Source of the DNA: Psychrobacillus vulpis
GTDB lineage: Bacteria; Bacillota; Bacilli; Bacillales_A; Planococcaceae
Assembly: GCF_006861825.1 (NCBI RefSeq)
Contig: NZ_VDGI01000005.1
Span: 1-64,000 of the forward strand
DNA length: 64,000 nt
Reading direction: 5' to 3'
The notes under the pieces are model-generated. The model was not told where the DNA came from. It did not search any database and worked only from the letters and a program-made list of their open reading frames with translations. Positions 1-64,000 of this stretch are shown here, piece after piece; the stretch's first letter is position 1, and the number at the start of each line of letters is the position of its first letter. Position numbers and translations under genes: made by a program.

Positions 1-338
1 AATTCTTCGCCCGTGGAAAGCGAGCGGTAAGCTTCGGAAAACTACGGGGGAACTTCATTAAAAGTGAAACTATATGGACTTTTTCAGTGGCCTCCGGAAA
101 GGGAGCCGTTTCAACGATTTTCTTATTAATAGGGTATTGTACAGCCCCGTCTGGTAAAGCTAACTACAGTGCCTTTGAAGTGAGGAGGTCTATTTTTTAA
201 GATAAATACTTTTTCATTTCTAGAAAATCGTTGAACAAGGCGACACTCCTGCGGGAATAGCGTTAGTCGAAGACACCGCAGCGAAGCGAGGAGACTGAGG
301 CAACGCCCGCGGAAAGGGAGCCGTTTCAACGATTTTCT
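1..338. repeat. Cluster of GC-rich palindromic repeats (family A and fragments)
   Basis: A full family A element lies at 222-338 in reverse orientation. It begins AGAAAATCGTTGAA and ends with its inverted copy TTCAACGATTTTCT, around a GC-rich core containing CTCCTGCGGGAATAGCG and GCCCGCGGAAAG. Positions 91-126 hold only the distal end of another copy. Positions 1-60 carry a piece of a related GC-rich unit. No gene is supported here. Confidence 0.8.
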
Positions 339-467
339 TATTTATTGGAATATTGGACAACCTCATCTGGAACCTTCAAACTAGGGACATTTTTAGCGCC
401 CTCGCTACGCTCCGTCTTCCGCAAGAGTCTCGCAGCTTTTCTTCTACATATAGAATCAAGAGTATCT

Positions 468-508
468 CAAAAGGTTTCGGGAATGTTCAACAGTCCCGAA
501 ACCTTTTG
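468..508. terminator. Strong bidirectional hairpin
   Basis: Two perfectly complementary 15-base arms (CAAAAGGTTTCGGGA and its inverse) flank an 11-base loop. A-rich and T-rich arm ends make it terminator-like on both strands. It lies about 45 bases past the stop of the M48 protease gene and probably ends that transcript. Confidence 0.6.
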
Positions 509-520
509 GCTTCAATCTGA

Positions 521-550
521 GATGAGTCTTTCTATTAGACTCATCTTTTT
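521..550 (+). terminator. Rho-independent terminator, + strand
   Basis: GATGAGTC, a 9-base loop, GACTCATC and a run of five T. It points rightward, but no gene reading rightward is seen upstream in the window. It would block read-through into the antisense of the M48 gene. Confidence 0.55.
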
Positions 551-551
551 A

Positions 552-1859
552 TTAATAGCTATTTACTATATCAATAAACTCTTCTTTGTTATAAGCGCCA
601 AGCATATTTAAAGCAGAATATCCTTGAGGGTCCTCTACGGTTGGATCGGCGCCGTATCCAGTTAAAAGAGAGGCTAACGAATAGTTTCCATTTTCCAAAG
701 CTGCAGTTAATGCATTTGTGTAGTAGTCAGCGGTATTTGGATTAGCTCCTGCCTCTAGTAATATCTCCGCGATCGAAATATTATCTTCATATACTGCATA
801 ATGAAGTGCAGTAGTTTGCTCCGAATCGAAGTCTTCCAAATCAACTCCATTTGCTATAAGGTCTCTTACAGTGTCCTCATCATCATTTGAAACAGCTTCA
901 ATTAATGGCGTTAGAGTAAGTTCATAGTCAGTACTCGATAATTCATCCACAGTAGACACTTCATTTAATAGACTACCAGAAAATAAATTGGAATATGTGA
1001 GCGTTCCTGCTGTAACAATGGCAATAACTCCGATATAAACAACGAAGAAAATTCCAAACAAAGCACCTATACCAAGTGCGATTTTTGTTGAGTTAGAAAA
1101 GTAATTAGGAGTCCCTTCTATTTGCATAAACTTACCTACCGATTGAATTCGTTTTGGTAAAAGTGGATGGCTCGATAATACTTCGCTCAACCATACAGCA
1201 ACATTCGATTCCGTATGAATTTGTTCTAGATATGCATCCTCGTTAACTTCTGTATATAATTTTTTTCCAACTCCGAGAATCGTAAGTGCTCGCTTAGCTG
1301 CCATCCCATTTTGTATATAATAGGCTGCTTCACGATCACAAGTATATTCACAAGAGCGGCTATATGCTTGCGAAAGAAAAGGAATAAACTGTGAAGGCAT
1401 GATTAAAATATTTTTCCATACATGTCTCCGTTTCACATGGGAGAGCTCATGCGCAATGATAAAATCTAGCTCCGATTCTCCACGTTCTCTAGCAAGCTCA
1501 AATACTTCCGAATAAATAACAACCATATTTCTTCCTAGAAATCTTGTGGCAAACGCATTAAATGCACCTTCTGAATGAATGACAAATACATCAGGTACTT
1601 TTTTTAAGTTCATCTTATTAGATAAATAGACGACGCGTTCATACACATCAGGAAATTGCTTTTCACTAATACGTATCCCGTTACCACGGATAGATCCTAG
1701 CATAATAGCGTTGGCATAGAGTAAGACAGCAAATAGAATAAGTAAAATAGCAATTCCAAATAGAGATACTATAGCGAGTATGTATAAGAACAGACTGAAA
1801 ATAATGCTAATTACGAAATATGGTATTTCTCTATTAGATGTTAAGTCTTTTGGTGACAA
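552..1859 (-). CDS. M48-family membrane metalloprotease with C-terminal ankyrin repeats
   Basis: An integral-membrane zinc endopeptidase of the HtpX/Ste24 type fused to an ankyrin domain (435 aa). The N terminus has two long hydrophobic segments, followed by the zinc motif HELSH and a downstream CEYTCDREA segment supplying the third ligand. After another membrane span near the middle, the last ~120 residues form about three ankyrin repeats (e.g. TTALHYAVYEDN, AEILLEAGANPN). The TTG start at 1859 is chosen because AAAGGAGGG sits 8 bases before it; a longer frame reaches a TTG at 1916 with no ribosome site. M48 proteases usually act in membrane-protein quality control. The ankyrin tail suggests a tethered binding partner (inference). 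Confidence 0.85.
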   Translation of the reverse strand: MSPKDLTSNREIPYFVISIIFSLFLYILAIVSLFGIAILLILFAVLLYANAIMLGSIRGNGIRISEKQFPDVYERVVYLSNKMNLKKVPDVFVIHSEGAFNAFATRFLGRNMVVIYSEVFELARERGESELDFIIAHELSHVKRRHVWKNILIMPSQFIPFLSQAYSRSCEYTCDREAAYYIQNGMAAKRALTILGVGKKLYTEVNEDAYLEQIHTESNVAVWLSEVLSSHPLLPKRIQSVGKFMQIEGTPNYFSNSTKIALGIGALFGIFFVVYIGVIAIVTAGTLTYSNLFSGSLLNEVSTVDELSSTDYELTLTPLIEAVSNDDEDTVRDLIANGVDLEDFDSEQTTALHYAVYEDNISIAEILLEAGANPNTADYYTNALTAALENGNYSLASLLTGYGADPTVEDPQGYSALNMLGAYNKEEFIDIVNSY

Positions 1860-2020
1860 ATTAAATCCCTCCTTTAAAATATTTATAAACTTACCAAATA
1901 ATGTGTTTATAGTCAATTTGAATATTTTTTTATAAAAAAGTGCATTTGTAGATTCCTAATTAGCGCGTTTTCACACATTTAACCTATATTACATATTATT
2001 TTTACAAGAGGTGGTGAAAA

Positions 2021-2842
2021 ATGCGCGAAGAAAAAGGGGGCGTACTCTACGATCCTTATGAAACGGAACAACAGGAATGGAAGAAACAACAAGTAAAAGA
2101 TGGGGCAAAACAGCTACTAACGATAATTTCTCCTATCATCATCCTATTACTTTGGGAAATCTTTTCTCGAACAGGAATACTCGATATTCGATTTTTCCCT
2201 CCGCCGTCTGCAATCGTGTCCACATTTTTCGACTTAGCTGGGAGCGGACAATTGTGGACACATATATCGGTGTCTTTATATAGAATAGCAGCAGGCTTTT
2301 TGTTAGGGGTAATACCTGGAGTAACGATTGGGTTATTAATGGGGCTGTATGCGCCAATTCGACATTTTATTTCTCCTATTGTGATGGCTTTTATGCCAAT
2401 ACCTACACTTGCGCTACTCCCAATCATTATTATTCTTTTCGGAATTGGAGACTTTTCAAAAGTTGTAACAATCGCAGGTAGCGTATTTTTCCCAGTCGTC
2501 ATTAATACGGTCGCAGGTGTTCTGAATATAGAAAAAGTGTACTTAGATGTCGCGAAAAATTATGGCACGAGTCCAAAGGATTTTTTCTTTAAAATTGCTT
2601 TTCCAGGAGCACTTCCTGTCATGCTAGAAGGTATTCAAATGGGGCAGGCGATAGCATTACTCACGATAGTTGCGGCGGAAATGATGGGAGCTACTTCAGG
2701 AATTGGGTATTTAATCTGGACCTCTTACAAAGCGTTTATGTTAAAAGAAATGTTTGTAGGTTTAGTACTTATTTCATTTTTTGGCTTTCTGTTTTCCCTT
2801 TTCTTACGTGGGCTTCAAAAGAAGATAGTCCCATGGAGGTGA
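2021..2842 (+). CDS. ABC transporter permease, SsuC/TauC/ThiX type
   Basis: Inner-membrane permease subunit (273 aa) of an importer of the nitrate/sulfonate/taurine/pyrimidine family. It shows about six hydrophobic helices and a cytoplasmic coupling loop near residue 180 (YGTSPKDFFFKIAFPGALP) typical of the EAA region. The ATG start follows AGAGGTGGTG. The hydrophilic first 30 residues, rich in Glu, Gln and Lys, are longer than usual. It is the first gene of a permease-ATPase-binding protein operon, four bases before the ATPase. The substrate cannot be read from the sequence; a small organic anion or a thiamine precursor is most likely. Confidence 0.88.
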   Translation: MREEKGGVLYDPYETEQQEWKKQQVKDGAKQLLTIISPIIILLLWEIFSRTGILDIRFFPPPSAIVSTFFDLAGSGQLWTHISVSLYRIAAGFLLGVIPGVTIGLLMGLYAPIRHFISPIVMAFMPIPTLALLPIIIILFGIGDFSKVVTIAGSVFFPVVINTVAGVLNIEKVYLDVAKNYGTSPKDFFFKIAFPGALPVMLEGIQMGQAIALLTIVAAEMMGATSGIGYLIWTSYKAFMLKEMFVGLVLISFFGFLFSLFLRGLQKKIVPWR

Positions 2843-2846
2843 GTAG

Positions 2847-3626
2847 TTGAATAATACTGTCAAAATATCAATCGACAATTTAACGAAAATATTTTACAAG
2901 AAGAATAATAGTGTAACCGCGTTTCAAAATGTGTCTCTTCAAATAGAAGAAGGAGAGTTCGTCTGTTTAGTTGGGCCGAGTGGATGTGGGAAAACAACAT
3001 TACTACGTATACTAGCGGGCTTGGAATTACCAAGCTCAGGAACGTTCACAATTGATTCGGATTCAAATGACCGACCTTTACAATCGATGGTATTCCAAGA
3101 AAAAGGGGTTATCCCTTGGTTAACGGTAGAAGAAAATGTTGCATTTGGGCTTAAAATGCGACATTTACCGAAAGAATTTGTACGGAAACAAACTGACTAT
3201 TATTTAGAAAAAGTAGGTTTAAAAAAGTTTTCAAAACTTTATCCTAAAGAGCTTTCTGGGGGAATGAAACAACGAATTAGCATAGCTCGCGCATTTGCTA
3301 ATGACCCAGAAATTTTACTTATGGATGAACCATTTGCTGCACTCGATGAACAAAATAAATTTATTCTACAAGATGAACTGCTTTCAATTTGGTCTGAAAC
3401 GAAAAAAACAGTGTTTTTTATTACACATAGTATTGACGAGGCTTTACTGCTAAGCGATCGTATTGTGTTGATGAGTGCACACCCAGGGGAAATAATAAAA
3501 GAAATCAAAGTTCCTATTCCAAGACCAAGAACGATGGAGCAAGTTCGAGCAAATGCAGAGATGGCAGAGCAATTCATTACGATTTGGAATCATTTGCAAC
3601 AAGAAGTACAGCGATCAAGAAGATAG
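2847..3626 (+). CDS. ABC transporter ATP-binding protein, SsuB/TauB type
   Basis: Cytoplasmic ATPase (259 aa) that powers the importer. Walker A is GPSGCGKTT near residue 45, the Q-loop lies in MVFQEKG, the signature is LSGGMKQR, Walker B is ILLMDEPFAALD, and the switch His is in FFITHSIDEAL. The start is TTG at 2847, with GGAGGTGAG overlapping the end of the permease gene. The lipoprotein gene starts 10 bases after its stop, so all three genes are probably translated from one message. Confidence 0.92.
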   Translation: MNNTVKISIDNLTKIFYKKNNSVTAFQNVSLQIEEGEFVCLVGPSGCGKTTLLRILAGLELPSSGTFTIDSDSNDRPLQSMVFQEKGVIPWLTVEENVAFGLKMRHLPKEFVRKQTDYYLEKVGLKKFSKLYPKELSGGMKQRISIARAFANDPEILLMDEPFAALDEQNKFILQDELLSIWSETKKTVFFITHSIDEALLLSDRIVLMSAHPGEIIKEIKVPIPRPRTMEQVRANAEMAEQFITIWNHLQQEVQRSRR

Positions 3627-3636
3627 GAGGAAGTTT

Positions 3637-4719
3637 GTGAAAAAACGTTGGTTGATATTACTTGCATCGATCATTCTATTATTAGGTGCGTGTTCTTCCA
3701 AAGATAAAGAAAGTACAGGAGGAATCGATGATAAAGTAAATAAAGATAATCCTTCTGGTGATTTAGCTCCCCTTGAAAAGAAAGTGAAAGTAATTATTGC
3801 AGAGGATGGAGCTGCATCTGGAGCTGGCTTTTATATCGCAAAAGAAAAAGGTTATTTCGAAGAGTACAATATTGAAGTAGAATTTGCTCAATTTGCAAAT
3901 AGTGATGAAATGCTACCGGCACTTGCTTCTGGTGACGTAGATATTGCAGGAGGTGTATCTACAGCGTCATTTTTCAATGCAATTGCACAAGGAATTGATG
4001 TTAAAATCATTGCAGATAAAGGGCATAATGTGGAAGGGAAGTCGTACTTCTCATTTGTAATAGGCAATCAAATGAAGGACGAAATTAAGGAATATAAAGA
4101 CTTCAAAGGGAAACGTATCGCTATTTCTTCTAAAAACTCAATCGATGAATATATCTTTTTAGAAATGCTTAAGCATGCAGGATTAACTCCTGATGATGTG
4201 GAATTCGTCCTTCTTGGTGATTTCGGAAGTATGTTAGGTGCAATTGAAAATGGTTCTGTGGATGCAGCACTACAAATTGAGCCATTAATCGCTCAAGGTA
4301 TTGAAAATGGTTTCCACACTCGATTTGGAGATACGACTGATTATGCTCCTGAATCACAAATTGCAATGGTACTCGGATCACCTAAGTTTATGAATGAAGA
4401 AAAGAATGTATCCTTACGTTTTATGGCTGCATATTTAAAAGGGGTACGTGACTACAATGATGCATTCATTAAAGGTGAAGGAAAAGAAGAAGTAATCGAT
4501 ATTATGACGAAGCATACATCATTAAAGGATCCGGCATTATGGGAGAAAGTTTTTGTAACAGGTTTAGATCCAAATGGAAAGATGTTTTTAGATGATGTTA
4601 CAAAACAATACGATGTATATAAAGCAAATGGTGCAATCAGTGGGGACGTGGACTTCGACAAAGCGGTTGATACGTCGATTACCGAAAAAGCTGTAGAAAT
4701 ATTAGGAGAATACAAGTAA
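3637..4719 (+). CDS. ABC transporter substrate-binding lipoprotein, NMT1/THI5-like
   Basis: Extracellular lipid-anchored binding protein (360 aa). A signal peptide ends in the lipobox LLLGACSS, so the mature Cys is near residue 19. The body has the NMT1/SsuA pattern: GAGFYIAKEKGYFEEYNIEVE, then ALASGDVDIAGG. The GTG start at 3637 follows AGGAGG; the frame is open 84 bases further upstream into the ATPase gene, but that part lacks a ribosome site. The family binds nitrate, sulfonates, or hydroxymethylpyrimidine; which one is unknown here. Confidence 0.88.
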   Translation: MKKRWLILLASIILLLGACSSKDKESTGGIDDKVNKDNPSGDLAPLEKKVKVIIAEDGAASGAGFYIAKEKGYFEEYNIEVEFAQFANSDEMLPALASGDVDIAGGVSTASFFNAIAQGIDVKIIADKGHNVEGKSYFSFVIGNQMKDEIKEYKDFKGKRIAISSKNSIDEYIFLEMLKHAGLTPDDVEFVLLGDFGSMLGAIENGSVDAALQIEPLIAQGIENGFHTRFGDTTDYAPESQIAMVLGSPKFMNEEKNVSLRFMAAYLKGVRDYNDAFIKGEGKEEVIDIMTKHTSLKDPALWEKVFVTGLDPNGKMFLDDVTKQYDVYKANGAISGDVDFDKAVDTSITEKAVEILGEYK

Positions 4720-4798
4720 GAAAAGCAAAAGTATTCGTGACAACGTTCTACTGTACTTGAGTTTGCGCTTGGTTTTAAAATATTCTTATCTTTATTGT

Positions 4799-4828
4799 AA
4801 ACGTCCAATAAGTTTTGGACGTTTTTTT
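4799..4828 (+). terminator. Terminator of the NMT1-type ABC operon
   Basis: Complementary arms AAACGTCCAA and TTGGACGTTT with a short loop, followed by a T-run. Confidence 0.85.
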
Positions 4829-4889
4829 ATAAAATGTATTTTATAGTATACAATGAGTAAATATCGAATGGTAAATGAGGTGCATAGGG

Positions 4890-5336
4890 ATGGTAAGTGT
4901 TTTAGTAGATGCAGATGGATGCCCAGTGGTAGATCTAACAATTGAGATAGCACAGTCTTTTGGATTAAAGGTAACATTGCTATGTGATACGGCTCATTAT
5001 ATGCAAAGAGTAGGTGCAGAAACGATCATGGTATCTAAGGGTGCAGATGCGGTCGATTTTGTATTAGTAAATAAAGTGAGTAAAGGGGATATCGTCGTTA
5101 CTCAGGATTACGGTCTTGCTGCAATGGTGTTAGCTAAACAAGGCTATGCAATTGATCAAAATGGACGCTGGTATACACCCGAAAATATCGATCAGCTCTT
5201 AAATAGTCGACATATTTCGAAGAAAATTAGACAAGCGGGCGGTAGATTGAAAGGTCCAAAAAAGCGTCAAAAAGAAGACGACGAAAAATTTGAAGTGAAC
5301 TTTAAAAAAATATGTATTCATGCGTTAAATAGCTAA
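4890..5336 (+). CDS. yqxD: YaiI/YqxD family protein (DUF188)
   Basis: Cytoplasmic 148-residue protein of the UPF0178/DUF188 family, which has a PIN-like nuclease fold but no established function. It begins VSVLVDADGCPVVD, the acidic N-terminal motif of the family. Further conserved segments are GADAVDFVLVNKVSKGDIVVTQDYGLA and the basic C-terminal stretch GGRLKGPKKR. The ATG at 4890 is preceded by GAGGTG seven bases upstream; an in-frame ATG at 4875 has no such site. It is a single gene that converges with the phosphodiesterase gene two bases after its stop. Confidence 0.88.
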   Translation: MVSVLVDADGCPVVDLTIEIAQSFGLKVTLLCDTAHYMQRVGAETIMVSKGADAVDFVLVNKVSKGDIVVTQDYGLAAMVLAKQGYAIDQNGRWYTPENIDQLLNSRHISKKIRQAGGRLKGPKKRQKEDDEKFEVNFKKICIHALNS

Positions 5337-5338
5337 AT

Positions 5339-6208
5339 CTATTCAATCTGTTGTTTAAGTAATTCAACTGCTATATTTGGTATGTTCGTAAAAACTCCAT
5401 TTGCTTTTAAATTTAGTGTTTTTTTTAATTCTGTCTCATCATTTACAGAATAAAGGTGAATTTGAAGACCGTTTTGTTGAACCTCACGTATAAAATGTTT
5501 ATCAACAGAGCTTATGTTAACTCCAATACCACTTGCATAAGTATTTAAGCGATTGTAGTCTTGAACGGAAAGAGCGGCTTCCTCTTTGAAACTGAATAAC
5601 TTGATAAGAGGAAGTCTTGGCTCAAGTTGGTGTATCTTTACTAAACTATCCTCATTAAATGATTCAATAATAACTTTAGGCAATCCTTTGTCTACATAAA
5701 TCAGATTATACTGCTTTAGCAAGGCTATTAGCTTTTCTTCCATCTCATCATATATACCAGGTGATTTCATCTCAATATAGTAGTTCACTTCACTTCCAAA
5801 GTGGATAAATATTTCCTCTAATGTAGGTATGCTCACATCTTCGAATTCTTCATTTGCAAGACCTGGATACTCATTATTAAACCATTCTCCTGCATTTAGT
5901 AGCTTCAATTCTTTTAATGTGTATTCTTTTACAAATCCAGTCCCATCCGTTGTACGATCCACTTTTTCATCGTGCATGGCTACTAACACGCCATCTTCTG
6001 TCATTTGTAAATCAATTTCAATATAAGTAGCTTCGGCTTGCTGTGCTATTTCATATGCAAGGAGTGTGTGCTCTGGAGCATAGGCAGAAGCACCGCGATG
6101 CGCAATAACTAAAAACTCCTCTGAGGGAATCGGTTCTATCCTCTTTTCCGTATGTACACACCCAACAACTAATAATAAAAATGCCAGTATAATGTATTGT
6201 TTTCGCAT
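5339..6208 (-). CDS. Glycerophosphodiester phosphodiesterase lipoprotein
   Basis: Secreted, lipid-anchored enzyme (289 aa) that hydrolyses glycerophosphodiesters to glycerol-3-phosphate and an alcohol. The signal peptide ends in LLLVVGCVH (lipobox Cys near residue 17). Catalytic motifs of the GDPD family are present: HRGASAYAPEHT, EIDLQMTEDG, and MHDEKVDRTTDGTG. Length is normal. It is divergent from the Ugp-type importer that starts at 6442. The two probably work together: extracellular release of glycerol-3-phosphate, then uptake (inference from family roles and adjacency). Confidence 0.92.
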   Translation of the reverse strand: MRKQYIILAFLLLVVGCVHTEKRIEPIPSEEFLVIAHRGASAYAPEHTLLAYEIAQQAEATYIEIDLQMTEDGVLVAMHDEKVDRTTDGTGFVKEYTLKELKLLNAGEWFNNEYPGLANEEFEDVSIPTLEEIFIHFGSEVNYYIEMKSPGIYDEMEEKLIALLKQYNLIYVDKGLPKVIIESFNEDSLVKIHQLEPRLPLIKLFSFKEEAALSVQDYNRLNTYASGIGVNISSVDKHFIREVQQNGLQIHLYSVNDETELKKTLNLKANGVFTNIPNIAVELLKQQIE

Positions 6209-6284
6209 AAGAAACCCCCTTTAAGTAAAGATATATTAAGAGATTGTTGGAAATGTAAAAATTAAGTAAAAATGTCAATTTGTT

Positions 6285-6314
6285 TTGACTTTGCAAAGTT
6301 TTCTCTTGTAACAT
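6285..6314 (+). promoter_or_regulatory. Candidate promoter of the ugp operon
   Basis: TTGACT and TAACAT separated by 18 bases, about 125 bases before the ugpC start. The fit is moderate and no Pho box was convincingly recognised. Confidence 0.35.
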
Positions 6315-6441
6315 GAGTTGTGTATAAAACAAAGATTATTATTTTTCAAGAAATATTCATTAAATAAATTCTTTATTAATAAACTCTACAAGACAGCTTA
6401 TGGTAGTTTTGTGTAATTTTAGACAGGGAGGATGGGGTGCT

Positions 6442-7572
6442 TTGAAAAAGGTAGAACTTATCGATATTTCCAAGTCATATGACAAACAGTCAAATGTTAT
6501 TTCTAATATTAACGTAACAATAGAACCAGGTGAATTTTTTGTTTTAGTAGGACCATCTGGTTGCGGAAAAAGCACAATGCTTCGAATGATAGCGGGATTA
6601 GAAGAAATAACAGACGGTGTATTGAAAATTGGTGAAAAAGAAGTAAATGATTTACCACCAAGTAAACGAGATTTATCAATGGTTTTTCAAAACTATGCAC
6701 TTTATCCACACTTAACTGTGAAAGAAAATATTCAGTTTGGATTGCATGTAAAGAAGATTCCAAAAAAAGATCGTATGATTCGGACAAGTGATGTGGCAGA
6801 AATGTTAGGTTTGACTGATTATTTAAAGCGAAAGCCAAGAGAATTATCAGGTGGACAACGCCAACGGGTGGCTCTAGCACGTGCGATTGTAAATGAAGCC
6901 CCTATTTGTTTAATGGATGAACCATTGTCTAATTTAGATGCGAAGCTTCGAGCGCATATGAGATCTGAAATAAGACAAATTCAAAGACGATTAGGTATAA
7001 CGATGATTTATGTAACACATGACCAAATTGAAGCAATGACTATGGGTGATCGTATAATGATCCTTCATGAAGGTTCAATTCAACAAATAGGTAATCCAAT
7101 TGATGTTTACAATAATCCTGCAAATCCATTTGTAGCGACATTTATTGGTTCTCCGCCTATGAATATTACTTCGGGGGTAGGGGATAAAGAATCGAACGCT
7201 ATCAGGTTAAATGATTCTATAAGTATTCCTGTTCCATTTGAGGATGAACGCTATTTAATGGAGAAAATAATTGTTGGCATACGCCCAGAACATATTAAAG
7301 CAGCAACGAAAGAGTCCAAAGAAGCAGAAAAAATTCTAGTAGAAGTTGTGAATGTTGAAATTCTAGGGAATGAAACAGTCTTTTCATTTTTAATGGGTGA
7401 GGGATCCTGGCAAGTTAAGTGGAGTGGACAATGGCAAATAGAGGTTGGAGATAAAATACCATTAATAATGAACTATGAATCTTTCTGTTTTTTTGATAGT
7501 GAGAAGAAGGAAATTATTAAAAAACCATCCGACGTGGAAAACCATGTATTTGGTAAAGAGGTATTTGTATGA
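6442..7572 (+). CDS. ugpC: Glycerol-3-phosphate-type ABC importer ATPase (UgpC/MsmX family)
   Basis: ATPase (376 aa) with the long C-terminal regulatory domain of the sugar/glycerol-phosphate importer class. Motifs: Walker A GPSGCGKST, Q-loop VFQNYALYPHLT, signature LSGGQRQR, Walker B ICLMDEPLSNLD and switch His in VTHDQIEA. A TOBE-like C-terminal part follows residue 240 (GIRPEHI). The TTG start at 6442 lies 10 bases after AGGGAGG; a longer open frame upstream lacks a ribosome site. In this organism the ATPase leads the operon, and its stop overlaps the next start by four bases. Confidence 0.9.
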   Translation: MKKVELIDISKSYDKQSNVISNINVTIEPGEFFVLVGPSGCGKSTMLRMIAGLEEITDGVLKIGEKEVNDLPPSKRDLSMVFQNYALYPHLTVKENIQFGLHVKKIPKKDRMIRTSDVAEMLGLTDYLKRKPRELSGGQRQRVALARAIVNEAPICLMDEPLSNLDAKLRAHMRSEIRQIQRRLGITMIYVTHDQIEAMTMGDRIMILHEGSIQQIGNPIDVYNNPANPFVATFIGSPPMNITSGVGDKESNAIRLNDSISIPVPFEDERYLMEKIIVGIRPEHIKAATKESKEAEKILVEVVNVEILGNETVFSFLMGEGSWQVKWSGQWQIEVGDKIPLIMNYESFCFFDSEKKEIIKKPSDVENHVFGKEVFV

Positions 7573-8480
7573 TGGTATCACAAACGAAAGCAAAGAAAAG
7601 TGTATGGAAACGATCCTTAGATGCTAGAACCGCATTGCTTTATTTACTGCCATCCATACTCCTATTTTCGGTCTTTGTTTTTTATCCAATGTTTCGGACA
7701 ATTTATTTAAGTTTTTTTTTAACTGACCAAAACGGAAATGCTGCATTATTTGTAGGTCTTGAAAATTATACGTATTTACTAGAATCAGTGGCATTCCGCA
7801 ATAGTATAAAAGCTACCTTCTTATTTGTACTATATACTGTACCGACAGGAATTATTATCGCACTAATACTTGCATTACTTGCTAACGAAAAACTTAAAGG
7901 TATTGGTTTTTTTCGTACGATTTATTCTTCAACTATGGGGATTTCCGTAGCAGCTTCCTCTGTTATATGGCTGTTCTTGTTTCACCCAAGTATAGGTATG
8001 TTCAATAAATTATTAAATATCTTTAATCTTCCACAAGTCGAGTGGTTACTGGATCCAACATGGGCACTACTTTCAGTGTCTTTATCAACGATTTGGTTAA
8101 ATACAGGTTTTTCATTTTTAATATTGCTTGGTGGTTTGCAAAATATTGATGAGCATTTGTATGAAAGTGCACGAATTGATGGAGCAAGTTACTGGTATCG
8201 TTTGAGAAGAATTACGATTCCAATGTTATCGCCAACTTTATTTTTTATCGTAACCATATCACTCATTAACGCTTTCCAAACGTTTGGACAAATAGATATT
8301 TTAACAAAAGGTGGTCCATCTCAATCTACTAATCTAATCGTATATTCGATTTATAAAGAAGCTTTTGTCAATTATCAATTTGGAACCGCAAGTGCCCAAG
8401 CAGTGTTCTTATTTATTTGTATTTTGATCGTCACAATTTTGCAATTTAAACTTGGCGAGAGGAAGGTACATTATCAATGA
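7569..8480 (+). CDS. ugpA: ABC importer permease, UgpA type
   Basis: Membrane subunit (303 aa) of the carbohydrate-type ABC importer, with six predicted spans. The coupling motif is ESARIDGASYWYRLRRITIP near residue 200, the EAA loop of MalF/UgpA proteins. The ATG overlaps the ugpC stop (ATGA) and follows AAAGAGG. Its own stop overlaps the start of the next permease in the same way, indicating translational coupling. Confidence 0.9.
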   Translation: MMVSQTKAKKSVWKRSLDARTALLYLLPSILLFSVFVFYPMFRTIYLSFFLTDQNGNAALFVGLENYTYLLESVAFRNSIKATFLFVLYTVPTGIIIALILALLANEKLKGIGFFRTIYSSTMGISVAASSVIWLFLFHPSIGMFNKLLNIFNLPQVEWLLDPTWALLSVSLSTIWLNTGFSFLILLGGLQNIDEHLYESARIDGASYWYRLRRITIPMLSPTLFFIVTISLINAFQTFGQIDILTKGGPSQSTNLIVYSIYKEAFVNYQFGTASAQAVFLFICILIVTILQFKLGERKVHYQ

Positions 8481-9289
8481 GAATGCTAAAAAGATCGATT
8501 ATTTATATCCTATTAATCGTGACTTCCTTACTCATGTTTTTTCCTATCATTTATGCATTCATGATAAGTTTCATGACTGGAGGAGAAATTTTACAAGGGA
8601 AATTTTTACCTTCCAATTTAAGTTTAGATAATTACGTGAAAGTGTTTGATCGACTTCCTTTATTTAATTACTTGATTAATAGTTTTGTAGTTTCTATAGG
8701 AGTGATGATTGGACAGTTAATCGTTTGTAGTCTAGCTGCATATGCATTTGTATTTATTCCGTTTAAAGGGAGAGACTTTGTATTTTTTCTGTTTATCTCG
8801 ACGATGATGATTCCTTGGGAAGCAACTATGATTCCAAACTTTTTTACCATTCAAAAATTAGATTGGATTAATACGTATCAAGGTATGACATTACCGTTCT
8901 TTGCATTAGCTTTTGGGACGTTTTTATTGAGACAGCATTTTAAGACGATACCAAAAGAACTTCATGAAGCAGCGCAAGTAGCGGGACTTAATAGATTTAC
9001 TTTTTTCTTTCGAATAGTATTACCTGTTTCAAAAACAAGCCTTGTTACGTTAGGTGCATATGGGTTTTTGACAACATGGAATATGTATTTATGGCCACTT
9101 CTTGTAACAACAAATAAATCCGTGAGAACCGTTCAAATTGGTCTGAAACAGCTACAATCTCAAGAAGTATCGACAGAATGGGGGGTGGTTATGGCAGGAG
9201 TAATTGTTGTTATTATTCCAACATTACTATTATTATTTTTAGGTCAAAAGCAATTGCAAAAAGGGTTAACTCAAGGTGCTCTAAAATAA
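8477..9289 (+). CDS. ugpE: ABC importer permease, UgpE type
   Basis: Second membrane subunit (270 aa), MalG/UgpE family, with six spans. The EAA loop is ELHEAAQVAGLNRFTFFFRI around residues 155-175. The ATG overlaps the ugpA stop. A typical C-terminal segment GLKQLQSQ and LLFLGQKQLQKGLTQGALK ends the protein, the latter being the usual MalG/UgpE tail. The gap to the binding-protein gene is 37 bases. Confidence 0.9.
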   Translation: MRMLKRSIIYILLIVTSLLMFFPIIYAFMISFMTGGEILQGKFLPSNLSLDNYVKVFDRLPLFNYLINSFVVSIGVMIGQLIVCSLAAYAFVFIPFKGRDFVFFLFISTMMIPWEATMIPNFFTIQKLDWINTYQGMTLPFFALAFGTFLLRQHFKTIPKELHEAAQVAGLNRFTFFFRIVLPVSKTSLVTLGAYGFLTTWNMYLWPLLVTTNKSVRTVQIGLKQLQSQEVSTEWGVVMAGVIVVIIPTLLLLFLGQKQLQKGLTQGALK

Positions 9290-9326
9290 CAGTTATTCAA
9301 AACTAAAAACGAGGTGTACATTAAAT

Positions 9327-10691
9327 ATGAAGAAAAAGTTTAAATTTGCATATTTATATATGTTGCTACTAAGTCTTATTGCGTTAGCGGCGTGTACAAA
9401 CAGTGAGAGTAACACATCTGAACAAAATGAAGAAAACAAGGAAAATAATGAAGTGGTAACAACTGAAGAAGGTAAAACAGTTATTTCTTTTTGGCATGCT
9501 ATGTCTGGAGTTGGCCAAACTTCCCTGGATTCAATTGTAGCGGATTTTAATGCATCACAAGATAAATATGAAGTTCAAGCGGAGTTTCAAGGAACATATG
9601 AGGAATCTTTAACTAAGCTTCGTAGTGTAGGGGGTACAAAAGATGCTCCAGCAATAACACAAGTGTTTGAAGTTGGAACAAAGTATATGATCGAAAGTGG
9701 ATTTGTTGAACCAATTCAAAAATTCATCGATGAAGACAAGTATGATATTTCTCAATTAGAAGGAAATATTTTAAATTACTATACAGTAGACGATGAATTA
9801 TATTCTATGCCATTTAACTCGTCTACACCAGTTATGCTTTATAACAAAGATGCTTTTAAAGCAGCAGGACTAGATCCAGAAAAAGCACCAGCAACGTTTT
9901 CGGAAGTAATTGCTGCAGCAGCAAAATTAAAAACAGATGATATGAAAGGTTTCTCGATGTTAACATATGGCTGGTTTTTTGAGCAACTTGTTGCAACACA
10001 AGGCGGTTTATATGTAAATGAAGAAAATGGTCGTGCAGGAGATGCAACAGAGGCTACTTTCAATGGTGAAGAAGGTTTACGAGTATTTGAGTTTTTAGAT
10101 ACGATGAACAAAGCTGGTACTTTTGGTAACTTCGGAACAAATTGGGATGATATTCGAGCAGCATTTCAATCTGGTAAAGTTGCTATGTATATGGACTCTT
10201 CAGCTGGTGTAACAGGAATTATTAACAATGCCCCTTTCGAAGTTGGCGTTGCATATATCCCTTATTCAGATGAAGCAGAAAGAAAAGGCGTTGTTATAGG
10301 TGGAGCTTCTTTATGGATGTCAAAAGGAATTGCCGAAGCAGAGCAAAAGGCAGCTTGGGAATTTATGAAGTATTTAACTACACCTGAAGTACAGGCGAAA
10401 TGGCATTTAGAAACAGGTTATTTCGCTATCAATCCTTCAGCATATGATGAAGCTGTTGTAAAAGATGCATGGGGTAAAATGCCACAATTGAAAGTGACGG
10501 TTGACCAATTGCAGAGTACAGAACCATCAATTGCAACACAAGGAGCTTTAATTTCTGTATTCCCAGAATCACGTCAACAAGTCGTTACAGCATTAGAAAA
10601 TTTATATCAGGGGATGTCTCCTCAAGAAGCACTTGACCAAGCGGCAGAAGGAACTAACCGTGCTATCGAGATTGCAAATAAAACAAAATAA
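9327..10691 (+). CDS. ugpB: Glycerol-3-phosphate-type substrate-binding lipoprotein (UgpB-like)
   Basis: Lipid-anchored solute-binding protein (454 aa). The signal peptide ends in ALAACTN, with Cys near residue 23, followed by a low-complexity Glu/Asn-rich linker. The body shows the UgpB pattern ISFWHAMSGVGQ, then FEVGTKYMIESG and YYTVDDELYSMPFNSSTPV. It binds glycerol-3-phosphate or glycerophosphodiesters in known relatives. Adjacency to a secreted phosphodiesterase supports that substrate, but a sugar ligand cannot be excluded. The ATG follows GAGGTG. Confidence 0.88.
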   Translation: MKKKFKFAYLYMLLLSLIALAACTNSESNTSEQNEENKENNEVVTTEEGKTVISFWHAMSGVGQTSLDSIVADFNASQDKYEVQAEFQGTYEESLTKLRSVGGTKDAPAITQVFEVGTKYMIESGFVEPIQKFIDEDKYDISQLEGNILNYYTVDDELYSMPFNSSTPVMLYNKDAFKAAGLDPEKAPATFSEVIAAAAKLKTDDMKGFSMLTYGWFFEQLVATQGGLYVNEENGRAGDATEATFNGEEGLRVFEFLDTMNKAGTFGNFGTNWDDIRAAFQSGKVAMYMDSSAGVTGIINNAPFEVGVAYIPYSDEAERKGVVIGGASLWMSKGIAEAEQKAAWEFMKYLTTPEVQAKWHLETGYFAINPSAYDEAVVKDAWGKMPQLKVTVDQLQSTEPSIATQGALISVFPESRQQVVTALENLYQGMSPQEALDQAAEGTNRAIEIANKTK

Positions 10692-10695
10692 TAGA

Positions 10696-10800
10696 GAAAA
10701 GCGCAAGGCGCCCGCTTGTCAGCGACAAGCGAACGGTAATTTTCGAGGAAGCATCTCTTAAGCCACCACTGAGAATTGGCATTTTACCTTGAGCTGACTG
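10696..10800. repeat. GC-rich dispersed repeat (AAGCGCAAGGCGCCCGC type)
   Basis: A non-coding GC-rich block downstream of ugpB starting AAGCGCAAGGCGCCCGCTTG, with internal inverted CTTGTCAGCGACAAG. The edge motif AAAAGCGCAAG reappears inverted at 46551-46563 (CTTGCGCTTTT), so the two are probably related units. Confidence 0.45.
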
Positions 10801-10815
10801 CGGACAGTAAAGAAG

Positions 10816-10855
10816 ACGAACGAGAAGCTTTCAAAAGCCTCCTTGTTCGTTTTTT
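10816..10855 (+). terminator. Terminator of the ugp operon
   Basis: Imperfect stem between ACGAACGAGAAGCTT and AAAGCCTCCTTGTTCGT followed by six T. It lies after the repeat block downstream of ugpB. Confidence 0.65.
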
Positions 10856-10947
10856 GATTATAAAAAGAAAACTATCTATTTAACAAATACCCTATTTTTT
10901 GTTATATTAAAACGAATGGACAAAATTTATAAGAGGTGGAGTAAAAA

Positions 10948-11904
10948 ATGGAAACAAATGCATACAGAGTATTACTTTACTATAAATATGTCCCGATTGA
11001 AGATCCAGTAACCTTTGCACAAGAGCATCTTGCTGCTTGTAAAGAAATTGGATTAAAAGGGCGTATTTTAGTATCAGACGAAGGAATTAACGGTACTTGC
11101 TCGGGAACAATTGAACAAACCGACGCATACATGAACATGATGAAAGCGGATGAACGTTTTGCTGACATGGTGTATAAAATAGATGAAACGGAAGGACATG
11201 CATTCAAAAAAATGCATGTTCGTCCAAAGAAAGAAATCGTACATTTAGGATTAGCAGAGGATATTAATCCAAATGAATTAACTGGAAAATATCTTTCTCC
11301 AAAAGAGTTTTTTGAACAAATGCAAGCAGAAGATACAATTGTTATTGATGCTCGTAATGATTATGAATTCGACTTAGGGCATTTCCGTGGGGCGATTCGT
11401 CCAGATATTCGTAACTTCCGTGATTTACCTGAATGGATGATTGAGAATAAAGAAATGTTTGAAGGTAAAAAAGTACTGACATATTGCACAGGGGGAATTC
11501 GTTGTGAAAAATTCTCTGGCTGGTTAGTACGAGAAGGTTTTGAAGATGTTGCGCAATTACACGGTGGTATTGCAACTTACGGAAAAGATCCGGAAGTACG
11601 CGGTCAATTATGGGATGGTCAAATGTACGTGTTTGATGAGCGTATCGCTGTTCCGATCAACCAAGTAGAGCATGTTGTCGTGGGGAAAGACCATTTTACT
11701 GGAGAACCTTGTGAGCGCTATGTAAACTGTGCAAACCCAGATTGTAACGATAAAATACTTTGTTCAGAAGAAAATGAACATAAATATCTTCGTAGCTGTT
11801 CACATGAATGCCGCGTACACCCACGCAACCGCTACATCGTAGAACATAACTTATCCGAAGAAGAAGTAGAAGCAAGACTAGCAGCTATCGAAGAAACTGT
11901 ATAA
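10948..11904 (+). CDS. trhO: tRNA uridine-34 hydroxylase, rhodanese family
   Basis: Cytoplasmic enzyme (318 aa) of the TrhO/YceA family, which oxygen-dependently hydroxylates wobble uridine of some tRNAs. An N-terminal acylphosphatase-like domain (residues 1-95, [12 protein letters not shown]) precedes a rhodanese domain with the Cys loop [10 protein letters not shown] near residue 180. The C terminus is Cys-rich ([15 protein letters not shown], then [12 protein letters not shown]), as in the Gram-positive forms. The ATG follows AGAGGTGGAG. It is a single-gene unit with its own terminator. Confidence 0.93.
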
Positions 11905-11910
11905 ATAGAT

Positions 11911-11957
11911 AAAAAGGTTGTCTCTCGAGTATTTTTCTACTTGAAGGCAACCTTTTT
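11911..11957 (+). terminator. Terminator of trhO
   Basis: AAAAAGGTTG and CAACCTTTTT close a hairpin with a long imperfect loop, with a T-run in the distal arm. Confidence 0.75.
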
Positions 11958-12063
11958 CTTCTTTCAAAGCGATCAGTTATGGTGATGTCCTTAAATATAA
12001 GATTTCCACTAACCTCAGCAACTCAACACGTAGATGCATCGTCTTGTTGAAGGTGAAGAAAAA

Positions 12064-12094
12064 ATTATTACTGGTGCCAGGCACCAGTAATAAT
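12064..12094. repeat. GGTGCC-A-GGCACC palindrome
   Basis: A near-perfect inverted repeat: ATTATTACTGGTGCC, one base, then its exact inverse. The GGTGCC/GGCACC core recurs widely in bacterial intergenic DNA with no agreed function. It stands alone here, 80 bases before an acetyltransferase gene. Confidence 0.7.
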
Positions 12095-12173
12095 TCTGTA
12101 ATATAAAGGGTATTGTGAGAGTAGTAGCGAAAGTAAGCTAGAGGTCTTTTTAAAATAGGATGGGGGAACGTAT

Positions 12174-12620
12174 ATGGCAATCGAAGTGAAGAAAATTTCA
12201 GATTTGAAAGAAGTCGACGTAACCAAACTTATTCAAGAAAGCGAAAAAGAAGGGTACCGATTCGTATCGAGACTTGCATCTGAATATGAAGATGGTACAA
12301 ACAGATTTAGCGAACAAGGTGAGGCTCTTTACGGGGTGTGGGACGGCGAAGAACTAGTCGCAATCGGTGGATTAAATCGAAATATTGGTAGTTCAGGCGG
12401 AGATTCTGCAAGGCTACACCGCTTTTACACATTACCAGAGTACCGTAGAAAAGGAATCGGAAGTGTTTTGTGCAAGACTATTTCAGAAAATGCAAAAGGC
12501 AATTTTAATGAAATCACAACTAAAACGGAATCAGCAAAAGCAGACGCGTTTTATCGAGCAAATGGATTTACATTTGAAGAACGCTCTCCGCATACTACCC
12601 ATGTGTTGAGTTTAGAATAG
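12174..12620 (+). CDS. GNAT family N-acetyltransferase
   Basis: Cytoplasmic acetyl-CoA-dependent acetyltransferase (148 aa) of unknown substrate. The acetyl-CoA loop is [20 protein letters not shown] around residues 83-102, matching the R/Q-x-x-G-x-G/A motif. A final [14 protein letters not shown] strand closes the fold. The ATG follows GGGGGAACGTAT. D-serine dehydratase begins 16 bases after the stop, so the two may be cotranscribed. Confidence 0.85.
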
Positions 12621-12636
12621 AAAGGAATTTTTAAGT

Positions 12637-13941
12637 ATGAATGTTCAACAACTATTGAAAGACTATCCATTAATAAAAAATATCCAGAATACCGAAGAGG
12701 TTATTTGGATGAATCCAATCTTAAAAAATACTGTAGATGCTCTAAAAGATATATCTGTGACGAGTGATATGGTGCAGGACGCAAGTGATCGATTAGATCG
12801 ATTTGCGTCTTATTTGCAGATTGCTTTCCCTGAAACAGAGAAATCAAAAGGCATTATTGAATCGCCACTTGTGGAAATTCCAGCAATGTCATCTGCATTG
12901 CAAAATATACTTCAGACTGAATTTGACGGGGAGCTTTTATTGAAATGTGATAATGCCCTGCCGATTTCAGGGTCGATTAAAGCAAGAGGCGGCATTTATG
13001 AAGTATTGAAAATTGCGGAAACACTTGCAATTGGTGAAGGGTTATTAACGGAAAAAGACGATTATGCATTATTAGCTTCTGAAGAAATGAAGCGATTTTT
13101 CAAAGGATATTCTATAGCTGTAGGATCCACCGGAAACCTAGGGCTTAGTATTGGTATTATGAGTGCAAAACTTGGCTTTCAAGTGACTGTTCATATGTCG
13201 AGTGACGCAAAACAATGGAAAAAAGATATGCTTCGTGACAAAGGAGTAGAGGTAATAGAGTACGCCTCGGATTATAGTAAAGCCGTTGAAGAGGGTAGAA
13301 AACAAGCAGAAAAAGATCCGAAGTGCTTTTTTATTGATGATGAAAATTCAGTCGACTTATTTGTAGGTTATGCGGTGGCAGCGAGCCGTCTGAAAAAACA
13401 ATTGGAGCAGCAAGGGAAAGTAGTAGATGATAATAACCCGTTATTTGTCTATTTACCATGTGGAGTTGGTGGAGGACCAGGTGGTGTTGCATATGGCCTG
13501 AAACTATTATTTGGTGACAATGTCCATTGCTTTTTTGCGGAACCAACGCACTCTCCTTGCATGTTACTTGGTTTGTTAACCAGATTGCATGAAAACATTG
13601 CAGTAAGCGATATCGGACTCGACAATAAAACAGATGCAGACGGGCTAGCAGTTGGTAGACCTTCTGGGTTTGTTGGAAAAACACTAGAACATTTAATAGA
13701 TGGTAGTTATACAATAAGTGATGAAAAGATGTATCAATTACTTGCTTTACTGACAGACACTGAAAAAATTCAGCTAGAGCCTTCTGCACTTGCAGGAATG
13801 ACTGGGCCAATCCATCTTGCAAAGAATGGGGTTAACTTGAAGAACGCGACTCACATCGTATGGGCCACTGGTGGGGGAATGGTTCCAGAGAAAGCAAAGG
13901 AAGCGTACTATGAAAAAGGAAAGCTATTACTTAATCGGTAG
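12637..13941 (+). CDS. dsdA: D-serine dehydratase (D-serine ammonia-lyase)
   Basis: PLP enzyme (434 aa) that converts D-serine to pyruvate and ammonia. The PLP lysine lies in [15 protein letters not shown] (near residue 115). The phosphate-binding glycine loop is [14 protein letters not shown], and [11 protein letters not shown] is the substrate loop. Length equals the usual DsdA. The start ATG follows AAAGGAAT. D-serine is a cell-wall and environmental D-amino acid; degradation here probably feeds pyruvate. The end overlaps the convergent small membrane gene by 11 bases. Confidence 0.94.
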
Positions 13942-14134
13942 AACTCCTTGTTTGCTCTTCCAAAAGTAATTGCTTTTTCTCAATTTGTAAAAAGGCTTCA
14001 TTCTCGAGTTTCATCATTTCAATTTCTAATTGCTTTTGCTTAATTTGGTATTGCTTTACTGTAGCATAGCCCATTAGTCCAACCATACTGACTAATGCAA
14101 TTCCAAAGCTTGAAAATATAATGATTTCAACCAT
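13931..14134 (-). CDS. Small membrane protein with coiled-coil tail
   Basis: A 67-residue protein with one N-terminal membrane span ([20 protein letters not shown]) and a charged amphipathic helix rich in Gln, Lys and Glu ([17 protein letters not shown]). The ATG follows AAAGGAG nine bases upstream, a strong site supporting expression. The function is not recognised. It converges with and overlaps the end of dsdA. Confidence 0.6.
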
Positions 14135-14293
14135 GTATATTCACTCCTTTAGTATGTCCAGTATAGCAAAGTGAAAAATGAATAGCCATATTATTTCCAA
14201 TTGTGATTCAAGATAGAAGGGTGACTTAAAGTGAAGAATAGCTTTTAAGTCATCCTTCTCATTTTGAAAACAAAGATGATTAACGAGTTTATT

Positions 14294-14764
14294 TTAATCA
14301 AAACTTTGTTTCTTTTTTTCTATCATTTTAATATTAAGTGGCTCAAAGGTAATTCTGTATTCTCCGTGTAATTTAAAGAGACCATATTTTTCAATAAAAT
14401 AATCAATAACACTTTTCAAATACTCTGGAGTTATTTCTAGATTTGTGCATACTTCATCTAATGTAGTTTGTCCTTTCTCATAGCAGTCGATAAGCTTATC
14501 AAAAGAGACAATTTTCTCATAACCCCATCTTCGAGCTATTTGTTCTAATTTTACATTTCTTAAATCATTTAATTCTGTTATATCACCGTAGGTTGTTTCA
14601 TAGTGACCAAGCTCTTCCGCTAATATACAATGCTTTTCATATTTATGTTTGAATTTATCAATTTCAATCACGTTATCGTAATATAAACCTGGGAGACCTT
14701 TAGGTAATACTTTTTCAATAATTTTAATATGTGGGTACTCCATTATCAGTTGATCATACGCCAT
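14294..14764 (-). CDS. Phage ImmA/IrrE-type metallopeptidase
   Basis: A 156-residue protein of the ImmA/IrrE family (Peptidase_M78-like), which in phages and ICEs cleaves the partner Xre repressor to release lytic or transfer genes. The core segment is HCILAEELGHYETT; at residues 50-54 the zinc signature reads EELGH rather than HExxH, a variant common in Firmicute prophage forms. The C terminus looks like a small winged helix (LDEVCTNLEITPEYLKSVIDY). It lies 13 bases after the repressor gene in the same operon, as xkdA follows xre in PBSX. Confidence 0.85.
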   Translation of the reverse strand: MAYDQLIMEYPHIKIIEKVLPKGLPGLYYDNVIEIDKFKHKYEKHCILAEELGHYETTYGDITELNDLRNVKLEQIARRWGYEKIVSFDKLIDCYEKGQTTLDEVCTNLEITPEYLKSVIDYFIEKYGLFKLHGEYRITFEPLNIKMIEKKKQSFD

Positions 14765-14777
14765 GTATACACCTCAT

Positions 14778-15119
14778 TTATCCGCGTTGTGATTTAATAA
14801 ACTCAATATATTTCTTAATGTCTTCCATTTCTTCCTCTGTGACATCGTCATCAATATGTGCTGCAATAGTTACGACTTTCTTACTTTCACTCATTTTTTC
14901 TGAGTCTTCCCCTAAGAAATGCTGCCCAGGAACTTGAAAAAAATCAGCGAGTAATCGAACAAATTCCAGCTTAGGATCGGCTTCTCCATTTTCCCAACGA
15001 CTTATGGAGCTCTTGCTAATTTTGCTACCGAATTTAGAATTTAAAGAATCTGCCAATTGTTCAATTGTTAGTTTTCTGTTCAATCTGAGCTCTTTTAATA
15101 GTGTTCCGAAGTTCTTCAC
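14778..15119 (-). CDS. Xre/CI-type phage repressor
   Basis: A 113-residue helix-turn-helix repressor. Residues 6-70 form the HTH_3 domain (LLKELRLNRKLTIEQLADSL, SISRWENGEADPKLEFVRLL). An acidic C-terminal tail (DDDVTEEEMEDIKKYIEFI) may mediate oligomerisation. The start is GTG at 15119, with AGGAG nine bases upstream. It is divergent from the XtrA-like gene, with several operator-like sites between them, the classical layout of a lysogeny switch. Confidence 0.9.
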   Translation of the reverse strand: MKNFGTLLKELRLNRKLTIEQLADSLNSKFGSKISKSSISRWENGEADPKLEFVRLLADFFQVPGQHFLGEDSEKMSESKKVVTIAAHIDDDVTEEEMEDIKKYIEFIKSQRG

Positions 15120-15167
15120 AGTTAAAATCTCCTTACATATTATCTATAGTTAGAATTGTATATATAA

Positions 15168-15272
15168 ATTTCCGTAAATGCAACAATGAGCATAATTAGT
15201 TCCGTTTTAGGAAAAAATATATTGACATAAATTTCTGTTAATACTATGATAGATTTATTCCATAAACGGAAC
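15168..15272. promoter_or_regulatory. Repressor operator cluster with early promoter
   Basis: The core TTCCGT (or its inverse ACGGAA) occurs at 15168-15179, 15200-15213 (TTCCGTTTTAGGAA, an imperfect palindrome) and 15264-15272. A degenerate copy TTTCTGTTAAT falls in the promoter spacer. The promoter is TTGACA at 15222 and TATGAT at 15245, spacer 17. The arrangement is what a repressor needs to control both directions. Confidence 0.75.
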
Positions 15273-15351
15273 TTAAAGTGAAAAATATTGATTTTTAATA
15301 GAGAATTTTATAAATGGTTCGCGCAATAAAGCTTATTAAAGGTGATATTAA

Positions 15352-15367
15352 TTTCCGTTTTCGGAAA
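15352..15367. promoter_or_regulatory. Palindromic repressor operator before the XtrA-like gene
   Basis: TTTCCGTTTTCGGAAA, an inverted repeat with arms TTTCCG/CGGAAA and the best match to the operator series. It sits just before the ribosome site GAGGGAGGG, well downstream of the promoter, so it could act as a roadblock. Confidence 0.7.
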
Positions 15368-15384
15368 AAAGAGGGAGGGAAAGT

Positions 15385-15588
15385 ATGAGAATGAGAGACT
15401 TAGAAGTAGATTCCGAAGGTAACATTAGTATTAATACAAGGGAATTTCCCAATCCATGCATCGTAGTAATTAGTAAAAATAAAGCAAAAATTACAGAGTT
15501 ACCCCCTTTCGCTGATACAACCATTAAGACACATCAAGGAAAAGTTGTCCGTGTTAAATGGAGTGAGGGGGAAGATATTAATTTTTGA
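15385..15588 (+). CDS. XtrA/YqaO family phage protein
   Basis: A 67-residue protein of the XtrA/YqaO family found in PBSX and skin-type prophages; function unknown. It carries LEVDSEGNISINTREFPNPCIV and ends GKVVRVKWSEGEDINF. The ATG follows GAGGGAGGG. It is the first gene rightward from the repressor-controlled promoter. In PBSX, xtrA directly precedes xpf, as here. Confidence 0.8.
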   Translation: MRMRDLEVDSEGNISINTREFPNPCIVVISKNKAKITELPPFADTTIKTHQGKVVRVKWSEGEDINF

Positions 15589-15646
15589 GTGTAATACATT
15601 TTTAAACATATAAACTATAGAAAGTAATAGTCCCACCAGTTATCTG

Positions 15647-15700
15647 GAGGACAGCAATCGATTTCAGCACTTGCTGTGTCTTTTGTTGTCCTCTTTTTTT
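15647..15700 (+). terminator. Hairpin with T-run between the XtrA-like and Xpf-like genes
   Basis: GAGGACAGCAA and TTGTTGTCCTC pair with one G-U, followed by seven T. It would end most early transcripts before the sigma-like gene, so that gene may need antitermination or its own promoter. Confidence 0.7.
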
Positions 15701-15740
15701 ATAGGGTTCTAATAAAAAGAAAAAGCAGGAGGTACTTCAA

Positions 15741-16217
15741 ATGTTAAATTGGGCGGATAAATTGATACAAGAGTATTCATATCATAAAAAAGAACTAGAG
15801 CATTTAAAGACAAAGCTAGATCCAATAAATCCTAAAGATAATGCTGACCTCAAAATTATTAATAGTATGATCGATGATATGTCTTATGCACTTGAATGGA
15901 TGAGGAAGGAAAGAAGACCTGGCAATCTTCATGGGGTTGATAAAAGGTCTATATATCAACGTCGTGCATTATTGGATATGGATTTATTTCCAACGATTGA
16001 ATTGGATACAAAGCAAAGTAGTATAAGTGAGGAACAGAAACAGGAGATTATAAATATTTTAGTAGAGCTTTCTCATAGAGAGAGACAATGCTATTTAATG
16101 CATATGGCGTATGGGATGAGTCTTACAGAGATTGCAGAGGAGCTGAATTTAAAGAAGAGAACTGTGCAACAATACATTGATCGTGCAAAGGACAAAGTCA
16201 AAATACTAGTTTCCTGA
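15741..16217 (+). CDS. Phage positive-control sigma-like factor (Xpf type)
   Basis: A 158-residue protein. The C-terminal third is a sigma-70 region 4 helix-turn-helix (LSHRERQCYLMHMAYGMSLT, EIAEELNLKKRTVQQYIDRA). The N-terminal part has the phage positive-control pattern YALEWMRKERRPG and GVDKRSIYQR. In PBSX, Xpf directs RNA polymerase to the late promoter. Here the late morphogenesis genes are missing and lysis genes follow after 204 bases. The ATG follows GGAGGTAC. Confidence 0.88.
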   Translation: MLNWADKLIQEYSYHKKELEHLKTKLDPINPKDNADLKIINSMIDDMSYALEWMRKERRPGNLHGVDKRSIYQRRALLDMDLFPTIELDTKQSSISEEQKQEIINILVELSHRERQCYLMHMAYGMSLTEIAEELNLKKRTVQQYIDRAKDKVKILVS

Positions 16218-16421
16218 CGTACACTTGACGTATGAACCCACCTAGTAGTGAAGAGAGTTATTTGCATAAGTAATTGGAATTTGAATGTAAGTTTCAATAA
16301 TAGATGTTGAATCGTTAAGAAGTTAAAGAGAGTAAATATCTACTAACTCTTTATCAACAATAGTAAAAAAGAGCGTTCCAATTGGAGCGTTCTTTTTGTT
16401 TAAAAAAATTGGAGGTGCTGA
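16218..16421. other. Gap at the presumed prophage deletion point
   Basis: In PBSX-like elements the terminase, portal, capsid and tail genes would lie here. The stretch holds no open frame of note, a short direct repeat ACGTA near 16219-16230, and a terminator at 16371-16397. Confidence 0.5.
16371..16397 (+). terminator. Terminator before the lysis genes
   Basis: GAGCGTTCCAA and TTGGAGCGTTC pair with two wobble pairs and are followed by five T. It ends the Xpf-like transcript. Confidence 0.7.
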
Positions 16422-16715
16422 ATGGAGACACTAATCGGTATTGGTTGCACTGTGTTGGGTTTATTAATAGGGATACTTACATTTGGTCGTAACCGCGACA
16501 AAGATGTGAAAGCAGATGCAGCAAAAACAGCAGTTATTGAAACTAAGCTTGACACTATAAGTAATGGTGTGGAATCGATTCGAATTGATTTAAAAGCGAA
16601 TGAGAAGCAAATGGACGTACTATCAGAACGTGTAGCACGAGTGGAGGAAAGCTCTAAGCATGCTCACAAAAGAATCGATAATATCAAAATCGTTCAGGAG
16701 GCACCACAAGTATGA
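16422..16715 (+). CDS. Small coiled-coil membrane protein of the phage lysis cassette
   Basis: A 97-residue protein in the position of xhlA. It has an N-terminal membrane span (LIGIGCTVLGLLIGILTFG) and a long charged coiled coil (VIETKLDTISNGVESIRIDL, SERVARVEESSKHAHKRID). Classical XhlA has its span at the C terminus, so membership is not certain. A holin accessory or spanin-like role is inferred from position. Its stop overlaps the holin start by four bases. Confidence 0.7.
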   Translation: METLIGIGCTVLGLLIGILTFGRNRDKDVKADAAKTAVIETKLDTISNGVESIRIDLKANEKQMDVLSERVARVEESSKHAHKRIDNIKIVQEAPQV

Positions 16716-16981
16716 AGATTAACTGGAAGGTACGTTTTAAAAATAAGATTTGGGTGATGGGTTTTATTGCCCAATTATTCATTTTAACTGAATTACTTTT
16801 GATTGGAGCTCATGCTGCTGGTTTAACGGATTTCCATTTAACAGAGGAAATGAAAGATTGGATATTTGCTGTTATAAATGCAGTGTTTGGATTACTAGCA
16901 ACTATGGGTAATATTCAAGATCCTACAACAAATAGATTTTCTGATAGTCCACGAGCTATGAAGTATATCGAACCAAAGTAA
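16712..16981 (+). CDS. Phage holin, phi LC3 family
   Basis: An 89-residue membrane protein that opens the membrane for endolysin release. It carries the family N terminus INWKVRFKNKIWVMG, two spans, and the C-terminal signature QDPTTNRFSDSPRAMKY. Length is typical. The ATG is four bases inside the end of the previous gene. It seems intact. Confidence 0.9.
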   Translation: MKINWKVRFKNKIWVMGFIAQLFILTELLLIGAHAAGLTDFHLTEEMKDWIFAVINAVFGLLATMGNIQDPTTNRFSDSPRAMKYIEPK

Positions 16982-17003
16982 GTTTTCTTCGGGCGGTTTT
17001 TTT

Positions 17004-17023
17004 AGGGGGTGATTATTATGTGA
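17004..17023 (+). other. Strong ribosome site followed by an ATG-TGA start-stop
   Basis: AGGGGGTGAT at 17004-17013 is followed by ATG at 17018 and immediately by in-frame TGA. The same frame stays open for 26 more codons and runs into the amidase start region. It may be a small gene killed by one mutation, or a start-stop element. Confidence 0.4.
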
Positions 17024-17084
17024 AGTCAAACAGGTGTACAAGCATTCTTTTCTAGCAATTCAAATCTAATAAGAGGTGATAATG

Positions 17085-17774
17085 ATGGTAAAAGTATTTA
17101 TTGATGCAGGACATGGTGGAACAGATTCTGGAGCAGTAGGAAATGGATTGCAGGAGAAAAACCTAACATTGCAAATTGCGACTAGAGTCAAAGATATTTT
17201 GGTTGCGGAGTACAACAATGTAAGTGTATTAATGAGTCGAACTGGGGATCAGACTTTGACTTTGCCTCAACGTACAAATGCAGCTAATGCTTGGGGAGCA
17301 GATTTCCTCCTTTCAGTTCACATTAATGCTGGCGGTGGGACAGGTTATGAGGATTATATCTATCCGGGTACTGGTGTACCTACTACAACTTATCAAAATA
17401 CAATTCATGCAGAAATATTAAAGCTTGTAAATTATACTGATCGAGGCAAAAAACAAGCAGACTTTCATATGTTACGAGAATCCAATATGCCAGCTCTTTT
17501 AACGGAGAATGGATTTATTGATAATGCAAATGATGCGGCAAAGTTAAAAACAGCATCATTTATTGAATCACTTGCCCGAGGTCATGTGAATGGAATTGCA
17601 AAGTGCTTTAATCTTCCAAAGAAAAGCACGGCAATTTATCATACTGTTGTAAGTGGTGACACTGTTTATTCCTTAAGTCAGACTTATGGTAGCACAATAC
17701 AACAAATTAAGGATTGGAATGGTCTTGATGCCAATTACACAATTTATGTAGGACAAGTGTTGAGAGTGAAGTAA
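17085..17774 (+). CDS. N-acetylmuramoyl-L-alanine amidase endolysin with LysM domain
   Basis: Phage-type peptidoglycan amidase (229 aa). The Amidase_3 domain covers residues 1-175 with zinc ligands in IDAGHGGTDSG, GLQEKN and LSVHINAG, and the catalytic Glu in LLTENGFID. A single C-terminal LysM module (TVVSGDTVYSLSQTYGSTIQ, then YVGQVLRVK) anchors it to the wall. No signal peptide is present, consistent with holin-dependent release. AGAGGTGAT precedes tandem ATG codons at 17082 and 17085; the second has better spacing. Confidence 0.92.
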   Translation: MVKVFIDAGHGGTDSGAVGNGLQEKNLTLQIATRVKDILVAEYNNVSVLMSRTGDQTLTLPQRTNAANAWGADFLLSVHINAGGGTGYEDYIYPGTGVPTTTYQNTIHAEILKLVNYTDRGKKQADFHMLRESNMPALLTENGFIDNANDAAKLKTASFIESLARGHVNGIAKCFNLPKKSTAIYHTVVSGDTVYSLSQTYGSTIQQIKDWNGLDANYTIYVGQVLRVK

Positions 17775-17784
17775 ATAATAATCA

Positions 17785-17818
17785 GCCCTACTCACTTATG
17801 TGGGTGGGGCTTTTTTTG
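17785..17818 (+). terminator. Terminator of the lysis genes
   Basis: AGCCCTACTCAC, loop TTAT, GTGGGTGGGGCT (two wobble pairs), then seven T. Confidence 0.9.
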
Positions 17819-17970
17819 TGCGGAAATTATACAATTCTGTATATGAAGATAAGTTCCTACAAGTTCACTACTCAAAGTTCCTCGAAGTAGATCCATACCA
17901 TTCAAAATCCCGATAATGATATAGCAGTCAAGTTGTGGAATCAAAAAATCACCTCTTTAAAGTTTACTAG

Positions 17971-17999
17971 TTGACATTATACCTTATGGGGTATATTAT
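17971..17999 (+). promoter_or_regulatory. cstR promoter with CstR operator in the spacer
   Basis: TTGACA at 17971 and TATTAT at 17994 with a 17-base spacer. The spacer holds ATACCTTATGGGGTAT (17979-17994), which matches the ATACC-N6-GGTAT operator pattern of CsoR/CstR proteins. Binding there would block the polymerase, so the regulator is probably autoregulated. Confidence 0.88.
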
Positions 18000-18032
18000 G
18001 ATGAATATCAACGAGAACAAGGAGTTGAAAAA

Positions 18033-18293
18033 ATGGACTACGAAACAAAAATGAAAAGCCGCATTAAACGTATGGAAGGGCAACTTCGAGGGATTTTACG
18101 TATGATGGAAGAAGGACAAGATTGTAAGGATGTCATTACACAACTTTCAGCAGTCCGTTCAGGCGTTGATCGTACAATTGGTGTCATTGTTAGTGAAAAC
18201 TTAGTGCGTTGTGTAAATGAAGGTAATGGAGATCAATCAATAATGAATCAATCAATTCAAGAAGCAGTGAATTTATTAGTTCAAAGCCGCTAG
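18033..18293 (+). CDS. cstR: CstR-type persulfide-sensing repressor (CsoR family)
   Basis: An 86-residue all-helical repressor. Cys31 (GQDCKD) and Cys60 (NLVRCVNE) match the two sulfane-sulfur-reactive cysteines of CstR. Residue 56 is Asn, where copper-sensing CsoR proteins have a His ligand, so a copper role is unlikely. It corresponds to YrkD of Bacillus subtilis. The gene heads a cluster of sulfur-transfer genes and carries its own operator. The ATG follows AAGGAG. Confidence 0.9.
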   Translation: MDYETKMKSRIKRMEGQLRGILRMMEEGQDCKDVITQLSAVRSGVDRTIGVIVSENLVRCVNEGNGDQSIMNQSIQEAVNLLVQSR

Positions 18294-18334
18294 ATGTGTC
18301 TATATATAAGAATAAGAAAATATAAAAGTTTATA

Positions 18335-18425
18335 GGATGGATTCCGTTCCAAGCGGACGCTTTCCGCGGGGTCTCGTCTGTCTCGCTAATCCCGCAGGAG
18401 TCGCCGCTTTTCACTGCATCCATCC
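18335..18425. repeat. GC-rich palindromic repeat, GGATGGAT-ended
   Basis: Ends GGATGGAT and ATCCATCC enclose a core with CTTTCCGCGGGGTCTC and CCCGCAGGAGTCG, shared with the other repeat families in the window. It separates cstR from the rest of its cluster. Confidence 0.75.
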
Positions 18426-18658
18426 ATTCTACAAAAAAAGTAATCATGTGCTTTCTATTCATTGTTGGAATGGAGTACTTGGCTACTGCATTACAAAGTG
18501 AAGATTTGTAGACAGTTATTGATCAATCCAATCTCCTAAAACAAGCCGTTCACTTTTTAAAAATAGAAAAAAAGAAGTAGTTGTGCTATTCCTACTATTC
18601 TTTATCAGTTTCGCTCATTCTATTAATAAACAGCTGCAACGATGAATAGCTACATACT

Positions 18659-18784
18659 AGTTGATTGGAGCGCAGGCGGCGACTCCAACCGGAATAGCAT
18701 GAGCTGAAGACCCTGGACTGAGCGCAGCGAGGGAAGCGGCTGAAGCCATGCCGGCGGAAAGCGTCCACAGGAGCGGAAATCAAC
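18659..18784. repeat. GC-rich palindromic repeat, AGTTGAT-ended
   Basis: Begins AGTTGATTGGAGCG and ends CGGAAATCAAC. A second member lies at 61377-61508. The core carries the GGCGGAAAGCG and GACTCC motifs of the superfamily. Confidence 0.75.
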
Positions 18785-18858
18785 CGTACTTCTGCGGCTA
18801 CTTGTTTTAAAAGGACCGGGCGTCTTTTTGCCCTGTTTCTCTTATTTTAAAATAAATT

Positions 18859-18874
18859 ATACCGGTACGTGTAT
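18859..18874. promoter_or_regulatory. Degenerate CstR-like site before the DsrE gene
   Basis: ATACCGGTACGTGTAT keeps the left half and the outer bases of the CstR operator. It lies 18 bases before the DsrE ATG. It is weaker than the sites at 17979 and 20057. Confidence 0.4.
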
Positions 18875-18891
18875 AGGTAAAGGAGATTGAA

Positions 18892-19368
18892 ATGGAAAAG
18901 AAGAGAACAACAATCGTATTATTTAGCGGAGATTATGATAAGGCGATGGCAGCGTACATTATTGCAAATGGTGCAGCAGCGTATGACCATGAAGTAACAA
19001 TTTTCCACACATTTTGGGGATTGAATGCATTACGTAAACAAGAAGATGTAGAAGTGAAAAAAGGCTTCCTTGAAAAAATGTTTGGGAAGATGATGCCACG
19101 TGGTGCGGAGCAGCTTGGCTTGTCAAAAATGCAAATGGCAGGTATGGGACCAAAAATGATTAAGCATGTTATCGATAAGCATAATGCGCTGACACTAACG
19201 CAACTGATTGAAATGGCGCAGGAACAAGAGATTAAATTAGTGTCGTGTACAATGACGATGGATTTATTAGGTCTTCAACAAGAAGAGCTGCTAGATGGGA
19301 TTGAGTATGCAGGTGTTGCTGCTTATTTAGCAGATGCGGAAGACGGGAATGTAAACCTATTCATCTAA
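18892..19368 (+). CDS. DsrE/DsrF-like sulfurtransferase protein (YrkE-like)
   Basis: A 158-residue DsrEFH-family protein, likely a sulfane-sulfur carrier in the cytoplasm. It begins with a Rossmann-like strand (TTIVLFSGDYDKAMAAYII) and has a conserved Cys in KLVSCTMTMDLLG, the expected persulfide carrier. It is longer than the second DsrE protein of the cluster by an insert rich in Met, Lys and Gly (residues 60-90). The ATG follows AAAGGAG. A rhodanese gene starts 10 bases after its stop. Confidence 0.85.
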   Translation: MEKKRTTIVLFSGDYDKAMAAYIIANGAAAYDHEVTIFHTFWGLNALRKQEDVEVKKGFLEKMFGKMMPRGAEQLGLSKMQMAGMGPKMIKHVIDKHNALTLTQLIEMAQEQEIKLVSCTMTMDLLGLQQEELLDGIEYAGVAAYLADAEDGNVNLFI

Positions 19369-19378
19369 GGAGGAACTT

Positions 19379-19720
19379 ATGGAAATTACAATTGTCATTG
19401 CAGTAATCGTACTTTTTCTTATTTGGCGTATGAAGCCAACAAAAGGTGTAAATACAATTTCAACTGCACAGTTAAAAACAATTTTAAACGATAAAAATAA
19501 AATATTTGTGGATGTACGTACACCAGCTGAATTTAAGGGGCGTAACATCATGCAGTTTATAAACATTCCGCTTGGCTCAGATTTCAGTAAGCTACCGAAA
19601 GACAAAGAAATCGTAGTTATTTGTCAAAGTGGTATGCGATCAAGTCAAGCATGTAAGCACTTAAAAAAATTAGGCTATGAAAAAGTAGCAAATGTCCGTG
19701 GCGGCATGAGCGCCTATTAA
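19379..19720 (+). CDS. Membrane-anchored single-domain rhodanese
   Basis: A 113-residue rhodanese with one N-terminal membrane span (ITIVIAVIVLFLIW). The active loop is CQSGMRSS, with the persulfide Cys near residue 85, and FVDVRTPAEF is the CDC25-like strand. It probably transfers sulfane sulfur at the inner face of the membrane. AGGAGG precedes the ATG, and another rhodanese gene follows after 11 bases. Confidence 0.88.
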   Translation: MEITIVIAVIVLFLIWRMKPTKGVNTISTAQLKTILNDKNKIFVDVRTPAEFKGRNIMQFINIPLGSDFSKLPKDKEIVVICQSGMRSSQACKHLKKLGYEKVANVRGGMSAY

Positions 19721-19731
19721 AAGGAGAGAGC

Positions 19732-20031
19732 ATGATGAAGGAAATTACAACACTAGAAGTGCAGCAACGTTTAGAAGCTGGCGAAACATTAAACTTAATC
19801 GATGTACGTGAAGTGGCAGAGGTAAAAGTAGGTCACATTCCTGGGATTGTCAATATTCCACTTGGATTAATGGAGTTCCGTATGCATGAATTAGATAAAA
19901 ACAAACCTTATATTATGATTTGTCGTTCAAGTGGTCGCAGTGGTCAAGCGACAGCATTTCTTGAAGAGCAAGGCTATGACGTGACGAACATGGTTGGCGG
20001 TATGCTGAATTGGGAAGGAGACGTGCAATAA
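19732..20031 (+). CDS. Single-domain rhodanese sulfurtransferase
   Basis: A 99-residue soluble rhodanese with NLIDVREVAEVKVGHIPG and the loop CRSSGRSG containing the persulfide Cys. The start is one of two adjacent ATG codons (19732 or 19735) after AAGGAGAG. It belongs to the sulfur cluster; 54 bases separate it from the TusA-rhodanese gene, and that gap holds a CstR operator. Confidence 0.88.
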   Translation: MMKEITTLEVQQRLEAGETLNLIDVREVAEVKVGHIPGIVNIPLGLMEFRMHELDKNKPYIMICRSSGRSGQATAFLEEQGYDVTNMVGGMLNWEGDVQ

Positions 20032-20056
20032 GTTCATATTTTTTTTGAGTAAAATA

Positions 20057-20072
20057 ATACCCTACTAGGTAT
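20057..20072. promoter_or_regulatory. Internal CstR operator
   Basis: ATACCCTACTAGGTAT, a good match to the ATACC-N6-GGTAT pattern, 13 bases before the ATG of the TusA-rhodanese gene. It suggests a second CstR-controlled promoter inside the cluster. Confidence 0.75.
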
Positions 20073-20085
20073 GGAGGTAAAGAAA

Positions 20086-20643
20086 ATGATTAAAGCAGAT
20101 GTACAGTTAGATGCAAAAGGATTAGCTTGTCCTATGCCCATCGTGAAAACGAAAAAGGCAATGAATGGTTTAGAGGATGGACAAGTACTTGAAGTAATCG
20201 CAACAGATAAGGGCTCTAAAGCGGATTTAGCAGCATGGGCAAAAACAGTTGGTCACCAATATATCGGTACACAAGAAGAAAACGATGTACTGTATCACTA
20301 TATTCGCAAATGTGATCCTGGAAAGTCAGATGCAGTAGAGAACCAATTCGAACGCACTATTTCAAATGAAGAAATCGTTGGTCGTACAGGTATCATCTTA
20401 GATGTACGTGAAGCAGCAGAATTCGCATTTGGCCATATTGAAGGCGCAAAATCGATGCCGATGGGTGAACTAGAAGCACGTATGAAAGAGCTTGATATGG
20501 ATCAAGAAATTTATGTTATTTGCCGTACAGGTACACGTTCTGATATGGCAGCACAGCAACTCGCAGATGCAGGTTTTACAAAAGTATATAACGTCTTACC
20601 AGGTATGACAGCTTGGAACGGCGAATTAACGAAAAATATTTAA
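20086..20643 (+). CDS. TusA-rhodanese fusion (YrkF-like)
   Basis: A two-domain sulfur carrier (185 aa). Residues 1-75 form a TusA domain with the Cys-Pro motif GLACPMPIVKTKKAM; residues 95-185 form a rhodanese domain with CRTGTRSD. The fusion channels persulfide sulfur between carrier and transferase. The ATG at 20086 follows GGAGGT; the in-frame ATG at 20071 lies inside the CstR operator and has no ribosome site. Confidence 0.92.
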   Translation: MIKADVQLDAKGLACPMPIVKTKKAMNGLEDGQVLEVIATDKGSKADLAAWAKTVGHQYIGTQEENDVLYHYIRKCDPGKSDAVENQFERTISNEEIVGRTGIILDVREAAEFAFGHIEGAKSMPMGELEARMKELDMDQEIYVICRTGTRSDMAAQQLADAGFTKVYNVLPGMTAWNGELTKNI

Positions 20644-20662
20644 TTTATCGGAGGAAACAACA

Positions 20663-21058
20663 ATGTCTAACAAAGTAGCAATTATCGCAAGTAACGGTGG
20701 TCTTTTCGACGCATATAAAGTATTCAATATCGCAACTGCAGCAGCAGCTTCAGAAAAAGAAGTAGCAATCTTCTTCACATTTGAAGGACTTAACTTAATC
20801 CACAAACAAGCAATGCAAGCACTACCAATGCCAGAAGGAAAAGAATTCATGGCAGAAGGATTTGCAAAAGCAAATGTACCAAACATTCCACAATTAGTGG
20901 AAATGGCGCTAGAACTTGGTGTTAAATTTATCGGTTGCCAAATGACAATGGACGTAATGGGCTTAACAACAGCTGATTTCGTAGATGGAATCGAAGTAGG
21001 CGGCGCTGTGACATTCCTTGAGTTTGCGAAAGATGCAGCGCCATCACTAACTTTCTAA
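20663..21058 (+). CDS. DsrE-family sulfur carrier protein
   Basis: A 131-residue DsrE-like protein with the fold-start VAIIASNGGLFDAYKVF and a conserved Cys in KFIGCQMTMDVMGL. It is the short form, lacking the Met-rich insert of the paralogue at 18892. The ATG follows GGAGGAAAC. It sits between the TusA-rhodanese and the MBL-rhodanese genes. Confidence 0.87.
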   Translation: MSNKVAIIASNGGLFDAYKVFNIATAAAASEKEVAIFFTFEGLNLIHKQAMQALPMPEGKEFMAEGFAKANVPNIPQLVEMALELGVKFIGCQMTMDVMGLTTADFVDGIEVGGAVTFLEFAKDAAPSLTF

Positions 21059-21147
21059 TCGCAAGCTAAGCAACTTTCGACCGTGCACTAGGTGTGAAAC
21101 CTACTACATTAAAAAAATCAAATAATATATCTGTGGGGGTAATAAAT

Positions 21148-22275
21148 GTGGCAATAAATACATGGACAGCAGCCGATGTGGCACGCAAAGTAATCGACAA
21201 TGAAGAATTATTCATTTTAGATGTACGTAATGCAGACGCATTTGAAGACTGGAAAATCGATGGTCACAAATTCGAATACTTAAACATTCCTTATTTCGAA
21301 TTGTTAGATGGTGTAGAAGAAATCTTACCGAAAATCCCAACAAACAAAGAAGTGTTAGTTGTTTGTGCAAAAGAGGGATCGTCCATAATGGTGGCAGAAA
21401 TGCTTTCAGAAGAAGGCCGTGAAGTCGCTTATCTTGCAGGGGGCATGAAATCGTGGTCAATGTACCTAGAACCTATTAAAGTTGGCGATTTAGAAAGTGG
21501 CGGAGAATTATACCAATTCGTCCGTTTAGGTAAAGGTTGCCTGTCTTACATGGTAATTTCCGGTGGCGAGGCAGCGGTAATTGATGCTGTGCGTTTCACC
21601 GAAGTGTTCACTAACTTCGCAAAAGAAAAAGGTGTAGAAATCAAGCACGTATTCGATACGCACTTACACGCTGACCATATTTCAGGCGGACGTACGATAG
21701 CTGAAGCGACAGGCGCAACTTACTACTTACCAGAAAAAGATGCAGAAGAACTAGTGTTTGATTACACAAAATTAGAAGATGGCTTAACAGTTCAAATCGG
21801 TGCTTCAAAAATTGATGTCGGCGCACTTTACTCGCCAGGCCACACAATTGGCTCTACTTCATTCGTAGTAGATGCTAAGTACTTACTGACAGGCGATATT
21901 CTATTCATCGATTCAATTGGTCGTCCAGATTTAGCTGGTCTTGCAGAAGACTGGGTAGGCGACTTACGTGAGACTCTTTACAACCGTTACCGTCAGCTAG
22001 CAGAAGACTTAATCGTATTACCAGCCCACTTCATGATTATTGATGAATTAAACGTTGATGGTACAGTTTCAAAACGCCTTGGTGATCTATTCGCTAATAA
22101 TCATGGCTTAAATGTGGAAGACGAAGCAGTATTCCGCAGCATGGTGACAGATAACTTACCACCACAACCAAATGCATACCAACAAATTCGTCAAGTAAAC
22201 ATGGGTAAAATTACACCAGATAACGACGAGCAAACGGAAATGGAAATAGGGCCAAACCGTTGTGCCGTACGCTAG
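21148..22275 (+). CDS. Rhodanese-metallo-beta-lactamase fusion, persulfide dioxygenase-like (YrkH-like)
   Basis: A 375-residue enzyme likely to oxidise persulfide to sulfite. Residues 1-105 form a rhodanese domain ([14 protein letters not shown]) with a degenerate loop CAKEGSS. Residues 125-375 form an MBL domain with iron ligands in [34 protein letters not shown] and LPAHF. Domain order is the reverse of the MBL-first CstB. The GTG start at 21148 follows GGGGGT seven bases upstream; the longer frame to 21094 has no ribosome site. Confidence 0.9.
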
Positions 22276-22393
22276 TTAATTGAACTGTTATACCTATACT
22301 TGCCTCAATCTCAAGAGGCAAGCTACTGTCTCGCTAGGCAAGGTTAAAAACGGTCTATATCGCTTCCAAAATAAAAGAAAAGAGGACTTACAC

Positions 22394-22621
22394 ATGAACA
22401 TTACAAAACAATTAGACGCAAAAGGCTTAGCATGCCCAATGCCAATCGTAAAAACAAAGAAAGCAATCGACACAATTGAATCAGGTGAAGTATTAGAAGT
22501 ATTAGTAACAGACAAAGGTGCATTGAATGACTTTAAAGCATGGGCACAAGCTGGTGGTCATACAATCATTGAACAAAAAGAAGAAGCAGGTGTACTGTAC
22601 TTCTACATTCAAAAAGTATAG
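22394..22621 (+). CDS. TusA-family sulfur carrier (YrkI-like)
   Basis: A 75-residue single-domain TusA protein with AKGLACPMPIVKTKKAI, nearly the same Cys-Pro segment as the fused TusA at 20086. The ATG at 22394 follows AGAGGA; the open frame extends upstream to 22280 without support. It has a terminator of its own after the stop. Confidence 0.9.
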   Translation: MNITKQLDAKGLACPMPIVKTKKAIDTIESGEVLEVLVTDKGALNDFKAWAQAGGHTIIEQKEEAGVLYFYIQKV

Positions 22622-22630
22622 AAAATTGAA

Positions 22631-22661
22631 AAGCGAGTAGCTCGATTTACTCGCTTTTTTT
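22631..22661 (+). terminator. Terminator after the TusA gene
   Basis: AAGCGAGTA and TACTCGCTT followed by a T-run. It lies inside the cluster, so the exporter gene downstream may be expressed at a lower level. Confidence 0.85.
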
Positions 22662-22682
22662 AATCAGAAAGAAGGATTTAAC

Positions 22683-23462
22683 ATGGATTTAACATTTATA
22701 ATTGTAATCTTTGCTCTTGGTTTTATTGGATCATTCCTTTCGGGGATGCTTGGGGTAGGTGGCTCAATTATTAAATACCCGATGCTTCTATATATCCCAC
22801 CTCTATTTGGATTAGCTGCGTTTACTGCACATGAAGTGTCCGGTATTAGTGCTGTACAAGTATTATTCGCATCGATTGCAGGTGTATGGGCATACCGAAA
22901 AGGTGGTTATTTAAATAAAGAATTAATCATTTACATGGGTGGCTCGATTTTAATTGGTAGTTTTATTGGTAGTTATGGTTCTGGCTTTTTATCAGAAGCA
23001 GGCGTGAATATTGTTTATGGTGTGTTAGCAATGGTTGCTGCTGTTATGATGTTCATTCCGAAAAAACAAGTCGATGATCAACCAATGAATGAAGTGAAAT
23101 TTAACAAAGCATTAGCAGCAGGTCTTGCATTAGTTGTGGGAATCGGTTCTGGGATTGTCGGAGCAGCAGGTGGTTTCTTACTTGTACCGATTATGCTTGT
23201 CCTATTAAAAATCCCAACGCGTATGACAATTGCAACAAGTTTGGCAGTTACATTTATTTCGTCCATTGGCGGAAGCGTGGGTAAACTATTGACAGGACAA
23301 GTTGATTATTGGCCTGCGTTTATTATGATTATCGCGAGTATCATAGCAGCTCCACTTGGCGCTAAATTTGGTAAGAAAATGAATACAAAAATACTGCAAA
23401 TAATTTTAGCTATTATGATTGCGGCAACTGCTATTAAAATTTGGATAGATATTTTAATGTAA
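22683..23462 (+). CDS. TauE/SafE family sulfite or anion exporter (YrkJ-like)
   Basis: An integral-membrane protein (259 aa) with about eight spans and the two inverted TauE motifs GMLGVGGSIIKYPMLL and VGAAGGFLLVPIML. In this neighbourhood it probably exports the sulfite or thiosulfate made by the persulfide dioxygenase (inference from cluster content). The ATG follows AAAGAAGG. It is the last gene of the sulfur region. Confidence 0.87.
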   Translation: MDLTFIIVIFALGFIGSFLSGMLGVGGSIIKYPMLLYIPPLFGLAAFTAHEVSGISAVQVLFASIAGVWAYRKGGYLNKELIIYMGGSILIGSFIGSYGSGFLSEAGVNIVYGVLAMVAAVMMFIPKKQVDDQPMNEVKFNKALAAGLALVVGIGSGIVGAAGGFLLVPIMLVLLKIPTRMTIATSLAVTFISSIGGSVGKLLTGQVDYWPAFIMIIASIIAAPLGAKFGKKMNTKILQIILAIMIAATAIKIWIDILM

Positions 23463-23846
23463 TTGGTGAAATAATAATCAGCTATACAATTTAGATGAAC
23501 AGCGTGTATATAGCAAGTATGAACGATGTTTCCAATGAGATTCATAAAATTTAGTGCAGTTGCCAACTTGAAAAAGCTTGTTTACCAATCTAAAATTTAT
23601 ATCTACCTGTAGAGAACGCTACTATTGGTAAGTCAAAGAGTATAAAGGGAATCCATTTTTAGTGGATTCTTTTTTTTATTATGGAAAAATTCATTTGAAA
23701 TACTGTACTGAAATATTTGCGATAAATCATTTCTAATAAAAGAGTACTTACTATGCTGGACGATAAAAAAGTTATGACTTGCTCTATCATATATAGAACA
23801 AATGTGTTACACTATGAGTAGAACAACGTAAGTAGGAGGTGGCATT
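23463..23846. other. Intergenic region between the TauE and GntR genes
   Basis: No open frame is convincing. A terminator lies at 23649-23677. Before the GntR gene, ATGTGTTACACTAT at about 23803-23816 contains GTGTtACAC, a possible short operator for the downstream regulator, not confirmed. Confidence 0.4.
23649..23677 (+). terminator. Terminator downstream of the TauE gene
   Basis: GAATCCA and TGGATTC around a short loop, followed by eight T. Confidence 0.75.
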
Positions 23847-24236
23847 ATGTTTATCGAAATAGAAGCAAATTCATCCGTGCCAATCTATTTACAATTAGCT
23901 CAGCAACTGATTGAGGGTATAGCAAGAGGTGACTTGAAACCAGGGGACTCTCTACCATCCGTTCGGGCATTTGCGGCAGACCTAGGAATGAATATGCATA
24001 CGGTCAATAAGGCATATCATTATTTAGAAGAAAAAGAGTTCATACAAATCGTCGCAAAATCAGGCGTTATTATACAACCAAACGGAATTCCAAAAGCCTC
24101 GGAAAAAGAAAAACAACAACTAGCAGCACAAATCAGACCATTGATAGCAGAAGGATTAGTATTGAAACTGTCCGAGGAAGAGATGGTAGCTATGTTACGA
24201 GAGCTTGTACAAGATATTAAGGAGGGGAAATTATGA
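23847..24236 (+). CDS. GntR-family regulator, YtrA subfamily
   Basis: A 129-residue regulator with an N-terminal winged helix (PIYLQLAQQLIEGIARGDLK, LPSVRAFAADLGMNMHTVNK) and only a short tail, the hallmark of the YtrA subfamily. Such proteins repress adjacent membrane-protein or transporter operons. The ATG follows AGGAGGTG. The stop overlaps the next start by four bases (ATGA), so the target is probably its own two-gene operon. Confidence 0.9.
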   Translation: MFIEIEANSSVPIYLQLAQQLIEGIARGDLKPGDSLPSVRAFAADLGMNMHTVNKAYHYLEEKEFIQIVAKSGVIIQPNGIPKASEKEKQQLAAQIRPLIAEGLVLKLSEEEMVAMLRELVQDIKEGKL

Positions 24237-25339
24237 TTACTTTCTTATTTGGATTTATTCTTTTGTTTATTACTGTATTACAAGCTTTTATGCCGAAATT
24301 TCTAAAGCAAACAGAGGCATTTGGCGTATATGTTCCTGAACAATATGCTAAGAAAGAGACAGTAGTTCGATTGAAAAAAAGATATACGCAGGTTGTCCTT
24401 TCTACAGGATTAATTATCCTCACTGGATATCTGATCTGGTCACTTTCTCAAGAGCCGAACGAAGAAATACTCGCACTTATAAGTGTAGGAGTACAATTTA
24501 CTACTATTTTTATTAGTATTGGTTATTATTTCATTATGCATTTACGCATGAAGAAGTTGAAAGTGACTGAAGGCTGGGCGACTGGTAAAAATGAAGTACG
24601 CGTAGTTGACTTACAATTTCAAAAAAAGCTTCAATTAATACCGAGAATCGTATTTGTAATTCCAATGATTATTACAGTCGGACTAATTATTTATACTTTT
24701 ATTAAATACGACCAAATGCCAAATATGATTCCAACTCATTGGGGACCTTCTGGACAACCGGACGCATTTAGCGAAAAAACGTATTTTAGTGTTATTTCTT
24801 TACCGCTCATTTTACTTGTCATGCAAGGAATGTTCCTCATGATGAGTGAAGGGATGAAGTTTTCGGGTGCAAAGATTAATCCTGCAAATAAAAAAACATC
24901 CGTTGAGCAACAACTTGCTTTTCGTAAGTATAGTAGCTGGTTTGCACTATTCATCACTATTACGTTGACTCTTATGATGGGCTATTCTCATTTGCAAACC
25001 ATTCATCCAGAAATTGCAACTCCGTGGATTATGTTCGCACTGCCACTTGCCTTTTTAGTAATTACCTTTGTTGGAGTAGGCATCTATACAGTAAAGGTTG
25101 GCCAAAGTGGCTCGCGCTTGAAAGTAGGAGAGGCTAACCCAAGTATAGAAGATAAAATTGCGGTAGATGACGATAGATACTGGAAAGGAGGAATGTTTTA
25201 TATTAATAAAGACGATCCAAGCATTTTAGTCGAAAAACGTTTTGGTGTTGGATGGACGTTTAATTTTGCTCGACCAATAAGTTGGATTCTTTTATTCCTA
25301 CCGCTCATCATTATTATTGCGATTGCATTTAGTTTATAA
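24233..25339 (+). CDS. DUF1648/DUF5808 membrane protein
   Basis: A 368-residue membrane protein with about eight spans. The DUF1648 signature is PNMIPTHWGPSGQPDAF near residue 165, as in SdpI-like immunity/signalling proteins. The C terminus (YWKGGMFYINKDDPS, then FGVGWTFNFA) matches DUF5808. Role unknown; SdpI relatives protect against membrane-active peptides. It is translationally coupled to a YtrA-type repressor, which suggests induction by a membrane or cell-wall cue. Confidence 0.82.
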   Translation: MITFLFGFILLFITVLQAFMPKFLKQTEAFGVYVPEQYAKKETVVRLKKRYTQVVLSTGLIILTGYLIWSLSQEPNEEILALISVGVQFTTIFISIGYYFIMHLRMKKLKVTEGWATGKNEVRVVDLQFQKKLQLIPRIVFVIPMIITVGLIIYTFIKYDQMPNMIPTHWGPSGQPDAFSEKTYFSVISLPLILLVMQGMFLMMSEGMKFSGAKINPANKKTSVEQQLAFRKYSSWFALFITITLTLMMGYSHLQTIHPEIATPWIMFALPLAFLVITFVGVGIYTVKVGQSGSRLKVGEANPSIEDKIAVDDDRYWKGGMFYINKDDPSILVEKRFGVGWTFNFARPISWILLFLPLIIIIAIAFSL

Positions 25340-25360
25340 GGCCCATTATATAGGATTATA

Positions 25361-25404
25361 AAAATAAGGTGGTCTCTAGTAGCATCAGGAGGCTACCTTA
25401 TTTC
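25361..25404 (+). terminator. Terminator of the GntR operon
   Basis: AAATAAGGT and ACCTTATTT pair around an imperfect middle; the T-run is short. Confidence 0.55.
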
Positions 25405-25493
25405 TTGTTTAGAGAACAAATGAATGGTTAGTTGGAAAATCTGACATTTTTCTAAAGAAGGGCTGTCCTCTTACGATTTCAGCCCCAATCCTT

Positions 25494-26201
25494 TTATTGA
25501 CTGTTCATTTGCCCAAAAGGTATCGTTTTTAATGTGAGTAATAATGGTAATCCATTACGATTTATTTCAATTGTAACTTCTTTATCTGCCCCGAGTTCGG
25601 AGATTATTTTTTCTACATCATCATACGAGTGAGTTGCAGTGCCATTTACTTTAGTTATCATATCTCCAACTTGAATATGACTATCTGCAGGAGTATTTGG
25701 TTGTACTTTCACGACTCTTGACCCTAACACTTCCCCCATTTTATATGTTCGATGCAAAATCCCAATCCAACTTCTCCAAAATTTTGAACGGATATCGATT
25801 CCTTCTTCATAGATACTTTTTAGGTTTAGCATAAATTGATAAGTTCCGAATAGCATATTATCCATTTCCATCATACCAATATCACCTACCCAAGAACCGG
25901 TATATTCTATAGATACTAAGGATCCTTTATCTTGAGGGGTGATTGTCCAAATGGTTAAGTCGTCGTCATCTTCTCTCTTTAACACTAATTTTTTGTGTTC
26001 TTCCAGTTCGACAATAGTGCCAATATAACTAACACCCCAACCATAATCGAGGCTCACTTGGCCACCTATTCGAATATCTAGCTCGCAGCTCTTTGTTTCC
26101 CATTTATTCCGTTCCTCACTAATCGTTAATGCTTTCCATATTCTCTCTGGTGAAGCCTTTACAAAAATTTCTCTTTGCACCGAATTAATGACTTTCTCCA
26201 T
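25494..26201 (-). CDS. SRPBCC (AHSA1-like) domain protein with C-terminal PDZ domain
   Basis: A 235-residue cytoplasmic protein. Residues 1-140 are a START/AHSA1-like fold (EIFVKASPERIWKALTISEE, DYGWGVSYIGTIVELEEHKK). Residues 155-235 look like a PDZ domain (GSRVVKVQPNTPADSHIQVG, then ITKVNGTATHSYDDV). PDZ modules usually join secreted proteases, so this pairing is unusual. No signal peptide is seen. It overlaps the ArsR regulator gene by 17 bases, and that regulator-AHSA1 pairing is common. Confidence 0.82.
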   Translation of the reverse strand: MEKVINSVQREIFVKASPERIWKALTISEERNKWETKSCELDIRIGGQVSLDYGWGVSYIGTIVELEEHKKLVLKREDDDDLTIWTITPQDKGSLVSIEYTGSWVGDIGMMEMDNMLFGTYQFMLNLKSIYEEGIDIRSKFWRSWIGILHRTYKMGEVLGSRVVKVQPNTPADSHIQVGDMITKVNGTATHSYDDVEKIISELGADKEVTIEINRNGLPLLLTLKTIPFGQMNSQ

Positions 26202-26508
26202 TATTATCCTCCTCTAAATAGTCCTTTAACTTTACAAGCTTGTTTTCTAAAATAGAACCTAGCTCATGCTGAAGCTTTTGGTAATGATCATAAAAAACCT
26301 CGCGTTTCAAACGGTAGAAGCAGTATCTTCCATCCCTTCGTTCTGTAATCAGATTCTCTTCGATTAGAATGGCAAGGTGCTTTTTGAGAGCAGGCTGAGA
26401 GATGGAGAAATTCGCAACAAGTTCAGATTGAGTAAGTTCTTTATGAGACACTAAAGTTAGTGTTCGTCTACGTATAGGGTCTGATATTGCCCGATAAAAG
26501 TCCGTCAT
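26185..26508 (-). CDS. ArsR-family transcriptional regulator
   Basis: A 107-residue winged-helix regulator (YRAISDPIRRRTLTLVSHKE, SISQPALKKHLAILIEENLI, RRDGRYCFYRL). No cysteine pair typical of metal sensors is present, so it belongs to the non-metal ArsR group that partners AHSA1 proteins. The ATG at 26508 follows TGGAGG by six bases; the frame opens five codons earlier without a site. Confidence 0.88.
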   Translation of the reverse strand: MTDFYRAISDPIRRRTLTLVSHKELTQSELVANFSISQPALKKHLAILIEENLITERRDGRYCFYRLKREVFYDHYQKLQHELGSILENKLVKLKDYLEEDNNGESH

Positions 26509-26525
26509 AGAAAGCCTCCACATCG

Positions 26526-26543
26526 TATAACCTTTTGGTTATA
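26526..26543. promoter_or_regulatory. Palindrome upstream of the ArsR gene
   Basis: TATAACC-TTTT-GGTTATA, a perfect 7-base inverted repeat 18 bases before the ArsR start. It is a likely autoregulatory operator. Several ArsR regulators bind such AT-rich palindromes. Confidence 0.6.
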
Positions 26544-26576
26544 TGATAAATATACTAAATAGTTAGAAAAATGTAA

Positions 26577-26621
26577 ATAAAAAAAGGAGTAGTTTCCAAC
26601 ATTTCGGGAACTACTCCTTTT
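26577..26621 (-). terminator. Terminator of ppiB, minus strand
   Basis: GGAGTAGTTTCC and GGGAACTACTCC pair; on the minus strand the hairpin is followed by a run of seven T. Confidence 0.75.
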
Positions 26622-26686
26622 GTGCAGATTCAGATGCCAGCCATCGTAGCAGAAGAACGCTAAGTTGGCGTCTTACACAATAATTA

Positions 26687-27127
26687 TTATTCTGCGTCGA
26701 ATACTTCTACTTTTTCCATTTTAGCGCCGTTTGACATAGCTTTAGCTACTTCAAGACCACTTGTTACTTTACCGAAAACAGTATGAACACCATTTAAATG
26801 TGGTTGTGGTTCATGCACGATGAAGAACTGGCTTGAGCCTGTATCTTTTCCAGCGTGCGCCATTGATAGGCTACCTGCCTCATGTTTATGTGGGTTTCCA
26901 GCAGTTTCACATTTAATTGTTTTACCGCTGCCGCCCATACCAGTTCCAGTTGGGTCGCCACCTTGGCTTACAAAACCAGGAATAACACGGTGGAAAATAA
27001 CCCCGTTGTAAAATCCACTGTTTGCTAGTTCTTCAAAGTTTGCTACTGTGTTAGGTGCTTCATTTGGGAATAAATCAAATTCGATTTTCTCGCCAGAATC
27101 CATTAAAAAATATCCTTTTTTCGCCAT
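26687..27127 (-). CDS. ppiB: Peptidyl-prolyl cis-trans isomerase, cyclophilin type
   Basis: A 146-residue cytoplasmic cyclophilin. Active-site segments are present: [39 protein letters not shown] and HTVFGKV. The ATG at 27127 follows AAAGGAGTG; upstream in-frame codons to 27217 lack a site and would overlap ywbE. Length is that of PpiB. It is a single gene, divergent from ywbE. Confidence 0.93.
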
Positions 27128-27205
27128 TCTAAACACTCCTTTTTCAAATAAATCCTTCATAAGTATAGCACGAAAGTGGTACGATACAAAAAGAGGTGAA
27201 TCATT

Positions 27206-27400
27206 ATGAACGGACAAAATAGAAAAGATGTGAGACCAGGACTAGAAGTAAATATCATTTTGAAAAAAGACCAACGAACTGGTGAAAAAACAAGAGGAAT
27301 TGTTAAAGATCTATTAACGAATTCGTCCTTTCATCCACATGGTATAAAAGTACGTTTAGAGGATGGACAAATTGGTAGGGTTTGTGAAATATTAAGTTAA
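27206..27400 (+). CDS. ywbE: YwbE family protein
   Basis: A 64-residue protein of the YwbE family (DUF2196): [40 protein letters not shown] and [11 protein letters not shown]. It looks like a small beta-barrel of SH3/OB type, function unknown. The ATG follows AAGAGGTG. It lies 30 bases before the aminoacylase gene and may be transcribed with it. Confidence 0.88.
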
Positions 27401-27430
27401 TCAGAAAAGTGAAAAAGGAGAGCGTACATC

Positions 27431-28534
27431 ATGCAAGTAGAATCACAAATATTACAATGGTTTAATCATTTTCATGAAAATCCAGAAGTAAGCTGGAAGG
27501 AATACGAAACAACAAACAAGCTTGCAGAAATATTGGATGAGTTACAAATACCTTATCGTCGTTTCGACGATGTGACAGGATTACTCGCTGAAATTGGAGA
27601 AGGAGACGAAGTCATTGCTGTTCGAGCGGACATTGATGCACTTTGGCAAGAAGTAGATGGTGTATATCGCGCGAATCATTCATGTGGGCATGATGCAAAT
27701 ATATCAATGGTTTTAGGAGCGTTATTATTAATTAAAAATGAAAAGCTAAACAAACGTATACGTTTTATATTTCAACCAGCTGAAGAAAAAGGAAATGGTG
27801 CCAACGCAATGATTGATCGAGGTGCACTTGAAGATGTAACGCATTTGTTTGGCGTTCATTTACGACCAATCGAAGAGCTTCCATTTGGAAAAGTTTCTCC
27901 AGCTATTCATCATGGAGCAGCAATGTTTTTGGAAGGAAAAATAGTTGGAATCGATGCGCATGGTGCACGTCCACATCAAGGCAAAAATGCAATTGACGTG
28001 ACGGTGGCAATTCATCAAGCACTGAAAAACTTATATTTTTCACCATTTGAAGCTTATTCCGCTAAACTTACAAAAATTCAAGCAGGTGGAGATAGTGCAA
28101 ATATCATCCCAGGTACAGCAACATTTTCGATTGATGCTCGTGCAGCAAAGAATGATATCTTGTTTAAGATGAAAGACCATATAGAGAAAGATTTACAAGC
28201 AATCAAGCAATTGTTTGATATTGACATAGAGTGGGAATGGCAAGACATAACACCAGGAGCTGAAGTGTCTGGAGAAGCAGCAACTATCGCTAGAGAAGGA
28301 ATTATAGAAGTAGTTGGAATAGAAAACCTTGCTGAAGAAGTAATAACCTCTGGAAGCGATGATTTTCACTTTTACACGATTAGACATCCGGAAGTGAAAG
28401 CTGCAATGATTGGGGTTGGAGCAGACCTTGCACCGGGATTACATCATCCGAATATGACGTTTGATCATGCTTCGCTTACAATTGGAGCAAAAGTTATAGC
28501 GAAAACGCTTTCAATTATTTCTAAAAAGGATTGA
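27431..28534 (+). CDS. M20-family amidohydrolase/aminoacylase
   Basis: A 367-residue metal-dependent hydrolase of the M20D amidohydrolase group, which removes acyl groups from amino acids or splits small amides. Metal ligands: NHSCGHDANIS, PAEEKGNGA, GVHLRP and the C-terminal HHPNMTFDH. A dimerisation domain occupies residues 175-285 (IVGIDAHGARPHQGKNAIDV). ATG follows AAAGGAG. Neighbours (NhaC transporter, dipeptide epimerase) point to use of peptides or acylated amino acids. Confidence 0.87.
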   Translation: MQVESQILQWFNHFHENPEVSWKEYETTNKLAEILDELQIPYRRFDDVTGLLAEIGEGDEVIAVRADIDALWQEVDGVYRANHSCGHDANISMVLGALLLIKNEKLNKRIRFIFQPAEEKGNGANAMIDRGALEDVTHLFGVHLRPIEELPFGKVSPAIHHGAAMFLEGKIVGIDAHGARPHQGKNAIDVTVAIHQALKNLYFSPFEAYSAKLTKIQAGGDSANIIPGTATFSIDARAAKNDILFKMKDHIEKDLQAIKQLFDIDIEWEWQDITPGAEVSGEAATIAREGIIEVVGIENLAEEVITSGSDDFHFYTIRHPEVKAAMIGVGADLAPGLHHPNMTFDHASLTIGAKVIAKTLSIISKKD

Positions 28535-28570
28535 CGATAAGTAAATTTGGCTTTATCATTACCCTATTAG

Positions 28571-28587
28571 CGACGAATAAACGACAA
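28571..28587. promoter_or_regulatory. CGAC-N7-CGACAA motif before nhaC
   Basis: Direct repeat CGAC, seven bases, CGACAA. The same motif with identical spacing occurs at 31377-31393 between the divergent regulator and epimerase genes. It is a candidate operator for the regulator encoded at 30104. Confidence 0.6.
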
Positions 28588-28625
28588 TTAGGAATTGTTG
28601 CAAAAGTGGCAAAGGGGGAAATAGT

Positions 28626-30065
28626 ATGGGAGAAAAAGATAAAGTATCTATCAAAAAGGAAATTTCTTTAATATGGGCGATTGTTCCTTTGCTAGTGATG
28701 ATAGCTTGCATGTATATAGCGGTAGTACGATTAGAACAGGGGCCGCATATTCCGTTAATAATAGGAACATCAGTAGCTGCATTAGTAGCCTGGAAGCATG
28801 GATTTAGATGGAATGACATTGAAGAAATGATGTACAAAGGAATTAAACTTGCATTACCAGCAGTTGTAATCATTATGTTAGTAGGTTTAACAATTGGTTC
28901 TTGGATTGGTGGCGGAGTAGTTGCTACTATGATCTATTTTGGCCTTAAAATTATTACTCCAGCATTGTTTTTAGTGACGATTTGCATAATTTGTATGATT
29001 GTATCACTTGCAATCGGTAGTTCTTGGTCCACTATGGGAACAATTGGTGTTGCTGGGATGGGAATTGGACTTAGTATGGGAATACCAGCCCCGATTATTG
29101 CGGGAGCAGTTATCTCAGGTGCTTATTTTGGAGATAAGATGTCCCCTCTATCGGACACAACAAATTTAGCAGCTGGGTTAACGAACACAAATCTATTTGT
29201 ACATATTCGACATATGTTCTATACGACGGTACCGGGGATTCTTATAGCTTTGAGTGTATATGGCTTTTTAGGTATGAAGTATAAGAACAGCAATATCGAT
29301 CAGGAGGGCATTCTTCAAACAATTTCCATGTTGGAGAAGAGCTTTGTCATTTCTCCTTGGTTATTATTAATACCAGTAGCTGTAATTGTACTTGTTGCCA
29401 TGAAGGTTCCAGCAATACCAGCTCTAGTTATCGGGATTATCTTAGGATCGTTAGCTCAAGTATTTGTGCAAGGTGGTACTCTTGCTGAAGCAATCGGAGC
29501 ACTTCAAAGTGGTTTTGTTATTGAAACTGGAAATGCTATGGTAGATGATTTATTTAACCGTGGTGGTTTAGATTCCATGATGTATACTGTATCGATGACG
29601 CTTGTCGCAATGACATTCGGAGGGATATTAGAATATTCTGGTATGCTTCAATCCATTATGAATCAAATACTTAAATTAGCAAAATCAGCAGGTACATTAG
29701 TAGCATCCACAATTTTAGCTTGTTTCACAACGAATGCAACTTGCTCGGAGCAATACATTTCAATCGTTGTACCTGCACGAATGTTTTCAAATGCTTATAC
29801 GAAAATGGGGTTACACTCCAAAAACCTTTCTCGTGCATTAGAAGATGGAGGAACACTTACTTCAGTCTTTATACCGTGGAATACTTGCGGAGTCTTTATT
29901 TTAGGGACTTTAGGGGTAAGTGCGTTTGAGTATGCTCCTTATGCAATTTTAAATTACGTTGTGCCGCTTTTATCTATTGGGTATGCTATAACTGGTTTCA
30001 CCATTCAGAAATTAACGAAATCAGAAATAGCAGAAATTCAAGAGAGAGAAGCTTTACAAGGTTAA
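28626..30065 (+). CDS. nhaC: Na+/H+ antiporter family transporter, NhaC type
   Basis: An integral-membrane antiporter (479 aa) with about 11-12 spans. Conserved NhaC segments include SLAIGSSWSTMGTIGVAG, SGAYFGDKMSPLSDTTNLAA and LACFTTNATCSEQY. Family members exchange Na+ for H+ or act as Na+-linked amino acid/malate transporters. Placement between an aminoacylase and a dipeptide epimerase makes uptake of a peptide or acyl-amino-acid a fair alternative. The ATG follows AAAGGGGGAAAT. Confidence 0.87.
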   Translation: MGEKDKVSIKKEISLIWAIVPLLVMIACMYIAVVRLEQGPHIPLIIGTSVAALVAWKHGFRWNDIEEMMYKGIKLALPAVVIIMLVGLTIGSWIGGGVVATMIYFGLKIITPALFLVTICIICMIVSLAIGSSWSTMGTIGVAGMGIGLSMGIPAPIIAGAVISGAYFGDKMSPLSDTTNLAAGLTNTNLFVHIRHMFYTTVPGILIALSVYGFLGMKYKNSNIDQEGILQTISMLEKSFVISPWLLLIPVAVIVLVAMKVPAIPALVIGIILGSLAQVFVQGGTLAEAIGALQSGFVIETGNAMVDDLFNRGGLDSMMYTVSMTLVAMTFGGILEYSGMLQSIMNQILKLAKSAGTLVASTILACFTTNATCSEQYISIVVPARMFSNAYTKMGLHSKNLSRALEDGGTLTSVFIPWNTCGVFILGTLGVSAFEYAPYAILNYVVPLLSIGYAITGFTIQKLTKSEIAEIQEREALQG

Positions 30066-30068
30066 GAG

Positions 30069-30105
30069 AAAAAGGAAAGTTCAGCAAAAGCGAACTTTCC
30101 TTTTT
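30069..30105. terminator. Bidirectional terminator between nhaC and the regulator gene
   Basis: AAAAAGGAAAGTTC and GAACTTTCCTTTTT form a 14-base stem with A- and T-rich ends, serving both convergent genes. Confidence 0.85.
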
Positions 30106-31348
30106 ACACATAAGTAGGAAAATTAATTTCATATACTGCACGGGGACGTCCTTGTTGGTAAGTCATTTCTTCCCCAATAATATGAGCATATCCATGATTT
30201 ACAAGCTTTTTCAAGATTCGCTCCGTTGTCCGTCTACTTACTTGTAAATAGATTTCTAAATCATATGCTGTAAATTCAGTAGATTTGTGTGAACGGCTAA
30301 ACTGCATAATTTTAGATAGATTAGCTGGACTTAATGTTGTTTCTTTTGCTAATTGAGCAAGCACTGGGTCATTTGTTTTTAGCTGCACTTGTTTTTGATT
30401 GTTTGGATATGGTCCTAACAATTCTTTATTGTCTGTTATTAAATAGGCCGTATTCTCTGCCACGTAAGGGAGGGCGTCCTTCGCATTTTTCGTTGCCTCG
30501 GTGACTGTTTTGCCAAATCCAAATGCCACCTTTAATGGAGAGGAAACAAGATTTAGCCAAGTATTTATCGTATTGTTTTCCAGTGCTTTTTGAACAGCAC
30601 CTTGTGTAGAAAAAAGAGTATAAAAATAATCCTCGCTTTTTACAACACTTGCATGAATGGAGCTTGAAATTTTCTTTAATACTTCATCCGAAATAGTACT
30701 ATCATTCATTAATTGTATATAACCGACAGCAATTTTGGCAGACTGACTTTTTGCAAGAAGTGCCATTGATTTGGTCTCTTCAATCCCTTTTATTATAGAA
30801 CTTTTAGGATCAATCATAGGAATAACAGATATATTATTTACTCGTAATTCTTGATATACTGCATGAATACTAGTTATTGCAAGTGATGACTGTCCGTTCT
30901 CTTGCAATTTAGAATGAAATGCAACAACTTCCTGTAAGTTAAATGTAGGATCAATTATCATCATATAAGGGTGTTGCTCCGATTGCCCAACATCTTGAAG
31001 TAGGCCATGCACAAGTTGTGGTTCTATTAAATCTATTGATATCTCCTGAATAGGAATAAAATTAGAATAGCAAGTAGATAATAATGTTGTAGCTATAGCT
31101 GTACCATCTTGTTTTAAGTAATGGGTAGGTACAGGTAGTTGCTCTCTCCGCTCTTTCGTATATAAGTAAGGTAGAGATCCTGAGAAAAATACCGCATCAC
31201 ATGGTGTAATATTTGGGACAATATCTATTGCTTCGATGGGCGAATTATAGATATAATAATCCAAACGGATAGTAGGCAGTTCCTCTTCTAATTGCTTTAG
31301 ACGCTCAATAAAATCGGTAGATCCAAGTACTGCAATGCGTGTAATCAT
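30104..31348 (-). CDS. HTH regulator with large N-terminal sensor region, family not recognised
   Basis: A 414-residue cytoplasmic protein. The first ~140 residues look like a receiver or PrpR-like sensor fold (TRIAVLGSTDFIERL, CDAVFFSGSLPYLY). Residues ~190-320 resemble a degenerate GGDEF/GTP cyclohydrolase III-like cyclase fold (FGFGKTVTEATKNAKDALPY). The C terminus is a winged helix (YDLEIYLQVSRRTTERILKK, VNHGYAHIIGE). The ATG at 31348 follows AGGGGTG. It is divergent from the epimerase gene and shares an operator-like motif with it and nhaC, so it probably controls the whole peptide-use locus. Confidence 0.75.
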   Translation of the reverse strand: MITRIAVLGSTDFIERLKQLEEELPTIRLDYYIYNSPIEAIDIVPNITPCDAVFFSGSLPYLYTKERREQLPVPTHYLKQDGTAIATTLLSTCYSNFIPIQEISIDLIEPQLVHGLLQDVGQSEQHPYMMIIDPTFNLQEVVAFHSKLQENGQSSLAITSIHAVYQELRVNNISVIPMIDPKSSIIKGIEETKSMALLAKSQSAKIAVGYIQLMNDSTISDEVLKKISSSIHASVVKSEDYFYTLFSTQGAVQKALENNTINTWLNLVSSPLKVAFGFGKTVTEATKNAKDALPYVAENTAYLITDNKELLGPYPNNQKQVQLKTNDPVLAQLAKETTLSPANLSKIMQFSRSHKSTEFTAYDLEIYLQVSRRTTERILKKLVNHGYAHIIGEEMTYQQGRPRAVYEINFPTYV

Positions 31349-31376
31349 TGACGCACCCCTTTTTTTATTTTTTAAA

Positions 31377-31393
31377 CGACTATTTAACGACAA
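31377..31393. promoter_or_regulatory. CGAC-N7-CGACAA motif in the regulator/epimerase divergent region
   Basis: CGAC, seven bases, CGACAA, identical in layout to the copy at 28571-28587. Its location fits a site controlling both the regulator and the epimerase. Confidence 0.6.
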
Positions 31394-31439
31394 CTATAAC
31401 TGGAAAAATTAAACTTGTAAAGAAAGTAGGAAAAATAAA

Positions 31440-32552
31440 TTGAAAATTAAAGAAATTGATATTTATGCTATTAGATTACCATTAGTAGACCCATTTATCA
31501 TTAGCTATCACACGTATGATGATATGCCATCTATTATTGTTAAACTTACAACTGAGGAAGGGCTAGTCGGTTACGGAGAAGCTGTTGCGGATGAGCATGT
31601 AACAGGAGAAACGTGGGAAAGCACATATGCATTATTGCAAAATACTTTGGCGCCATTGTTAATCGGAGAGAATCCAATGGAGTTTGAACGTTTGCATGAA
31701 AAGATGGATAAAGCAGTTTATCAAGCACCTGCTGCAAAAGCGGCTATTGATATAGCGTGCTACGATGTAGTAGGAAAGAAATTAGGTGTGCCAGTTTATC
31801 AGCTACTTGGTGGGCGATACCATGAGAAGTTTCCTATTACTCATGTATTAAGTATTGGAACACCGGAGTCGATGGCAGCAGAAGCGGAAAGTCGAATAAA
31901 AGAAGGCTATTCATCGTTTAAAATGAAAGTCGGCACAGAAGTACAAGCAGATGTTAAACGTATTCAAGCTGTACGTGAAAAAGTAGGCGAAGACATCGCA
32001 ATTCGTGTAGATGTGAACCAAGGATGGAAAAATAGTGCCAATACAATTACAGCAATGCGTCAACTAGAGCATACGGGATTAGATTGGTTGGAGCAGCCAG
32101 TAGTTGCAGATGATTTTAATGGTATGGTAGAAATTAAGGCTAAAACAAGTACGCCACTTATGATGGATGAAGGCTTAAGAGGAATTCGAGATATGCGCGA
32201 ATTAATCGAGAAACAAGCGGCACATAAAGTAAATATTAAACTAATGAAATGTGGAGGAATTTATCCAGCAATGAAGCTTGCACATATGGCAGAAATGGCA
32301 GGAATAGAATGTCAAATCGGTTCTATGGTAGAGTCTTCTATTGGATCAGCAGCAGGATTCCACGTAGCATTTTCGAAAAAAGCGTTTACGAGTGTAGAGT
32401 TAACTGGGCCACTTAAATTCTCAAAAGATGTAGGGAATCTACATTATGATGTGCCATTTATTAAGTTAAATGAACAACCTGGTTTAGGAATTGAAATTGA
32501 TGAGGCTGTTTTACAAGAGCTAACTGAGTATTCCACTAAAGTGACAAAGTAA
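31440..32552 (+). CDS. Dipeptide epimerase (L-Ala-D/L-Glu epimerase-like)
   Basis: A 370-residue enolase-superfamily enzyme that inverts the alpha carbon of dipeptides. The KxK motif is SSFKMKVG near residue 160, metal ligands are in IRVDVNQGW, WLEQPV and LMMDEGLRG, and the second-face Lys is in VNIKLMKCGG. This is the muconate lactonizing/dipeptide epimerase subgroup. The start is TTG at 31440 with a weak AGTAGG site. It probably recycles murein peptides. Confidence 0.88.
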   Translation: MKIKEIDIYAIRLPLVDPFIISYHTYDDMPSIIVKLTTEEGLVGYGEAVADEHVTGETWESTYALLQNTLAPLLIGENPMEFERLHEKMDKAVYQAPAAKAAIDIACYDVVGKKLGVPVYQLLGGRYHEKFPITHVLSIGTPESMAAEAESRIKEGYSSFKMKVGTEVQADVKRIQAVREKVGEDIAIRVDVNQGWKNSANTITAMRQLEHTGLDWLEQPVVADDFNGMVEIKAKTSTPLMMDEGLRGIRDMRELIEKQAAHKVNIKLMKCGGIYPAMKLAHMAEMAGIECQIGSMVESSIGSAAGFHVAFSKKAFTSVELTGPLKFSKDVGNLHYDVPFIKLNEQPGLGIEIDEAVLQELTEYSTKVTK

Positions 32553-32566
32553 GAGGAAGTGTTGAC

Positions 32567-33256
32567 ATGAAAGAATGGAAGGGCAAGCTTGGCGAGAAAG
32601 AATATGTAGTTCGAGAGCTGACAACGGAGAGTATGGACAGCATTTTAAGTATACAGGATAAAGTTCTTGAAACTCTCACAAACAAAGAGTTCCTTCAACC
32701 ATTAACAAAAGAAGAATTTGTACATTCTATTGAGAATGCTTTAATGGTTGGTGTTTTCGTGGGTGAGGAGTTAATCGCTTTTCGCGCATTAGCTATACCG
32801 GAAATAGATGAACATCACTTAGGATATGACATTGGACTTCAAACAGAACAATTGGACAACGTTGTCTATCAAGAAATTACGAATGTTCACCCAGATTATC
32901 GTGGATTCGGATTGCAAAAAAAACTAGGTGTTATCGTAATGGAACTTTTAGACGCATCTCCATTTACGCATGTATGTGCAACAGTGGCACCGTTTAATAT
33001 AGCAAGTTTAAAGGACAAACTAAGCCAAGGTATGGTTATTGGAGCTCTAAAAAAGAAATACGGAGAAATGTTGCGTTATGTATTTTATAAAAAACTGCAT
33101 GAAGATCGTGTAGTAGGTAACGAAGTTTTGGAAATCAATATGGATGACACTGCAAAACAACGGCAACTACTTGAAGAAGGCTGGATAGGAATAAGCATTT
33201 TGCAAAAAGAAGATGATTGGTACGTTACGTTTGAAAAGCGAGGAACGTACATATAA
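32567..33256 (+). CDS. GNAT-family acetyltransferase
   Basis: A 229-residue acetyltransferase. The acetyl-CoA loop is HPDYRGFGLQKKLGV near residue 110 (R-G-x-G-L). The region VCATVAPFNIASLKDKLSQG is typical of the group annotated next to dipeptide or peptidase genes. It may detoxify an amino acid or peptide amine (inference). The ATG lies 14 bases after the epimerase stop, following AGAGGAAGT. Confidence 0.8.
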   Translation: MKEWKGKLGEKEYVVRELTTESMDSILSIQDKVLETLTNKEFLQPLTKEEFVHSIENALMVGVFVGEELIAFRALAIPEIDEHHLGYDIGLQTEQLDNVVYQEITNVHPDYRGFGLQKKLGVIVMELLDASPFTHVCATVAPFNIASLKDKLSQGMVIGALKKKYGEMLRYVFYKKLHEDRVVGNEVLEINMDDTAKQRQLLEEGWIGISILQKEDDWYVTFEKRGTYI

Positions 33257-33262
33257 AAAAGG

Positions 33263-33301
33263 AAAACACCTAGGGATTCATAATGAATCCCTAGGTGTTT
33301 T
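33263..33301 (+). terminator. Strong terminator of the epimerase operon
   Basis: AAAACACCTAGGGATTCA and its exact inverse (18-base stem) with a three-base loop, T-rich distal arm. Confidence 0.88.
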
Positions 33302-33838
33302 AGACTGTATACAGTCTTATTTAATTTAAAATAAATTAATGATTGAAAGAAGTAGATATTCGCTGCGGGGAAACACTTTCTGTTGACGCGACTTGAGCCT
33401 CTTCGTTCCCTAAGCTCGAGGGCACTGAAAAAGTCCCTATGATTCGACTTTGCTAGATGTGGTTGTCCAATAACCGAATAAATAAGAAAATCGTTGCAAT
33501 GGCTCCCTTTCCGCGGGCATTGCCTCAGCCTCCTCGCTGCGCTGCGGGTCTTCGGCTAATGCTATTCCCGCAGGAGTGTCGCCTTTTTCAACGATTTTCT
33601 AAAACTAAAAAAGTAGAGTGTGGATTGTAGAGAGATCCCCCTCTACTTTTCTAGTTTTTGAGAAACCCCATTTTTATTCGCTCTAAATTTCTAATAGTTC
33701 AGTAATTAGTATGAGACTCACTCAAGACCAATGGCTGAATTCAAAATAGGAAAAATGAATTATAGTGAGAATAATAAGAAAATAGCTGGAGACAACTTAG
33801 GATTAATGTTAGCTCCACAGTATAAGGGGCGCAATACA
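33302..33838. other. Repeat-rich intergenic region
   Basis: Contains a repeat fragment at about 33360-33440, a full family A element (33485-33600), and a following segment AGTAGAGTGTGGATTG...CCCTCTACTTTT that reappears after the family A copy near 60905-60940. An open frame from 33731 lacks a ribosome site and is treated as non-coding up to 33838. Confidence 0.65.
33485..33600. repeat. Family A GC-rich palindromic repeat
   Basis: AGAAAATCGTTGCAATGG at the left end and TTCAACGATTTTCT at the right end enclose the shared core (CCCTTTCCGCGGGCATTGCC, CCCGCAGGAGTGTCGCC). The left arm has one change (GCAA for GAAA). Confidence 0.85.
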
Positions 33839-35083
33839 ATGAAAAATTTATATAACGATTCTCGTTTCCGTCTTATTATTTTTGCTAATATTGCATCATC
33901 GATTGGATCCGGAATAACTATGATAGCAGTACCATGGATGCTTGTATCAAGCAATAATGGAAGTGCGGTATTTGGCTATGTAACAATATGCATGACTATT
34001 ATTAGTTTCTTAATTACCCCACTAGTAGGTAATCTAATTGATAAAATGTCTCGAAAGAAGCTACTCTTAACTAGTAAGATAGTAAGTTTAATTGTGTTAC
34101 TTGCTTTTTCACTTATCGGTTTTGTTGGGCTATCCTATGAAGTCTGGCATTACATAATCATTTATATGATTGGCAGTTTGTATTACACGATTTTTTATCC
34201 TACAATGTTTGCTTTAAATCAAGAAATTTTCCAAAAAGATCAATACAAAACACTAAATGGAACAATGGAAGTTCAAGGGCAGCTTTCTAGCGTTATAGCT
34301 GGTGCTTTAGCAAGTATTTTACTGTCTAAATGGGATTTTCAATATATATTGTTATTAGACGTATTATCTTACGCGGCAGCAATTTACTTTTACTTAAAAA
34401 TTCCTTATACATGGACCAATATTAGAAAAACAAAAAGCATTTCTAAGTCAAGAGCAACTGAAGGTTTAATGTATATGTTGAAACGACCAGCAATGTTCCT
34501 ATTTTTAATGTTTTCAGTTATGCCGTTTATTGGCGTCATGATAACGAATTATTTATTTCCAGTGTATTTAGCTGACGTGCTAAAAACTTCTGGGAGTTTC
34601 TATGGGATTCAAGGAATGATTTATGGGGTAGGCGCAGTAATTGCAGGTATTATCGTCCCTATTATTGCTCGAAAAATTGGGGATGAAAAAACAATCATTT
34701 ATAGCGTAATTACTTATACGATTGCCATTTCGCTGATTATTTTTGCCAATGTACCATTCTATTTGTCTCTTATGTTTTTTATAGCTCTAGGAAATAGTGG
34801 TGCAAGAGTAGCTAGGAACTCTTTTTTAATGGATAAGGTTCCTAACGAATTAATGGGGAGGGTCGATAGCCTGTTTCGAACAATTGGACTTTTGTTAAGG
34901 ATTGTATTACTAGCTATCTTCACTGAAATGGTTTCTACAGGTTTAATCATTTATTGCTTTATTATGCTTAGTGGAATACTAATCGTAGCCTCTATATTCG
35001 TCACTTTAACTTGGAAAAAGGGATTTGAAGCAAATGAAAATGACATCAGTCTTGAAGTGGAACCTAAGCTAATAGCAAAATAA
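33839..35083 (+). CDS. Major facilitator superfamily exporter
   Basis: A 414-residue membrane protein with about 12 spans, of the MFS_3 (macrolide-efflux-like/enterobactin-exporter-like) group. Motif A-like loop: GNLIDKMSRKKLLLTSK. Segment SFLMDKVPNELMGRVDSLFR between spans is typical of the family. The ATG at 33839 follows AAGGGG; the frame is open 36 codons further upstream without a site. Substrate unknown. Confidence 0.85.
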   Translation: MKNLYNDSRFRLIIFANIASSIGSGITMIAVPWMLVSSNNGSAVFGYVTICMTIISFLITPLVGNLIDKMSRKKLLLTSKIVSLIVLLAFSLIGFVGLSYEVWHYIIIYMIGSLYYTIFYPTMFALNQEIFQKDQYKTLNGTMEVQGQLSSVIAGALASILLSKWDFQYILLLDVLSYAAAIYFYLKIPYTWTNIRKTKSISKSRATEGLMYMLKRPAMFLFLMFSVMPFIGVMITNYLFPVYLADVLKTSGSFYGIQGMIYGVGAVIAGIIVPIIARKIGDEKTIIYSVITYTIAISLIIFANVPFYLSLMFFIALGNSGARVARNSFLMDKVPNELMGRVDSLFRTIGLLLRIVLLAIFTEMVSTGLIIYCFIMLSGILIVASIFVTLTWKKGFEANENDISLEVEPKLIAK

Positions 35084-35104
35084 TTTTTTGAGGATACACT
35101 GAAC

Positions 35105-35132
35105 TTGAATAAGTCACCAAGATGTGTATAAT
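35105..35132 (+). promoter_or_regulatory. Promoter of the guanidine riboswitch operon
   Basis: TTGAAT and TATAAT with a 16-base spacer, about 30 bases before the aptamer. Confidence 0.75.
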
Positions 35133-35160
35133 ATAAAATAATTGTATACGTAAAATGTTT

Positions 35161-35287
35161 TCTAGGGTTCCGCAACGATGAAGTTGGTCTGAGACCGAGA
35201 GAAAACTCACAGCTTTGCTGTGTCACGGAAGGATAAAAGCCTGGGAGAAACTGTTTAACAGTTTTCTCTCAGGCTTTTTTGTTTTTT
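35161..35287 (+). ncRNA. Guanidine-I (ykkC) riboswitch with terminator
   Basis: Conserved ykkC-type elements in order: TCTAGGGTTCCGC, TGGTCTGAGACCGAGAG, CACGGAAGGATAAAAGCC and TGGGAGA. A strong terminator hairpin follows (35238-35275, AGCCTGGGAGAAACTGTT paired with AACAGTTTTCTCTCAGGCT) with a T-run to 35287. The aptamer 3' end overlaps the terminator stem, so guanidine binding should prevent termination and switch on the SMR exporter genes. Confidence 0.94.
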
Positions 35288-35317
35288 ATATCCACAAATA
35301 TAGGAGGTTATTATTTT

Positions 35318-35659
35318 ATGAACAAAGATTGGTTGAAAGTTTTAATTGCAGCTTTTTTTGAAGTTTTTTGGGTTATCGGTTTAAAACATGCAAGTGATTT
35401 CTGGACTTGGTCAGGAACTGTTATTTCCATCATTGTCAGCTTCTATTTAATGATTGAAGCTGGTCGAAAACTGCCTGTAGGTACTGTATATGCTGTTTTT
35501 GTTGGAATGGGTACCGCAGGAACTGTTATATCCGAAATTCTCTTCTTCGGAGAACCATTTAAAGTAAGTAAAGTTTTATTAATTTTATTACTATTAGCAG
35601 GAGTAGTTGGATTGAAGTTAGTTACAAAAGACAAAGTTCAAGAAGGAGATGAGTCGTAA
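35318..35659 (+). CDS. ykkC: SMR guanidinium exporter subunit 1 (YkkC-like)
   Basis: A 113-residue small multidrug resistance protein with four spans. The conserved Glu is in [17 protein letters not shown] (residue ~14), the proton/substrate site. [20 protein letters not shown] is the family loop. Located behind a guanidine-I riboswitch, it is expected to export guanidinium with its partner. The ATG at 35318 follows AGGAGG. The stop shares one base with the next start. Confidence 0.92.
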
Positions 35660-35973
35660 TGGCATGGGTTTCTCTGTTAGTAGCAGGAATATTTGAGATG
35701 TTTGGTGTTACCATGATTAACAAATTGCACAAGGAACGTAACTGGCAGTCGTTAGTCCTTCTAATTCTCGGGTTTGGCGGAAGTTTTCTATTTCTTGCAT
35801 ACGCAATGACATCACTTCCTATGGGAACAGCTTATGCTATTTGGACTGGGATAGGTGCTTCTGGAGGAGCTATTTTAGGTATGATCTTATACGGGGAACC
35901 AAAAGATTGGAAAAGACTTGTCTTTATCGCAATGGTATTAGGAGCAGCGATAGGATTAAAACTAGTCTCTTAA
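35659..35973 (+). CDS. ykkD: SMR guanidinium exporter subunit 2 (YkkD-like)
   Basis: A 104-residue SMR protein with four spans. The conserved Glu lies in LVAGIFEMFGVTMINKL; LPMGTAYAIWTGIGASGGAI is the matching loop. Paired SMR subunits form antiparallel heterodimers in Bacillus YkkCD. The start overlaps the previous stop by one base (TAATG), with AAGAAGGAG upstream. Confidence 0.92.
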   Translation: MAWVSLLVAGIFEMFGVTMINKLHKERNWQSLVLLILGFGGSFLFLAYAMTSLPMGTAYAIWTGIGASGGAILGMILYGEPKDWKRLVFIAMVLGAAIGLKLVS

Positions 35974-35982
35974 AAAACAGGA

Positions 35983-36022
35983 AAGCACCTAGTAAGAAAG
36001 ATAATTCACTAGGTGTTTTTTG
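35983..36022 (+). terminator. Terminator of ykkCD
   Basis: AAGCACCTAGT and ACTAGGTGTTTTTT around a 14-base loop, then T-run. Confidence 0.8.
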
Positions 36023-36520
36023 TTAGAATTTTTCCCCATAAAGTATATTACCTTTTTCATCATATGCTTTCATCATAATTGGCATATTTAATTTGTCTGT
36101 ATTAATAGGGGCATACCACAACCATAAGTTGTCTTGGATTTTCAGCTTGTTTGGCTGAATATCGTTTTCACTTGTTATTACAATAGACTTAATGTTATCA
36201 GTTGCTAAACCCCAAAGCATAGGGAGTCCATTTGGAGGACTAATACTACCACTCCAAGTTAGGGAATCATCAGCAACCATAATCCAATTTAAATTAAGTG
36301 CACTAGAAGTTGTTTCTACTTTTGATAGTTTATCGTCTATCAGTGATTATGAACGTTTTGTTTTTCTATTCATTACGTAAAATGCTGTACCAGCAATAAA
36401 TAAACCAGTACTTAGCCACAAAGCTATTCCGTTCCACTCTCCATTAAATAATGTAATATTGGTCAGAGTAATAAATTGCATTAAAACAATGACTATATAT
36501 AATCCGGTTATCGCTCTCAT
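36023..36520 (-). pseudogene. Membrane protein gene split by an in-frame stop
   Basis: A start ATG at 36520 with AAAGGAG upstream opens a 57-codon frame with two membrane spans (AITGLYIVIVLMQFITL, ALWLSTGLFIAGTAFYVMN). It ends in TAA at 36347-36349. The same frame then continues without interruption for 108 codons to 36023 (SLIDDKLSKVETTSSALNLN, then LTWSGSISPPNGLPMLWG). One base change would give an intact 165-residue protein, so this is most likely a recent pseudogene. The family is not recognised. A separate short two-span protein is the alternative. Confidence 0.65.
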
Positions 36521-36716
36521 AAAAATTTACTCCTTTCAAAAAAAGTCCCTCGATTTTAGTTTTAAATTGGGTATATATGTTAATAGTGTATCACTAATGG
36601 AAATTAACATCTAATTATTTCTGAAAAGTGTTTGTTTATGCAACATATTTCCTGAAACCATTTTTTCTTCTGTCCGTATAATAGCTATGTAGAAAAAGAG
36701 GAAGAAGGATGATTGT

Positions 36717-38381
36717 ATGACGTTTGTTTTTATTATCTCGGCAGTTGTAGCAGTAATTACTGCACTAATAGTCGTACCATTGACAGCTAAAAGGAAAGAC
36801 ACGATGTCTTCTCTAATAGGACTAACAATTGTATCGTTTATCGTATTAGCAATTGTATATTATTTGACGAATTTGGATAGGAACTGGACGGCTTTATGGC
36901 CATGGCTTGTGCTTGCTACATTAGCGGGAACAGTTTTGTCAAAAGGTGTAGAGCAAAAAGCAAAAGGTATACTTTTCTTAGGAAGTTTAGCTGTTGCTAT
37001 TTACATGCTATCTGCTTTTGTTTGGAATGCTGATGAAAAATTTGAAGTAGCCAAGATGGATGAAAAGGTAGAAATCGAAGCGTTCGATGAAACAAAAACG
37101 CCAGCGAGTGTACCACCTCAATTTGCACGAAATAAAATGAAGAAAGCATTTGGTCAAGTACCGAATACTAGCTACTATGAGCTAGGTAACTTACAAATTC
37201 AAAAAGTAAAAGGGGAATATGTATATATTGCTCCAGTCGAATTTTCTGGTTTTTTCAAATGGATAAATGGTGACGTTACACCAGGTTATTTTACGATGAG
37301 TGCAACAGATTCAGCTGACAATCCAAAATTCGTGAAAGAGGAGATGAGTTACACACCTTCATCTTTCCTTCACAAAAATTTAGAAAGACATATGCGTATG
37401 AAGCATCCAACAAAGATTTTTTATGGAGATCCACAGTTGGAAATTGATGAAGACGGAAAGCCATACTATATCCGTTCATACGGAAAATTCATCAGTGCTC
37501 GAAACGGCTTTGACGTTGAAGGAATTGTCGTAGTAGATCCAGCCACAGGTCAAACAGATTCTTTTAAGCTTGCAGATGTACCTGCGTTTATTGATGGAGC
37601 AGTATCTCCAGAAACCGTAAGTTTGCAAAACGGTTATTTTGGTAAATATGTTCATGGCTATATAAATAGTCATTTTGGTAAAAAAGACGTGAAATTACCA
37701 TCTGATGAAGGAACAGAAGCGAATGTTAGCCCAATTTTTACTGAAGACGGTAAAATGTATTACTTTACTGATTTCACAAGTCCAAAAGAGGGCGTTGATT
37801 CGATGCTAGGTTATTCTTTAACAGATGGCCGAACTGGTAAAGCAACATATTACACTGGAAATCTAGAAGATTCTTATATGGATTCACAAGGTGCACTTCA
37901 AATAATAGAGAAGAAATTTATTGAAAAGAAATGGTCGGGAGAGATGCCTGTACTGTACAACTTCTATGGGGAAGCTAGCTGGTTAACTCCGGTTCTGGAT
38001 TCGAATGGATTTTTACAAAATTACTTTATCGTGTCTGCTGCAAACCCAGAAATTTCCGTTTACGGCAATACGCCTAATGAAGCATTGAAGCTGTATAAAA
38101 CAGCCATTCAACGCGGTGGAAGCACAGTAGATGGAAGCTCCAAAGCGGAAGAAAAGTCAGTAACTGGGACAGTTGTTCGTGTATTTAAAGAACGTGTCGG
38201 AGACTTCACACAAGTATCTTTCTTACTGGACAATAAAGAGAACTACATTGTTTCTTCAGAAGTAGCTCCACTTGCAGTTTATATGCAAGAAGGTGACATC
38301 GTCCAAGTAAAATATTTAAATACAGGAGAGTTATTTTTACCTGTTAAAGAGATCACAATTCAAGGTATACAGAATAATTAA
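36717..38381 (+). CDS. Large membrane-anchored protein of unknown function
   Basis: A 554-residue protein. Residues 1-105 contain about four membrane spans. Residues 110-450 form a large, soluble and presumably extracytoplasmic region with repeated strand-turn patterns (YFTMSATDSADNPKFVKEEM, YGDPQLEIDEDGKPYYIRSY, VVVDPATGQTDSFKLADVP), recalling PepSY-like modules. The last ~85 residues resemble an OB-like barrel (SVTGTVVRVFKERVGDFTQV). The ATG follows AAGGATG. It is a single-gene unit. I do not recognise the family. Confidence 0.75.
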   Translation: MTFVFIISAVVAVITALIVVPLTAKRKDTMSSLIGLTIVSFIVLAIVYYLTNLDRNWTALWPWLVLATLAGTVLSKGVEQKAKGILFLGSLAVAIYMLSAFVWNADEKFEVAKMDEKVEIEAFDETKTPASVPPQFARNKMKKAFGQVPNTSYYELGNLQIQKVKGEYVYIAPVEFSGFFKWINGDVTPGYFTMSATDSADNPKFVKEEMSYTPSSFLHKNLERHMRMKHPTKIFYGDPQLEIDEDGKPYYIRSYGKFISARNGFDVEGIVVVDPATGQTDSFKLADVPAFIDGAVSPETVSLQNGYFGKYVHGYINSHFGKKDVKLPSDEGTEANVSPIFTEDGKMYYFTDFTSPKEGVDSMLGYSLTDGRTGKATYYTGNLEDSYMDSQGALQIIEKKFIEKKWSGEMPVLYNFYGEASWLTPVLDSNGFLQNYFIVSAANPEISVYGNTPNEALKLYKTAIQRGGSTVDGSSKAEEKSVTGTVVRVFKERVGDFTQVSFLLDNKENYIVSSEVAPLAVYMQEGDIVQVKYLNTGELFLPVKEITIQGIQNN

Positions 38382-38407
38382 ATTGAAATCAATTATTAAC
38401 AGCTGGA

Positions 38408-38437
38408 GCTATCCTAGTTTTATAGGATAGCTTTTTT
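38408..38437 (+). terminator. Terminator of the 554-residue protein gene
   Basis: GCTATCCTA and TAGGATAGC followed by six T. Confidence 0.88.
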
Positions 38438-38505
38438 GTTATAGAATAATTAAACAGAGATGTAGCATTCTATACTTAGCTCACTCAGGCAAAAGGGGTG
38501 ATTTC

Positions 38506-39345
38506 TTGAAAATACATTACTTAACAATTGGTGAAGTGGCAAAGTTAAGTAATTTATCGATTCAAACTTTGCGTTATTATGATCGAATAGATTTATTTAA
38601 GCCAATAGAAATTGACCCAATAAATCAATATAGGTACTATCAAAATACCCAACTATATTACTTAGATATTATAAAATCATTAAAATATCTAGGGCTATCT
38701 TTGGAAGAGGTTAAATCTGTACTAACATTGACACCGAAAGAATTAGTTACTTATCTGGCTAATCAAGAAGAACGAATTGACCAGGAATTTCAAAGGCTTA
38801 TAGAGACCAAAGAAATGTTACAGCGTAAAAAGGAACAAATACAATCATTTACACTTGAATCGAGTATGATGGATGTTTGTGTGAAGAAAATTCCAGCACA
38901 AAAAATAGTAAAAATAAAAACGTCCAACATAAGATTCAATGATATTCCAAATAAGGAATATGGACTTATTAGTAAAGTGCTAGAGGATGTGGGAAGTGTA
39001 TTTGATACGTTGTATGGTGGTTCATATGCTTTGAAAAGATATGAGTCATTAGATGATATCAATTATGATTATTTATTTACCCATACTGTGACAGATAAGG
39101 AAACGGATATAAACTTTGAGGATGTAGAAATAAGTATATTGCCTGCTGGAGAATACCTCAGTATAACTTTTCCCTTACAAGAGGATACTTATGAGGTTTG
39201 TTACAATAAATTGATTTGTTATTTGGAGCAACATTCCATTCATGTAGTGCCAATCGTTTATGATATTTGGATGCCTATAAATTTTACCGCATCCAAAGAA
39301 GATGAATTCATTGTAGAACTAAAAATACAAATTCAAGCTACTTGA
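38506..39345 (+). CDS. MerR-family multidrug regulator with GyrI-like effector domain
   Basis: A 279-residue activator of the BmrR/BltR type. The winged helix is at residues 4-75 (TIGEVAKLSNLSIQTLRYYD, LFKPIEIDPINQYRYY), a coiled coil at 80-125, and a GyrI-like ligand domain at 135-279 (ILPAGEYLSITFPLQEDTYE). The start is TTG at 38506 after GGGGTGAT. The MFS exporter downstream is the expected target. Confidence 0.88.
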   Translation: MKIHYLTIGEVAKLSNLSIQTLRYYDRIDLFKPIEIDPINQYRYYQNTQLYYLDIIKSLKYLGLSLEEVKSVLTLTPKELVTYLANQEERIDQEFQRLIETKEMLQRKKEQIQSFTLESSMMDVCVKKIPAQKIVKIKTSNIRFNDIPNKEYGLISKVLEDVGSVFDTLYGGSYALKRYESLDDINYDYLFTHTVTDKETDINFEDVEISILPAGEYLSITFPLQEDTYEVCYNKLICYLEQHSIHVVPIVYDIWMPINFTASKEDEFIVELKIQIQAT

Positions 39346-39371
39346 CCCTATAGTTACTATAGGGTTTATTT
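39346..39371 (+). terminator. Weak terminator between the MerR and MFS genes
   Basis: CCCTATAG and CTATAGGG around TTA, then TTTATTTTT, directly after the MerR stop. Confidence 0.5.
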
Positions 39372-39415
39372 TTATTTACATAAGAGTTTTATCTAGCATA
39401 ATGAGGAGTTTGGAA

Positions 39416-40582
39416 ATGATGGTTGGTTTAAATAAAATAATTTACTTAGTATTAGTAAATATATTCATTGTATTTTTAGGAATAGGATTAGTTATTCCTG
39501 TATTACCTACTTTGATGAGAGAAATGCATCTAGAAGGGTCTACGATGGGATACTTAGTGGCAGCTTTTGCGTTTACTCAATTATTAGTTTCTCCTTTTGC
39601 GGGAAAATGGGTCGACTTGTTTGGACGCAAAAAAATGATTGTTATTGGTATGCTACTTTTTGGGTTATCAGAAATACTATTTGGTCTTGGTCAGGATGTA
39701 GTAGTATTGTATGTTTCCAGAATGCTAGGTGGTATAAGTGCAGCATTTATTATGCCTGCAGTAACAGCTTTTGTTGCTGATATTACTTCGTTAAAGGAAC
39801 GACCAAAAGCAATGGGATATGTTGCTGCTGCTATAAGCACAGGATTCATTATAGGACCTGGGATTGGTGGGTTTTTAGCTGAATTTGGAACAAGATTGCC
39901 TTTCTTTTTTGCAGGGGCATTAGGCTTTTTGGGATCTCTATTTTCATTGCTATTATTAAAAGAGCCTGAAAGACCAGAAATAGAACAGAAGGAAGAAGAT
40001 AAAAAAGTAGCAAAATCAGGATTACGTAAAGTATTAGAGCCCATTTATTTAATTCCTATGATTATTATTCTTGTCTCTAGTTTTGGCTTAGCGGCTTTTG
40101 AAACAGTTTATTCCCTTTTTGTCGATCACAAGTTTGCATTTACACCAAAAGACATTGCGTTAATCATTTCAGTTAGTGGAATTTTAGGTGTTGTTGCGCA
40201 AGTTCTTTCATTTGACCGTATAGTCGGCAAAATTGGTGAAATTAGATTAATTCAAATTTGTATGGGTGTGTCCGGAGTATTTATATTTGCTATGATTAAA
40301 GTGTCAGCGTACTGGTCCATATTACTTGTGACTTTTGTGATCTTCTTAATGTTTGATTTAATACGTCCTGCATTGACAACATACCTGTCTAAAATTGCTG
40401 GTAATGAGCAAGGATTTGTAGGTGGTTTAAATTCCACTTTTACAAGCGTAGGGAATATTATAGGTCCTGGCATTGCGGGAATTTTGTTTGATGTAAATGT
40501 CGACTACCCATATGTATTAGCAATGTTTATACTTGCGCTTAGCTTTGTGATTTCGTTATTTTGGAAAGAACGAACCAATTAG
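39416..40582 (+). CDS. MFS multidrug efflux transporter (Bmr/Blt-like)
   Basis: A 388-residue drug:H+ antiporter with 12 spans. Motif A is GKWVDLFGRKKMIVIG, motif C is GFIIGPGIGGFLAEFG, and motif B-like residues lie in LYVSRMLGGISAAFIMP. Order MerR-MFS matches Bacillus Bmr and Blt systems. AGGAG at 39404 favours the ATG at 39416 (or 39419) over the one at 39401. Confidence 0.9.
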   Translation: MMVGLNKIIYLVLVNIFIVFLGIGLVIPVLPTLMREMHLEGSTMGYLVAAFAFTQLLVSPFAGKWVDLFGRKKMIVIGMLLFGLSEILFGLGQDVVVLYVSRMLGGISAAFIMPAVTAFVADITSLKERPKAMGYVAAAISTGFIIGPGIGGFLAEFGTRLPFFFAGALGFLGSLFSLLLLKEPERPEIEQKEEDKKVAKSGLRKVLEPIYLIPMIIILVSSFGLAAFETVYSLFVDHKFAFTPKDIALIISVSGILGVVAQVLSFDRIVGKIGEIRLIQICMGVSGVFIFAMIKVSAYWSILLVTFVIFLMFDLIRPALTTYLSKIAGNEQGFVGGLNSTFTSVGNIIGPGIAGILFDVNVDYPYVLAMFILALSFVISLFWKERTN

Positions 40583-40602
40583 AATACAAAGGAGCTAAAG
40601 AA

Positions 40603-41334
40603 ATGCATATTTATCTAGTTACTGGAACAACAAGTGGAATAGGTTTAGAACTTGCCAAACAATTATTAAAAACAGGCAATATAGTTTATGGGTTTGCAAG
40701 AAGAGAAAATGATATTGAGCATGATAATTATCATCATATTTTATTAGATTTAAGTGAAACTTTGAAGCTGACAGACACAATGAAAACAATTATTCAACAT
40801 GCCACTAATGAGGCGACTTCCTTTACGCTCATTAATAATGCAGGAACAATTGATCCGATAGGTATGGTAGGGGAGATCGACAGCGAACTTGTCGCGAAAA
40901 GTATCGCAGTCAATTTAACGGCTCCGATGATATTAACAGGAGCTTTTATTAACGCATTAGAAGGACAAACAATCCCTAAAAAGGTTATGCAAATTTCATC
41001 CGGTGCGGGTAGAAAGCCGTATGAAGGCTGGAGCAGCTATTGTGCTGGAAAGGCTGGACTCGACAGATTTACAGAAGCGGTGAATGTAGAAGAATCAAAA
41101 AAACAATATGGAGCTCGAATAGTTTCTATTGCACCTGGAATTATTGATACCAATATGCAAGGAAAGATTCGTCAGTCAACAGAAAGTGAGTTTCCTTTAG
41201 TAGATCGATTTAAGGAATACAAATCTGCTGGCGATCTCAGCAGTCCTTCAGAAGTGGCGGAAAAGTTAATAAAACTAATGGAAAGTGATCAATTTTATAA
41301 AGTAGAGGTCATAAGCGATTTACGCAATCTATAA
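40603..41334 (+). CDS. SDR-family NAD(P)-dependent reductase (YueD/benzil reductase-like)
   Basis: A 243-residue short-chain dehydrogenase. The nucleotide loop is VTGTTSGIGLELAKQL, NNAG is in LINNAGTIDPIG, and the catalytic set is SSGAGRKPYEGWSSYCAGKA. The pattern resembles the benzil reductase/sepiapterin reductase-like YueD group. The ATG at 40603 follows AAAGGAG and lies 20 bases after the MFS stop, so it may share the drug-inducible transcript. Confidence 0.87.
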   Translation: MHIYLVTGTTSGIGLELAKQLLKTGNIVYGFARRENDIEHDNYHHILLDLSETLKLTDTMKTIIQHATNEATSFTLINNAGTIDPIGMVGEIDSELVAKSIAVNLTAPMILTGAFINALEGQTIPKKVMQISSGAGRKPYEGWSSYCAGKAGLDRFTEAVNVEESKKQYGARIVSIAPGIIDTNMQGKIRQSTESEFPLVDRFKEYKSAGDLSSPSEVAEKLIKLMESDQFYKVEVISDLRNL

Positions 41335-41412
41335 TGGCAGTCATTTTGTCTTTTTTAGAAAATCCATTACAATAGTACATAGAGTATTCAATTGTGAAAT
41401 GGAGGACTAGTT

Positions 41413-42234
41413 GTGCCTGAAGTAGCAGCTTTACAAAAAGAAGCAATGGACATGCTAAAAAAGACAAGTAGAACGTTTTATATCCCTATCACTTTTTTAG
41501 AACCGAAACTAAAAAAGGCGGTTGCTTCTGCTTATTTATGTATGCGTGCGATAGATGAAATAGAAGATCATGAAGCATTAGAATTGCAAGAAAAACAGCG
41601 ATTATTACTTGCCACAAGTAAAATGCTTACAAAAGAATTTGATACAAAAGAATACGAAAAACTGGTAGCGCCATATAAGGACATCCTACCAGCAGTCTCT
41701 CTAAGACTAGGTGATTGGCTTGCTATTTGCCCTGCTGACTTAGTGGGAAAAGTAAAAGAATCCACTAGTGAGATGGCAGAAGGAATGGCCAAATGGGTAG
41801 AAAAAAACTGGCAAGTGAAAACGAAAGAAGATCTCGATGAATATACATACTATGTAGCAGGCCTTGTTGGTGTCATGCTTTCGGATTTATGGGAGTGGAG
41901 TGCTGGCATTAAAACGAACAGAGACGATGCGATTGCATACGGACGTGGCTTACAAGCAGTAAATATATTACGAAACAAAGACGAAGATAGTGAACGTGGA
42001 GTTCAATTTTTTCCAGAAGGTTGGACTCGTCAGGATATGTTCGAATATGCGGAAGGCAATTTAGCGAAAGCAGACGATTATATAAAAAGTATTAATCGTA
42101 AAAGCATCGTACTATTTTGCAAACTGCCACTTGCACTTGCACACAAAACATTAAAAGCACTGAAAAGTGGAAAAGAAAAAATGACGCGTGCAGAAGTTGA
42201 GGCCACTGTGGAAGAAGTACAAGCAGAGGTATAA
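41413..42234 (+). CDS. Phytoene/squalene synthase family protein
   Basis: A 273-residue trans-isoprenyl diphosphate synthase-like enzyme. The first Asp-rich motif is MRAIDEIEDHEA (residues ~46-57) and the second is VNILRNKDEDSERGVQFFP. The family condenses two prenyl diphosphates head-to-head. No other carotenoid or hopanoid gene is adjacent, so the product is unclear. The second motif keeps a D-x-x-x-D-like arrangement with Lys in place of a typical residue. The start is GTG after GGAGGAC. Confidence 0.85.
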   Translation: MPEVAALQKEAMDMLKKTSRTFYIPITFLEPKLKKAVASAYLCMRAIDEIEDHEALELQEKQRLLLATSKMLTKEFDTKEYEKLVAPYKDILPAVSLRLGDWLAICPADLVGKVKESTSEMAEGMAKWVEKNWQVKTKEDLDEYTYYVAGLVGVMLSDLWEWSAGIKTNRDDAIAYGRGLQAVNILRNKDEDSERGVQFFPEGWTRQDMFEYAEGNLAKADDYIKSINRKSIVLFCKLPLALAHKTLKALKSGKEKMTRAEVEATVEEVQAEV

Positions 42235-42245
42235 TAATATATTCC

Positions 42246-42285
42246 AACTCCCGAGAAGAGCATAGGTTCTTCTTGGGAGTTTTTA
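42246..42285 (+). terminator. Terminator of the phytoene/squalene synthase-like gene
   Basis: AACTCCCGAGAAGA and TTCTTGGGAGTT pair, followed by TTTT. Confidence 0.75.
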
Positions 42286-42299
42286 TGTTTAATTAGTAT

Positions 42300-42314
42300 T
42301 GATAATCATTATCA
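42300..42314. promoter_or_regulatory. Fur box upstream of the ferritin promoter
   Basis: TGATAATCATTATCA, a perfect 7-1-7 Fur box. It ends eight bases before the -35 (TTGCAT at 42323) of the apparent ferritin promoter (TATACT at 42347, spacer 18). A site upstream of -35 fits activation better than repression. Confidence 0.82.
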
Positions 42315-42409
42315 ATTATTCGTTGCATGAAAAATGTTCATAGTTGTATACTTATATTTGAAGGGGCATATTGCCACTTCAATACTTTTGATAAGAGGAG
42401 GAATTAATA

Positions 42410-42916
42410 ATGTTATCTGAAAAGTTACATACAGCATTGAATGAACAAATGAACTTCGAATTTTATTCTGCACATGCTTATCTTGCCATGGCTGCGTATT
42501 GCACAGCAGAAGCGTATGATGGCTTTGCTAATTTCTTTTTGGTACAAGCTGAGGAAGAGCGTTACCATGCGATGAAATTTTATAATTTTTTAAGTGATTT
42601 AGGATATCGAGCGACAATTGATGGCTTCAATCATCCAAATAACGAATTTACTTCTATTTTAGATGCGTTTGAAACAGCATTAACACATGAAAAAGAAGTG
42701 ACGCGTCGCATTTATGGGTTATCTGATATTGCATTAGATGAGCGTGAGCATGCAACGATGGCGTTTTTAAAGTGGTTTATCGATGAGCAAGTAGAAGAAG
42801 AGTCAACATTTGATACGCTAATTAACAAAATCAAACGTATTGAAAATGATTCAAATGCAATCTTCATGTTAGATTCAGAATTAGCATCACGCACATTCAC
42901 TCCAGAAGTAGTGTAA
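42410..42916 (+). CDS. Ferritin (FtnA-type non-haem iron storage protein)
   Basis: A 168-residue four-helix-bundle ferritin. Ferroxidase residues are visible in NEQMNFEFYSAHAYLA, AEEERYHAMKFYNFL and FIDEQVEEESTFDTL. It stores iron as a 24-subunit shell with no haem site evident. The ATG follows AGAGGAGGAAT. A consensus Fur box lies 95 bases upstream. It is a single gene followed by repeats. Confidence 0.92.
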   Translation: MLSEKLHTALNEQMNFEFYSAHAYLAMAAYCTAEAYDGFANFFLVQAEEERYHAMKFYNFLSDLGYRATIDGFNHPNNEFTSILDAFETALTHEKEVTRRIYGLSDIALDEREHATMAFLKWFIDEQVEEESTFDTLINKIKRIENDSNAIFMLDSELASRTFTPEVV

Positions 42917-42935
42917 ATACTTGAGCCCACAAGTA

Positions 42936-43085
42936 GGAAAAAAGGAGGGGGAAAGTGGCATAGTCATTCCCACCCCTCCAAAAAAAGATTCTCCGGTAAT
43001 GATGTAGCAACGTTTAGTACTAAGCCCTCCGGTAATAGTGGAGACAAGATGCACTTAAAGGGTGCTCGCGCATTTCTTAAAAGAT
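42936..43085. repeat. Structured repeat, family E copy 1
   Basis: Hairpin GGAGGGG...CCCCTCC (42944-42979) followed by the conserved tail CCGGTAATGATGTAGCAACG, AGTACTAAG, GGTAATAGT and GCACTTAAAGGG. The tail matches copies at 43265-43490 and 46804-47035; the left flank is lost or cut by the ferritin gene. Confidence 0.7.
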
Positions 43086-43104
43086 AAATAAATTATCTAT
43101 CAAA

Positions 43105-43232
43105 TAGCCACTACGAGAATTTAGCGCTTTGGCATTCGCTTTCCGCGGGCGTTGACTCAGTCTCCTCGCTGCTCTGCGGGGTCTTCGGCAAACGCTATTC
43201 CCGCAGGAGTGTCGCCTTTTTCAACGATTTTC
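43105..43232. repeat. Chimeric repeat: family B left end, family A right end
   Basis: The left end GAATTTAGCGCTTTGGCATT and its outer flank (AAATTATCTATCAAATAG) match the inverse of the family B element at 52081-52206. The right end GTCGCCTTTTTCAACGATTT is that of family A. The switch falls in the shared GC-rich core. Confidence 0.75.
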
Positions 43233-43264
43233 TAGAAATGAAAAAGTATTTATTCTATAAATAG

Positions 43265-43490
43265 ATTCTTTCATTAACCTTAAGCAAAAGCAAACTGACT
43301 CCAACCATTTCAAGCGACGGACAAACGACAGCCAAAGGATTACCGAAAAAGAGCGACGGGAAGTGGCTAGCCACTTCCCGTCGCTCTTAAAGCTTATCCG
43401 GTAGTAAGATGGCCGACATACTGTCCAAAGCACGCAAGAAACGATGAAGAGAAGATGCACTTAGAGGGCGCGCTGGGATATACAACTTCC
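43265..43490. repeat. Structured repeat, family E copy 2
   Basis: A perfect 36-base palindrome at 43351-43386 (GAGCGACGGGAAGTGGCT and its inverse) sits between GGATTACCG and CCGGTAGTAAGATG. The tail AGATGCACTTAGAGGGCGC and the left flank TTCTTTCATTAACC align with copy 3. No gene is supported here. Confidence 0.75.
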
Positions 43491-43754
43491 CGGAAGCTTG
43501 AAGATACAACGAATGTTCCTTGCAGAGTTAATTCGGCAACACCGATAACAGTTAAAAGTGACTCCTCTCCTAACAAAAATACTGTTATTTGTAAAATTGC
43601 AGTATTTTGAATCATTTATTACGTTTTACGTTTTCACTTTATTTAATGCAACAAAATTATTTAAAAAATAATACCGCTCTTACAGAATAGAATAATGTAA
43701 GAGAGGTATTGATGTGAGGGTAAGTTATTAGAATACTAGGAACGTAAACCAACT

Positions 43755-44600
43755 TTAGTAGAAGACATTTAACTTGAGCCAAAGTGCTTCGAGTTCCTCT
43801 AAACGCTCGGTATTATCAGCTTCTTTATACTTTCCAACGAATGCTAATATTAGATTAATCATACTCATGGATGCAGCAAATGAATCAAAAAAAGAGGAAA
43901 AATCACTTTTAGTATAAAGAGCCAAATCGGCGTTCGGTATTAAAGGTGAAGAAAAATTATCAGTTAACGCAATGGTGCAAGCATTTCTCTCTTTAGCATA
44001 TCGAAATAACTCTAGGGTGCTTCGTGTATAGCGTGCAGTGCTAATTGCAAACGCAACATCATTTTGGTCAATTGAAAGCATTTTTTCTCCATCTGTTTCT
44101 AACACTTCGACATGAGTGACGTTTCCAAGGAGCATGCCTAAATAGTAATTTAAGAACATTCCTGGAGAGCCAGCACTACGACTTGAAATAATATAAATAT
44201 TTTCAGCTGCTAAAATGGCTTTTATTACTTTTTCAAATTGATAAGTATCAATCTCTTCAATAATACTTTGTACATTATGAACATCTTGCATTATGTAATT
44301 TTTGATTTGTTCATCAATCGTGTTCCCTAGAGATTGATCATTTTTCAAACGTTCTGTTGTTTTAAGCTTTCGTTGAAGCCTGTTTTGGATATGACACTGT
44401 AAGTCAGGATACCCTTTATAACCCAGTGCATTTGCAAACCGGACCACAGTAGCATCACTAACACACACTTCCTTCGCTAATTTTTCAACCGTTTGAAATG
44501 GGATATTATTTGGATTGTCTAAAACATATTGAGCTACCTTCTTTTGTGATTTGCTTAAACTGTTCATTTGGCTTGCAATTTCAAGATATGGATCTCGCAT
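43755..44600 (-). CDS. MurR/RpiR-family transcriptional regulator
   Basis: A 281-residue regulator. The N-terminal HTH_6 domain is at residues 5-75 (SQKKVAQYVLDNPNNIPFQT, VEKLAKEVCVSDATVVRFAN). The SIS sugar-phosphate-binding domain is at 120-255 (IYIISSRSAGSPGMFLNYYL, AFAISTARYTRSTLELFRY). The ATG follows GAGAGGAGAC. It is divergent from the class III aminotransferase gene. The ligand may be an amino sugar phosphate or related compound. Confidence 0.88.
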   Translation of the reverse strand: MRDPYLEIASQMNSLSKSQKKVAQYVLDNPNNIPFQTVEKLAKEVCVSDATVVRFANALGYKGYPDLQCHIQNRLQRKLKTTERLKNDQSLGNTIDEQIKNYIMQDVHNVQSIIEEIDTYQFEKVIKAILAAENIYIISSRSAGSPGMFLNYYLGMLLGNVTHVEVLETDGEKMLSIDQNDVAFAISTARYTRSTLELFRYAKERNACTIALTDNFSSPLIPNADLALYTKSDFSSFFDSFAASMSMINLILAFVGKYKEADNTERLEELEALWLKLNVFY

Positions 44601-44861
44601 ATTAGAAAGTCTCCTCTCGCTCTGATTTCAATATTTTTCACATTAATTTAAAGTATTTTATACTTATTATGCCATAGTTAGAAACTAAATTTATGAACCT
44701 CAACTTCCATTCATCTAATTTTTCATCGCAATTATAAAAATAATGTGTTATATAAAACTCTTTACCATACGTCGTTTTCTCTATGTAAATACAAGTGTTA
44801 TATAAAAAATGAATTTTAATTTTCAAAAAGAAGTTGCTTTTCTAATAATCAAAGCATATTA

Positions 44862-44908
44862 TGAAATAAAATAATCATATTTATCTATAAAGTGAAATAA
44901 ATATTTCA
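44862..44908. promoter_or_regulatory. Tandem TGAAAT sites, candidate RpiR operators
   Basis: A perfect palindrome TGAAAT-AAAT-ATTTCA at 44893-44908 and a weaker copy TGAAATAAAATAATCA at 44862, spaced 31 bases (about three helical turns). They lie just before the aminotransferase ribosome site. Confidence 0.55.
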
Positions 44909-44928
44909 TAATTAGGAGGAATAATTGT

Positions 44929-46314
44929 ATGCAATCATCAACTGAAAATTTGTTTACAGTAGAAACATCCAAAAGTATTTTCGAAGAAGCTTGTACTTAT
45001 ATTCCGGGAGGGGTAACTGCCCATATCAAATATATGACTCCACATCCAATTGTTATGAAAGAAGCAAAAGGATCTAAATTAGTAGACGTGGATGGTAATG
45101 TTTACATCGATTATTTGTTATGTTCAGGTTCTTTACTAACTGGACATGGTCATCCTGCTATTACAGAAGCAGTCACAAATCAGCTACATGATATGGGTAC
45201 AACTATTTTCGGGACTCCTCACTTATTAGAACAACAAATGGCGAAGAGAGTCATTGAACTATACAACGGTATTGAAATGGCACGCTTTACAAACTCTGGT
45301 TTAGAAGCAACTCTACTAGCTATTCGTATTGCGAAAGGATTTACTGGCCGTGAAAAATTAGCCAAATTCGAAGGCCATTACCATGGTGGGTACGATCAAT
45401 CTTTAATTAGTGTGAACCCTACAATGGAAGAAGCGGGCGATACTAAGCGACCAACTCCAGTTCCAGAATCACGTGGAATCTCTAATTACTACCTTGAAAA
45501 AACAGTCGTTCTTCCTTTTAATGATTTAGAAGCAACCATTCAACTATTAACTGAAAATAAAGATGAAATTGCTGCAGTTATTATGGAGCCTGTTCAAGGT
45601 GGATACATTCCAGCAACACAGGAGTTTATGGAAGGCTTACGTGAAATCACAGAGAAATACGGCATTGTTTTAATCTTCGATGAAGTAAAAACAGGTTTCC
45701 GTGTAAGTATGGGGGGTGCACAAGGCTACTATAATATCGCACCAGATATTACAACTTTAGGAAAGGTTTTAGGAGGTGGTTTCCCAGTTGGACTTGTAGG
45801 TGGCCGTAAAGAGATTATGGAGATTACAAATCCAATTAGTAGTCGAGATATTTTAAGCGCTAGTGTTGAAACTAACAAAGAAAAGAACGGGAACAAAGAC
45901 AGTGTTTTATTCCACTCAGGTACTTACTATGGGCACCCAACCATCCTAAGTGCTGGGAAAGCAACCTTAGATCTACTAGAAAAAGACGGTATATTAGATA
46001 AAACAATCGAACGCACAATGTGGTTGCGTCAAGAGTTAGAAGCTCTTTATGCACGCTATGGTGTTACGATGAAAACGATTGGCTTAGGTACAATCTTTAA
46101 CATAGTCTTCACAGATAAAGAAATTCTAAATTATCGCGATATGCAGGAGTCAGATTTTTCAATGCGTGACAAAATAGATCGACGCTTACTTGAGTTAGGC
46201 GTCTACATCAAGCCGCTAACTCGCTACTCTATGTCTACTGAACATACACAAGAAGATTTAGAAAAAACCGTTGCACTTCATGAACAAGTGTTAAAAGAAC
46301 TTACAAATAAATAA
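44929..46314 (+). CDS. Class III PLP-dependent aminotransferase, GSA aminomutase-like
   Basis: A 461-residue aminotransferase related to glutamate-1-semialdehyde aminomutase. Key segments: NSGLEATLLAIRIAKGFTGR, VIMEPVQGGYIP, IFDEVKTGFRVSMGG, and the PLP lysine in TTLGKVLGGGFPVG. A ~30-residue insert rich in Asn/Lys (ISSRDILSASVETNKEKNGN) follows the active-site region. It stands alone with an RpiR regulator and no haem genes, so a catabolic amine or amino-sugar role is more likely than haem synthesis (inference). The ATG follows AGGAGGAAT. Confidence 0.85.
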   Translation: MQSSTENLFTVETSKSIFEEACTYIPGGVTAHIKYMTPHPIVMKEAKGSKLVDVDGNVYIDYLLCSGSLLTGHGHPAITEAVTNQLHDMGTTIFGTPHLLEQQMAKRVIELYNGIEMARFTNSGLEATLLAIRIAKGFTGREKLAKFEGHYHGGYDQSLISVNPTMEEAGDTKRPTPVPESRGISNYYLEKTVVLPFNDLEATIQLLTENKDEIAAVIMEPVQGGYIPATQEFMEGLREITEKYGIVLIFDEVKTGFRVSMGGAQGYYNIAPDITTLGKVLGGGFPVGLVGGRKEIMEITNPISSRDILSASVETNKEKNGNKDSVLFHSGTYYGHPTILSAGKATLDLLEKDGILDKTIERTMWLRQELEALYARYGVTMKTIGLGTIFNIVFTDKEILNYRDMQESDFSMRDKIDRRLLELGVYIKPLTRYSMSTEHTQEDLEKTVALHEQVLKELTNK

Positions 46315-46357
46315 CAAAAAAACAGCATCGAGATTATGATTTGGATGCTGTTTTTTT
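46315..46357 (+). terminator. Terminator of the aminotransferase gene
   Basis: AACAGCATC and GATGCTGTT arms, A-run before and T-run after. Confidence 0.85.
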
Positions 46358-46429
46358 AATTGCTTAGGAAACTATAAAATTTTTAACTTGTGTATAACTT
46401 TCTACAAGTGTTTCTACATCCAGATTTCT

Positions 46430-46565
46430 TCGCCTTGCTCCTGAGTAAGCTCGTCGCAGAAGTTAGTGCCTGTCGGAGGCCTGCGCGAAGCAGGTCATAC
46501 AGTCGTTGCGACACGATGTCGTGAACTTAGACTGTATTTCCCTAGTATAGACGCTTGCGCTTTTG
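46430..46565. repeat. Non-coding GC-rich repeat-like block
   Basis: Starts TTGCTCCTGAGTAAGCTCG, a phrase also seen at 60301-60321 and, degenerate, near 56371. It contains inverted CCTGCGCGAAGCAGG and GTCGTTGCGACACGATG and ends CTTGCGCTTTT. No gene is seen. Confidence 0.45.
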
Positions 46566-46803
46566 TTCAAAGATAAGAAAGTGTATAAAAAATAAGCATG
46601 CCGTGAATCCCATGTTCATGGTATTTTTATTTGGATTAGTAGGACTGCTGAATTTCTTTCGAAAAAAGTAATTTGTATAACCCATTTTTCACTTATCATT
46701 TTAGAATACGATGCTAGAAAAAATAAGGAGTATCTATTTATAACGAAGCAAAGAGCGCCCGAAATTGTATCTTCGGGCGTAGATCTAACTATTGGAAAAC
46801 ATT

Positions 46804-47035
46804 TTTTCTTTCATTAACCAAACCAAAAGTAGCCTGTCTGTGAACATTCCAAGAGGGCGCCGTACAAACGTCAGTCACAAGATTACCGAAAAAGAAGAGG
46901 GTTGTAAGTGGCATCGTCACTTACAACCCTCCAAAAAACATCCTTCGGTAATGATGTAGCAAACGTGCAGTACTAAGTCATCCAGGAATAGTCGAGATAA
47001 ATTGCGCTTAAAGGGCGCTTGGGTTTTTCTTATTG
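46804..47035. repeat. Structured repeat, family E copy 3
   Basis: A 14-base stem GAGGGTTGTAAGTG (46897-46910) pairs with 46918-46931, flanked by GATTACCGAA and TTCGGTAATGATG, which also pair. The stem sequence differs from copy 2 while the flanks match. It ends GCGCTTAAAGGGCGCTTGGG. Confidence 0.75.
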
Positions 47036-47042
47036 TTACTAT

Positions 47043-47954
47043 TCAAAACCCAAAAACACATAAAACTAAAGCAACAGTTCCAATTAGGTGGTTAATAATT
47101 GTAAGTTGAATGGACCGGACATGCTCTCCTTTTTTCAATCGATAGGCAACTTGACAGGCACCGTATAAAAGCCATAATGACGCATATGCAGCTATGTGAA
47201 AGGTTCCATACTTACTTTCCCAAAACGAGTAAAATCCGAGTATAAGGGCAATGGCTAAATAATTTATCCAATGATGTGTCCAGTTTAATGACCATTCACG
47301 GCGCTTTATAATAGGAAATTTGTGTTTAAACCATAGAGTCACGGAAAATGGAGCAAAGAATAATATAATTAGTCCAAAAACCATTCCTAAATTCGAATTA
47401 GGATTCTTAAATAAGTCCATATAAATATCAGACCAACTAGTAGCGTGAATATACAATAATTCATTTGTATTGATGTCTAGAAAAACAGAGGGGCTTAATC
47501 CTTTTAATCGGCGTTCTGTACCTCCATCGTACTTTACTAATATATCTACACTTTCACTATCATACGACCTAAAGTTCTCTTTAGAGATGGGTACTGCTGA
47601 TTGTAAAAATATCTCAAGCTGTTCAAGCATCTTTGTGTCCTTTATAACACCAACATGTAAGTAAAAGCTGGACCACTTTTCAAAAAACGTATCCATATTT
47701 CCATTCGTAAAATAATATACTTTTTCAATGGATTGATCAGTGGAAGCTGAAGTAGTAGGTTTAGTCGTTTCAGTTGTCACTAAGTAAAAGGTTAATAAGC
47801 ACGTTGCAATCAGTGTAACGGTGCCAATGAAAGAAATAGTCCAATTTTTGATAGGCTTTGCTGTTGTATTTATAATTGTTAGGATAGCTGCATTTTGTTG
47901 TGCCTTTGTTTGTGTGAGTTTACGCATTTGTTCAAAACGATGTTGTTCATTCAT
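47043..47954 (-). CDS. Putative anti-sigma factor membrane protein
   Basis: A 303-residue protein encoded directly after the ECF sigma gene, overlapping it by eight bases. A cytoplasmic N terminus (~45 residues, Gln/Lys-rich) precedes one span (WTISFIGTVTLIATCLLTFY), an external domain of ~120 residues (IEKVYYFTNGNMDTFFEKWS), then four or so spans. Position and topology suggest an anti-sigma factor, although no ZAS zinc motif is visible. The ATG at 47954 follows GGGAGGTG. Confidence 0.7.
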   Translation of the reverse strand: MNEQHRFEQMRKLTQTKAQQNAAILTIINTTAKPIKNWTISFIGTVTLIATCLLTFYLVTTETTKPTTSASTDQSIEKVYYFTNGNMDTFFEKWSSFYLHVGVIKDTKMLEQLEIFLQSAVPISKENFRSYDSESVDILVKYDGGTERRLKGLSPSVFLDINTNELLYIHATSWSDIYMDLFKNPNSNLGMVFGLIILFFAPFSVTLWFKHKFPIIKRREWSLNWTHHWINYLAIALILGFYSFWESKYGTFHIAAYASLWLLYGACQVAYRLKKGEHVRSIQLTIINHLIGTVALVLCVFGF

Positions 47955-48438
47955 CTTCCGCACCTCCCATTTTTAAACGTAATGCTTGCATCGCGCGCTT
48001 TAACGTATTTTTAACTTTCTCTTCATTCCAATTAAGTATTTCTGCAGTTTCTTTTATGGATAACTCTTCTATTTTTCTCCATATAATTACTTCCCGGTAG
48101 GAAGGTTTTAATTTTCCTAAAGCATCATACAGCTCACGTACTTCCTCCATACCGAAGAAAGGGTGCTCATCGGCTTTTTCATGGATCACTAAAAATGGTG
48201 TAAATTTAATAAGTCGCTTTCTACGCAAGTAATCAAACGCAATATTTCGTGCTGTTTTTCGAAGCCATCCTTGTATTTCAGCTGGTGTTCTATGTACGTC
48301 GCCCAAATTAACAAAGCGAATAAAGACTTCCTGTGTTAAATCTTCTGCTACCTGCCTATGCTGCACTAAATATGTCATATACCTAAATATAGGCGGGCTG
48401 AACTGCTTATAAATATTCGCTATCTCAAAATCATTCAC
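47947..48438 (-). CDS. ECF-type RNA polymerase sigma factor
   Basis: A 163-residue sigma-70 family factor. Region 2 is FRYMTYLVQHRQVAEDLTQE with WLRKTARNIAFDYLRRKR; region 4 is LGKLKPSYREVIIWRKIEEL followed by SIKETAEILNWNEEKVKNTL. The GTG start at 48438 lies seven bases after GGAGGTG; the frame extends upstream without a site. It is coupled to a membrane partner, the usual sigma/anti-sigma layout for envelope stress. Confidence 0.88.
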   Translation of the reverse strand: MNDFEIANIYKQFSPPIFRYMTYLVQHRQVAEDLTQEVFIRFVNLGDVHRTPAEIQGWLRKTARNIAFDYLRRKRLIKFTPFLVIHEKADEHPFFGMEEVRELYDALGKLKPSYREVIIWRKIEELSIKETAEILNWNEEKVKNTLKRAMQALRLKMGGAEDE

Positions 48439-48487
48439 AAACTGCACCTCCATACTACTTAATACGAATGAAAAGTTAAAAAGGGTC

Positions 48488-48518
48488 AAAAAAACCCATT
48501 AGAATAATTCTAATGGGT
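48488..48518 (-). terminator. Terminator before the sigma gene, minus strand
   Basis: ACCCATTAGAAT and ATTCTAATGGGT form a 12-base stem; on the minus strand it is followed by a run of seven T. It separates the 94-residue membrane gene from the sigma gene. Confidence 0.88.
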
Positions 48519-48526
48519 ACATAAAG

Positions 48527-48811
48527 TTAAAAAGCTTCTTTTCTAAAAAAACCTACAATCAATAAAACTAAGCCTATGATAAAAAAGGTAGGAAACAATA
48601 ACATCATCATTCCAACTGCAGCGAATCCATCGCCTTCAATAATTCCGACTAAAATACTAATTATCCACCCGAGGAATGGCGTAATTATGAACATCGTGAT
48701 AATTCCCCAAATGATTAGTTTTCTCTTAAGACTTTTTCTTAGAGTTAAAATAAATCCAAGAAAAACGCCCCCAAGGATTATTAAGCTAACAAGAACAATT
48801 GCATTAATCAT
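48527..48811 (-). CDS. Small three-span membrane protein
   Basis: A 94-residue protein, almost wholly hydrophobic, with three spans (AIVLVSLIILGGVFLGFILT, LIIWGIITMFIITPFLGWII, FPTFFIIGLVLLIVGFF). The ATG follows TTGGAG. Function unknown. It precedes the sigma gene on the same strand but is separated by a terminator. Confidence 0.6.
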   Translation of the reverse strand: MINAIVLVSLIILGGVFLGFILTLRKSLKRKLIIWGIITMFIITPFLGWIISILVGIIEGDGFAAVGMMMLLFPTFFIIGLVLLIVGFFRKEAF

Positions 48812-48835
48812 ATAAGAACTCCAATCTCATGTGAT

Positions 48836-49161
48836 TTAACTAAAAAAGTACGGGTAATACGTAATAATAGTTATTAAAAAGCTTATCCCTGCAAATAATG
48901 TAATACCTAAAGTAATTGGGGACATTTTGAATTGAAACTGCTTTATACCACCAGTGTTTTGACCAGTCCAACCTCTTGTAGTTCCATTAAATTGGTTATT
49001 CGTTTGGTTAAAATACAATTGAGACAACCAAACACATCCGAATACAGCAAGTCCCCTAAAAATATTGTATCGATGAAAACCCATCCGAAAAAAAGCGAAA
49101 CTACCCAAAGCGAAATTGTTTCAATAGCTATTGTAGTTAACACAATAGAACTTTTTCTCAT
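48836..49161 (-). pseudogene. Small membrane protein gene with a frameshift in a G-run
   Basis: A start at 49161 (GAGGGTG upstream) opens MRKSSIVLTTIAIETISLWV and two spans, reading up to FIDTIFLG. Then a run of four G (49053-49056 on the plus strand as CCCC) shifts the frame. The continuation GLAVFGCVWLSQLYFNQTNN and SPITLGITLFAGISFLITII is in the next frame to 48836. One extra G would fuse both into a ~108-residue protein. It is a true frameshift, phase variation or a sequencing slip. Confidence 0.7.
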
Positions 49162-49232
49162 AACGACTACACCCTCAAATTTTCGTTTCGTATATAACAA
49201 AATCTTCCATAATTCATCCGGTAAATTCTCTT

Positions 49233-50210
49233 TCACTTATCTTTATACTCACTCTTTAAAAGAATGTCCTCAGCAGGCATTTGCGTCCACTCTTCGACAG
49301 GTACATCCGGGTTTTTTTCAAGAAAACCCTCCATAATTTCATGCCCTATTTTATAATTGGACCATACATCTAGTCCCCTATAGTGGTTTCCTTTGAAGAA
49401 TTCATACCATAGACCAGTGTCGGTTGAATCCAAATTTTCTATAAATAGCTTCCGACCCTGTTCTTCGGAATACCCTGTTAATGGTTCTATCCATGGTACT
49501 TGAACATTTGGGTATACCATTTTGGCGAAGGCATCTGCTTTCCCTTCCAATACACTTCTTTCCAGCAATGTGTATGAATCACGATATTCCATAGCCACTA
49601 CGTGATGGTACTCATGGGCAATCGTATACTGTAAGTCATCTACGAGAAACAAAGGATCAATCGTTATAATGATAGTATTTTTGTTCCATGCCTCACCGGT
49701 TACATAATTCATTACTTTCAAATCAGGCTTAAATTCAGGAAGAAAAGGTAAAAGATATACGGACTTATTACCTCCGGGAAGTCGGTCAGCTGATTCCTTT
49801 AAAGCTGCCACTATCGAATCAGTAATTAGTTTTTGCTTGTCGATCAATGCATCAATTGTTTTCTCCAACTCTTCAATATCCGTAGGAGTTGTGAGCATCC
49901 AATTGTCCTCTAAAAAGGCGTAACCAGGATTTGATCTAAATGCTTCCACCACTGCTTGTGTGTATAGAGCATCCAAATTGTCTGGTTGTTTTTTAGCGCT
50001 CTCTAAAAAGTTTTCGAACTCTTCATAGTAAGTATAAACTTTAAATTCTTGTTCATTATGCTGAAATACTAACGGGCTTTGAATGGATTGTTTTGTTGAA
50101 CTTTCGGCTGATTCCGTCTTATCTGAACAACCAAAAAGTAAGAACGAAAAACAAATCGCGATAAAAAAACGAGACAGTTTTTTCATATTAATCATAATCT
50201 CCATTCTCAT
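49233..50210 (-). CDS. DUF2268-type zinc protease lipoprotein
   Basis: A 325-residue lipid-anchored extracellular protein. The signal peptide ends in FLLFGCSDK. The DUF2268 catalytic motif is TIAHEYHHVVAMEY (HExxH near residue 195), and VLEGKADAFAK supplies the third ligand Glu. This predicted protease family is poorly characterised. Starts at 50210 and 50186 are both possible; the latter gives a shorter signal peptide. It is upstream of small membrane genes and the ECF sigma gene on one strand. Confidence 0.83.
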   Translation of the reverse strand: MRMEIMINMKKLSRFFIAICFSFLLFGCSDKTESAESSTKQSIQSPLVFQHNEQEFKVYTYYEEFENFLESAKKQPDNLDALYTQAVVEAFRSNPGYAFLEDNWMLTTPTDIEELEKTIDALIDKQKLITDSIVAALKESADRLPGGNKSVYLLPFLPEFKPDLKVMNYVTGEAWNKNTIIITIDPLFLVDDLQYTIAHEYHHVVAMEYRDSYTLLERSVLEGKADAFAKMVYPNVQVPWIEPLTGYSEEQGRKLFIENLDSTDTGLWYEFFKGNHYRGLDVWSNYKIGHEIMEGFLEKNPDVPVEEWTQMPAEDILLKSEYKDK

Positions 50211-50285
50211 GAAAAGTTAGATAATTCTAAATGTACAATAATATTACGGTAGATGCTGAAAAAGGTTTCAATTATTTTACAATTG

Positions 50286-50315
50286 AAAAAGCGCCTGAAA
50301 GAATCTTCAGGCGCT
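50286..50315 (-). terminator. Terminator of the rRNA methyltransferase gene, minus strand
   Basis: AGCGCCTGAA and TTCAGGCGCT; on the minus strand TTTTT follows. Confidence 0.82.
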
Positions 50316-50386
50316 ACTAAAAAATTAGGAAGTATTATTTTTCTCTATAATGTAGACTTAAGTGGATGCATTGTTTAGAAATTAAA

Positions 50387-51577
50387 TTATTTCGTCCTCA
50401 CAAAGAGTACCTTCAAATAATTTCCCTCTTTAAAAAGCGGGGAGATACTAAAATCACTAGGAAGAGAAAATTCTTCCTCAATTGTGTATTTACGATTACT
50501 TTCATTAAATGCTTTATCAACAAAGCTTTTGAATTTTTTCATTCCAAACGTTGCGTTGTTAGTTGAGGCAACGATGACACCATTCTTTTCCGTTATAGCA
50601 ATAGCGTCTTTTAACAAGTTCGTATAGTCTTTTGAAGAACTAAATGTATATTTCTTTGAACGTGCAAAGCTTGGAGGATCTAGAATAACAACATCAAAAG
50701 CTAGTTCTTTTCGTTTGGCATATTTGAAGTAATCAAATACGTCCATCACTATAATATCTTGTTTCTCCGGATCGATTCCATTTACTTCAAACTGTTCCGT
50801 CGTTTTGCTTAAGCTTCGTTTTGCTAAGTCCACACTAGTCGTTTTCGTTGCACCACCTGCAGCAGCAAAGACGGAAAAGGCACCAGTATATGAAAAAGTA
50901 TTCAGTACATTTTTTCCTTTAGAGTAAGTATCTCGAATTTTTTTACGAACGTCACGCTGGTCTAAAAATACACCAACCATTGCACCATCATTTAAGTAAA
51001 TAGCAAAGTTTTGTCCGTTTTCCTTCACGATCAGTGGAAACTCACCACGTTCACCTTTGACAAAATCATCGTCCTCTAAATATTGCCCTTTCGTATCAAA
51101 TCGTTTCTTCTCATAAATACCTTTAAACGAAACAGACGTCTCAAGAGCCTCTAAAATCATTTCTTTAAAGGAATAGATTCCTTCACTATACCAGCTTATC
51201 AAATAAAACTCGTCGAAATAATCAATCGTTAAGCCGCCAATTCCATCGCCTTCTCCGTTAAAGACACGAAAAGCAGTTGTATCCTTATTACCATAGTAAT
51301 CCGCACGCTGCTTAATAGCTGCAGTAATTTTCTTATGGAAGAAAGCGGTGTCGATTGGCTCATCTTCATTTTTCGTTAAAAGCCAGCCTATCCCTTTATT
51401 CTGCTTTCCTACATAGCCTTTACCAACAAATTTACCAGCTGGATTGCGCAGTTTAATAATAGACCCTTCTTCTAAAGATTCGATTTCGTTGAACCCATCT
51501 TTTAGGAAAATCGGAACACCTTTTTGTAAATCCTGTGAAAGGGCATCTTTAATTTTTATATCTAATTCTTTTTGCAT
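50387..51577 (-). CDS. Class I SAM-dependent rRNA methyltransferase (RlmI/YccW-like)
   Basis: A 396-residue cytosine-C5 methyltransferase-like protein. A PUA domain at the N terminus (SLEEGSIIKLRNPAGKFVGK) is followed by an EEHEE-type fold and the Rossmann domain (VLNTFSYTGAFSVFAAAGGA, motif I) with catalytic segment VVILDPPSFARSK. It probably methylates 23S rRNA. The ATG at 51577 follows AAGGA; ATG 51586 lacks a good site. Single gene. Confidence 0.88.
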   Translation of the reverse strand: MQKELDIKIKDALSQDLQKGVPIFLKDGFNEIESLEEGSIIKLRNPAGKFVGKGYVGKQNKGIGWLLTKNEDEPIDTAFFHKKITAAIKQRADYYGNKDTTAFRVFNGEGDGIGGLTIDYFDEFYLISWYSEGIYSFKEMILEALETSVSFKGIYEKKRFDTKGQYLEDDDFVKGERGEFPLIVKENGQNFAIYLNDGAMVGVFLDQRDVRKKIRDTYSKGKNVLNTFSYTGAFSVFAAAGGATKTTSVDLAKRSLSKTTEQFEVNGIDPEKQDIIVMDVFDYFKYAKRKELAFDVVILDPPSFARSKKYTFSSSKDYTNLLKDAIAITEKNGVIVASTNNATFGMKKFKSFVDKAFNESNRKYTIEEEFSLPSDFSISPLFKEGNYLKVLFVRTK

Positions 51578-51755
51578 GATAGTCATCCTTAAAGTTCTTT
51601 TTTGTTCATTATCACATATGAAAGCATTTAAAAAAAGAAATGCGATAAATAAATTCGTAACGAGTCACACGCCCCCCGCACGAAGCGAGAGGACACTGAA
51701 AAAGTCCCTATAATTCGATTTTTCCAAATGAGGTAGTCTAATATTCCAGTAAATA

Positions 51756-51872
51756 AGAAAATCGTTGAAACGGCTCCCTTTCCGCGGGCGTTGCCTCAGT
51801 CTCCTCGCTTTGCTGCGGGGTCTTCGACTAACGCTATTCCCGCAGGAGTGTCGCCTTCTTCAACGATTTTCT
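51756..51872. repeat. Family A GC-rich palindromic repeat
   Basis: AGAAAATCGTTGAAACGG to TTCAACGATTTTCT with the full core (CTCCCTTTCCGCGGGCG, TTCCCGCAGGAGTG). It is close to the copies at 60778 and 61137. Confidence 0.88.
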
Positions 51873-52080
51873 AGAAATGACAAAGATGGGTTTTCAGTGC
51901 CCTCATTGCAGTGAGGAGTATGCTTGGCGATTCTCCGAGAAAAGCGAGTAGCTTTTTTCGGTCAACTAGTCTTCATTCATTTTATAAGAAAAAAGATGGA
52001 ACCCTTTCCAGGCTAATCACTTTAATTTTATTTGCTTTAGGGATACCTTCTCATGGAACTATGTGCTGTATTTCATTTAA

Positions 52081-52206
52081 AGAATTTAGCGCGACGCATG
52101 AGACTCCTGCGGGAATAGCGAGACAGACGAGACCCCGCACGAAGCAGAGCGAAGGAGGAGGCTCGTCGCTCGCCCGCGGAAAGCGAATGCCAAAGCGCTA
52201 AATTCT
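52081..52206. repeat. Family B GC-rich palindromic repeat
   Basis: Ends AGAATTTAGCGC and GCGCTAAATTCT are exact inverses. The core carries GACTCCTGCGGGAATAGCG and GCCCGCGGAAAGCGAATG. Its right flank (CTATTTGATAGATAATTT) is shared with the left flank of the chimera at 43105. Confidence 0.82.
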
Positions 52207-52390
52207 CTTAGGACTATTTGATAGATAATTTATTTGAATGACGCTTTTTCAGTGCCCTCAAGCGATGCGAAAGAGGAGGCCCGGAGAATATTGTTAAAAA
52301 GAAGACTAGTTTGATATGCTTTCACCACCTCCTACTAGAATTCTTTATGGTACAATATACTTTACATATGTATTAGGAAGGAAGTTCGGT

Positions 52391-52615
52391 GTGAAAAAGT
52401 CGAAAGTTGTTATTCCGATTATGGTCGTAGTGGCGGTACTAGCTACTTGGATTCTCAATAAAGATCATAGTGAAGTACCTTTACTACATAAAATCCTTAT
52501 TACTGTTGGAGCATGTATTTTGTCAGGAGGTCTTGGCTACTTATTACTTGGATCCGATGTTCAAAAAGTAGACCCGAAACCAAATCAGCAAAACAAAAAG
52601 GGAAGCAGAAAGTAA
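52391..52615 (+). CDS. Small two-span membrane protein
   Basis: A 74-residue protein with two spans (VVIPIMVVVAVLATWIL, KILITVGACILSGGLGYLLL) and a basic C-terminal tail. The GTG start at 52391 follows AGGAAGGAAG; the frame extends upstream to 52316 through repeat-adjacent DNA without a site. It lies 54 bases before recQ. Family not recognised. Confidence 0.65.
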   Translation: MKKSKVVIPIMVVVAVLATWILNKDHSEVPLLHKILITVGACILSGGLGYLLLGSDVQKVDPKPNQQNKKGSRK

Positions 52616-52668
52616 TCTGTTTTCCTTTTTTTCTTAACAGATAAGAAAAGAAGATAGGAGGGAATGGA

Positions 52669-54435
52669 ATGCTAGATAATGCAAGACAATTACTTCAAAA
52701 CTATTTTGGATATGATTCGTTTCGAGAAGGACAAGAAACGATCATTAACTATGTGTTAAACAATAATTCAAGTCTTTGTGTAATGCCAACTGGTGGAGGG
52801 AAATCGCTATGTTACCAAATTCCTTCCTTACTGTTAGATGGAACTACGGTTGTTATTTCTCCCCTAATATCACTTATGAAGGATCAAGTAGATACTTTAC
52901 TTCAGGCTGGAATTCCAGCGACTTTTATTAATAGTACGTTAACTACAGAAGAGGTAAGAGAAACGATGGAAGAAGTCCAAAACGGGCAATATCGTTTGCT
53001 TTACATCGCACCAGAACGTTTAGAATCTCAAAGCTTTTTAAATCAATTAAAACGTGTAAAGGTGCCTTTAATTGCTGTAGATGAAGCACATTGTATTTCT
53101 CAATGGGGACACGACTTCAGACCAAGCTATAGGGCAATTCATCGTTTAAAGGAAGTATTTGACGAACAACCAACCGTTCTCGCGTTAACTGCCACTGCAA
53201 CTCCAGATGTTCGAGCAGATATTTGCAGATTGCTTCAAATTGAAGAAGACAATACTGTGATCACAGGATTTGCACGTTCTAATCTATCTTTTTCTGTTGT
53301 ACTTGGGCAAGATAAAAATAAGTTTTTGAAAGAGTTTATTAAAAAGAATGAGCAAGAAGTTGGTATTATTTATGCAGCAACAAGAAAGACAGTGGATCAA
53401 ATACATGAACTGTTAATAAAAGCCGGTGTACGTGCTGCAAAATACCACGCAGGACTTCCAGAAGCATTTAGAAATAAGGAACAGGATCGGTTTCTTACTG
53501 ATGAGGCGCAAGTGATGGTCGCTACAAATGCATTTGGTATGGGGATCGATAAGTCGAATGTTCGATATGTAATTCATTACCAACTTCCTAAAAATATGGA
53601 AAGTTATTATCAAGAAGCAGGAAGAGCTGGACGAGATGGGCTTCCGAGTGAATGTGTTGTGTTATATGCATCACAAGATGTGCAAACGCAGAGATTTTTA
53701 ATAGATCAAGCTCTAGATCGCGAAAGAATTCCTCAAGAATTGGAAAAGCTACAAGGTATGGTGGATTATTGTCATACAGAAAACTGCTTACAACAGTTTA
53801 TTGTGCATTATTTTGGAGAGTCGAATGGAGAGCCATGTGGCCAATGTGGAAATTGCACAGATACAAGGGAAATGTCGGATGTCACGAAAGAAGTACAGAT
53901 GGTTCTGTCTTGTGTTGTTCGAATGGGACAGAAGTTTGGAAAAACAATTACAGCGCAAGTGTTAACAGGTTCACAAAACAAAAAAGTACTCGATTTTGGA
54001 TTTACTAACCTCTCTACTTATGGGATATTGAAGGATAAATCGTTAAAAGAGGTTTCTGGATTAATGGAGTTTATGATTTCCGAAGGATTACTTTCCGTAA
54101 ATCAAGGGAGCTTACCTACGATATATGTTTCAGATAAAGGGAAGGATGTATTACTTGGGAAGAGACAAATAATGCGAAAAGGAGTCGCTGTAACAAAAAA
54201 AATTGCTACGAATGATCCGTTGTTTGAAGGATTAAGAATACTTCGGAAAAGAATTGCGGACGAAGCCGGTGTGCCACCGTTTGTTATTTTTTCTGATAAA
54301 ACATTACAACATATGTGCGTAAAGCGTCCGCAAACCGAAGAAGAATTGTTAGATATACACGGTGTAGGTGCAAATAAACGAGAAAAATATGGAGAAGCTT
54401 TTCTCGATGAGATTCGTCGTTACAATACTTTGTAG
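52669..54435 (+). CDS. recQ: ATP-dependent DNA helicase RecQ
   Basis: A 588-residue 3'-5' DNA helicase acting in recombination repair. Walker A is PTGGGKSLCYQIPS, the DExH box is VDEAHCISQWGHDFR, motif IV-VI include YHAGLP, MVATNAFGMGIDKSNVR and YYQEAGRAGRDGLPSE. Zinc cysteines lie in CHTENCLQQF and CGQCGNC. The winged RQC region and a C-terminal HRDC domain (GLRILRKRIADEAGVPPFVI, DIHGVGANKREKYG) are both present, as in full-length RecQ. The ATG follows AGGAGGGAA. Confidence 0.94.
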   Translation: MLDNARQLLQNYFGYDSFREGQETIINYVLNNNSSLCVMPTGGGKSLCYQIPSLLLDGTTVVISPLISLMKDQVDTLLQAGIPATFINSTLTTEEVRETMEEVQNGQYRLLYIAPERLESQSFLNQLKRVKVPLIAVDEAHCISQWGHDFRPSYRAIHRLKEVFDEQPTVLALTATATPDVRADICRLLQIEEDNTVITGFARSNLSFSVVLGQDKNKFLKEFIKKNEQEVGIIYAATRKTVDQIHELLIKAGVRAAKYHAGLPEAFRNKEQDRFLTDEAQVMVATNAFGMGIDKSNVRYVIHYQLPKNMESYYQEAGRAGRDGLPSECVVLYASQDVQTQRFLIDQALDRERIPQELEKLQGMVDYCHTENCLQQFIVHYFGESNGEPCGQCGNCTDTREMSDVTKEVQMVLSCVVRMGQKFGKTITAQVLTGSQNKKVLDFGFTNLSTYGILKDKSLKEVSGLMEFMISEGLLSVNQGSLPTIYVSDKGKDVLLGKRQIMRKGVAVTKKIATNDPLFEGLRILRKRIADEAGVPPFVIFSDKTLQHMCVKRPQTEEELLDIHGVGANKREKYGEAFLDEIRRYNTL

Positions 54436-54641
54436 TTTTTATGTGATACGACTGTTAAATTAGATGGAACATTAATCTTTTTTGCATCTTCTGTAGATAT
54501 TTCAACAATGACAGATTGCTCTAAAATTTTGAAAATAGTACCTTGCACTTCGTGATCATTACGAGTAAAAGAGATCTTCTCATCAATTTTCCGTGCTGCT
54601 ACGAAGTCTGAAACTTCTTTTGGTTGTCGTTGGAAACTCAT
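54420..54641 (-). CDS. DUF2187 family protein (YkvS-like)
   Basis: A 73-residue protein with the KOW/SH3-like DUF2187 pattern: KIDEKISFTRNDHEVQGTIF and VIVEISTEDAKKINVPSNLT. Function unknown. The ATG follows AAAAGAGGTAGG. Its end overlaps the recQ 3' end by 16 bases, tail to tail. Confidence 0.82.
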   Translation of the reverse strand: MSFQRQPKEVSDFVAARKIDEKISFTRNDHEVQGTIFKILEQSVIVEISTEDAKKINVPSNLTVVSHKNYKVL

Positions 54642-54856
54642 GTGCCTACCTCTTTTCTAGTTTATTCATGCAAACAGTAATATTTCTATTATAACATAGA
54701 TAGCCTGTTAAAATATGAAAAAGAGCTTATTTAACAATTTAGCTAAAACTCTGAATTGGTTGGATAGAAAAAGTTAATAGAGTTTTGGTATTGTATGACA
54801 AGTGATAACAAATAGGTTTCATTAAAAATATGTATTTAAAGAGGAGAATATGCAAC

Positions 54857-56293
54857 GTGCATTTTAAAGAGTTGAAGTTAAACGAAAAGATTTTAGGTGC
54901 CATCGAACAATTAGGCTACACAGAGCCGACAGAAGTCCAGGAAAGAGTCATCCCGGTAGCATTACAAAAGCAAGATATACTTGTGAAGTCGAAAACTGGA
55001 AGTGGAAAAACAGCTGCATTTGCGATACCACTATGCGAGCTTGTAGATTGGGAAGAAAATAAACCACAGGCATTAGTACTGACACCAACGAGGGAGCTGG
55101 CTGTTCAAGTACAAGAAGATATTACAAATATTGGGCGTTTTAAGCGAATAAAAGGACTTGCTCTATATGGGAAATCTCCATTTGCTAAACAAAAGCTAGC
55201 ATTAAAACAAAAAACACATATCGTTGTTGGGACACCAGGTCGTGTGCTTGATCATATAGAAAAAGGAACACTGGATGTCTCGAAAATCGAATATCTTATT
55301 ATGGATGAAGCAGACGAAATGTTAAACATGGGCTTTTTAGAGCAAGTAGAGTCAATTATTAAATTACTACCGTCGAATCGCACAACGATGCTTTTCTCTG
55401 CAACATTATCGGATGAGATTAAATCACTAAGTGGCAAATACATGAAGAAATCAGTTTCAATTGAAATTGATGCTGCAGAAGAAAATGCTCCAAATATTGA
55501 ACATTTAAAGTATGTAGTAAAAGATGATCAAAAGCTTGCTTTCCTTGAAAAGCTAACGATTATTGAAAACCCGGATAGCTGTATTATCTTTTGTCGTACG
55601 AAAGAACGAGTAGATCAACTTGTAGATGCACTAGACGGTAAAGGTTACACTGCAGACAAAATTCATGGCGGGATGATGCAAGAAGACCGTTTTGAAGTAA
55701 TGGATGACTTTAGAAGAGGCGATTTCCGATATTTAATCGCAACAGATGTAGCTGCTCGAGGAATTGATATCGAAGATATTACCCACGTTGTTCACTATGA
55801 CGTTCCACTTGAGCAAGAAAGCTACGTGCACCGAACTGGTAGAACTGGTCGTGCGGGTCGTAGTGGTAAATCGATTATGCTTGCGACACCGCATGAAGAT
55901 AAATTTGTAAAAGAAATTGAAGCATTTATTGGCTTTGAGATTCCTTCAGGTCCAGAATTATCTGCTGAAGAAGTGGCGAAAAAACGATCTGCATTTGATC
56001 TGAAAATGCAGGAGCAACCGGAAATAAAAAAATCAAAAAGCGAGCAGTTAAACAAAGATATTACAAAGCTCTATTTCAACGGAGGTAAGAAAAAGAAACT
56101 TCGTGCAGTCGATTTTGTTGGAACCATCGCGAAAATTAATGGTGTAACTGCAGACGATATTGGAATTATCACTATTCAAGATAATGTGACCTATGTAGAA
56201 ATACTAAATGGCAAAGGTCCACTTGTTCTAAAAACAATGAGAAGTACAACAGTAAAAGGCAAACAACTAAAAGTGCATATTGCGCACAAATAA
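54857..56293 (+). CDS. dbpA: DEAD-box RNA helicase DbpA (YxiN-like)
   Basis: A 478-residue RNA helicase involved in 50S ribosome assembly. Q-motif [11 protein letters not shown], Walker [16 protein letters not shown] in [16 protein letters not shown] in LFSATLSD, and VI in [10 protein letters not shown]. The C-terminal DbpA RNA-binding domain begins near residue 400 ([19 protein letters not shown]), which gives specificity for 23S rRNA hairpin 92. The GTG at 54857 follows AGAGGAG; the upstream extension lacks a site. Confidence 0.92.
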
Positions 56294-56328
56294 AAAAAGA
56301 AGAAGGCCTATGCCTTCTTCTTTTTTTT
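56294..56328 (+). terminator. Terminator of dbpA
   Basis: AAAAAGAAGAAGGC, CTAT, GCCTTCTTCTTTTT. Confidence 0.9.
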
Positions 56329-56336
56329 AGAGAAAT

Positions 56337-56480
56337 TCAAAATAGTAATTGTTCAAACTCTATCATCCATTCTCCTAAGTAAGCTCTTCGCAAAATACCT
56401 AGCATCTCATCTTTTTCTTCAATAGAGTAGCGTTCATTTCGTCCAAAGCGATCCTGTAATGCATAGGATATGCGCTTTTC
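56337..56480 (-). pseudogene. Fragment of an unidentified coding sequence
   Basis: The minus strand reads 47 sense codons with protein-like composition (ISYALQDRFGRNERYSIEEK, LGILRRAYLGEWMIEFEQLL) ending in TGA, but an in-frame stop directly precedes it and no start with ribosome site is present. It may be a remnant of a decayed gene. Family not recognised. Confidence 0.35.
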
Positions 56481-56637
56481 TTAATTGATAGAGAGGTTTA
56501 GCTAAAGGGATTAAAAACTTCATCAAGTAAAAGGAATGTTAGGTTACAATATATAAATAAGAAATAGCACAAATTATCAAAAAAACGTTCTTTTCGAACT
56601 ATAAAATAGGAATAGATTAGACAAGAGGTGTTGATAT

Positions 56638-57510
56638 ATGGATTACTTTGAAAGAATACAAAAATCGATTGAATTCATTGAAATGAATCTGCAAGAGGAG
56701 TTAATTATTACTGAAATCTCCTACAAATCTTATTTCTCGCCATTTCATTTTCAAAGGATTTTTCAATCTATTACAGGTTTTTCTGTGCAAGAGTATATAA
56801 GAAACAGAAGACTTTCTGAAGCTGCAATATTACTAAAGGAAACAAGAAGGAACATATTAGAAATAGCCATATCTTTTCAATACGGTTCCCAAGAAGCCTT
56901 TACCCGTGCGTTTGTGAATTATTTTGGTGTAACACCCGCTAGGTATCGAAAAGGGAATACTTTTATCAAACAACAAATCAAATTAAACTTTTTGGATTAT
57001 AAAAACGAGTTGAAAGGAGATTTCAGATTGATAAAGCCTGAAATAATCTTATTAAACAGGATATATACTATTGGTTATAAGTATGAAACAAATATAAATA
57101 ACGAAAAATATTTCGAGGAAATTCCTGGATTTTACCTGGATTTTGGCAAAAATAAATATTATGAGCGAATTCCGAAAAAAACTGCACCTAATATGTCATA
57201 TGGAATATCGACGGAATTTCACGATGATGGTCATTTTTCGTTTGTTGTTGGAGAAGAAGTTCAGGAATTTCAGAGTGAGTTAGAGAATGGTTTTGTAAAT
57301 CTTGAAATTCCCGAAGGTAAATATGCTGAATTCAAAATAAATGGTACTACTGAATTGGTTCAAAATACTAGAAGATATATTTATGGAACATGGCTACCAA
57401 ACTCTAACTACGATAGAAGAGAAACTCCAGATTTTGAAATTACCGATGTAATGAATTCAACATTTCCAAATGAAATGAAAATGAAAATCTATATCCCTAT
57501 TAAGGAGTAA
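56638..57510 (+). CDS. AraC-family regulator with GyrI-like effector domain
   Basis: A 290-residue regulator. The double HTH is at residues 5-110 (EELIITEISYKSYFSPFHFQ, IAISFQYGSQEAFTRAFVNY, FGVTPARYRKG). The C-terminal half (residues 125-290) is a GyrI/Rob-like small-molecule domain (LEIPEGKYAEFKINGT, IYGTWLPNSNYDRRETPDFE). Such proteins often control drug responses. The ATG follows AGAGGTG. A GNAT gene starts 13 bases after its stop. Confidence 0.88.
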   Translation: MDYFERIQKSIEFIEMNLQEELIITEISYKSYFSPFHFQRIFQSITGFSVQEYIRNRRLSEAAILLKETRRNILEIAISFQYGSQEAFTRAFVNYFGVTPARYRKGNTFIKQQIKLNFLDYKNELKGDFRLIKPEIILLNRIYTIGYKYETNINNEKYFEEIPGFYLDFGKNKYYERIPKKTAPNMSYGISTEFHDDGHFSFVVGEEVQEFQSELENGFVNLEIPEGKYAEFKINGTTELVQNTRRYIYGTWLPNSNYDRRETPDFEITDVMNSTFPNEMKMKIYIPIKE

Positions 57511-57522
57511 GGAGCGAATTAC

Positions 57523-58092
57523 ATGAATATTGAAAAGCTATTTGAAAATTTTCCCGTACTAGAGTCGGAGCATTTATTGTTAGGTAAAATTGAAGAAGCA
57601 CACTTGCAGGAATTATTTACAATATACGATAATGACAAAGTATTTGAGTATTGTGGGATTATACCTAAACATAACTTGCAAACAGTAAGCAAGATGATTG
57701 GCCATTTTGATAGGGACTTCAATAAAAAAAGTAGAATCAAGTGGGGAATTTTCCAAAAGAACCAAAGTAACAAATTGGTAGGAATTATAGAATGTATGGA
57801 CTTTAACGCAAAAGTAAACATGGTATCTATAGGTTACTTTCTGGCAGAAGAATATTGGGGCAAAGGCATTGCGACTGAATCCGTTCAAATATTAATAAAA
57901 TTTCTATTTGATGAAGTTGATATTAACAGAATTCAAGGAGAGGTAATGCCAGCAAATGAAACTTCAAAAAAGGTTTTGTTAAAGAATGGTTTTATGAAAG
58001 AGGGATTATTAAGGCAAGCTACTTTATGGTCAGGTAAAGGAATAGTCGATTTAGAGATATTTGGAATACTTCAAAGTGACTATAATTTTTAA
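57523..58092 (+). CDS. GNAT acetyltransferase, RimJ/RimL type
   Basis: A 189-residue acetyltransferase of the RimJ/RimL group that acetylates protein N termini or small amines. The acetyl-CoA loop lies in FLAEEYWGKGIATESVQILI, and VMPANETSKKVLLKNGFMKE is the typical late segment. The ATG follows AGGAGCG and is 13 bases after the AraC-type gene, suggesting a two-gene unit. Confidence 0.87.
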   Translation: MNIEKLFENFPVLESEHLLLGKIEEAHLQELFTIYDNDKVFEYCGIIPKHNLQTVSKMIGHFDRDFNKKSRIKWGIFQKNQSNKLVGIIECMDFNAKVNMVSIGYFLAEEYWGKGIATESVQILIKFLFDEVDINRIQGEVMPANETSKKVLLKNGFMKEGLLRQATLWSGKGIVDLEIFGILQSDYNF

Positions 58093-58106
58093 AATGAGTA
58101 CCTTAT

Positions 58107-58134
58107 AAACCCGTTCTCATTTATGAACGGGTTT
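58107..58134 (+). terminator. Terminator-like hairpin after the GNAT gene
   Basis: AAACCCGTTC and GAACGGGTTT; the T-run is short (TTTG), so termination may be partial. Confidence 0.55.
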
Positions 58135-58162
58135 GTACGAATAAATACCTTTGAAAATCTAT

Positions 58163-58603
58163 TTACAAAAGCGCGTATTCTATAAATGTTCTATAAGATG
58201 CTAATATACCTTCTGGTAGATGATTTGGATTAAAAAAACGAAGACTAATCGATTCGATTCCATCTGGAGAAAGAGCTCCAATAAACTCATTCGTTTTATA
58301 TACTGCAGTTACCGAGTAAAAAGCATCTCCATTTGGCACTTCAAAATAATAATCACGTCCAGAGTACACATGACATAATACTAACTTATCTATATGCAAA
58401 CCTGTTTCTTCTAAAACCTCACGACGAGCTGTATCCTCTAAGCTTTCTCCAAGCTCCATTAGTCCTCCTGGTAAACCAAAAATTCCACTTGATCGTTCTT
58501 GTAATAATACTTCATTTTGATCATTCAAAATAAGAACAACAGCTCCTGGGAGTATGAGAGGGCTATGTCCAACATATTTTCTTAGTTCTTTGTAATATTC
58601 CAT
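58163..58603 (-). CDS. Nudix hydrolase
   Basis: A 146-residue Nudix enzyme that cleaves nucleoside diphosphate derivatives. The Nudix box is complete: GLMELGESLEDTARREVLEE followed by TGL, near residues 46-68. The start region (YKELRKYVGHSPLILPGAVV) matches the ADP-ribose/NTP-type Nudix group of Bacillales. The ATG follows AAAGGAAAT. Single gene. Confidence 0.9.
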   Translation of the reverse strand: MEYYKELRKYVGHSPLILPGAVVLILNDQNEVLLQERSSGIFGLPGGLMELGESLEDTARREVLEETGLHIDKLVLCHVYSGRDYYFEVPNGDAFYSVTAVYKTNEFIGALSPDGIESISLRFFNPNHLPEGILASYRTFIEYALL

Positions 58604-58745
58604 AAATAATTTCCTTTCGAAATCATGATTCTATTATTAGTTTACAGTAAAAAATGGTAAGATACGTAATAAAGTGAAACTTCAATTATGAAGAATCGTA
58701 TTACCTATAAAGGAATAAGAAATAAGTCGAGGATGTGAGCGTTAG

Positions 58746-59825
58746 GTGGCAAATAAGCGTTGGTTTCAAGTAGGTGTTGCAATATTACTTACATTAGTAA
58801 TAATTTTTCTATTCATGAAAGTGAGAAGTATTTTTGTACCTATAGTTATTGTTGCGCAAACAATATTTATTCCCTTACTAATAGGGGGAGTATTATTTTA
58901 TTTAACAAGACCACTTCTAAAGTGGTTAGAGTCAAAGAAGTTTCCGAGATGGGCTAGTATTTTATCGGTATTCATTGTGATCGGACTTGTTGGATGGTTA
59001 TTCTATTCATTAGTTGGTCCGCCTCTCGCAAAGCAGGTGAATTCACTAGTTAAATATTCTCCAGAAATAGTTAAAGAAGTAGAGGATTTCACGAAATATG
59101 TCTTAACTCAACAAGACAAGCTTCCAGAATCCTTACAAAAAACAATGGAAGAGGCATCCGGAAAGATTGATACAATTGCAGTAACTGCAGGGACGCTGCT
59201 TATCAAGTTTATCCAAAATCTGTTCCAAGGGGTATTCCTGTTTGTGCTTGTGCCTTTCTTCCTTGTCTACATGCTAAAGGATCATGAGAAATTTGCGCCT
59301 TTTATTGCAAAGTTTTTCAAGGGAGATAAAAAAACGTGGATTCGTAAAACATTAGCAGATATTGATGATACATTGCGTTCTTATATTCAAGGTCAGCTAT
59401 TTGTCAGCTTTTTAGTTGGAGTTATGTTATTCATTGGTTATTATGCAATTGGTCTTCAATATGCGTTATTACTTGCCTTGCTTGGAATGATGATGAATGT
59501 AATTCCATTCTTAGGACCATATATTGCACTTGTTCCTGCACTAATCATCGCGTTAATACAAGAGCCAAAGCTGGCGATTTATGTAGCAATTATTATGCTT
59601 GTATCGCAACAAATTGAAAGTAACCTTATTACACCAAATGTGATGGGAAAATCTCTAGATATTCATCCGTTAACGGTTATTACGATTATTTTAGCGGCAG
59701 GTAATATCGCTGGATTATGGGGAATTATTTTAGGTGTTCCAACTTATGCAGTGGTAAAATCGATCTTAAAAAATATTTACGCGCATCGAGAAGGTATTAA
59801 AGATGCTGCAACAGAATCTGTTTAG
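58746..59825 (+). CDS. AI-2E family transporter (YdiK/YueF/PerM-like)
   Basis: A 359-residue membrane protein of the AI-2 exporter (DUF20) family with about eight spans. Conserved parts: KTLADIDDTLRSYIQGQLFV and NVIPFLGPYIALVPALIIAL. A ~90-residue amphipathic region (residues 80-140) is typical. Substrates vary; Na+/H+ exchange and signal export have both been described in relatives. Start is GTG at 58746. The next gene follows after 12 bases. Confidence 0.88.
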   Translation: MANKRWFQVGVAILLTLVIIFLFMKVRSIFVPIVIVAQTIFIPLLIGGVLFYLTRPLLKWLESKKFPRWASILSVFIVIGLVGWLFYSLVGPPLAKQVNSLVKYSPEIVKEVEDFTKYVLTQQDKLPESLQKTMEEASGKIDTIAVTAGTLLIKFIQNLFQGVFLFVLVPFFLVYMLKDHEKFAPFIAKFFKGDKKTWIRKTLADIDDTLRSYIQGQLFVSFLVGVMLFIGYYAIGLQYALLLALLGMMMNVIPFLGPYIALVPALIIALIQEPKLAIYVAIIMLVSQQIESNLITPNVMGKSLDIHPLTVITIILAAGNIAGLWGIILGVPTYAVVKSILKNIYAHREGIKDAATESV

Positions 59826-59837
59826 TGAGGTGGGACT

Positions 59838-60290
59838 ATGACCTTTAATTCAAAACGAGATCGTACGTTTATTACCCTAATTATTTTTGCAATAGGCATA
59901 ATTGCATTAGCGACACTTTGGCCGGTTGTTTATGAATTATTTTTTACAGAAGCGCCTGACTATGTAGCAATAATCATATTATTTGTGTTATTTATACTAA
60001 TTGCTGGTTTTATGTTATGGATTACCTTTGATATAGAATACACATTTCACACCGATTATTTATACGTCAGAGGTGGATTATTCAGAAGCAAAATTCCGTA
60101 TAAGGACATTACTAAAGTAAATCCTACTTCACAAATACTAGTCGGTTATAGAATCCTTTCTTCTAAAGACGCACTTGAAATTCATTATAAACAAGCTTTT
60201 ATGGGGAGTGTCATTATTTCACCATTAGAAAAAGAGGATTTCATCAAGGTTCTATTAGAAAAAGCACCACATATCCATGTTGTTAAGTAA
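59838..60290 (+). CDS. Bacterial PH-domain membrane protein
   Basis: A 150-residue protein with two N-terminal spans (FITLIIFAIGIIALATLWPV, YVAIIILFVLFILIAGFMLW) and a bacterial pleckstrin-like domain (LYVRGGLFRSKIPYKDITKV, SSKDALEIHYK). Immunity and membrane-stress proteins of this kind occur in Bacillus, but the role here is unknown. The ATG follows GAGGTGGG, 12 bases after the AI-2E gene. Confidence 0.78.
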   Translation: MTFNSKRDRTFITLIIFAIGIIALATLWPVVYELFFTEAPDYVAIIILFVLFILIAGFMLWITFDIEYTFHTDYLYVRGGLFRSKIPYKDITKVNPTSQILVGYRILSSKDALEIHYKQAFMGSVIISPLEKEDFIKVLLEKAPHIHVVK

Positions 60291-60360
60291 TGAAGTATTG
60301 CTCCTGAGTAAGCGTGCAAATTTAACACATTTGTCAACAATCTGAAGTGGGGGATTGCAA

Positions 60361-60747
60361 ATGGACAAGGAACATTTTAATAAACCAAGTAGTGATTTAA
60401 TCGGTGATATCTTAAGGAATTATGAAAAAACCGGAGGAATGGATAATCTGAAGGGGCAAGGAAAACCACTACCGGAAGATTATTTTTCCGGAGATATATT
60501 TCAACATTTTCAAAAGATAGCGAAAGATGCTGGATTCAAACCACATTGGTTAAAGCTTCAACATGAGATTCGGGATGAGTTAAAAGACATCGCCGAAAAA
60601 TATGAGAATGGGCAAAAAAGCGAATTACAATTTCGAGTGACAAAAGTTAATGAAAAAATTATTGAATACAATAAATCATGTCCACCACCAATGCAAAAAG
60701 GTGTTGTTCGATTAGAAACCATCAAATCCTCAAGTAAACTTTGGTGA
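60361..60747 (+). CDS. DUF1992 (DnaJ-homologue subfamily C member 28-like) protein
   Basis: A 128-residue cytoplasmic protein with the DUF1992 domain: GDILRNYEKTGGMDNLKGQG and KPLPEDYFSGD, then RVTKVNEKIIEYNKSCPPPM. Function unknown. The ATG at 60361 follows GTGGGGG; a TTG at 60355 is too close. Single gene, followed by repeats. Confidence 0.85.
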   Translation: MDKEHFNKPSSDLIGDILRNYEKTGGMDNLKGQGKPLPEDYFSGDIFQHFQKIAKDAGFKPHWLKLQHEIRDELKDIAEKYENGQKSELQFRVTKVNEKIIEYNKSCPPPMQKGVVRLETIKSSSKLW

Positions 60748-60777
60748 AAAAGAATGTCTTATGTTAACCAATAGATA

Positions 60778-60894
60778 AGAAAATCGTTGAAACGGCTCCC
60801 TTTCCGTGGGCGTTGCCTCAGCCTCCTCGCTTTCGCTGTGGGGTCTTCGACTAACGCTATTCCCGCAGGAGTGTCGCTTTTTCAACGATTTTCT
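60778..60894. repeat. Family A GC-rich palindromic repeat
   Basis: Full element with both terminal inverted ends. It differs from the next copy at 61137 by about one base (CCGTGGGCG against CCGCGGGCG). Confidence 0.9.
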
Positions 60895-61136
60895 AGAAAT
60901 AAAAAGTAGAGCGTGGATTGTTAGGATCCCCTCTACTTTTTTGTTTTTTAGACAACCCCATCTCGCTCTTTTCATTTATTAAAGAGAGACTAAACGATGG
61001 TGGTGTAAGAAAATCTAAAATAATCTAGACTTATTTCGAAATTGCATCCAATCTTTACTAATTCAATTCGTAAAGGAAAAATCTGCGAGACTCCTGCGGA
61101 CGTGCCAGATGAGGTTGTTCAATAGATCAATCAATA

Positions 61137-61253
61137 AGAAAATCGTTGAAACGGCTCCCTTTCCGCGGGCGTTGCCTCAGCCTCCTCGCTTTCGCTGTGG
61201 GGTCTTCGACTAACGCTATTCCCGCAGGAGTGTCGCTTTTTCAACGATTTTCT
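61137..61253. repeat. Family A GC-rich palindromic repeat
   Basis: Full element, direct orientation, 359 bases after an almost identical copy. Confidence 0.9.
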
Positions 61254-61376
61254 AAAAATGAAAAAGTATTTACATTAAAAAATAGACTGTATTTCATGGA
61301 TTATGAACGAACAAACAATCATGGCATCCAATTTGAATATCAAATGAATCATCATATCCATCTCCTCGGTGTTATA

Positions 61377-61508
61377 GTTGATGATTGGAGCGGAGGGCGA
61401 CGACTCCTGCGGGAGTAACGTGAGTCTTGAGACCCTTCAGGGAGCATAGCGACCGAAGAGGCTCAAGCCACGCCCGCGGAAAGCGTTCGCCTGTAGCGGA
61501 AATCAACT
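61377..61508. repeat. Family C GC-rich palindromic repeat
   Basis: AGTTGATGATTGGAGCGGAG at the left and AGCGGAAATCAACT at the right. It matches the member at 18659-18784 in ends and core (CGACTCCTGCGGGAGTAACG, GCCCGCGGAAAGCG). Confidence 0.82.
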
Positions 61509-61592
61509 GCTTTCCATCAGTCTGTGTGTCTCATGTTTACATGAGGCACTTTTTTATATTGACGAAGTTCTCTATATTTATTATGATGTTTT

Positions 61593-61626
61593 TGAGTTAA
61601 CAAACAAACAGAGTAAAGTTAACTCA
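61593..61626. promoter_or_regulatory. BirA-like operator upstream of bioY
   Basis: TGAGTTAAC, 16 bases, GTTAACTCA: an exact 9-base inverted repeat whose TTAAC/GTTAA core and spacing resemble the Gram-positive BirA site. It ends 21 bases before the bioY start, fitting biotin-dependent repression. Confidence 0.72.
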
Positions 61627-61647
61627 TTTTACATAGGGGGAATCAAA

Positions 61648-62187
61648 ATGAGAAACGACCGTTTAAAAATGATGATTGTTGCTGCTTTATTCGCTGCAAT
61701 TATATCAGTTGCAGCTCAAATAATGATTAATATTCCACCAGTACCGTTCACGTTAATGACGATCGCAGTCATGTTAACAGCAACGATTCTTGGGAAGAAG
61801 TATGGAACATTGGCAGTTACAGTTTATGTATTAATGGGTGCAGTTGGCATTCCTGTCTATGCTGGAATGAAAGGTGGATTTGGAATCATATTAGGTCCTA
61901 CGGGTGGATATTTAATAGCAATCATTCCTGCAGCATTTTTCATTGGTTGGTATTTAGAGAAGTTTGGACATACGAAAGTACACGCTATTGTAGCGAATAT
62001 GGTGGCAGTATTCATTATATTAATTATTGGTACGCTTTGGCTTAAGGTGGTAGCAGATTTACCTTGGGACGGTGCGATAAAAGGCGGAATGCTTCCGTTT
62101 ATACTCCCAGACTTAGCAAAAGCAGTTGTGGCAGCAGTTTTAGGTATTATTATAAGAAATCGTTTAGTAGCAGCAAAATTAATATAA
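61648..62187 (+). CDS. bioY: Biotin transporter BioY
   Basis: A 179-residue membrane S-component of the biotin ECF transporter with about six spans. Conserved parts: AQIMINIPPVPFTLMTIAVM and GAVGIPVYAGMKGGFGIILG with PTGGYLIAI, the BioY signature. The C terminus (LPFILPDLAKAVVAAVLGII) is normal. The ATG follows AGGGGGAAT. No ATPase or T-component gene is adjacent, as usual for Bacillales. Confidence 0.93.
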   Translation: MRNDRLKMMIVAALFAAIISVAAQIMINIPPVPFTLMTIAVMLTATILGKKYGTLAVTVYVLMGAVGIPVYAGMKGGFGIILGPTGGYLIAIIPAAFFIGWYLEKFGHTKVHAIVANMVAVFIILIIGTLWLKVVADLPWDGAIKGGMLPFILPDLAKAVVAAVLGIIIRNRLVAAKLI

Positions 62188-62188
62188 A

Positions 62189-62226
62189 AATCATGCTCCG
62201 GGGCAGTTCGGAGCATGATTTTTTAG
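62189..62226 (+). terminator. Terminator of bioY
   Basis: AATCATGCTCCG and CGGAGCATGATT pair around GGGCAGTT, followed by TTTT. Confidence 0.88.
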
Positions 62227-62303
62227 TATTAGGGGTAAAGTAGAAAATATTCCTACTTGCTTCATTGCCTCTCCATTTTAAGAAGAGGATGTTGTCGCTT
62301 TGA

Positions 62304-62522
62304 TTAGGGGTATCGTTCTTCACTTAAAGATCGATTTTTTGTGTGGTGGTGGTATTGTTCATCTTGTATTTGAATATTGAGCTCTTCCACTGGAATGGAG
62401 TCAACCGTTTGCATATCTTCATGCATATCAAACAAACTTTCTTTCGTTGTACGTACTCCATCGGGATTATCTAGAAAGCGCCCTTGTGCATCTTTTCGAA
62501 CCTTATCCTTCATTTTTGACAA
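62304..62522 (-). CDS. Small acidic hypothetical protein
   Basis: A 72-residue soluble protein (DAQGRFLDNPDGVRTTKESL, IPVEELNIQIQDEQYHHHTK) with no recognised family. The first codon is TTG at 62522 or ATG at 62513; neither has a clear ribosome site. It overlaps the 3' end of the DUF3243 gene, so translation could be coupled. A real gene is likely but not certain. Confidence 0.5.
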   Translation of the reverse strand: MSKMKDKVRKDAQGRFLDNPDGVRTTKESLFDMHEDMQTVDSIPVEELNIQIQDEQYHHHTKNRSLSEERYP

Positions 62523-62817
62523 GGTTCAAAAGCATATGGCTAAGTGCTTGCTGTTGTTCTTTGTTTCCACTATTCCATAATTGTTGTAATAAATGTTCTT
62601 CTCTGTTACGAGGTTCTTCATGTGCTGCTAAATATCCAGCAACTTTTTCGGTTGCTTTTGCTAATACTTCTTCACTTAATCCCATTTTTTCACCAGCAGC
62701 TACTTTGCCGGATAAATAGGACTTGAAGGAAGAGAAATTTTTTAATATCTCTTCTTTTTCTTCAGTACCAATACTATTCAGTTTTTGTTCCACTCGTTCA
62801 TCTATTTTGTTTCCCAA
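62503..62817 (-). CDS. DUF3243 family protein
   Basis: A 104-residue helical cytoplasmic protein of DUF3243 (FKSYLSGKVAAGEKMGLSEE, KVAGYLAAHEEPRNREEHLL). Function unknown; B. subtilis YmfJ is a relative. The ATG follows AAAGGAGTGAG. It is the first gene of a small minus-strand unit with the 72-residue protein. Confidence 0.82.
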   Translation of the reverse strand: MGNKIDERVEQKLNSIGTEEKEEILKNFSSFKSYLSGKVAAGEKMGLSEEVLAKATEKVAGYLAAHEEPRNREEHLLQQLWNSGNKEQQQALSHMLLNLVKNEG

Positions 62818-62897
62818 GTCATCTCACTCCTTTTATTTTGAACTCTTATTAGCTATTCCCAAAGCATTATCAAAAATTCATTTTTTTTTAAGTTTTT

Positions 62898-63587
62898 TTA
62901 ATCGAGTGGACAAAAACCGCATTTTTGTAGACCAGGAATATCTTTTGAAAAACAACAAGTCGTTCGTACTCTTGTGTTTATTAATTCTGATGGACTTTTG
63001 CCTTTTAAATAATTTGTCAAAAGGTTTTTAGAAGAAAATGATGTCCAAATGGACGAATGTTGCAGAAGGTTCCAGTCTTCGGCTGCATTTTCTGCTATGA
63101 CCGGATTTTCTAAAAAAACGTAATAATGCCATAACAAATAGCTAAAAACATTTTCCCAAAGAGTAATAGGAGAGATACTACATTGTGAGCGAAGTAGCTT
63201 AATAATGGAATGACATTGATGTTCCCATACTAGTCTTACATCTTCTATACGATCTTCTTTCACTTCTCGGAAAAACTCTAATGGTATCACTGTACTAATC
63301 GTTTTGTTTCCATACTCTTTCGTTGCAAAAAATTGAATTTGCTCAAGAGGGCCATCCCAAATTTCATCATACAAAGTCATCATATAAAACTGCATAGAAA
63401 TGAACATTCCTACTCTTCTCATGAAAAAGGATGCAGCAATTGGATCGTTCGAAGCTCCTGAAATTAGTTTTATAATAGGAAGTGCAGTATTTACATTTTT
63501 GGCATGAAAAAGAGGAGTGCTGGAAGACTCAAAATACACACTATAATTATGAAATTGTCGGATTTGATCGTTCGTTAAAGTAGTCAT
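62898..63587 (-). CDS. FhuF-type (2Fe-2S) ferric iron reductase-like protein
   Basis: A 229-residue protein whose C terminus has the FhuF signature Cys-Cys-x10-Cys-x2-Cys (TTCCFSKDIPGLQKCGFCPL), which binds the [2Fe-2S] cluster of siderophore-iron reductases. The remainder is helical (FFMRRVGMFISMQFYMMTLY, ENVFSYLLWHYYVFLENPVI), as in the family. The protein is probably cytoplasmic and releases iron from imported ferric siderophores. The ATG at 63587 is preferred over TTG at 63602. A Fur box lies 45-59 bases upstream, so iron regulation is expected. Confidence 0.8.
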   Translation of the reverse strand: MTTLTNDQIRQFHNYSVYFESSSTPLFHAKNVNTALPIIKLISGASNDPIAASFFMRRVGMFISMQFYMMTLYDEIWDGPLEQIQFFATKEYGNKTISTVIPLEFFREVKEDRIEDVRLVWEHQCHSIIKLLRSQCSISPITLWENVFSYLLWHYYVFLENPVIAENAAEDWNLLQHSSIWTSFSSKNLLTNYLKGKSPSELINTRVRTTCCFSKDIPGLQKCGFCPLD

Positions 63588-63618
63588 ACAAATAGTATAC
63601 AATTATTTCATAAAAGTG

Positions 63619-63647
63619 TTGACAATTTAATTGAAAATGATTATCAT
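63619..63647 (+). promoter_or_regulatory. Fur-controlled promoter of the candidate small RNA
   Basis: TTGACA at 63619 and TATCAT at 63642 with a 17-base spacer. The Fur box TGAAAATGATTATCA (63632-63646) overlaps spacer and -10, the classical repression position. The same box lies upstream of the divergent FhuF-like gene. Confidence 0.8.
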
Positions 63648-63653
63648 TACCAT

Positions 63654-63799
63654 ATAGAAACTTACTCTTAATGTGAGAAGGTTCTTACCAGCGACTTTTC
63701 TCCAAATTGTAGCTGATCATTCGCACACTTAACCCCCTCGACGTTAAGATAGTGCATTCATGTACTTCGGTAACCCATTTTGGTTACCGAATTTTTTTT
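63654..63799 (+). ncRNA. Candidate Fur-repressed small RNA
   Basis: From the expected start near 63654 to the T-run at 63799 (about 145 nt) there is no convincing reading frame. A hairpin CTTAAC / GTTAAG at 63728-63748 exposes a loop CCCCTCGAC, well suited to pair with G-rich ribosome sites. A strong terminator closes it. The pattern (Fur promoter, C-rich loop, terminator) resembles FsrA of B. subtilis, though homology was not tested. Confidence 0.6.
63766..63799 (+). terminator. Terminator of the candidate small RNA
   Basis: TTCGGTAACC, six-base loop, GGTTACCGAA, then eight T. Confidence 0.92.
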
Positions 63800-63901
63800 A
63801 TGTCTAAAAGAACAACTGATTATATATTTTAATTACAAATTATGTAATAAAAATATAAACTTAGGAAAATATATATGAAGAATTTCACTAAGACTAATGC
63901 A

Positions 63902-63930
63902 TTGACTTTGAAATTTACTGCATCTATAAT
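63902..63930 (+). promoter_or_regulatory. Strong promoter at the window edge
   Basis: TTGACT and TATAAT with a 17-base spacer. It reads out of the window; the leader begins with a small hairpin AGGTATGAAGTACCT at about 63952-63966. The gene it drives is not visible. Confidence 0.7.
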
Positions 63931-64000
63931 TTTCAGAATATAGCGTTTATTAGGTATGAAGTACCTGATGAATTAGAAATTATGAGGATAGGTGAGTGAG

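Follow-up and report, generated by a model that had tools for sequence, protein, structure and literature searches.

The locus described here lies in a stretch of 64,000 nucleotides of Psychrobacillus vulpis DNA, called the window below. It comprises a putative small RNA standing between a divergent gene for a FhuF-like iron-siderophore reductase and a malic enzyme gene (Table 1). The protein encoded by the divergent gene scores 46.7 bits with TIGR03951, below the cut-off of that model (63.85), has no match in Pfam, and ends with CC-x10-C-x2-C, which we take to be the FhuF motif. A fhuF-like gene adjoins the RNA in 15 of the 18 Psychrobacillus loci and in 47 of the 51 loci from other genera (62/69 together); the loci of other genera with no such gene in the available stretch are L118, located near a contig end, L122, L123, and L132. 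The first-pass annotation had proposed a FhuF-type neighbor sharing its Fur box with the small RNA. The FhuF-like character of this gene is borne out, whereas the sharing is only plausible, on the grounds that the box lies upstream of the predicted −35 element of the fhuF-like gene. This gene appears to be leaderless, with TATACT or TATAAT, six bases, and then ATG present in all 14 loci checked among the 15 with the gene (63587–63604 on the minus strand in the window).

Table 1. Positions of the features of the locus in the window
Feature	Position	Strand	Remarks
FhuF-like iron-siderophore reductase gene	62898–63587	−	Divergent; ATG at 63587; predicted leaderless
−35 hexamer, TTGACA	63619–63624	+	Putative small-RNA promoter; TTGAC in 18/18 aligned Psychrobacillus copies
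Fur box	63633–63651	+	Overlaps the −10 hexamer; matches 16/19 on the plus strand, 17/19 on the minus strand
−10 hexamer, TATCAT	63642–63647	+	Putative small-RNA promoter
Small RNA (predicted)	63654–63799	+	About 145 nt; 5′ end placed from the promoter
Hairpin H1 (5′)	63656–63685	+	From a constrained fold; sequence variable
Hairpin H2	63689–63715	+	Loop UUUUCUCC at 63696–63703; most conserved element
Hairpin H3	63723–63755	+	Inner stem 63728–63733/63743–63748; outer stem 63723–63726/63752–63755; loop CCCCUCGAC at 63734–63742
Intrinsic terminator	63766–63799	+	10-bp stem (63766–63791), then eight T to 63799

Transcription signals and fold of the RNA

The two promoter hexamers, separated by 17 nucleotides, give 11 of 12 promoter matches. 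Fur boxes were scored against the 19-nucleotide consensus GATAATGATAATCATTATC, and the entire window contains three matches with at most three mismatches, compared with 0.15 expected from shuffled sequences; two of the three represent both strands of the palindrome that overlaps the −10 hexamer. The Fur box is thus beyond chance, and its segment AAATGATTATCATT is identical in all 18 aligned Psychrobacillus copies. A single terminator was found in the region of 601 bases, against 0.1 expected, and its sequence varies within the genus, with changes on both sides at 6 of the 10 aligned pairs. No open reading frame of 40 or more residues is present inside the stretch encoding the RNA. Three small ones (20–32 residues) overlap it, and the short frames vary in both length and place across the 18 Psychrobacillus copies, three of which contain no frame of even 10 residues; a GTG frame starting with VRRFL is common to five copies (the window, G002, G003, G010, and G018), and no short frame is genus-wide. 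The first-pass annotation had claimed a Fur box over a TTGACA-17-TATCAT promoter, about 145 nucleotides with no reading frame, and a strong intrinsic terminator; all of this is confirmed, nearly to the nucleotide, with no reading frame that has support.

The stretch folds better than each of 200 dinucleotide shuffles (z = −4.98), with the terminator contributing much to this result. One arm of hairpin H1 carries CCUCC in several other genera. The segment 63734–63742 (CCCCTCGAC), previously singled out as a C-rich hairpin loop, forms the exact loop of the stem CTTAAC/GTTAAG. This placement was therefore accurate, but in the minimum-energy fold of the window sequence the H3 loop is paired internally, with the upstream segment GAGAAGGUU, and the fold that leaves the loop open (−35.7 kcal/mol) is 2.7 kcal/mol less stable than the minimum-energy one (−38.4 kcal/mol). 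In the minimum-energy folds of 17 relatives H3 is formed in 15 and H2 in 14. The burial of the loop in the window fold may have a regulatory function, as a switch, or may only reflect how far energy models can be relied on. What the earlier description of H3 had missed is the second C/U-rich loop, that of H2, which is even more conserved, as well as the spread of the RNA through the family.

Conservation in the genus and the family

In a DNA search with a 191-base query, 17 of the 18 other Psychrobacillus genomes yield a long homologue, matched over 138–190 bases. The remaining one, G016, has no homologue of the small RNA in this search, and its Fur boxes are found only elsewhere. The Fur box, the H2 loop sequence CUUUUCUCC, and the H3 loop sequence CCCCCUC are present in all 18 aligned Psychrobacillus sequences, with six C residues in five of them. 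The first-pass proposal was to be refuted if relatives with a retained Fur box had lost the loop and the terminator; Fur box, both loops, and terminator are found together in 18 of the 19 genomes of the genus, and the proposal withstands this test. Both loops are kept in 14 of the 19 genera of the family.

Two covariance models, of the kind that had been suggested from the start, were built. Model R1 covers the full length; model R2 is limited to the core, leaves out the Fur box, and specifies five pairs for H2 and none for H3. R1 matches 36 of the 261 family genomes at E ≤ 0.01; one of these matches is false, that in G133, which has neither Fur box nor loops and resembles the end of a coding sequence followed by a terminator. 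R2 recovers 95 of the 261 genomes, belonging to 13 of the 19 genera, at E ≤ 1e-5, and inspection adds members in G160, G161, and G251, as well as in a 14th genus, g4 (G030, G031, and G032). At the loose threshold of E ≤ 1 R2 has hits in 221 of the 261 genomes, the weak end of which proved to be noise where inspected: the 20 weak hits examined, half of which lie in the family, include no homologue and no Fur box. No homologue was confirmed among the weak hits examined in genera g2, g5, g13, g15, and g17. In the search outside the family, covering 398 genomes drawn from the class, none of the R2 places inspected (12 + 10, with one in both sets) combines a Fur box with both hairpins. These places and the weak hits examined in g13 and g17 lack paired hairpins and, apart from a single 14/19 among them all, a Fur box. 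Plasmids gave no match to the small RNA, and an exact-pattern search of viral contigs found none.

Since R2 itself does not include the Fur box, the presence of such a box upstream of its hits provides an independent check. Among the 30 hits above 32 bits that were examined, 28 have an upstream Fur box of at least 14/19, the two exceptions (G073b and G028b) being second copies. When homology is judged by eye rather than by score, 35 of 39 cores beyond the aligned Psychrobacillus copies have a box of the same quality, 36–72 nucleotides upstream of the core, and the four cores with a weak box (11–12/19) are again all second copies. The same level of 14/19 is reached by only one of 40 non-homologous hits (39 distinct places). 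The family of this RNA, for which a name could not be found, extends to related genera.

The copies differ in number and arrangement. Genomes of g8 may carry two or three of them (L122, L123, and L124 in G073; L105 and L132 in G051); the L123 copy, with a Fur box of 11/19 and no fhuF in its stretch, looks as if it were otherwise controlled. In g3 (L133, L134, and L135) the RNA occurs as a tandem pair about 240 nucleotides apart, with a degenerate Fur box (12/19) in front of the downstream copy in all three genomes. A further C-rich segment, conserved and similar to TTTTTCACCCTTTATATTTTTCTTC, was seen by eye after H3 in g9, in g11, and in most of the g16 loci examined (L107, L129, L130, L137–L141, and L144), and in g11 a T run directly follows H3, also by eye.

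When 72 copies are tabulated, nearly the same loops are seen to sit on quite different stems. RNAalifold, applied to mixed-genus alignments, finds only four pairs of H2, because the lengths of the H3 arms differ among genera, and an arm-swap test was used for this reason. For H3 in 14 genera, the mean energy of the native arms is −9.05 kcal/mol, compared with −3.24 kcal/mol for swapped ones; none of 20,000 permutations is as good, and a genus's own 3′ arm provides the best fit in 9 of the 14. The corresponding values for H2 are −4.7 and −3.32 kcal/mol, with 116 of 20,000 permutations as good and the own arm fitting best in only 3 of the 14 genera. Judged from these sequences, stem covariation is clear for H3 and weaker for H2.

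Predicted pairing with sdhC and aconitase mRNAs

Three genes, sdhC, aconitase, and leuC, were picked as candidate targets beforehand, as genes under the control of FsrA or IsrR (PMC8216469, PMC11257911). Their pairing with the two loops was compared with that of 60 gene starts in the window (three genes by two loops, uncorrected). The leuC duplex does not rise above the background of the window gene starts, and leuC was rejected. The duplex of sdhC with H3 (−17.1 kcal/mol) is better than all 60. The ribosome site of sdhC reads GAGGGGG or GAGGGGGG in 18 of the 19 genomes of the genus, followed in 14 of these by TAA; in G016, the genome that has no small RNA, the site is interrupted (GAGGGAGG). 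A run of at least five G at this site is found in all 43 genomes with the RNA (18 of them Psychrobacillus) and in 11 of the 16 without it, 59 genomes altogether (Fisher p = 0.0009, kinship ignored); the association is suggestive only, because genomes of g14 and g18 with no confirmed copy of the RNA retain the run. Across the genome, TGAGGGGG shows no surplus before start codons, with 21 sites and the same number (21) for the backward control, and for H3 at least six of these 21 sites in the genome form a stronger duplex than sdhC does. On balance, sdhC is somewhat more probably a target of the H3 loop than a chance partner.

The second candidate, aconitase, pairs with H2. In each of the 19 genomes of the genus its leader contains GGAGAAAAGTC, complementary to H2, about 45–55 nucleotides ahead of the start codon, with a G-U wobble in the predicted pairing in G005, G008, G010, and G014 and a mismatch in G001. 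The duplex (−19.4 kcal/mol) is better than those of all 60 window gene starts, and aconitase ranks first among 40 genome TGGAGAAAAG sites for pairing with H2. This motif is commoner in the genome than its backward control (41 vs. 15), but 30 of the 40 other sites fall in same-strand open frames of at least 100 codons. G016, which lacks the RNA, keeps GGAGAAAAGTC in its aconitase leader, and the site may therefore have another role, in cis; its retention there speaks against dependence of the site on the RNA. Aconitase as a target of the H2 loop is graded lower than sdhC, with a probability that falls just short of even. For the two targets together the evidence points both ways.

The window belongs to a genome of 4.0 Mb whose aconitase is 95% identical to those in five Psychrobacillus records, and the next aconitases among the matches listed belong to Lysinibacillus, Viridibacillus, Ureibacillus, Kurthia, and Solibacillus, genera which, together with Psychrobacillus, we take to be Planococcaceae. 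A survey of 80 loci yielded 56 aconitase leaders that were counted. In the set of 30 leaders from these six genera (with one MAG included under Ureibacillus), GGAGAAAAG is present in 24, five others have G for A, which would still allow wobble pairing, and one is shorter by an A. The sequence TATNAT is found 2–16 bases before the site in 27 of the 30, and the GGAGAAAAG-type site should therefore lie near the 5′ end of the mRNA. A repeat, GAAAAG..CTTTTC, separated by 8–28 bases, occurs in 23 of the 30 leaders and may form a 5′ hairpin. GGAGAAAAG is also present in both Planococcus leaders and in the single leaders of Paenisporosarcina and Chryseomicrobium; it is absent from all 12 Sporosarcina leaders, eight of which have TAGAGAAAAG plus the repeat, lacking GG, and from the two Bhargavaea leaders, both of which have the repeat. 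The repeat in Sporosarcina and GGAGAAAAG in Planococcus weigh against the target reading. Neither GGAGAAAAG nor the repeat was found in eight loci outside the group. The repeat probably represents a 5′-terminal hairpin of variable spacing (for example in L344, L360, and L198), seen also in Sporosarcina, Bhargavaea, and Planococcus.

The features found in the sequence, namely a Fur-box promoter, a terminator of its own, the lack of a conserved frame, and conservation in relatives, are those of a Fur-repressed, trans-acting, base-pairing, iron-sparing small RNA, and we consider this reading of the locus likely. When iron is plentiful, Fur bound to the box over the −10 hexamer would hold the RNA off. 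When iron is short, the promoter would be released, yielding an RNA of about 145 nucleotides with three hairpins and a terminator. The H3 loop (CCCCCUC) would then pair with the G-rich ribosome-binding site of the sdhCAB mRNA and block translation of succinate dehydrogenase, and the H2 loop (CUUUUCUCC) would bind GGAGAAAAG where the aconitase mRNA is predicted to begin, competing with the leader's own hairpin and lowering aconitase, a direction of effect that we infer by analogy with FsrA and IsrR. In this manner the small RNA of a soil-type bacterium probably turns down iron-using enzymes. The first-pass interpretation as a Fur-type small RNA holds in the main, with Fur regulation and the iron response, the transcript, the targets, and the direction of effect being what we infer from the letters of the genomes.

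We can speculate further that the two loops act in two modes, H3 by blocking the sdhC site and H2 by displacing the 5′ hairpin of aconitase. H2 would in this case copy the 3′ arm of the 5′-terminal hairpin common to aconitase leaders of the family and act by strand invasion, with the displaced hairpin exposing (or capping) the 5′ end of the mRNA and so controlling its decay. The two G of the leader would pair with the small RNA and not within the hairpin, as expected if H2 invades the strand. This elaboration is tentative, and we regard it as doubtful; if true, it would mean that iron-sparing RNAs directed at the same two enzymes arose independently at least three times in Bacilli.

The alternative that survives best accepts a real, Fur-controlled RNA and, overlapping with the reading preferred here, denies only its target part: the loops would serve general anti-Shine-Dalgarno pairing, protein binding, or sponging, with sdhC and acnA being incidental. 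G-rich ribosome sites are common, the six sites that outrank sdhC for H3 are in line with such a role, and so is the persistence of the aconitase motif in G016. Against it, two of the three genes chosen beforehand surpass every one of the 60 gene starts in the window, sdhC with one loop and aconitase with the other, and both target sites are conserved in the genus, so that we consider this alternative rather unlikely.

Relation to known iron-sparing RNAs

Several known RNAs resemble the one described here. FsrA is likewise Fur-repressed, has C-rich regions, and acts on sdhC and citB (PMC8216469, PMC11257911), and a Fur-box promoter like that of FsrA is found here in the sequence; FsrA differs in its length of 84 nucleotides (PMC12871923), compared with about 145, and in this locus fhuF adjoins the RNA. 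The small basic proteins FbpA, FbpB, and FbpC assist FsrA. IsrR (S596, Tsr25; RF02578) has a Fur-box promoter and consists of three stem-loops and a terminator; it contains three C-rich regions, of which two are located in loops (PMC9410917); C-rich hairpin loops before the terminator are present here as well, a likeness of design and not of sequence. Aconitase and SDH are among the targets of IsrR (PMC11257911), as they are predicted to be here. RyhB and PrrF of proteobacteria are Fur-repressed iron-sparing RNAs that also target aconitase and sdh (PMC11257911, PMC8534726) and are Hfq-dependent (PMC9410917). In RoxS/RsaE of Bacillales, C-rich regions pair with ribosome sites, acting on central metabolism (PMC8216469, PMC12871923).

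Searches with the models of these RNAs gave no support for a common family. The FsrA model (RF02273, gathering score of 80 bits) finds nothing in the window's own genome, with a positive B. subtilis control. When the Fur box is included, tsr25 scores 17.7 bits and PrrF (RF00444) 19.4 bits at the site, the latter against a cut-off of 90. With the box removed, and E values as high as 10 allowed, none of the tsr25, FsrA, PrrF, and RoxS/RsaE models matches the site; the tsr25 and PrrF identities were rejected because their matches vanish in this way and are owed to the Fur box. RoxS/RsaE, to our knowledge, is not under a Fur box. None of the 261 family genomes exceeds the tsr25 cut-off of 63 bits, a test in which none of the 14 control genomes is positive either. 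The best tsr25 score in the family is 24.3 bits, at unrelated places, and the matches below the cut-off in L063 and L064 look by eye like unrelated terminators or coding sequence. Seven loci from other genera show no match to FsrA, tsr25, or PrrF up to E = 1. No Rfam family matches the RNA in the window or in these seven loci, and model-based annotation therefore likely misses it. Among the matches listed in the open-license literature, the RNA family was not found described.

These results bear on a second alternative, according to which the RNA forms no separate family but is a true orthologue of IsrR of staphylococci or of FsrA of B. subtilis that has diverged strongly. The promoter, the loops, and the predicted targets are alike; the three stem-loops and terminator of IsrR, with two C-rich loops, agree with this view (PMC9410917), as does the tsr25 score when the Fur box is included, and homologues of FsrA are reported in PMC12871923 to span Bacilli, Staphylococci, and Listeria. 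The failure of the models at the site once the box is removed, in the seven other loci, and, for FsrA, in the genome itself, together with the lack of any tsr25 score above the cut-off in the family (a test with no positive control), all argue against orthology. Additionally, seven R2 hits in f9, possibly staphylococci, have no Fur box, except for one of 14/19. We therefore find orthology improbable, and placement of the small RNA among the FsrA homologues is not supported by these tests. The equivalence with FsrA put forward in the first-pass annotation remains the best reading with regard to function, but not as family membership. On the preferred reading, the RNA is best placed in the functional class of RyhB, FsrA, and IsrR, apparently without homology to them; ordinary in kind, it forms, as far as seen, an undescribed RNA family of the Fur-controlled, iron-sparing type.

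Iron-sparing RNAs, which do not seem to share an ancestor, have been described in enterics, pseudomonads, and mycobacteria, as well as in B. subtilis and Staphylococcus (PMC9410917). A separate, easily recognized family in a large environmental group of Bacilli would fill a gap in this series, and its natural variants, in which the RNA is absent, duplicated, tandem, or devoid of a Fur box, are suited to tests of target choice.

The last alternative, that the element is not trans-acting but a leader, an attenuator, a peptide gene, or an extended promoter region of fhuF, may draw on its position between fhuF and the malic enzyme gene and on the GTG frame common to five Psychrobacillus copies, the window included, but is highly improbable in view of its own terminator, the promoter-like site of the downstream gene at 63902, the lack of a genus-wide reading frame, and the flanks of other genera (mostly about 1–1.5 kb), where the malic enzyme gene, present beside 14 of the 18 Psychrobacillus loci, is absent and the RNA and fhuF persist.

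Other elements were noted in the surroundings of these loci. A Bacillaceae-1 RNA (RF01690) is located at 1484–1550 of L136, about 200 nucleotides downstream of the small RNA, and another copy lies within the window at 46480–46546. The window also contains a guanidine-I riboswitch (35151–35249, 75.2 bits) and, by eye, two direct copies of an intergenic element of about 109 bases with inverted ends (60786–60894 and 61145–61253), which differ by about one base. In the same genome, a Fur-box-like site seen by eye at about position 1520 of L002 is found near genes resembling those of Efe-type iron uptake.
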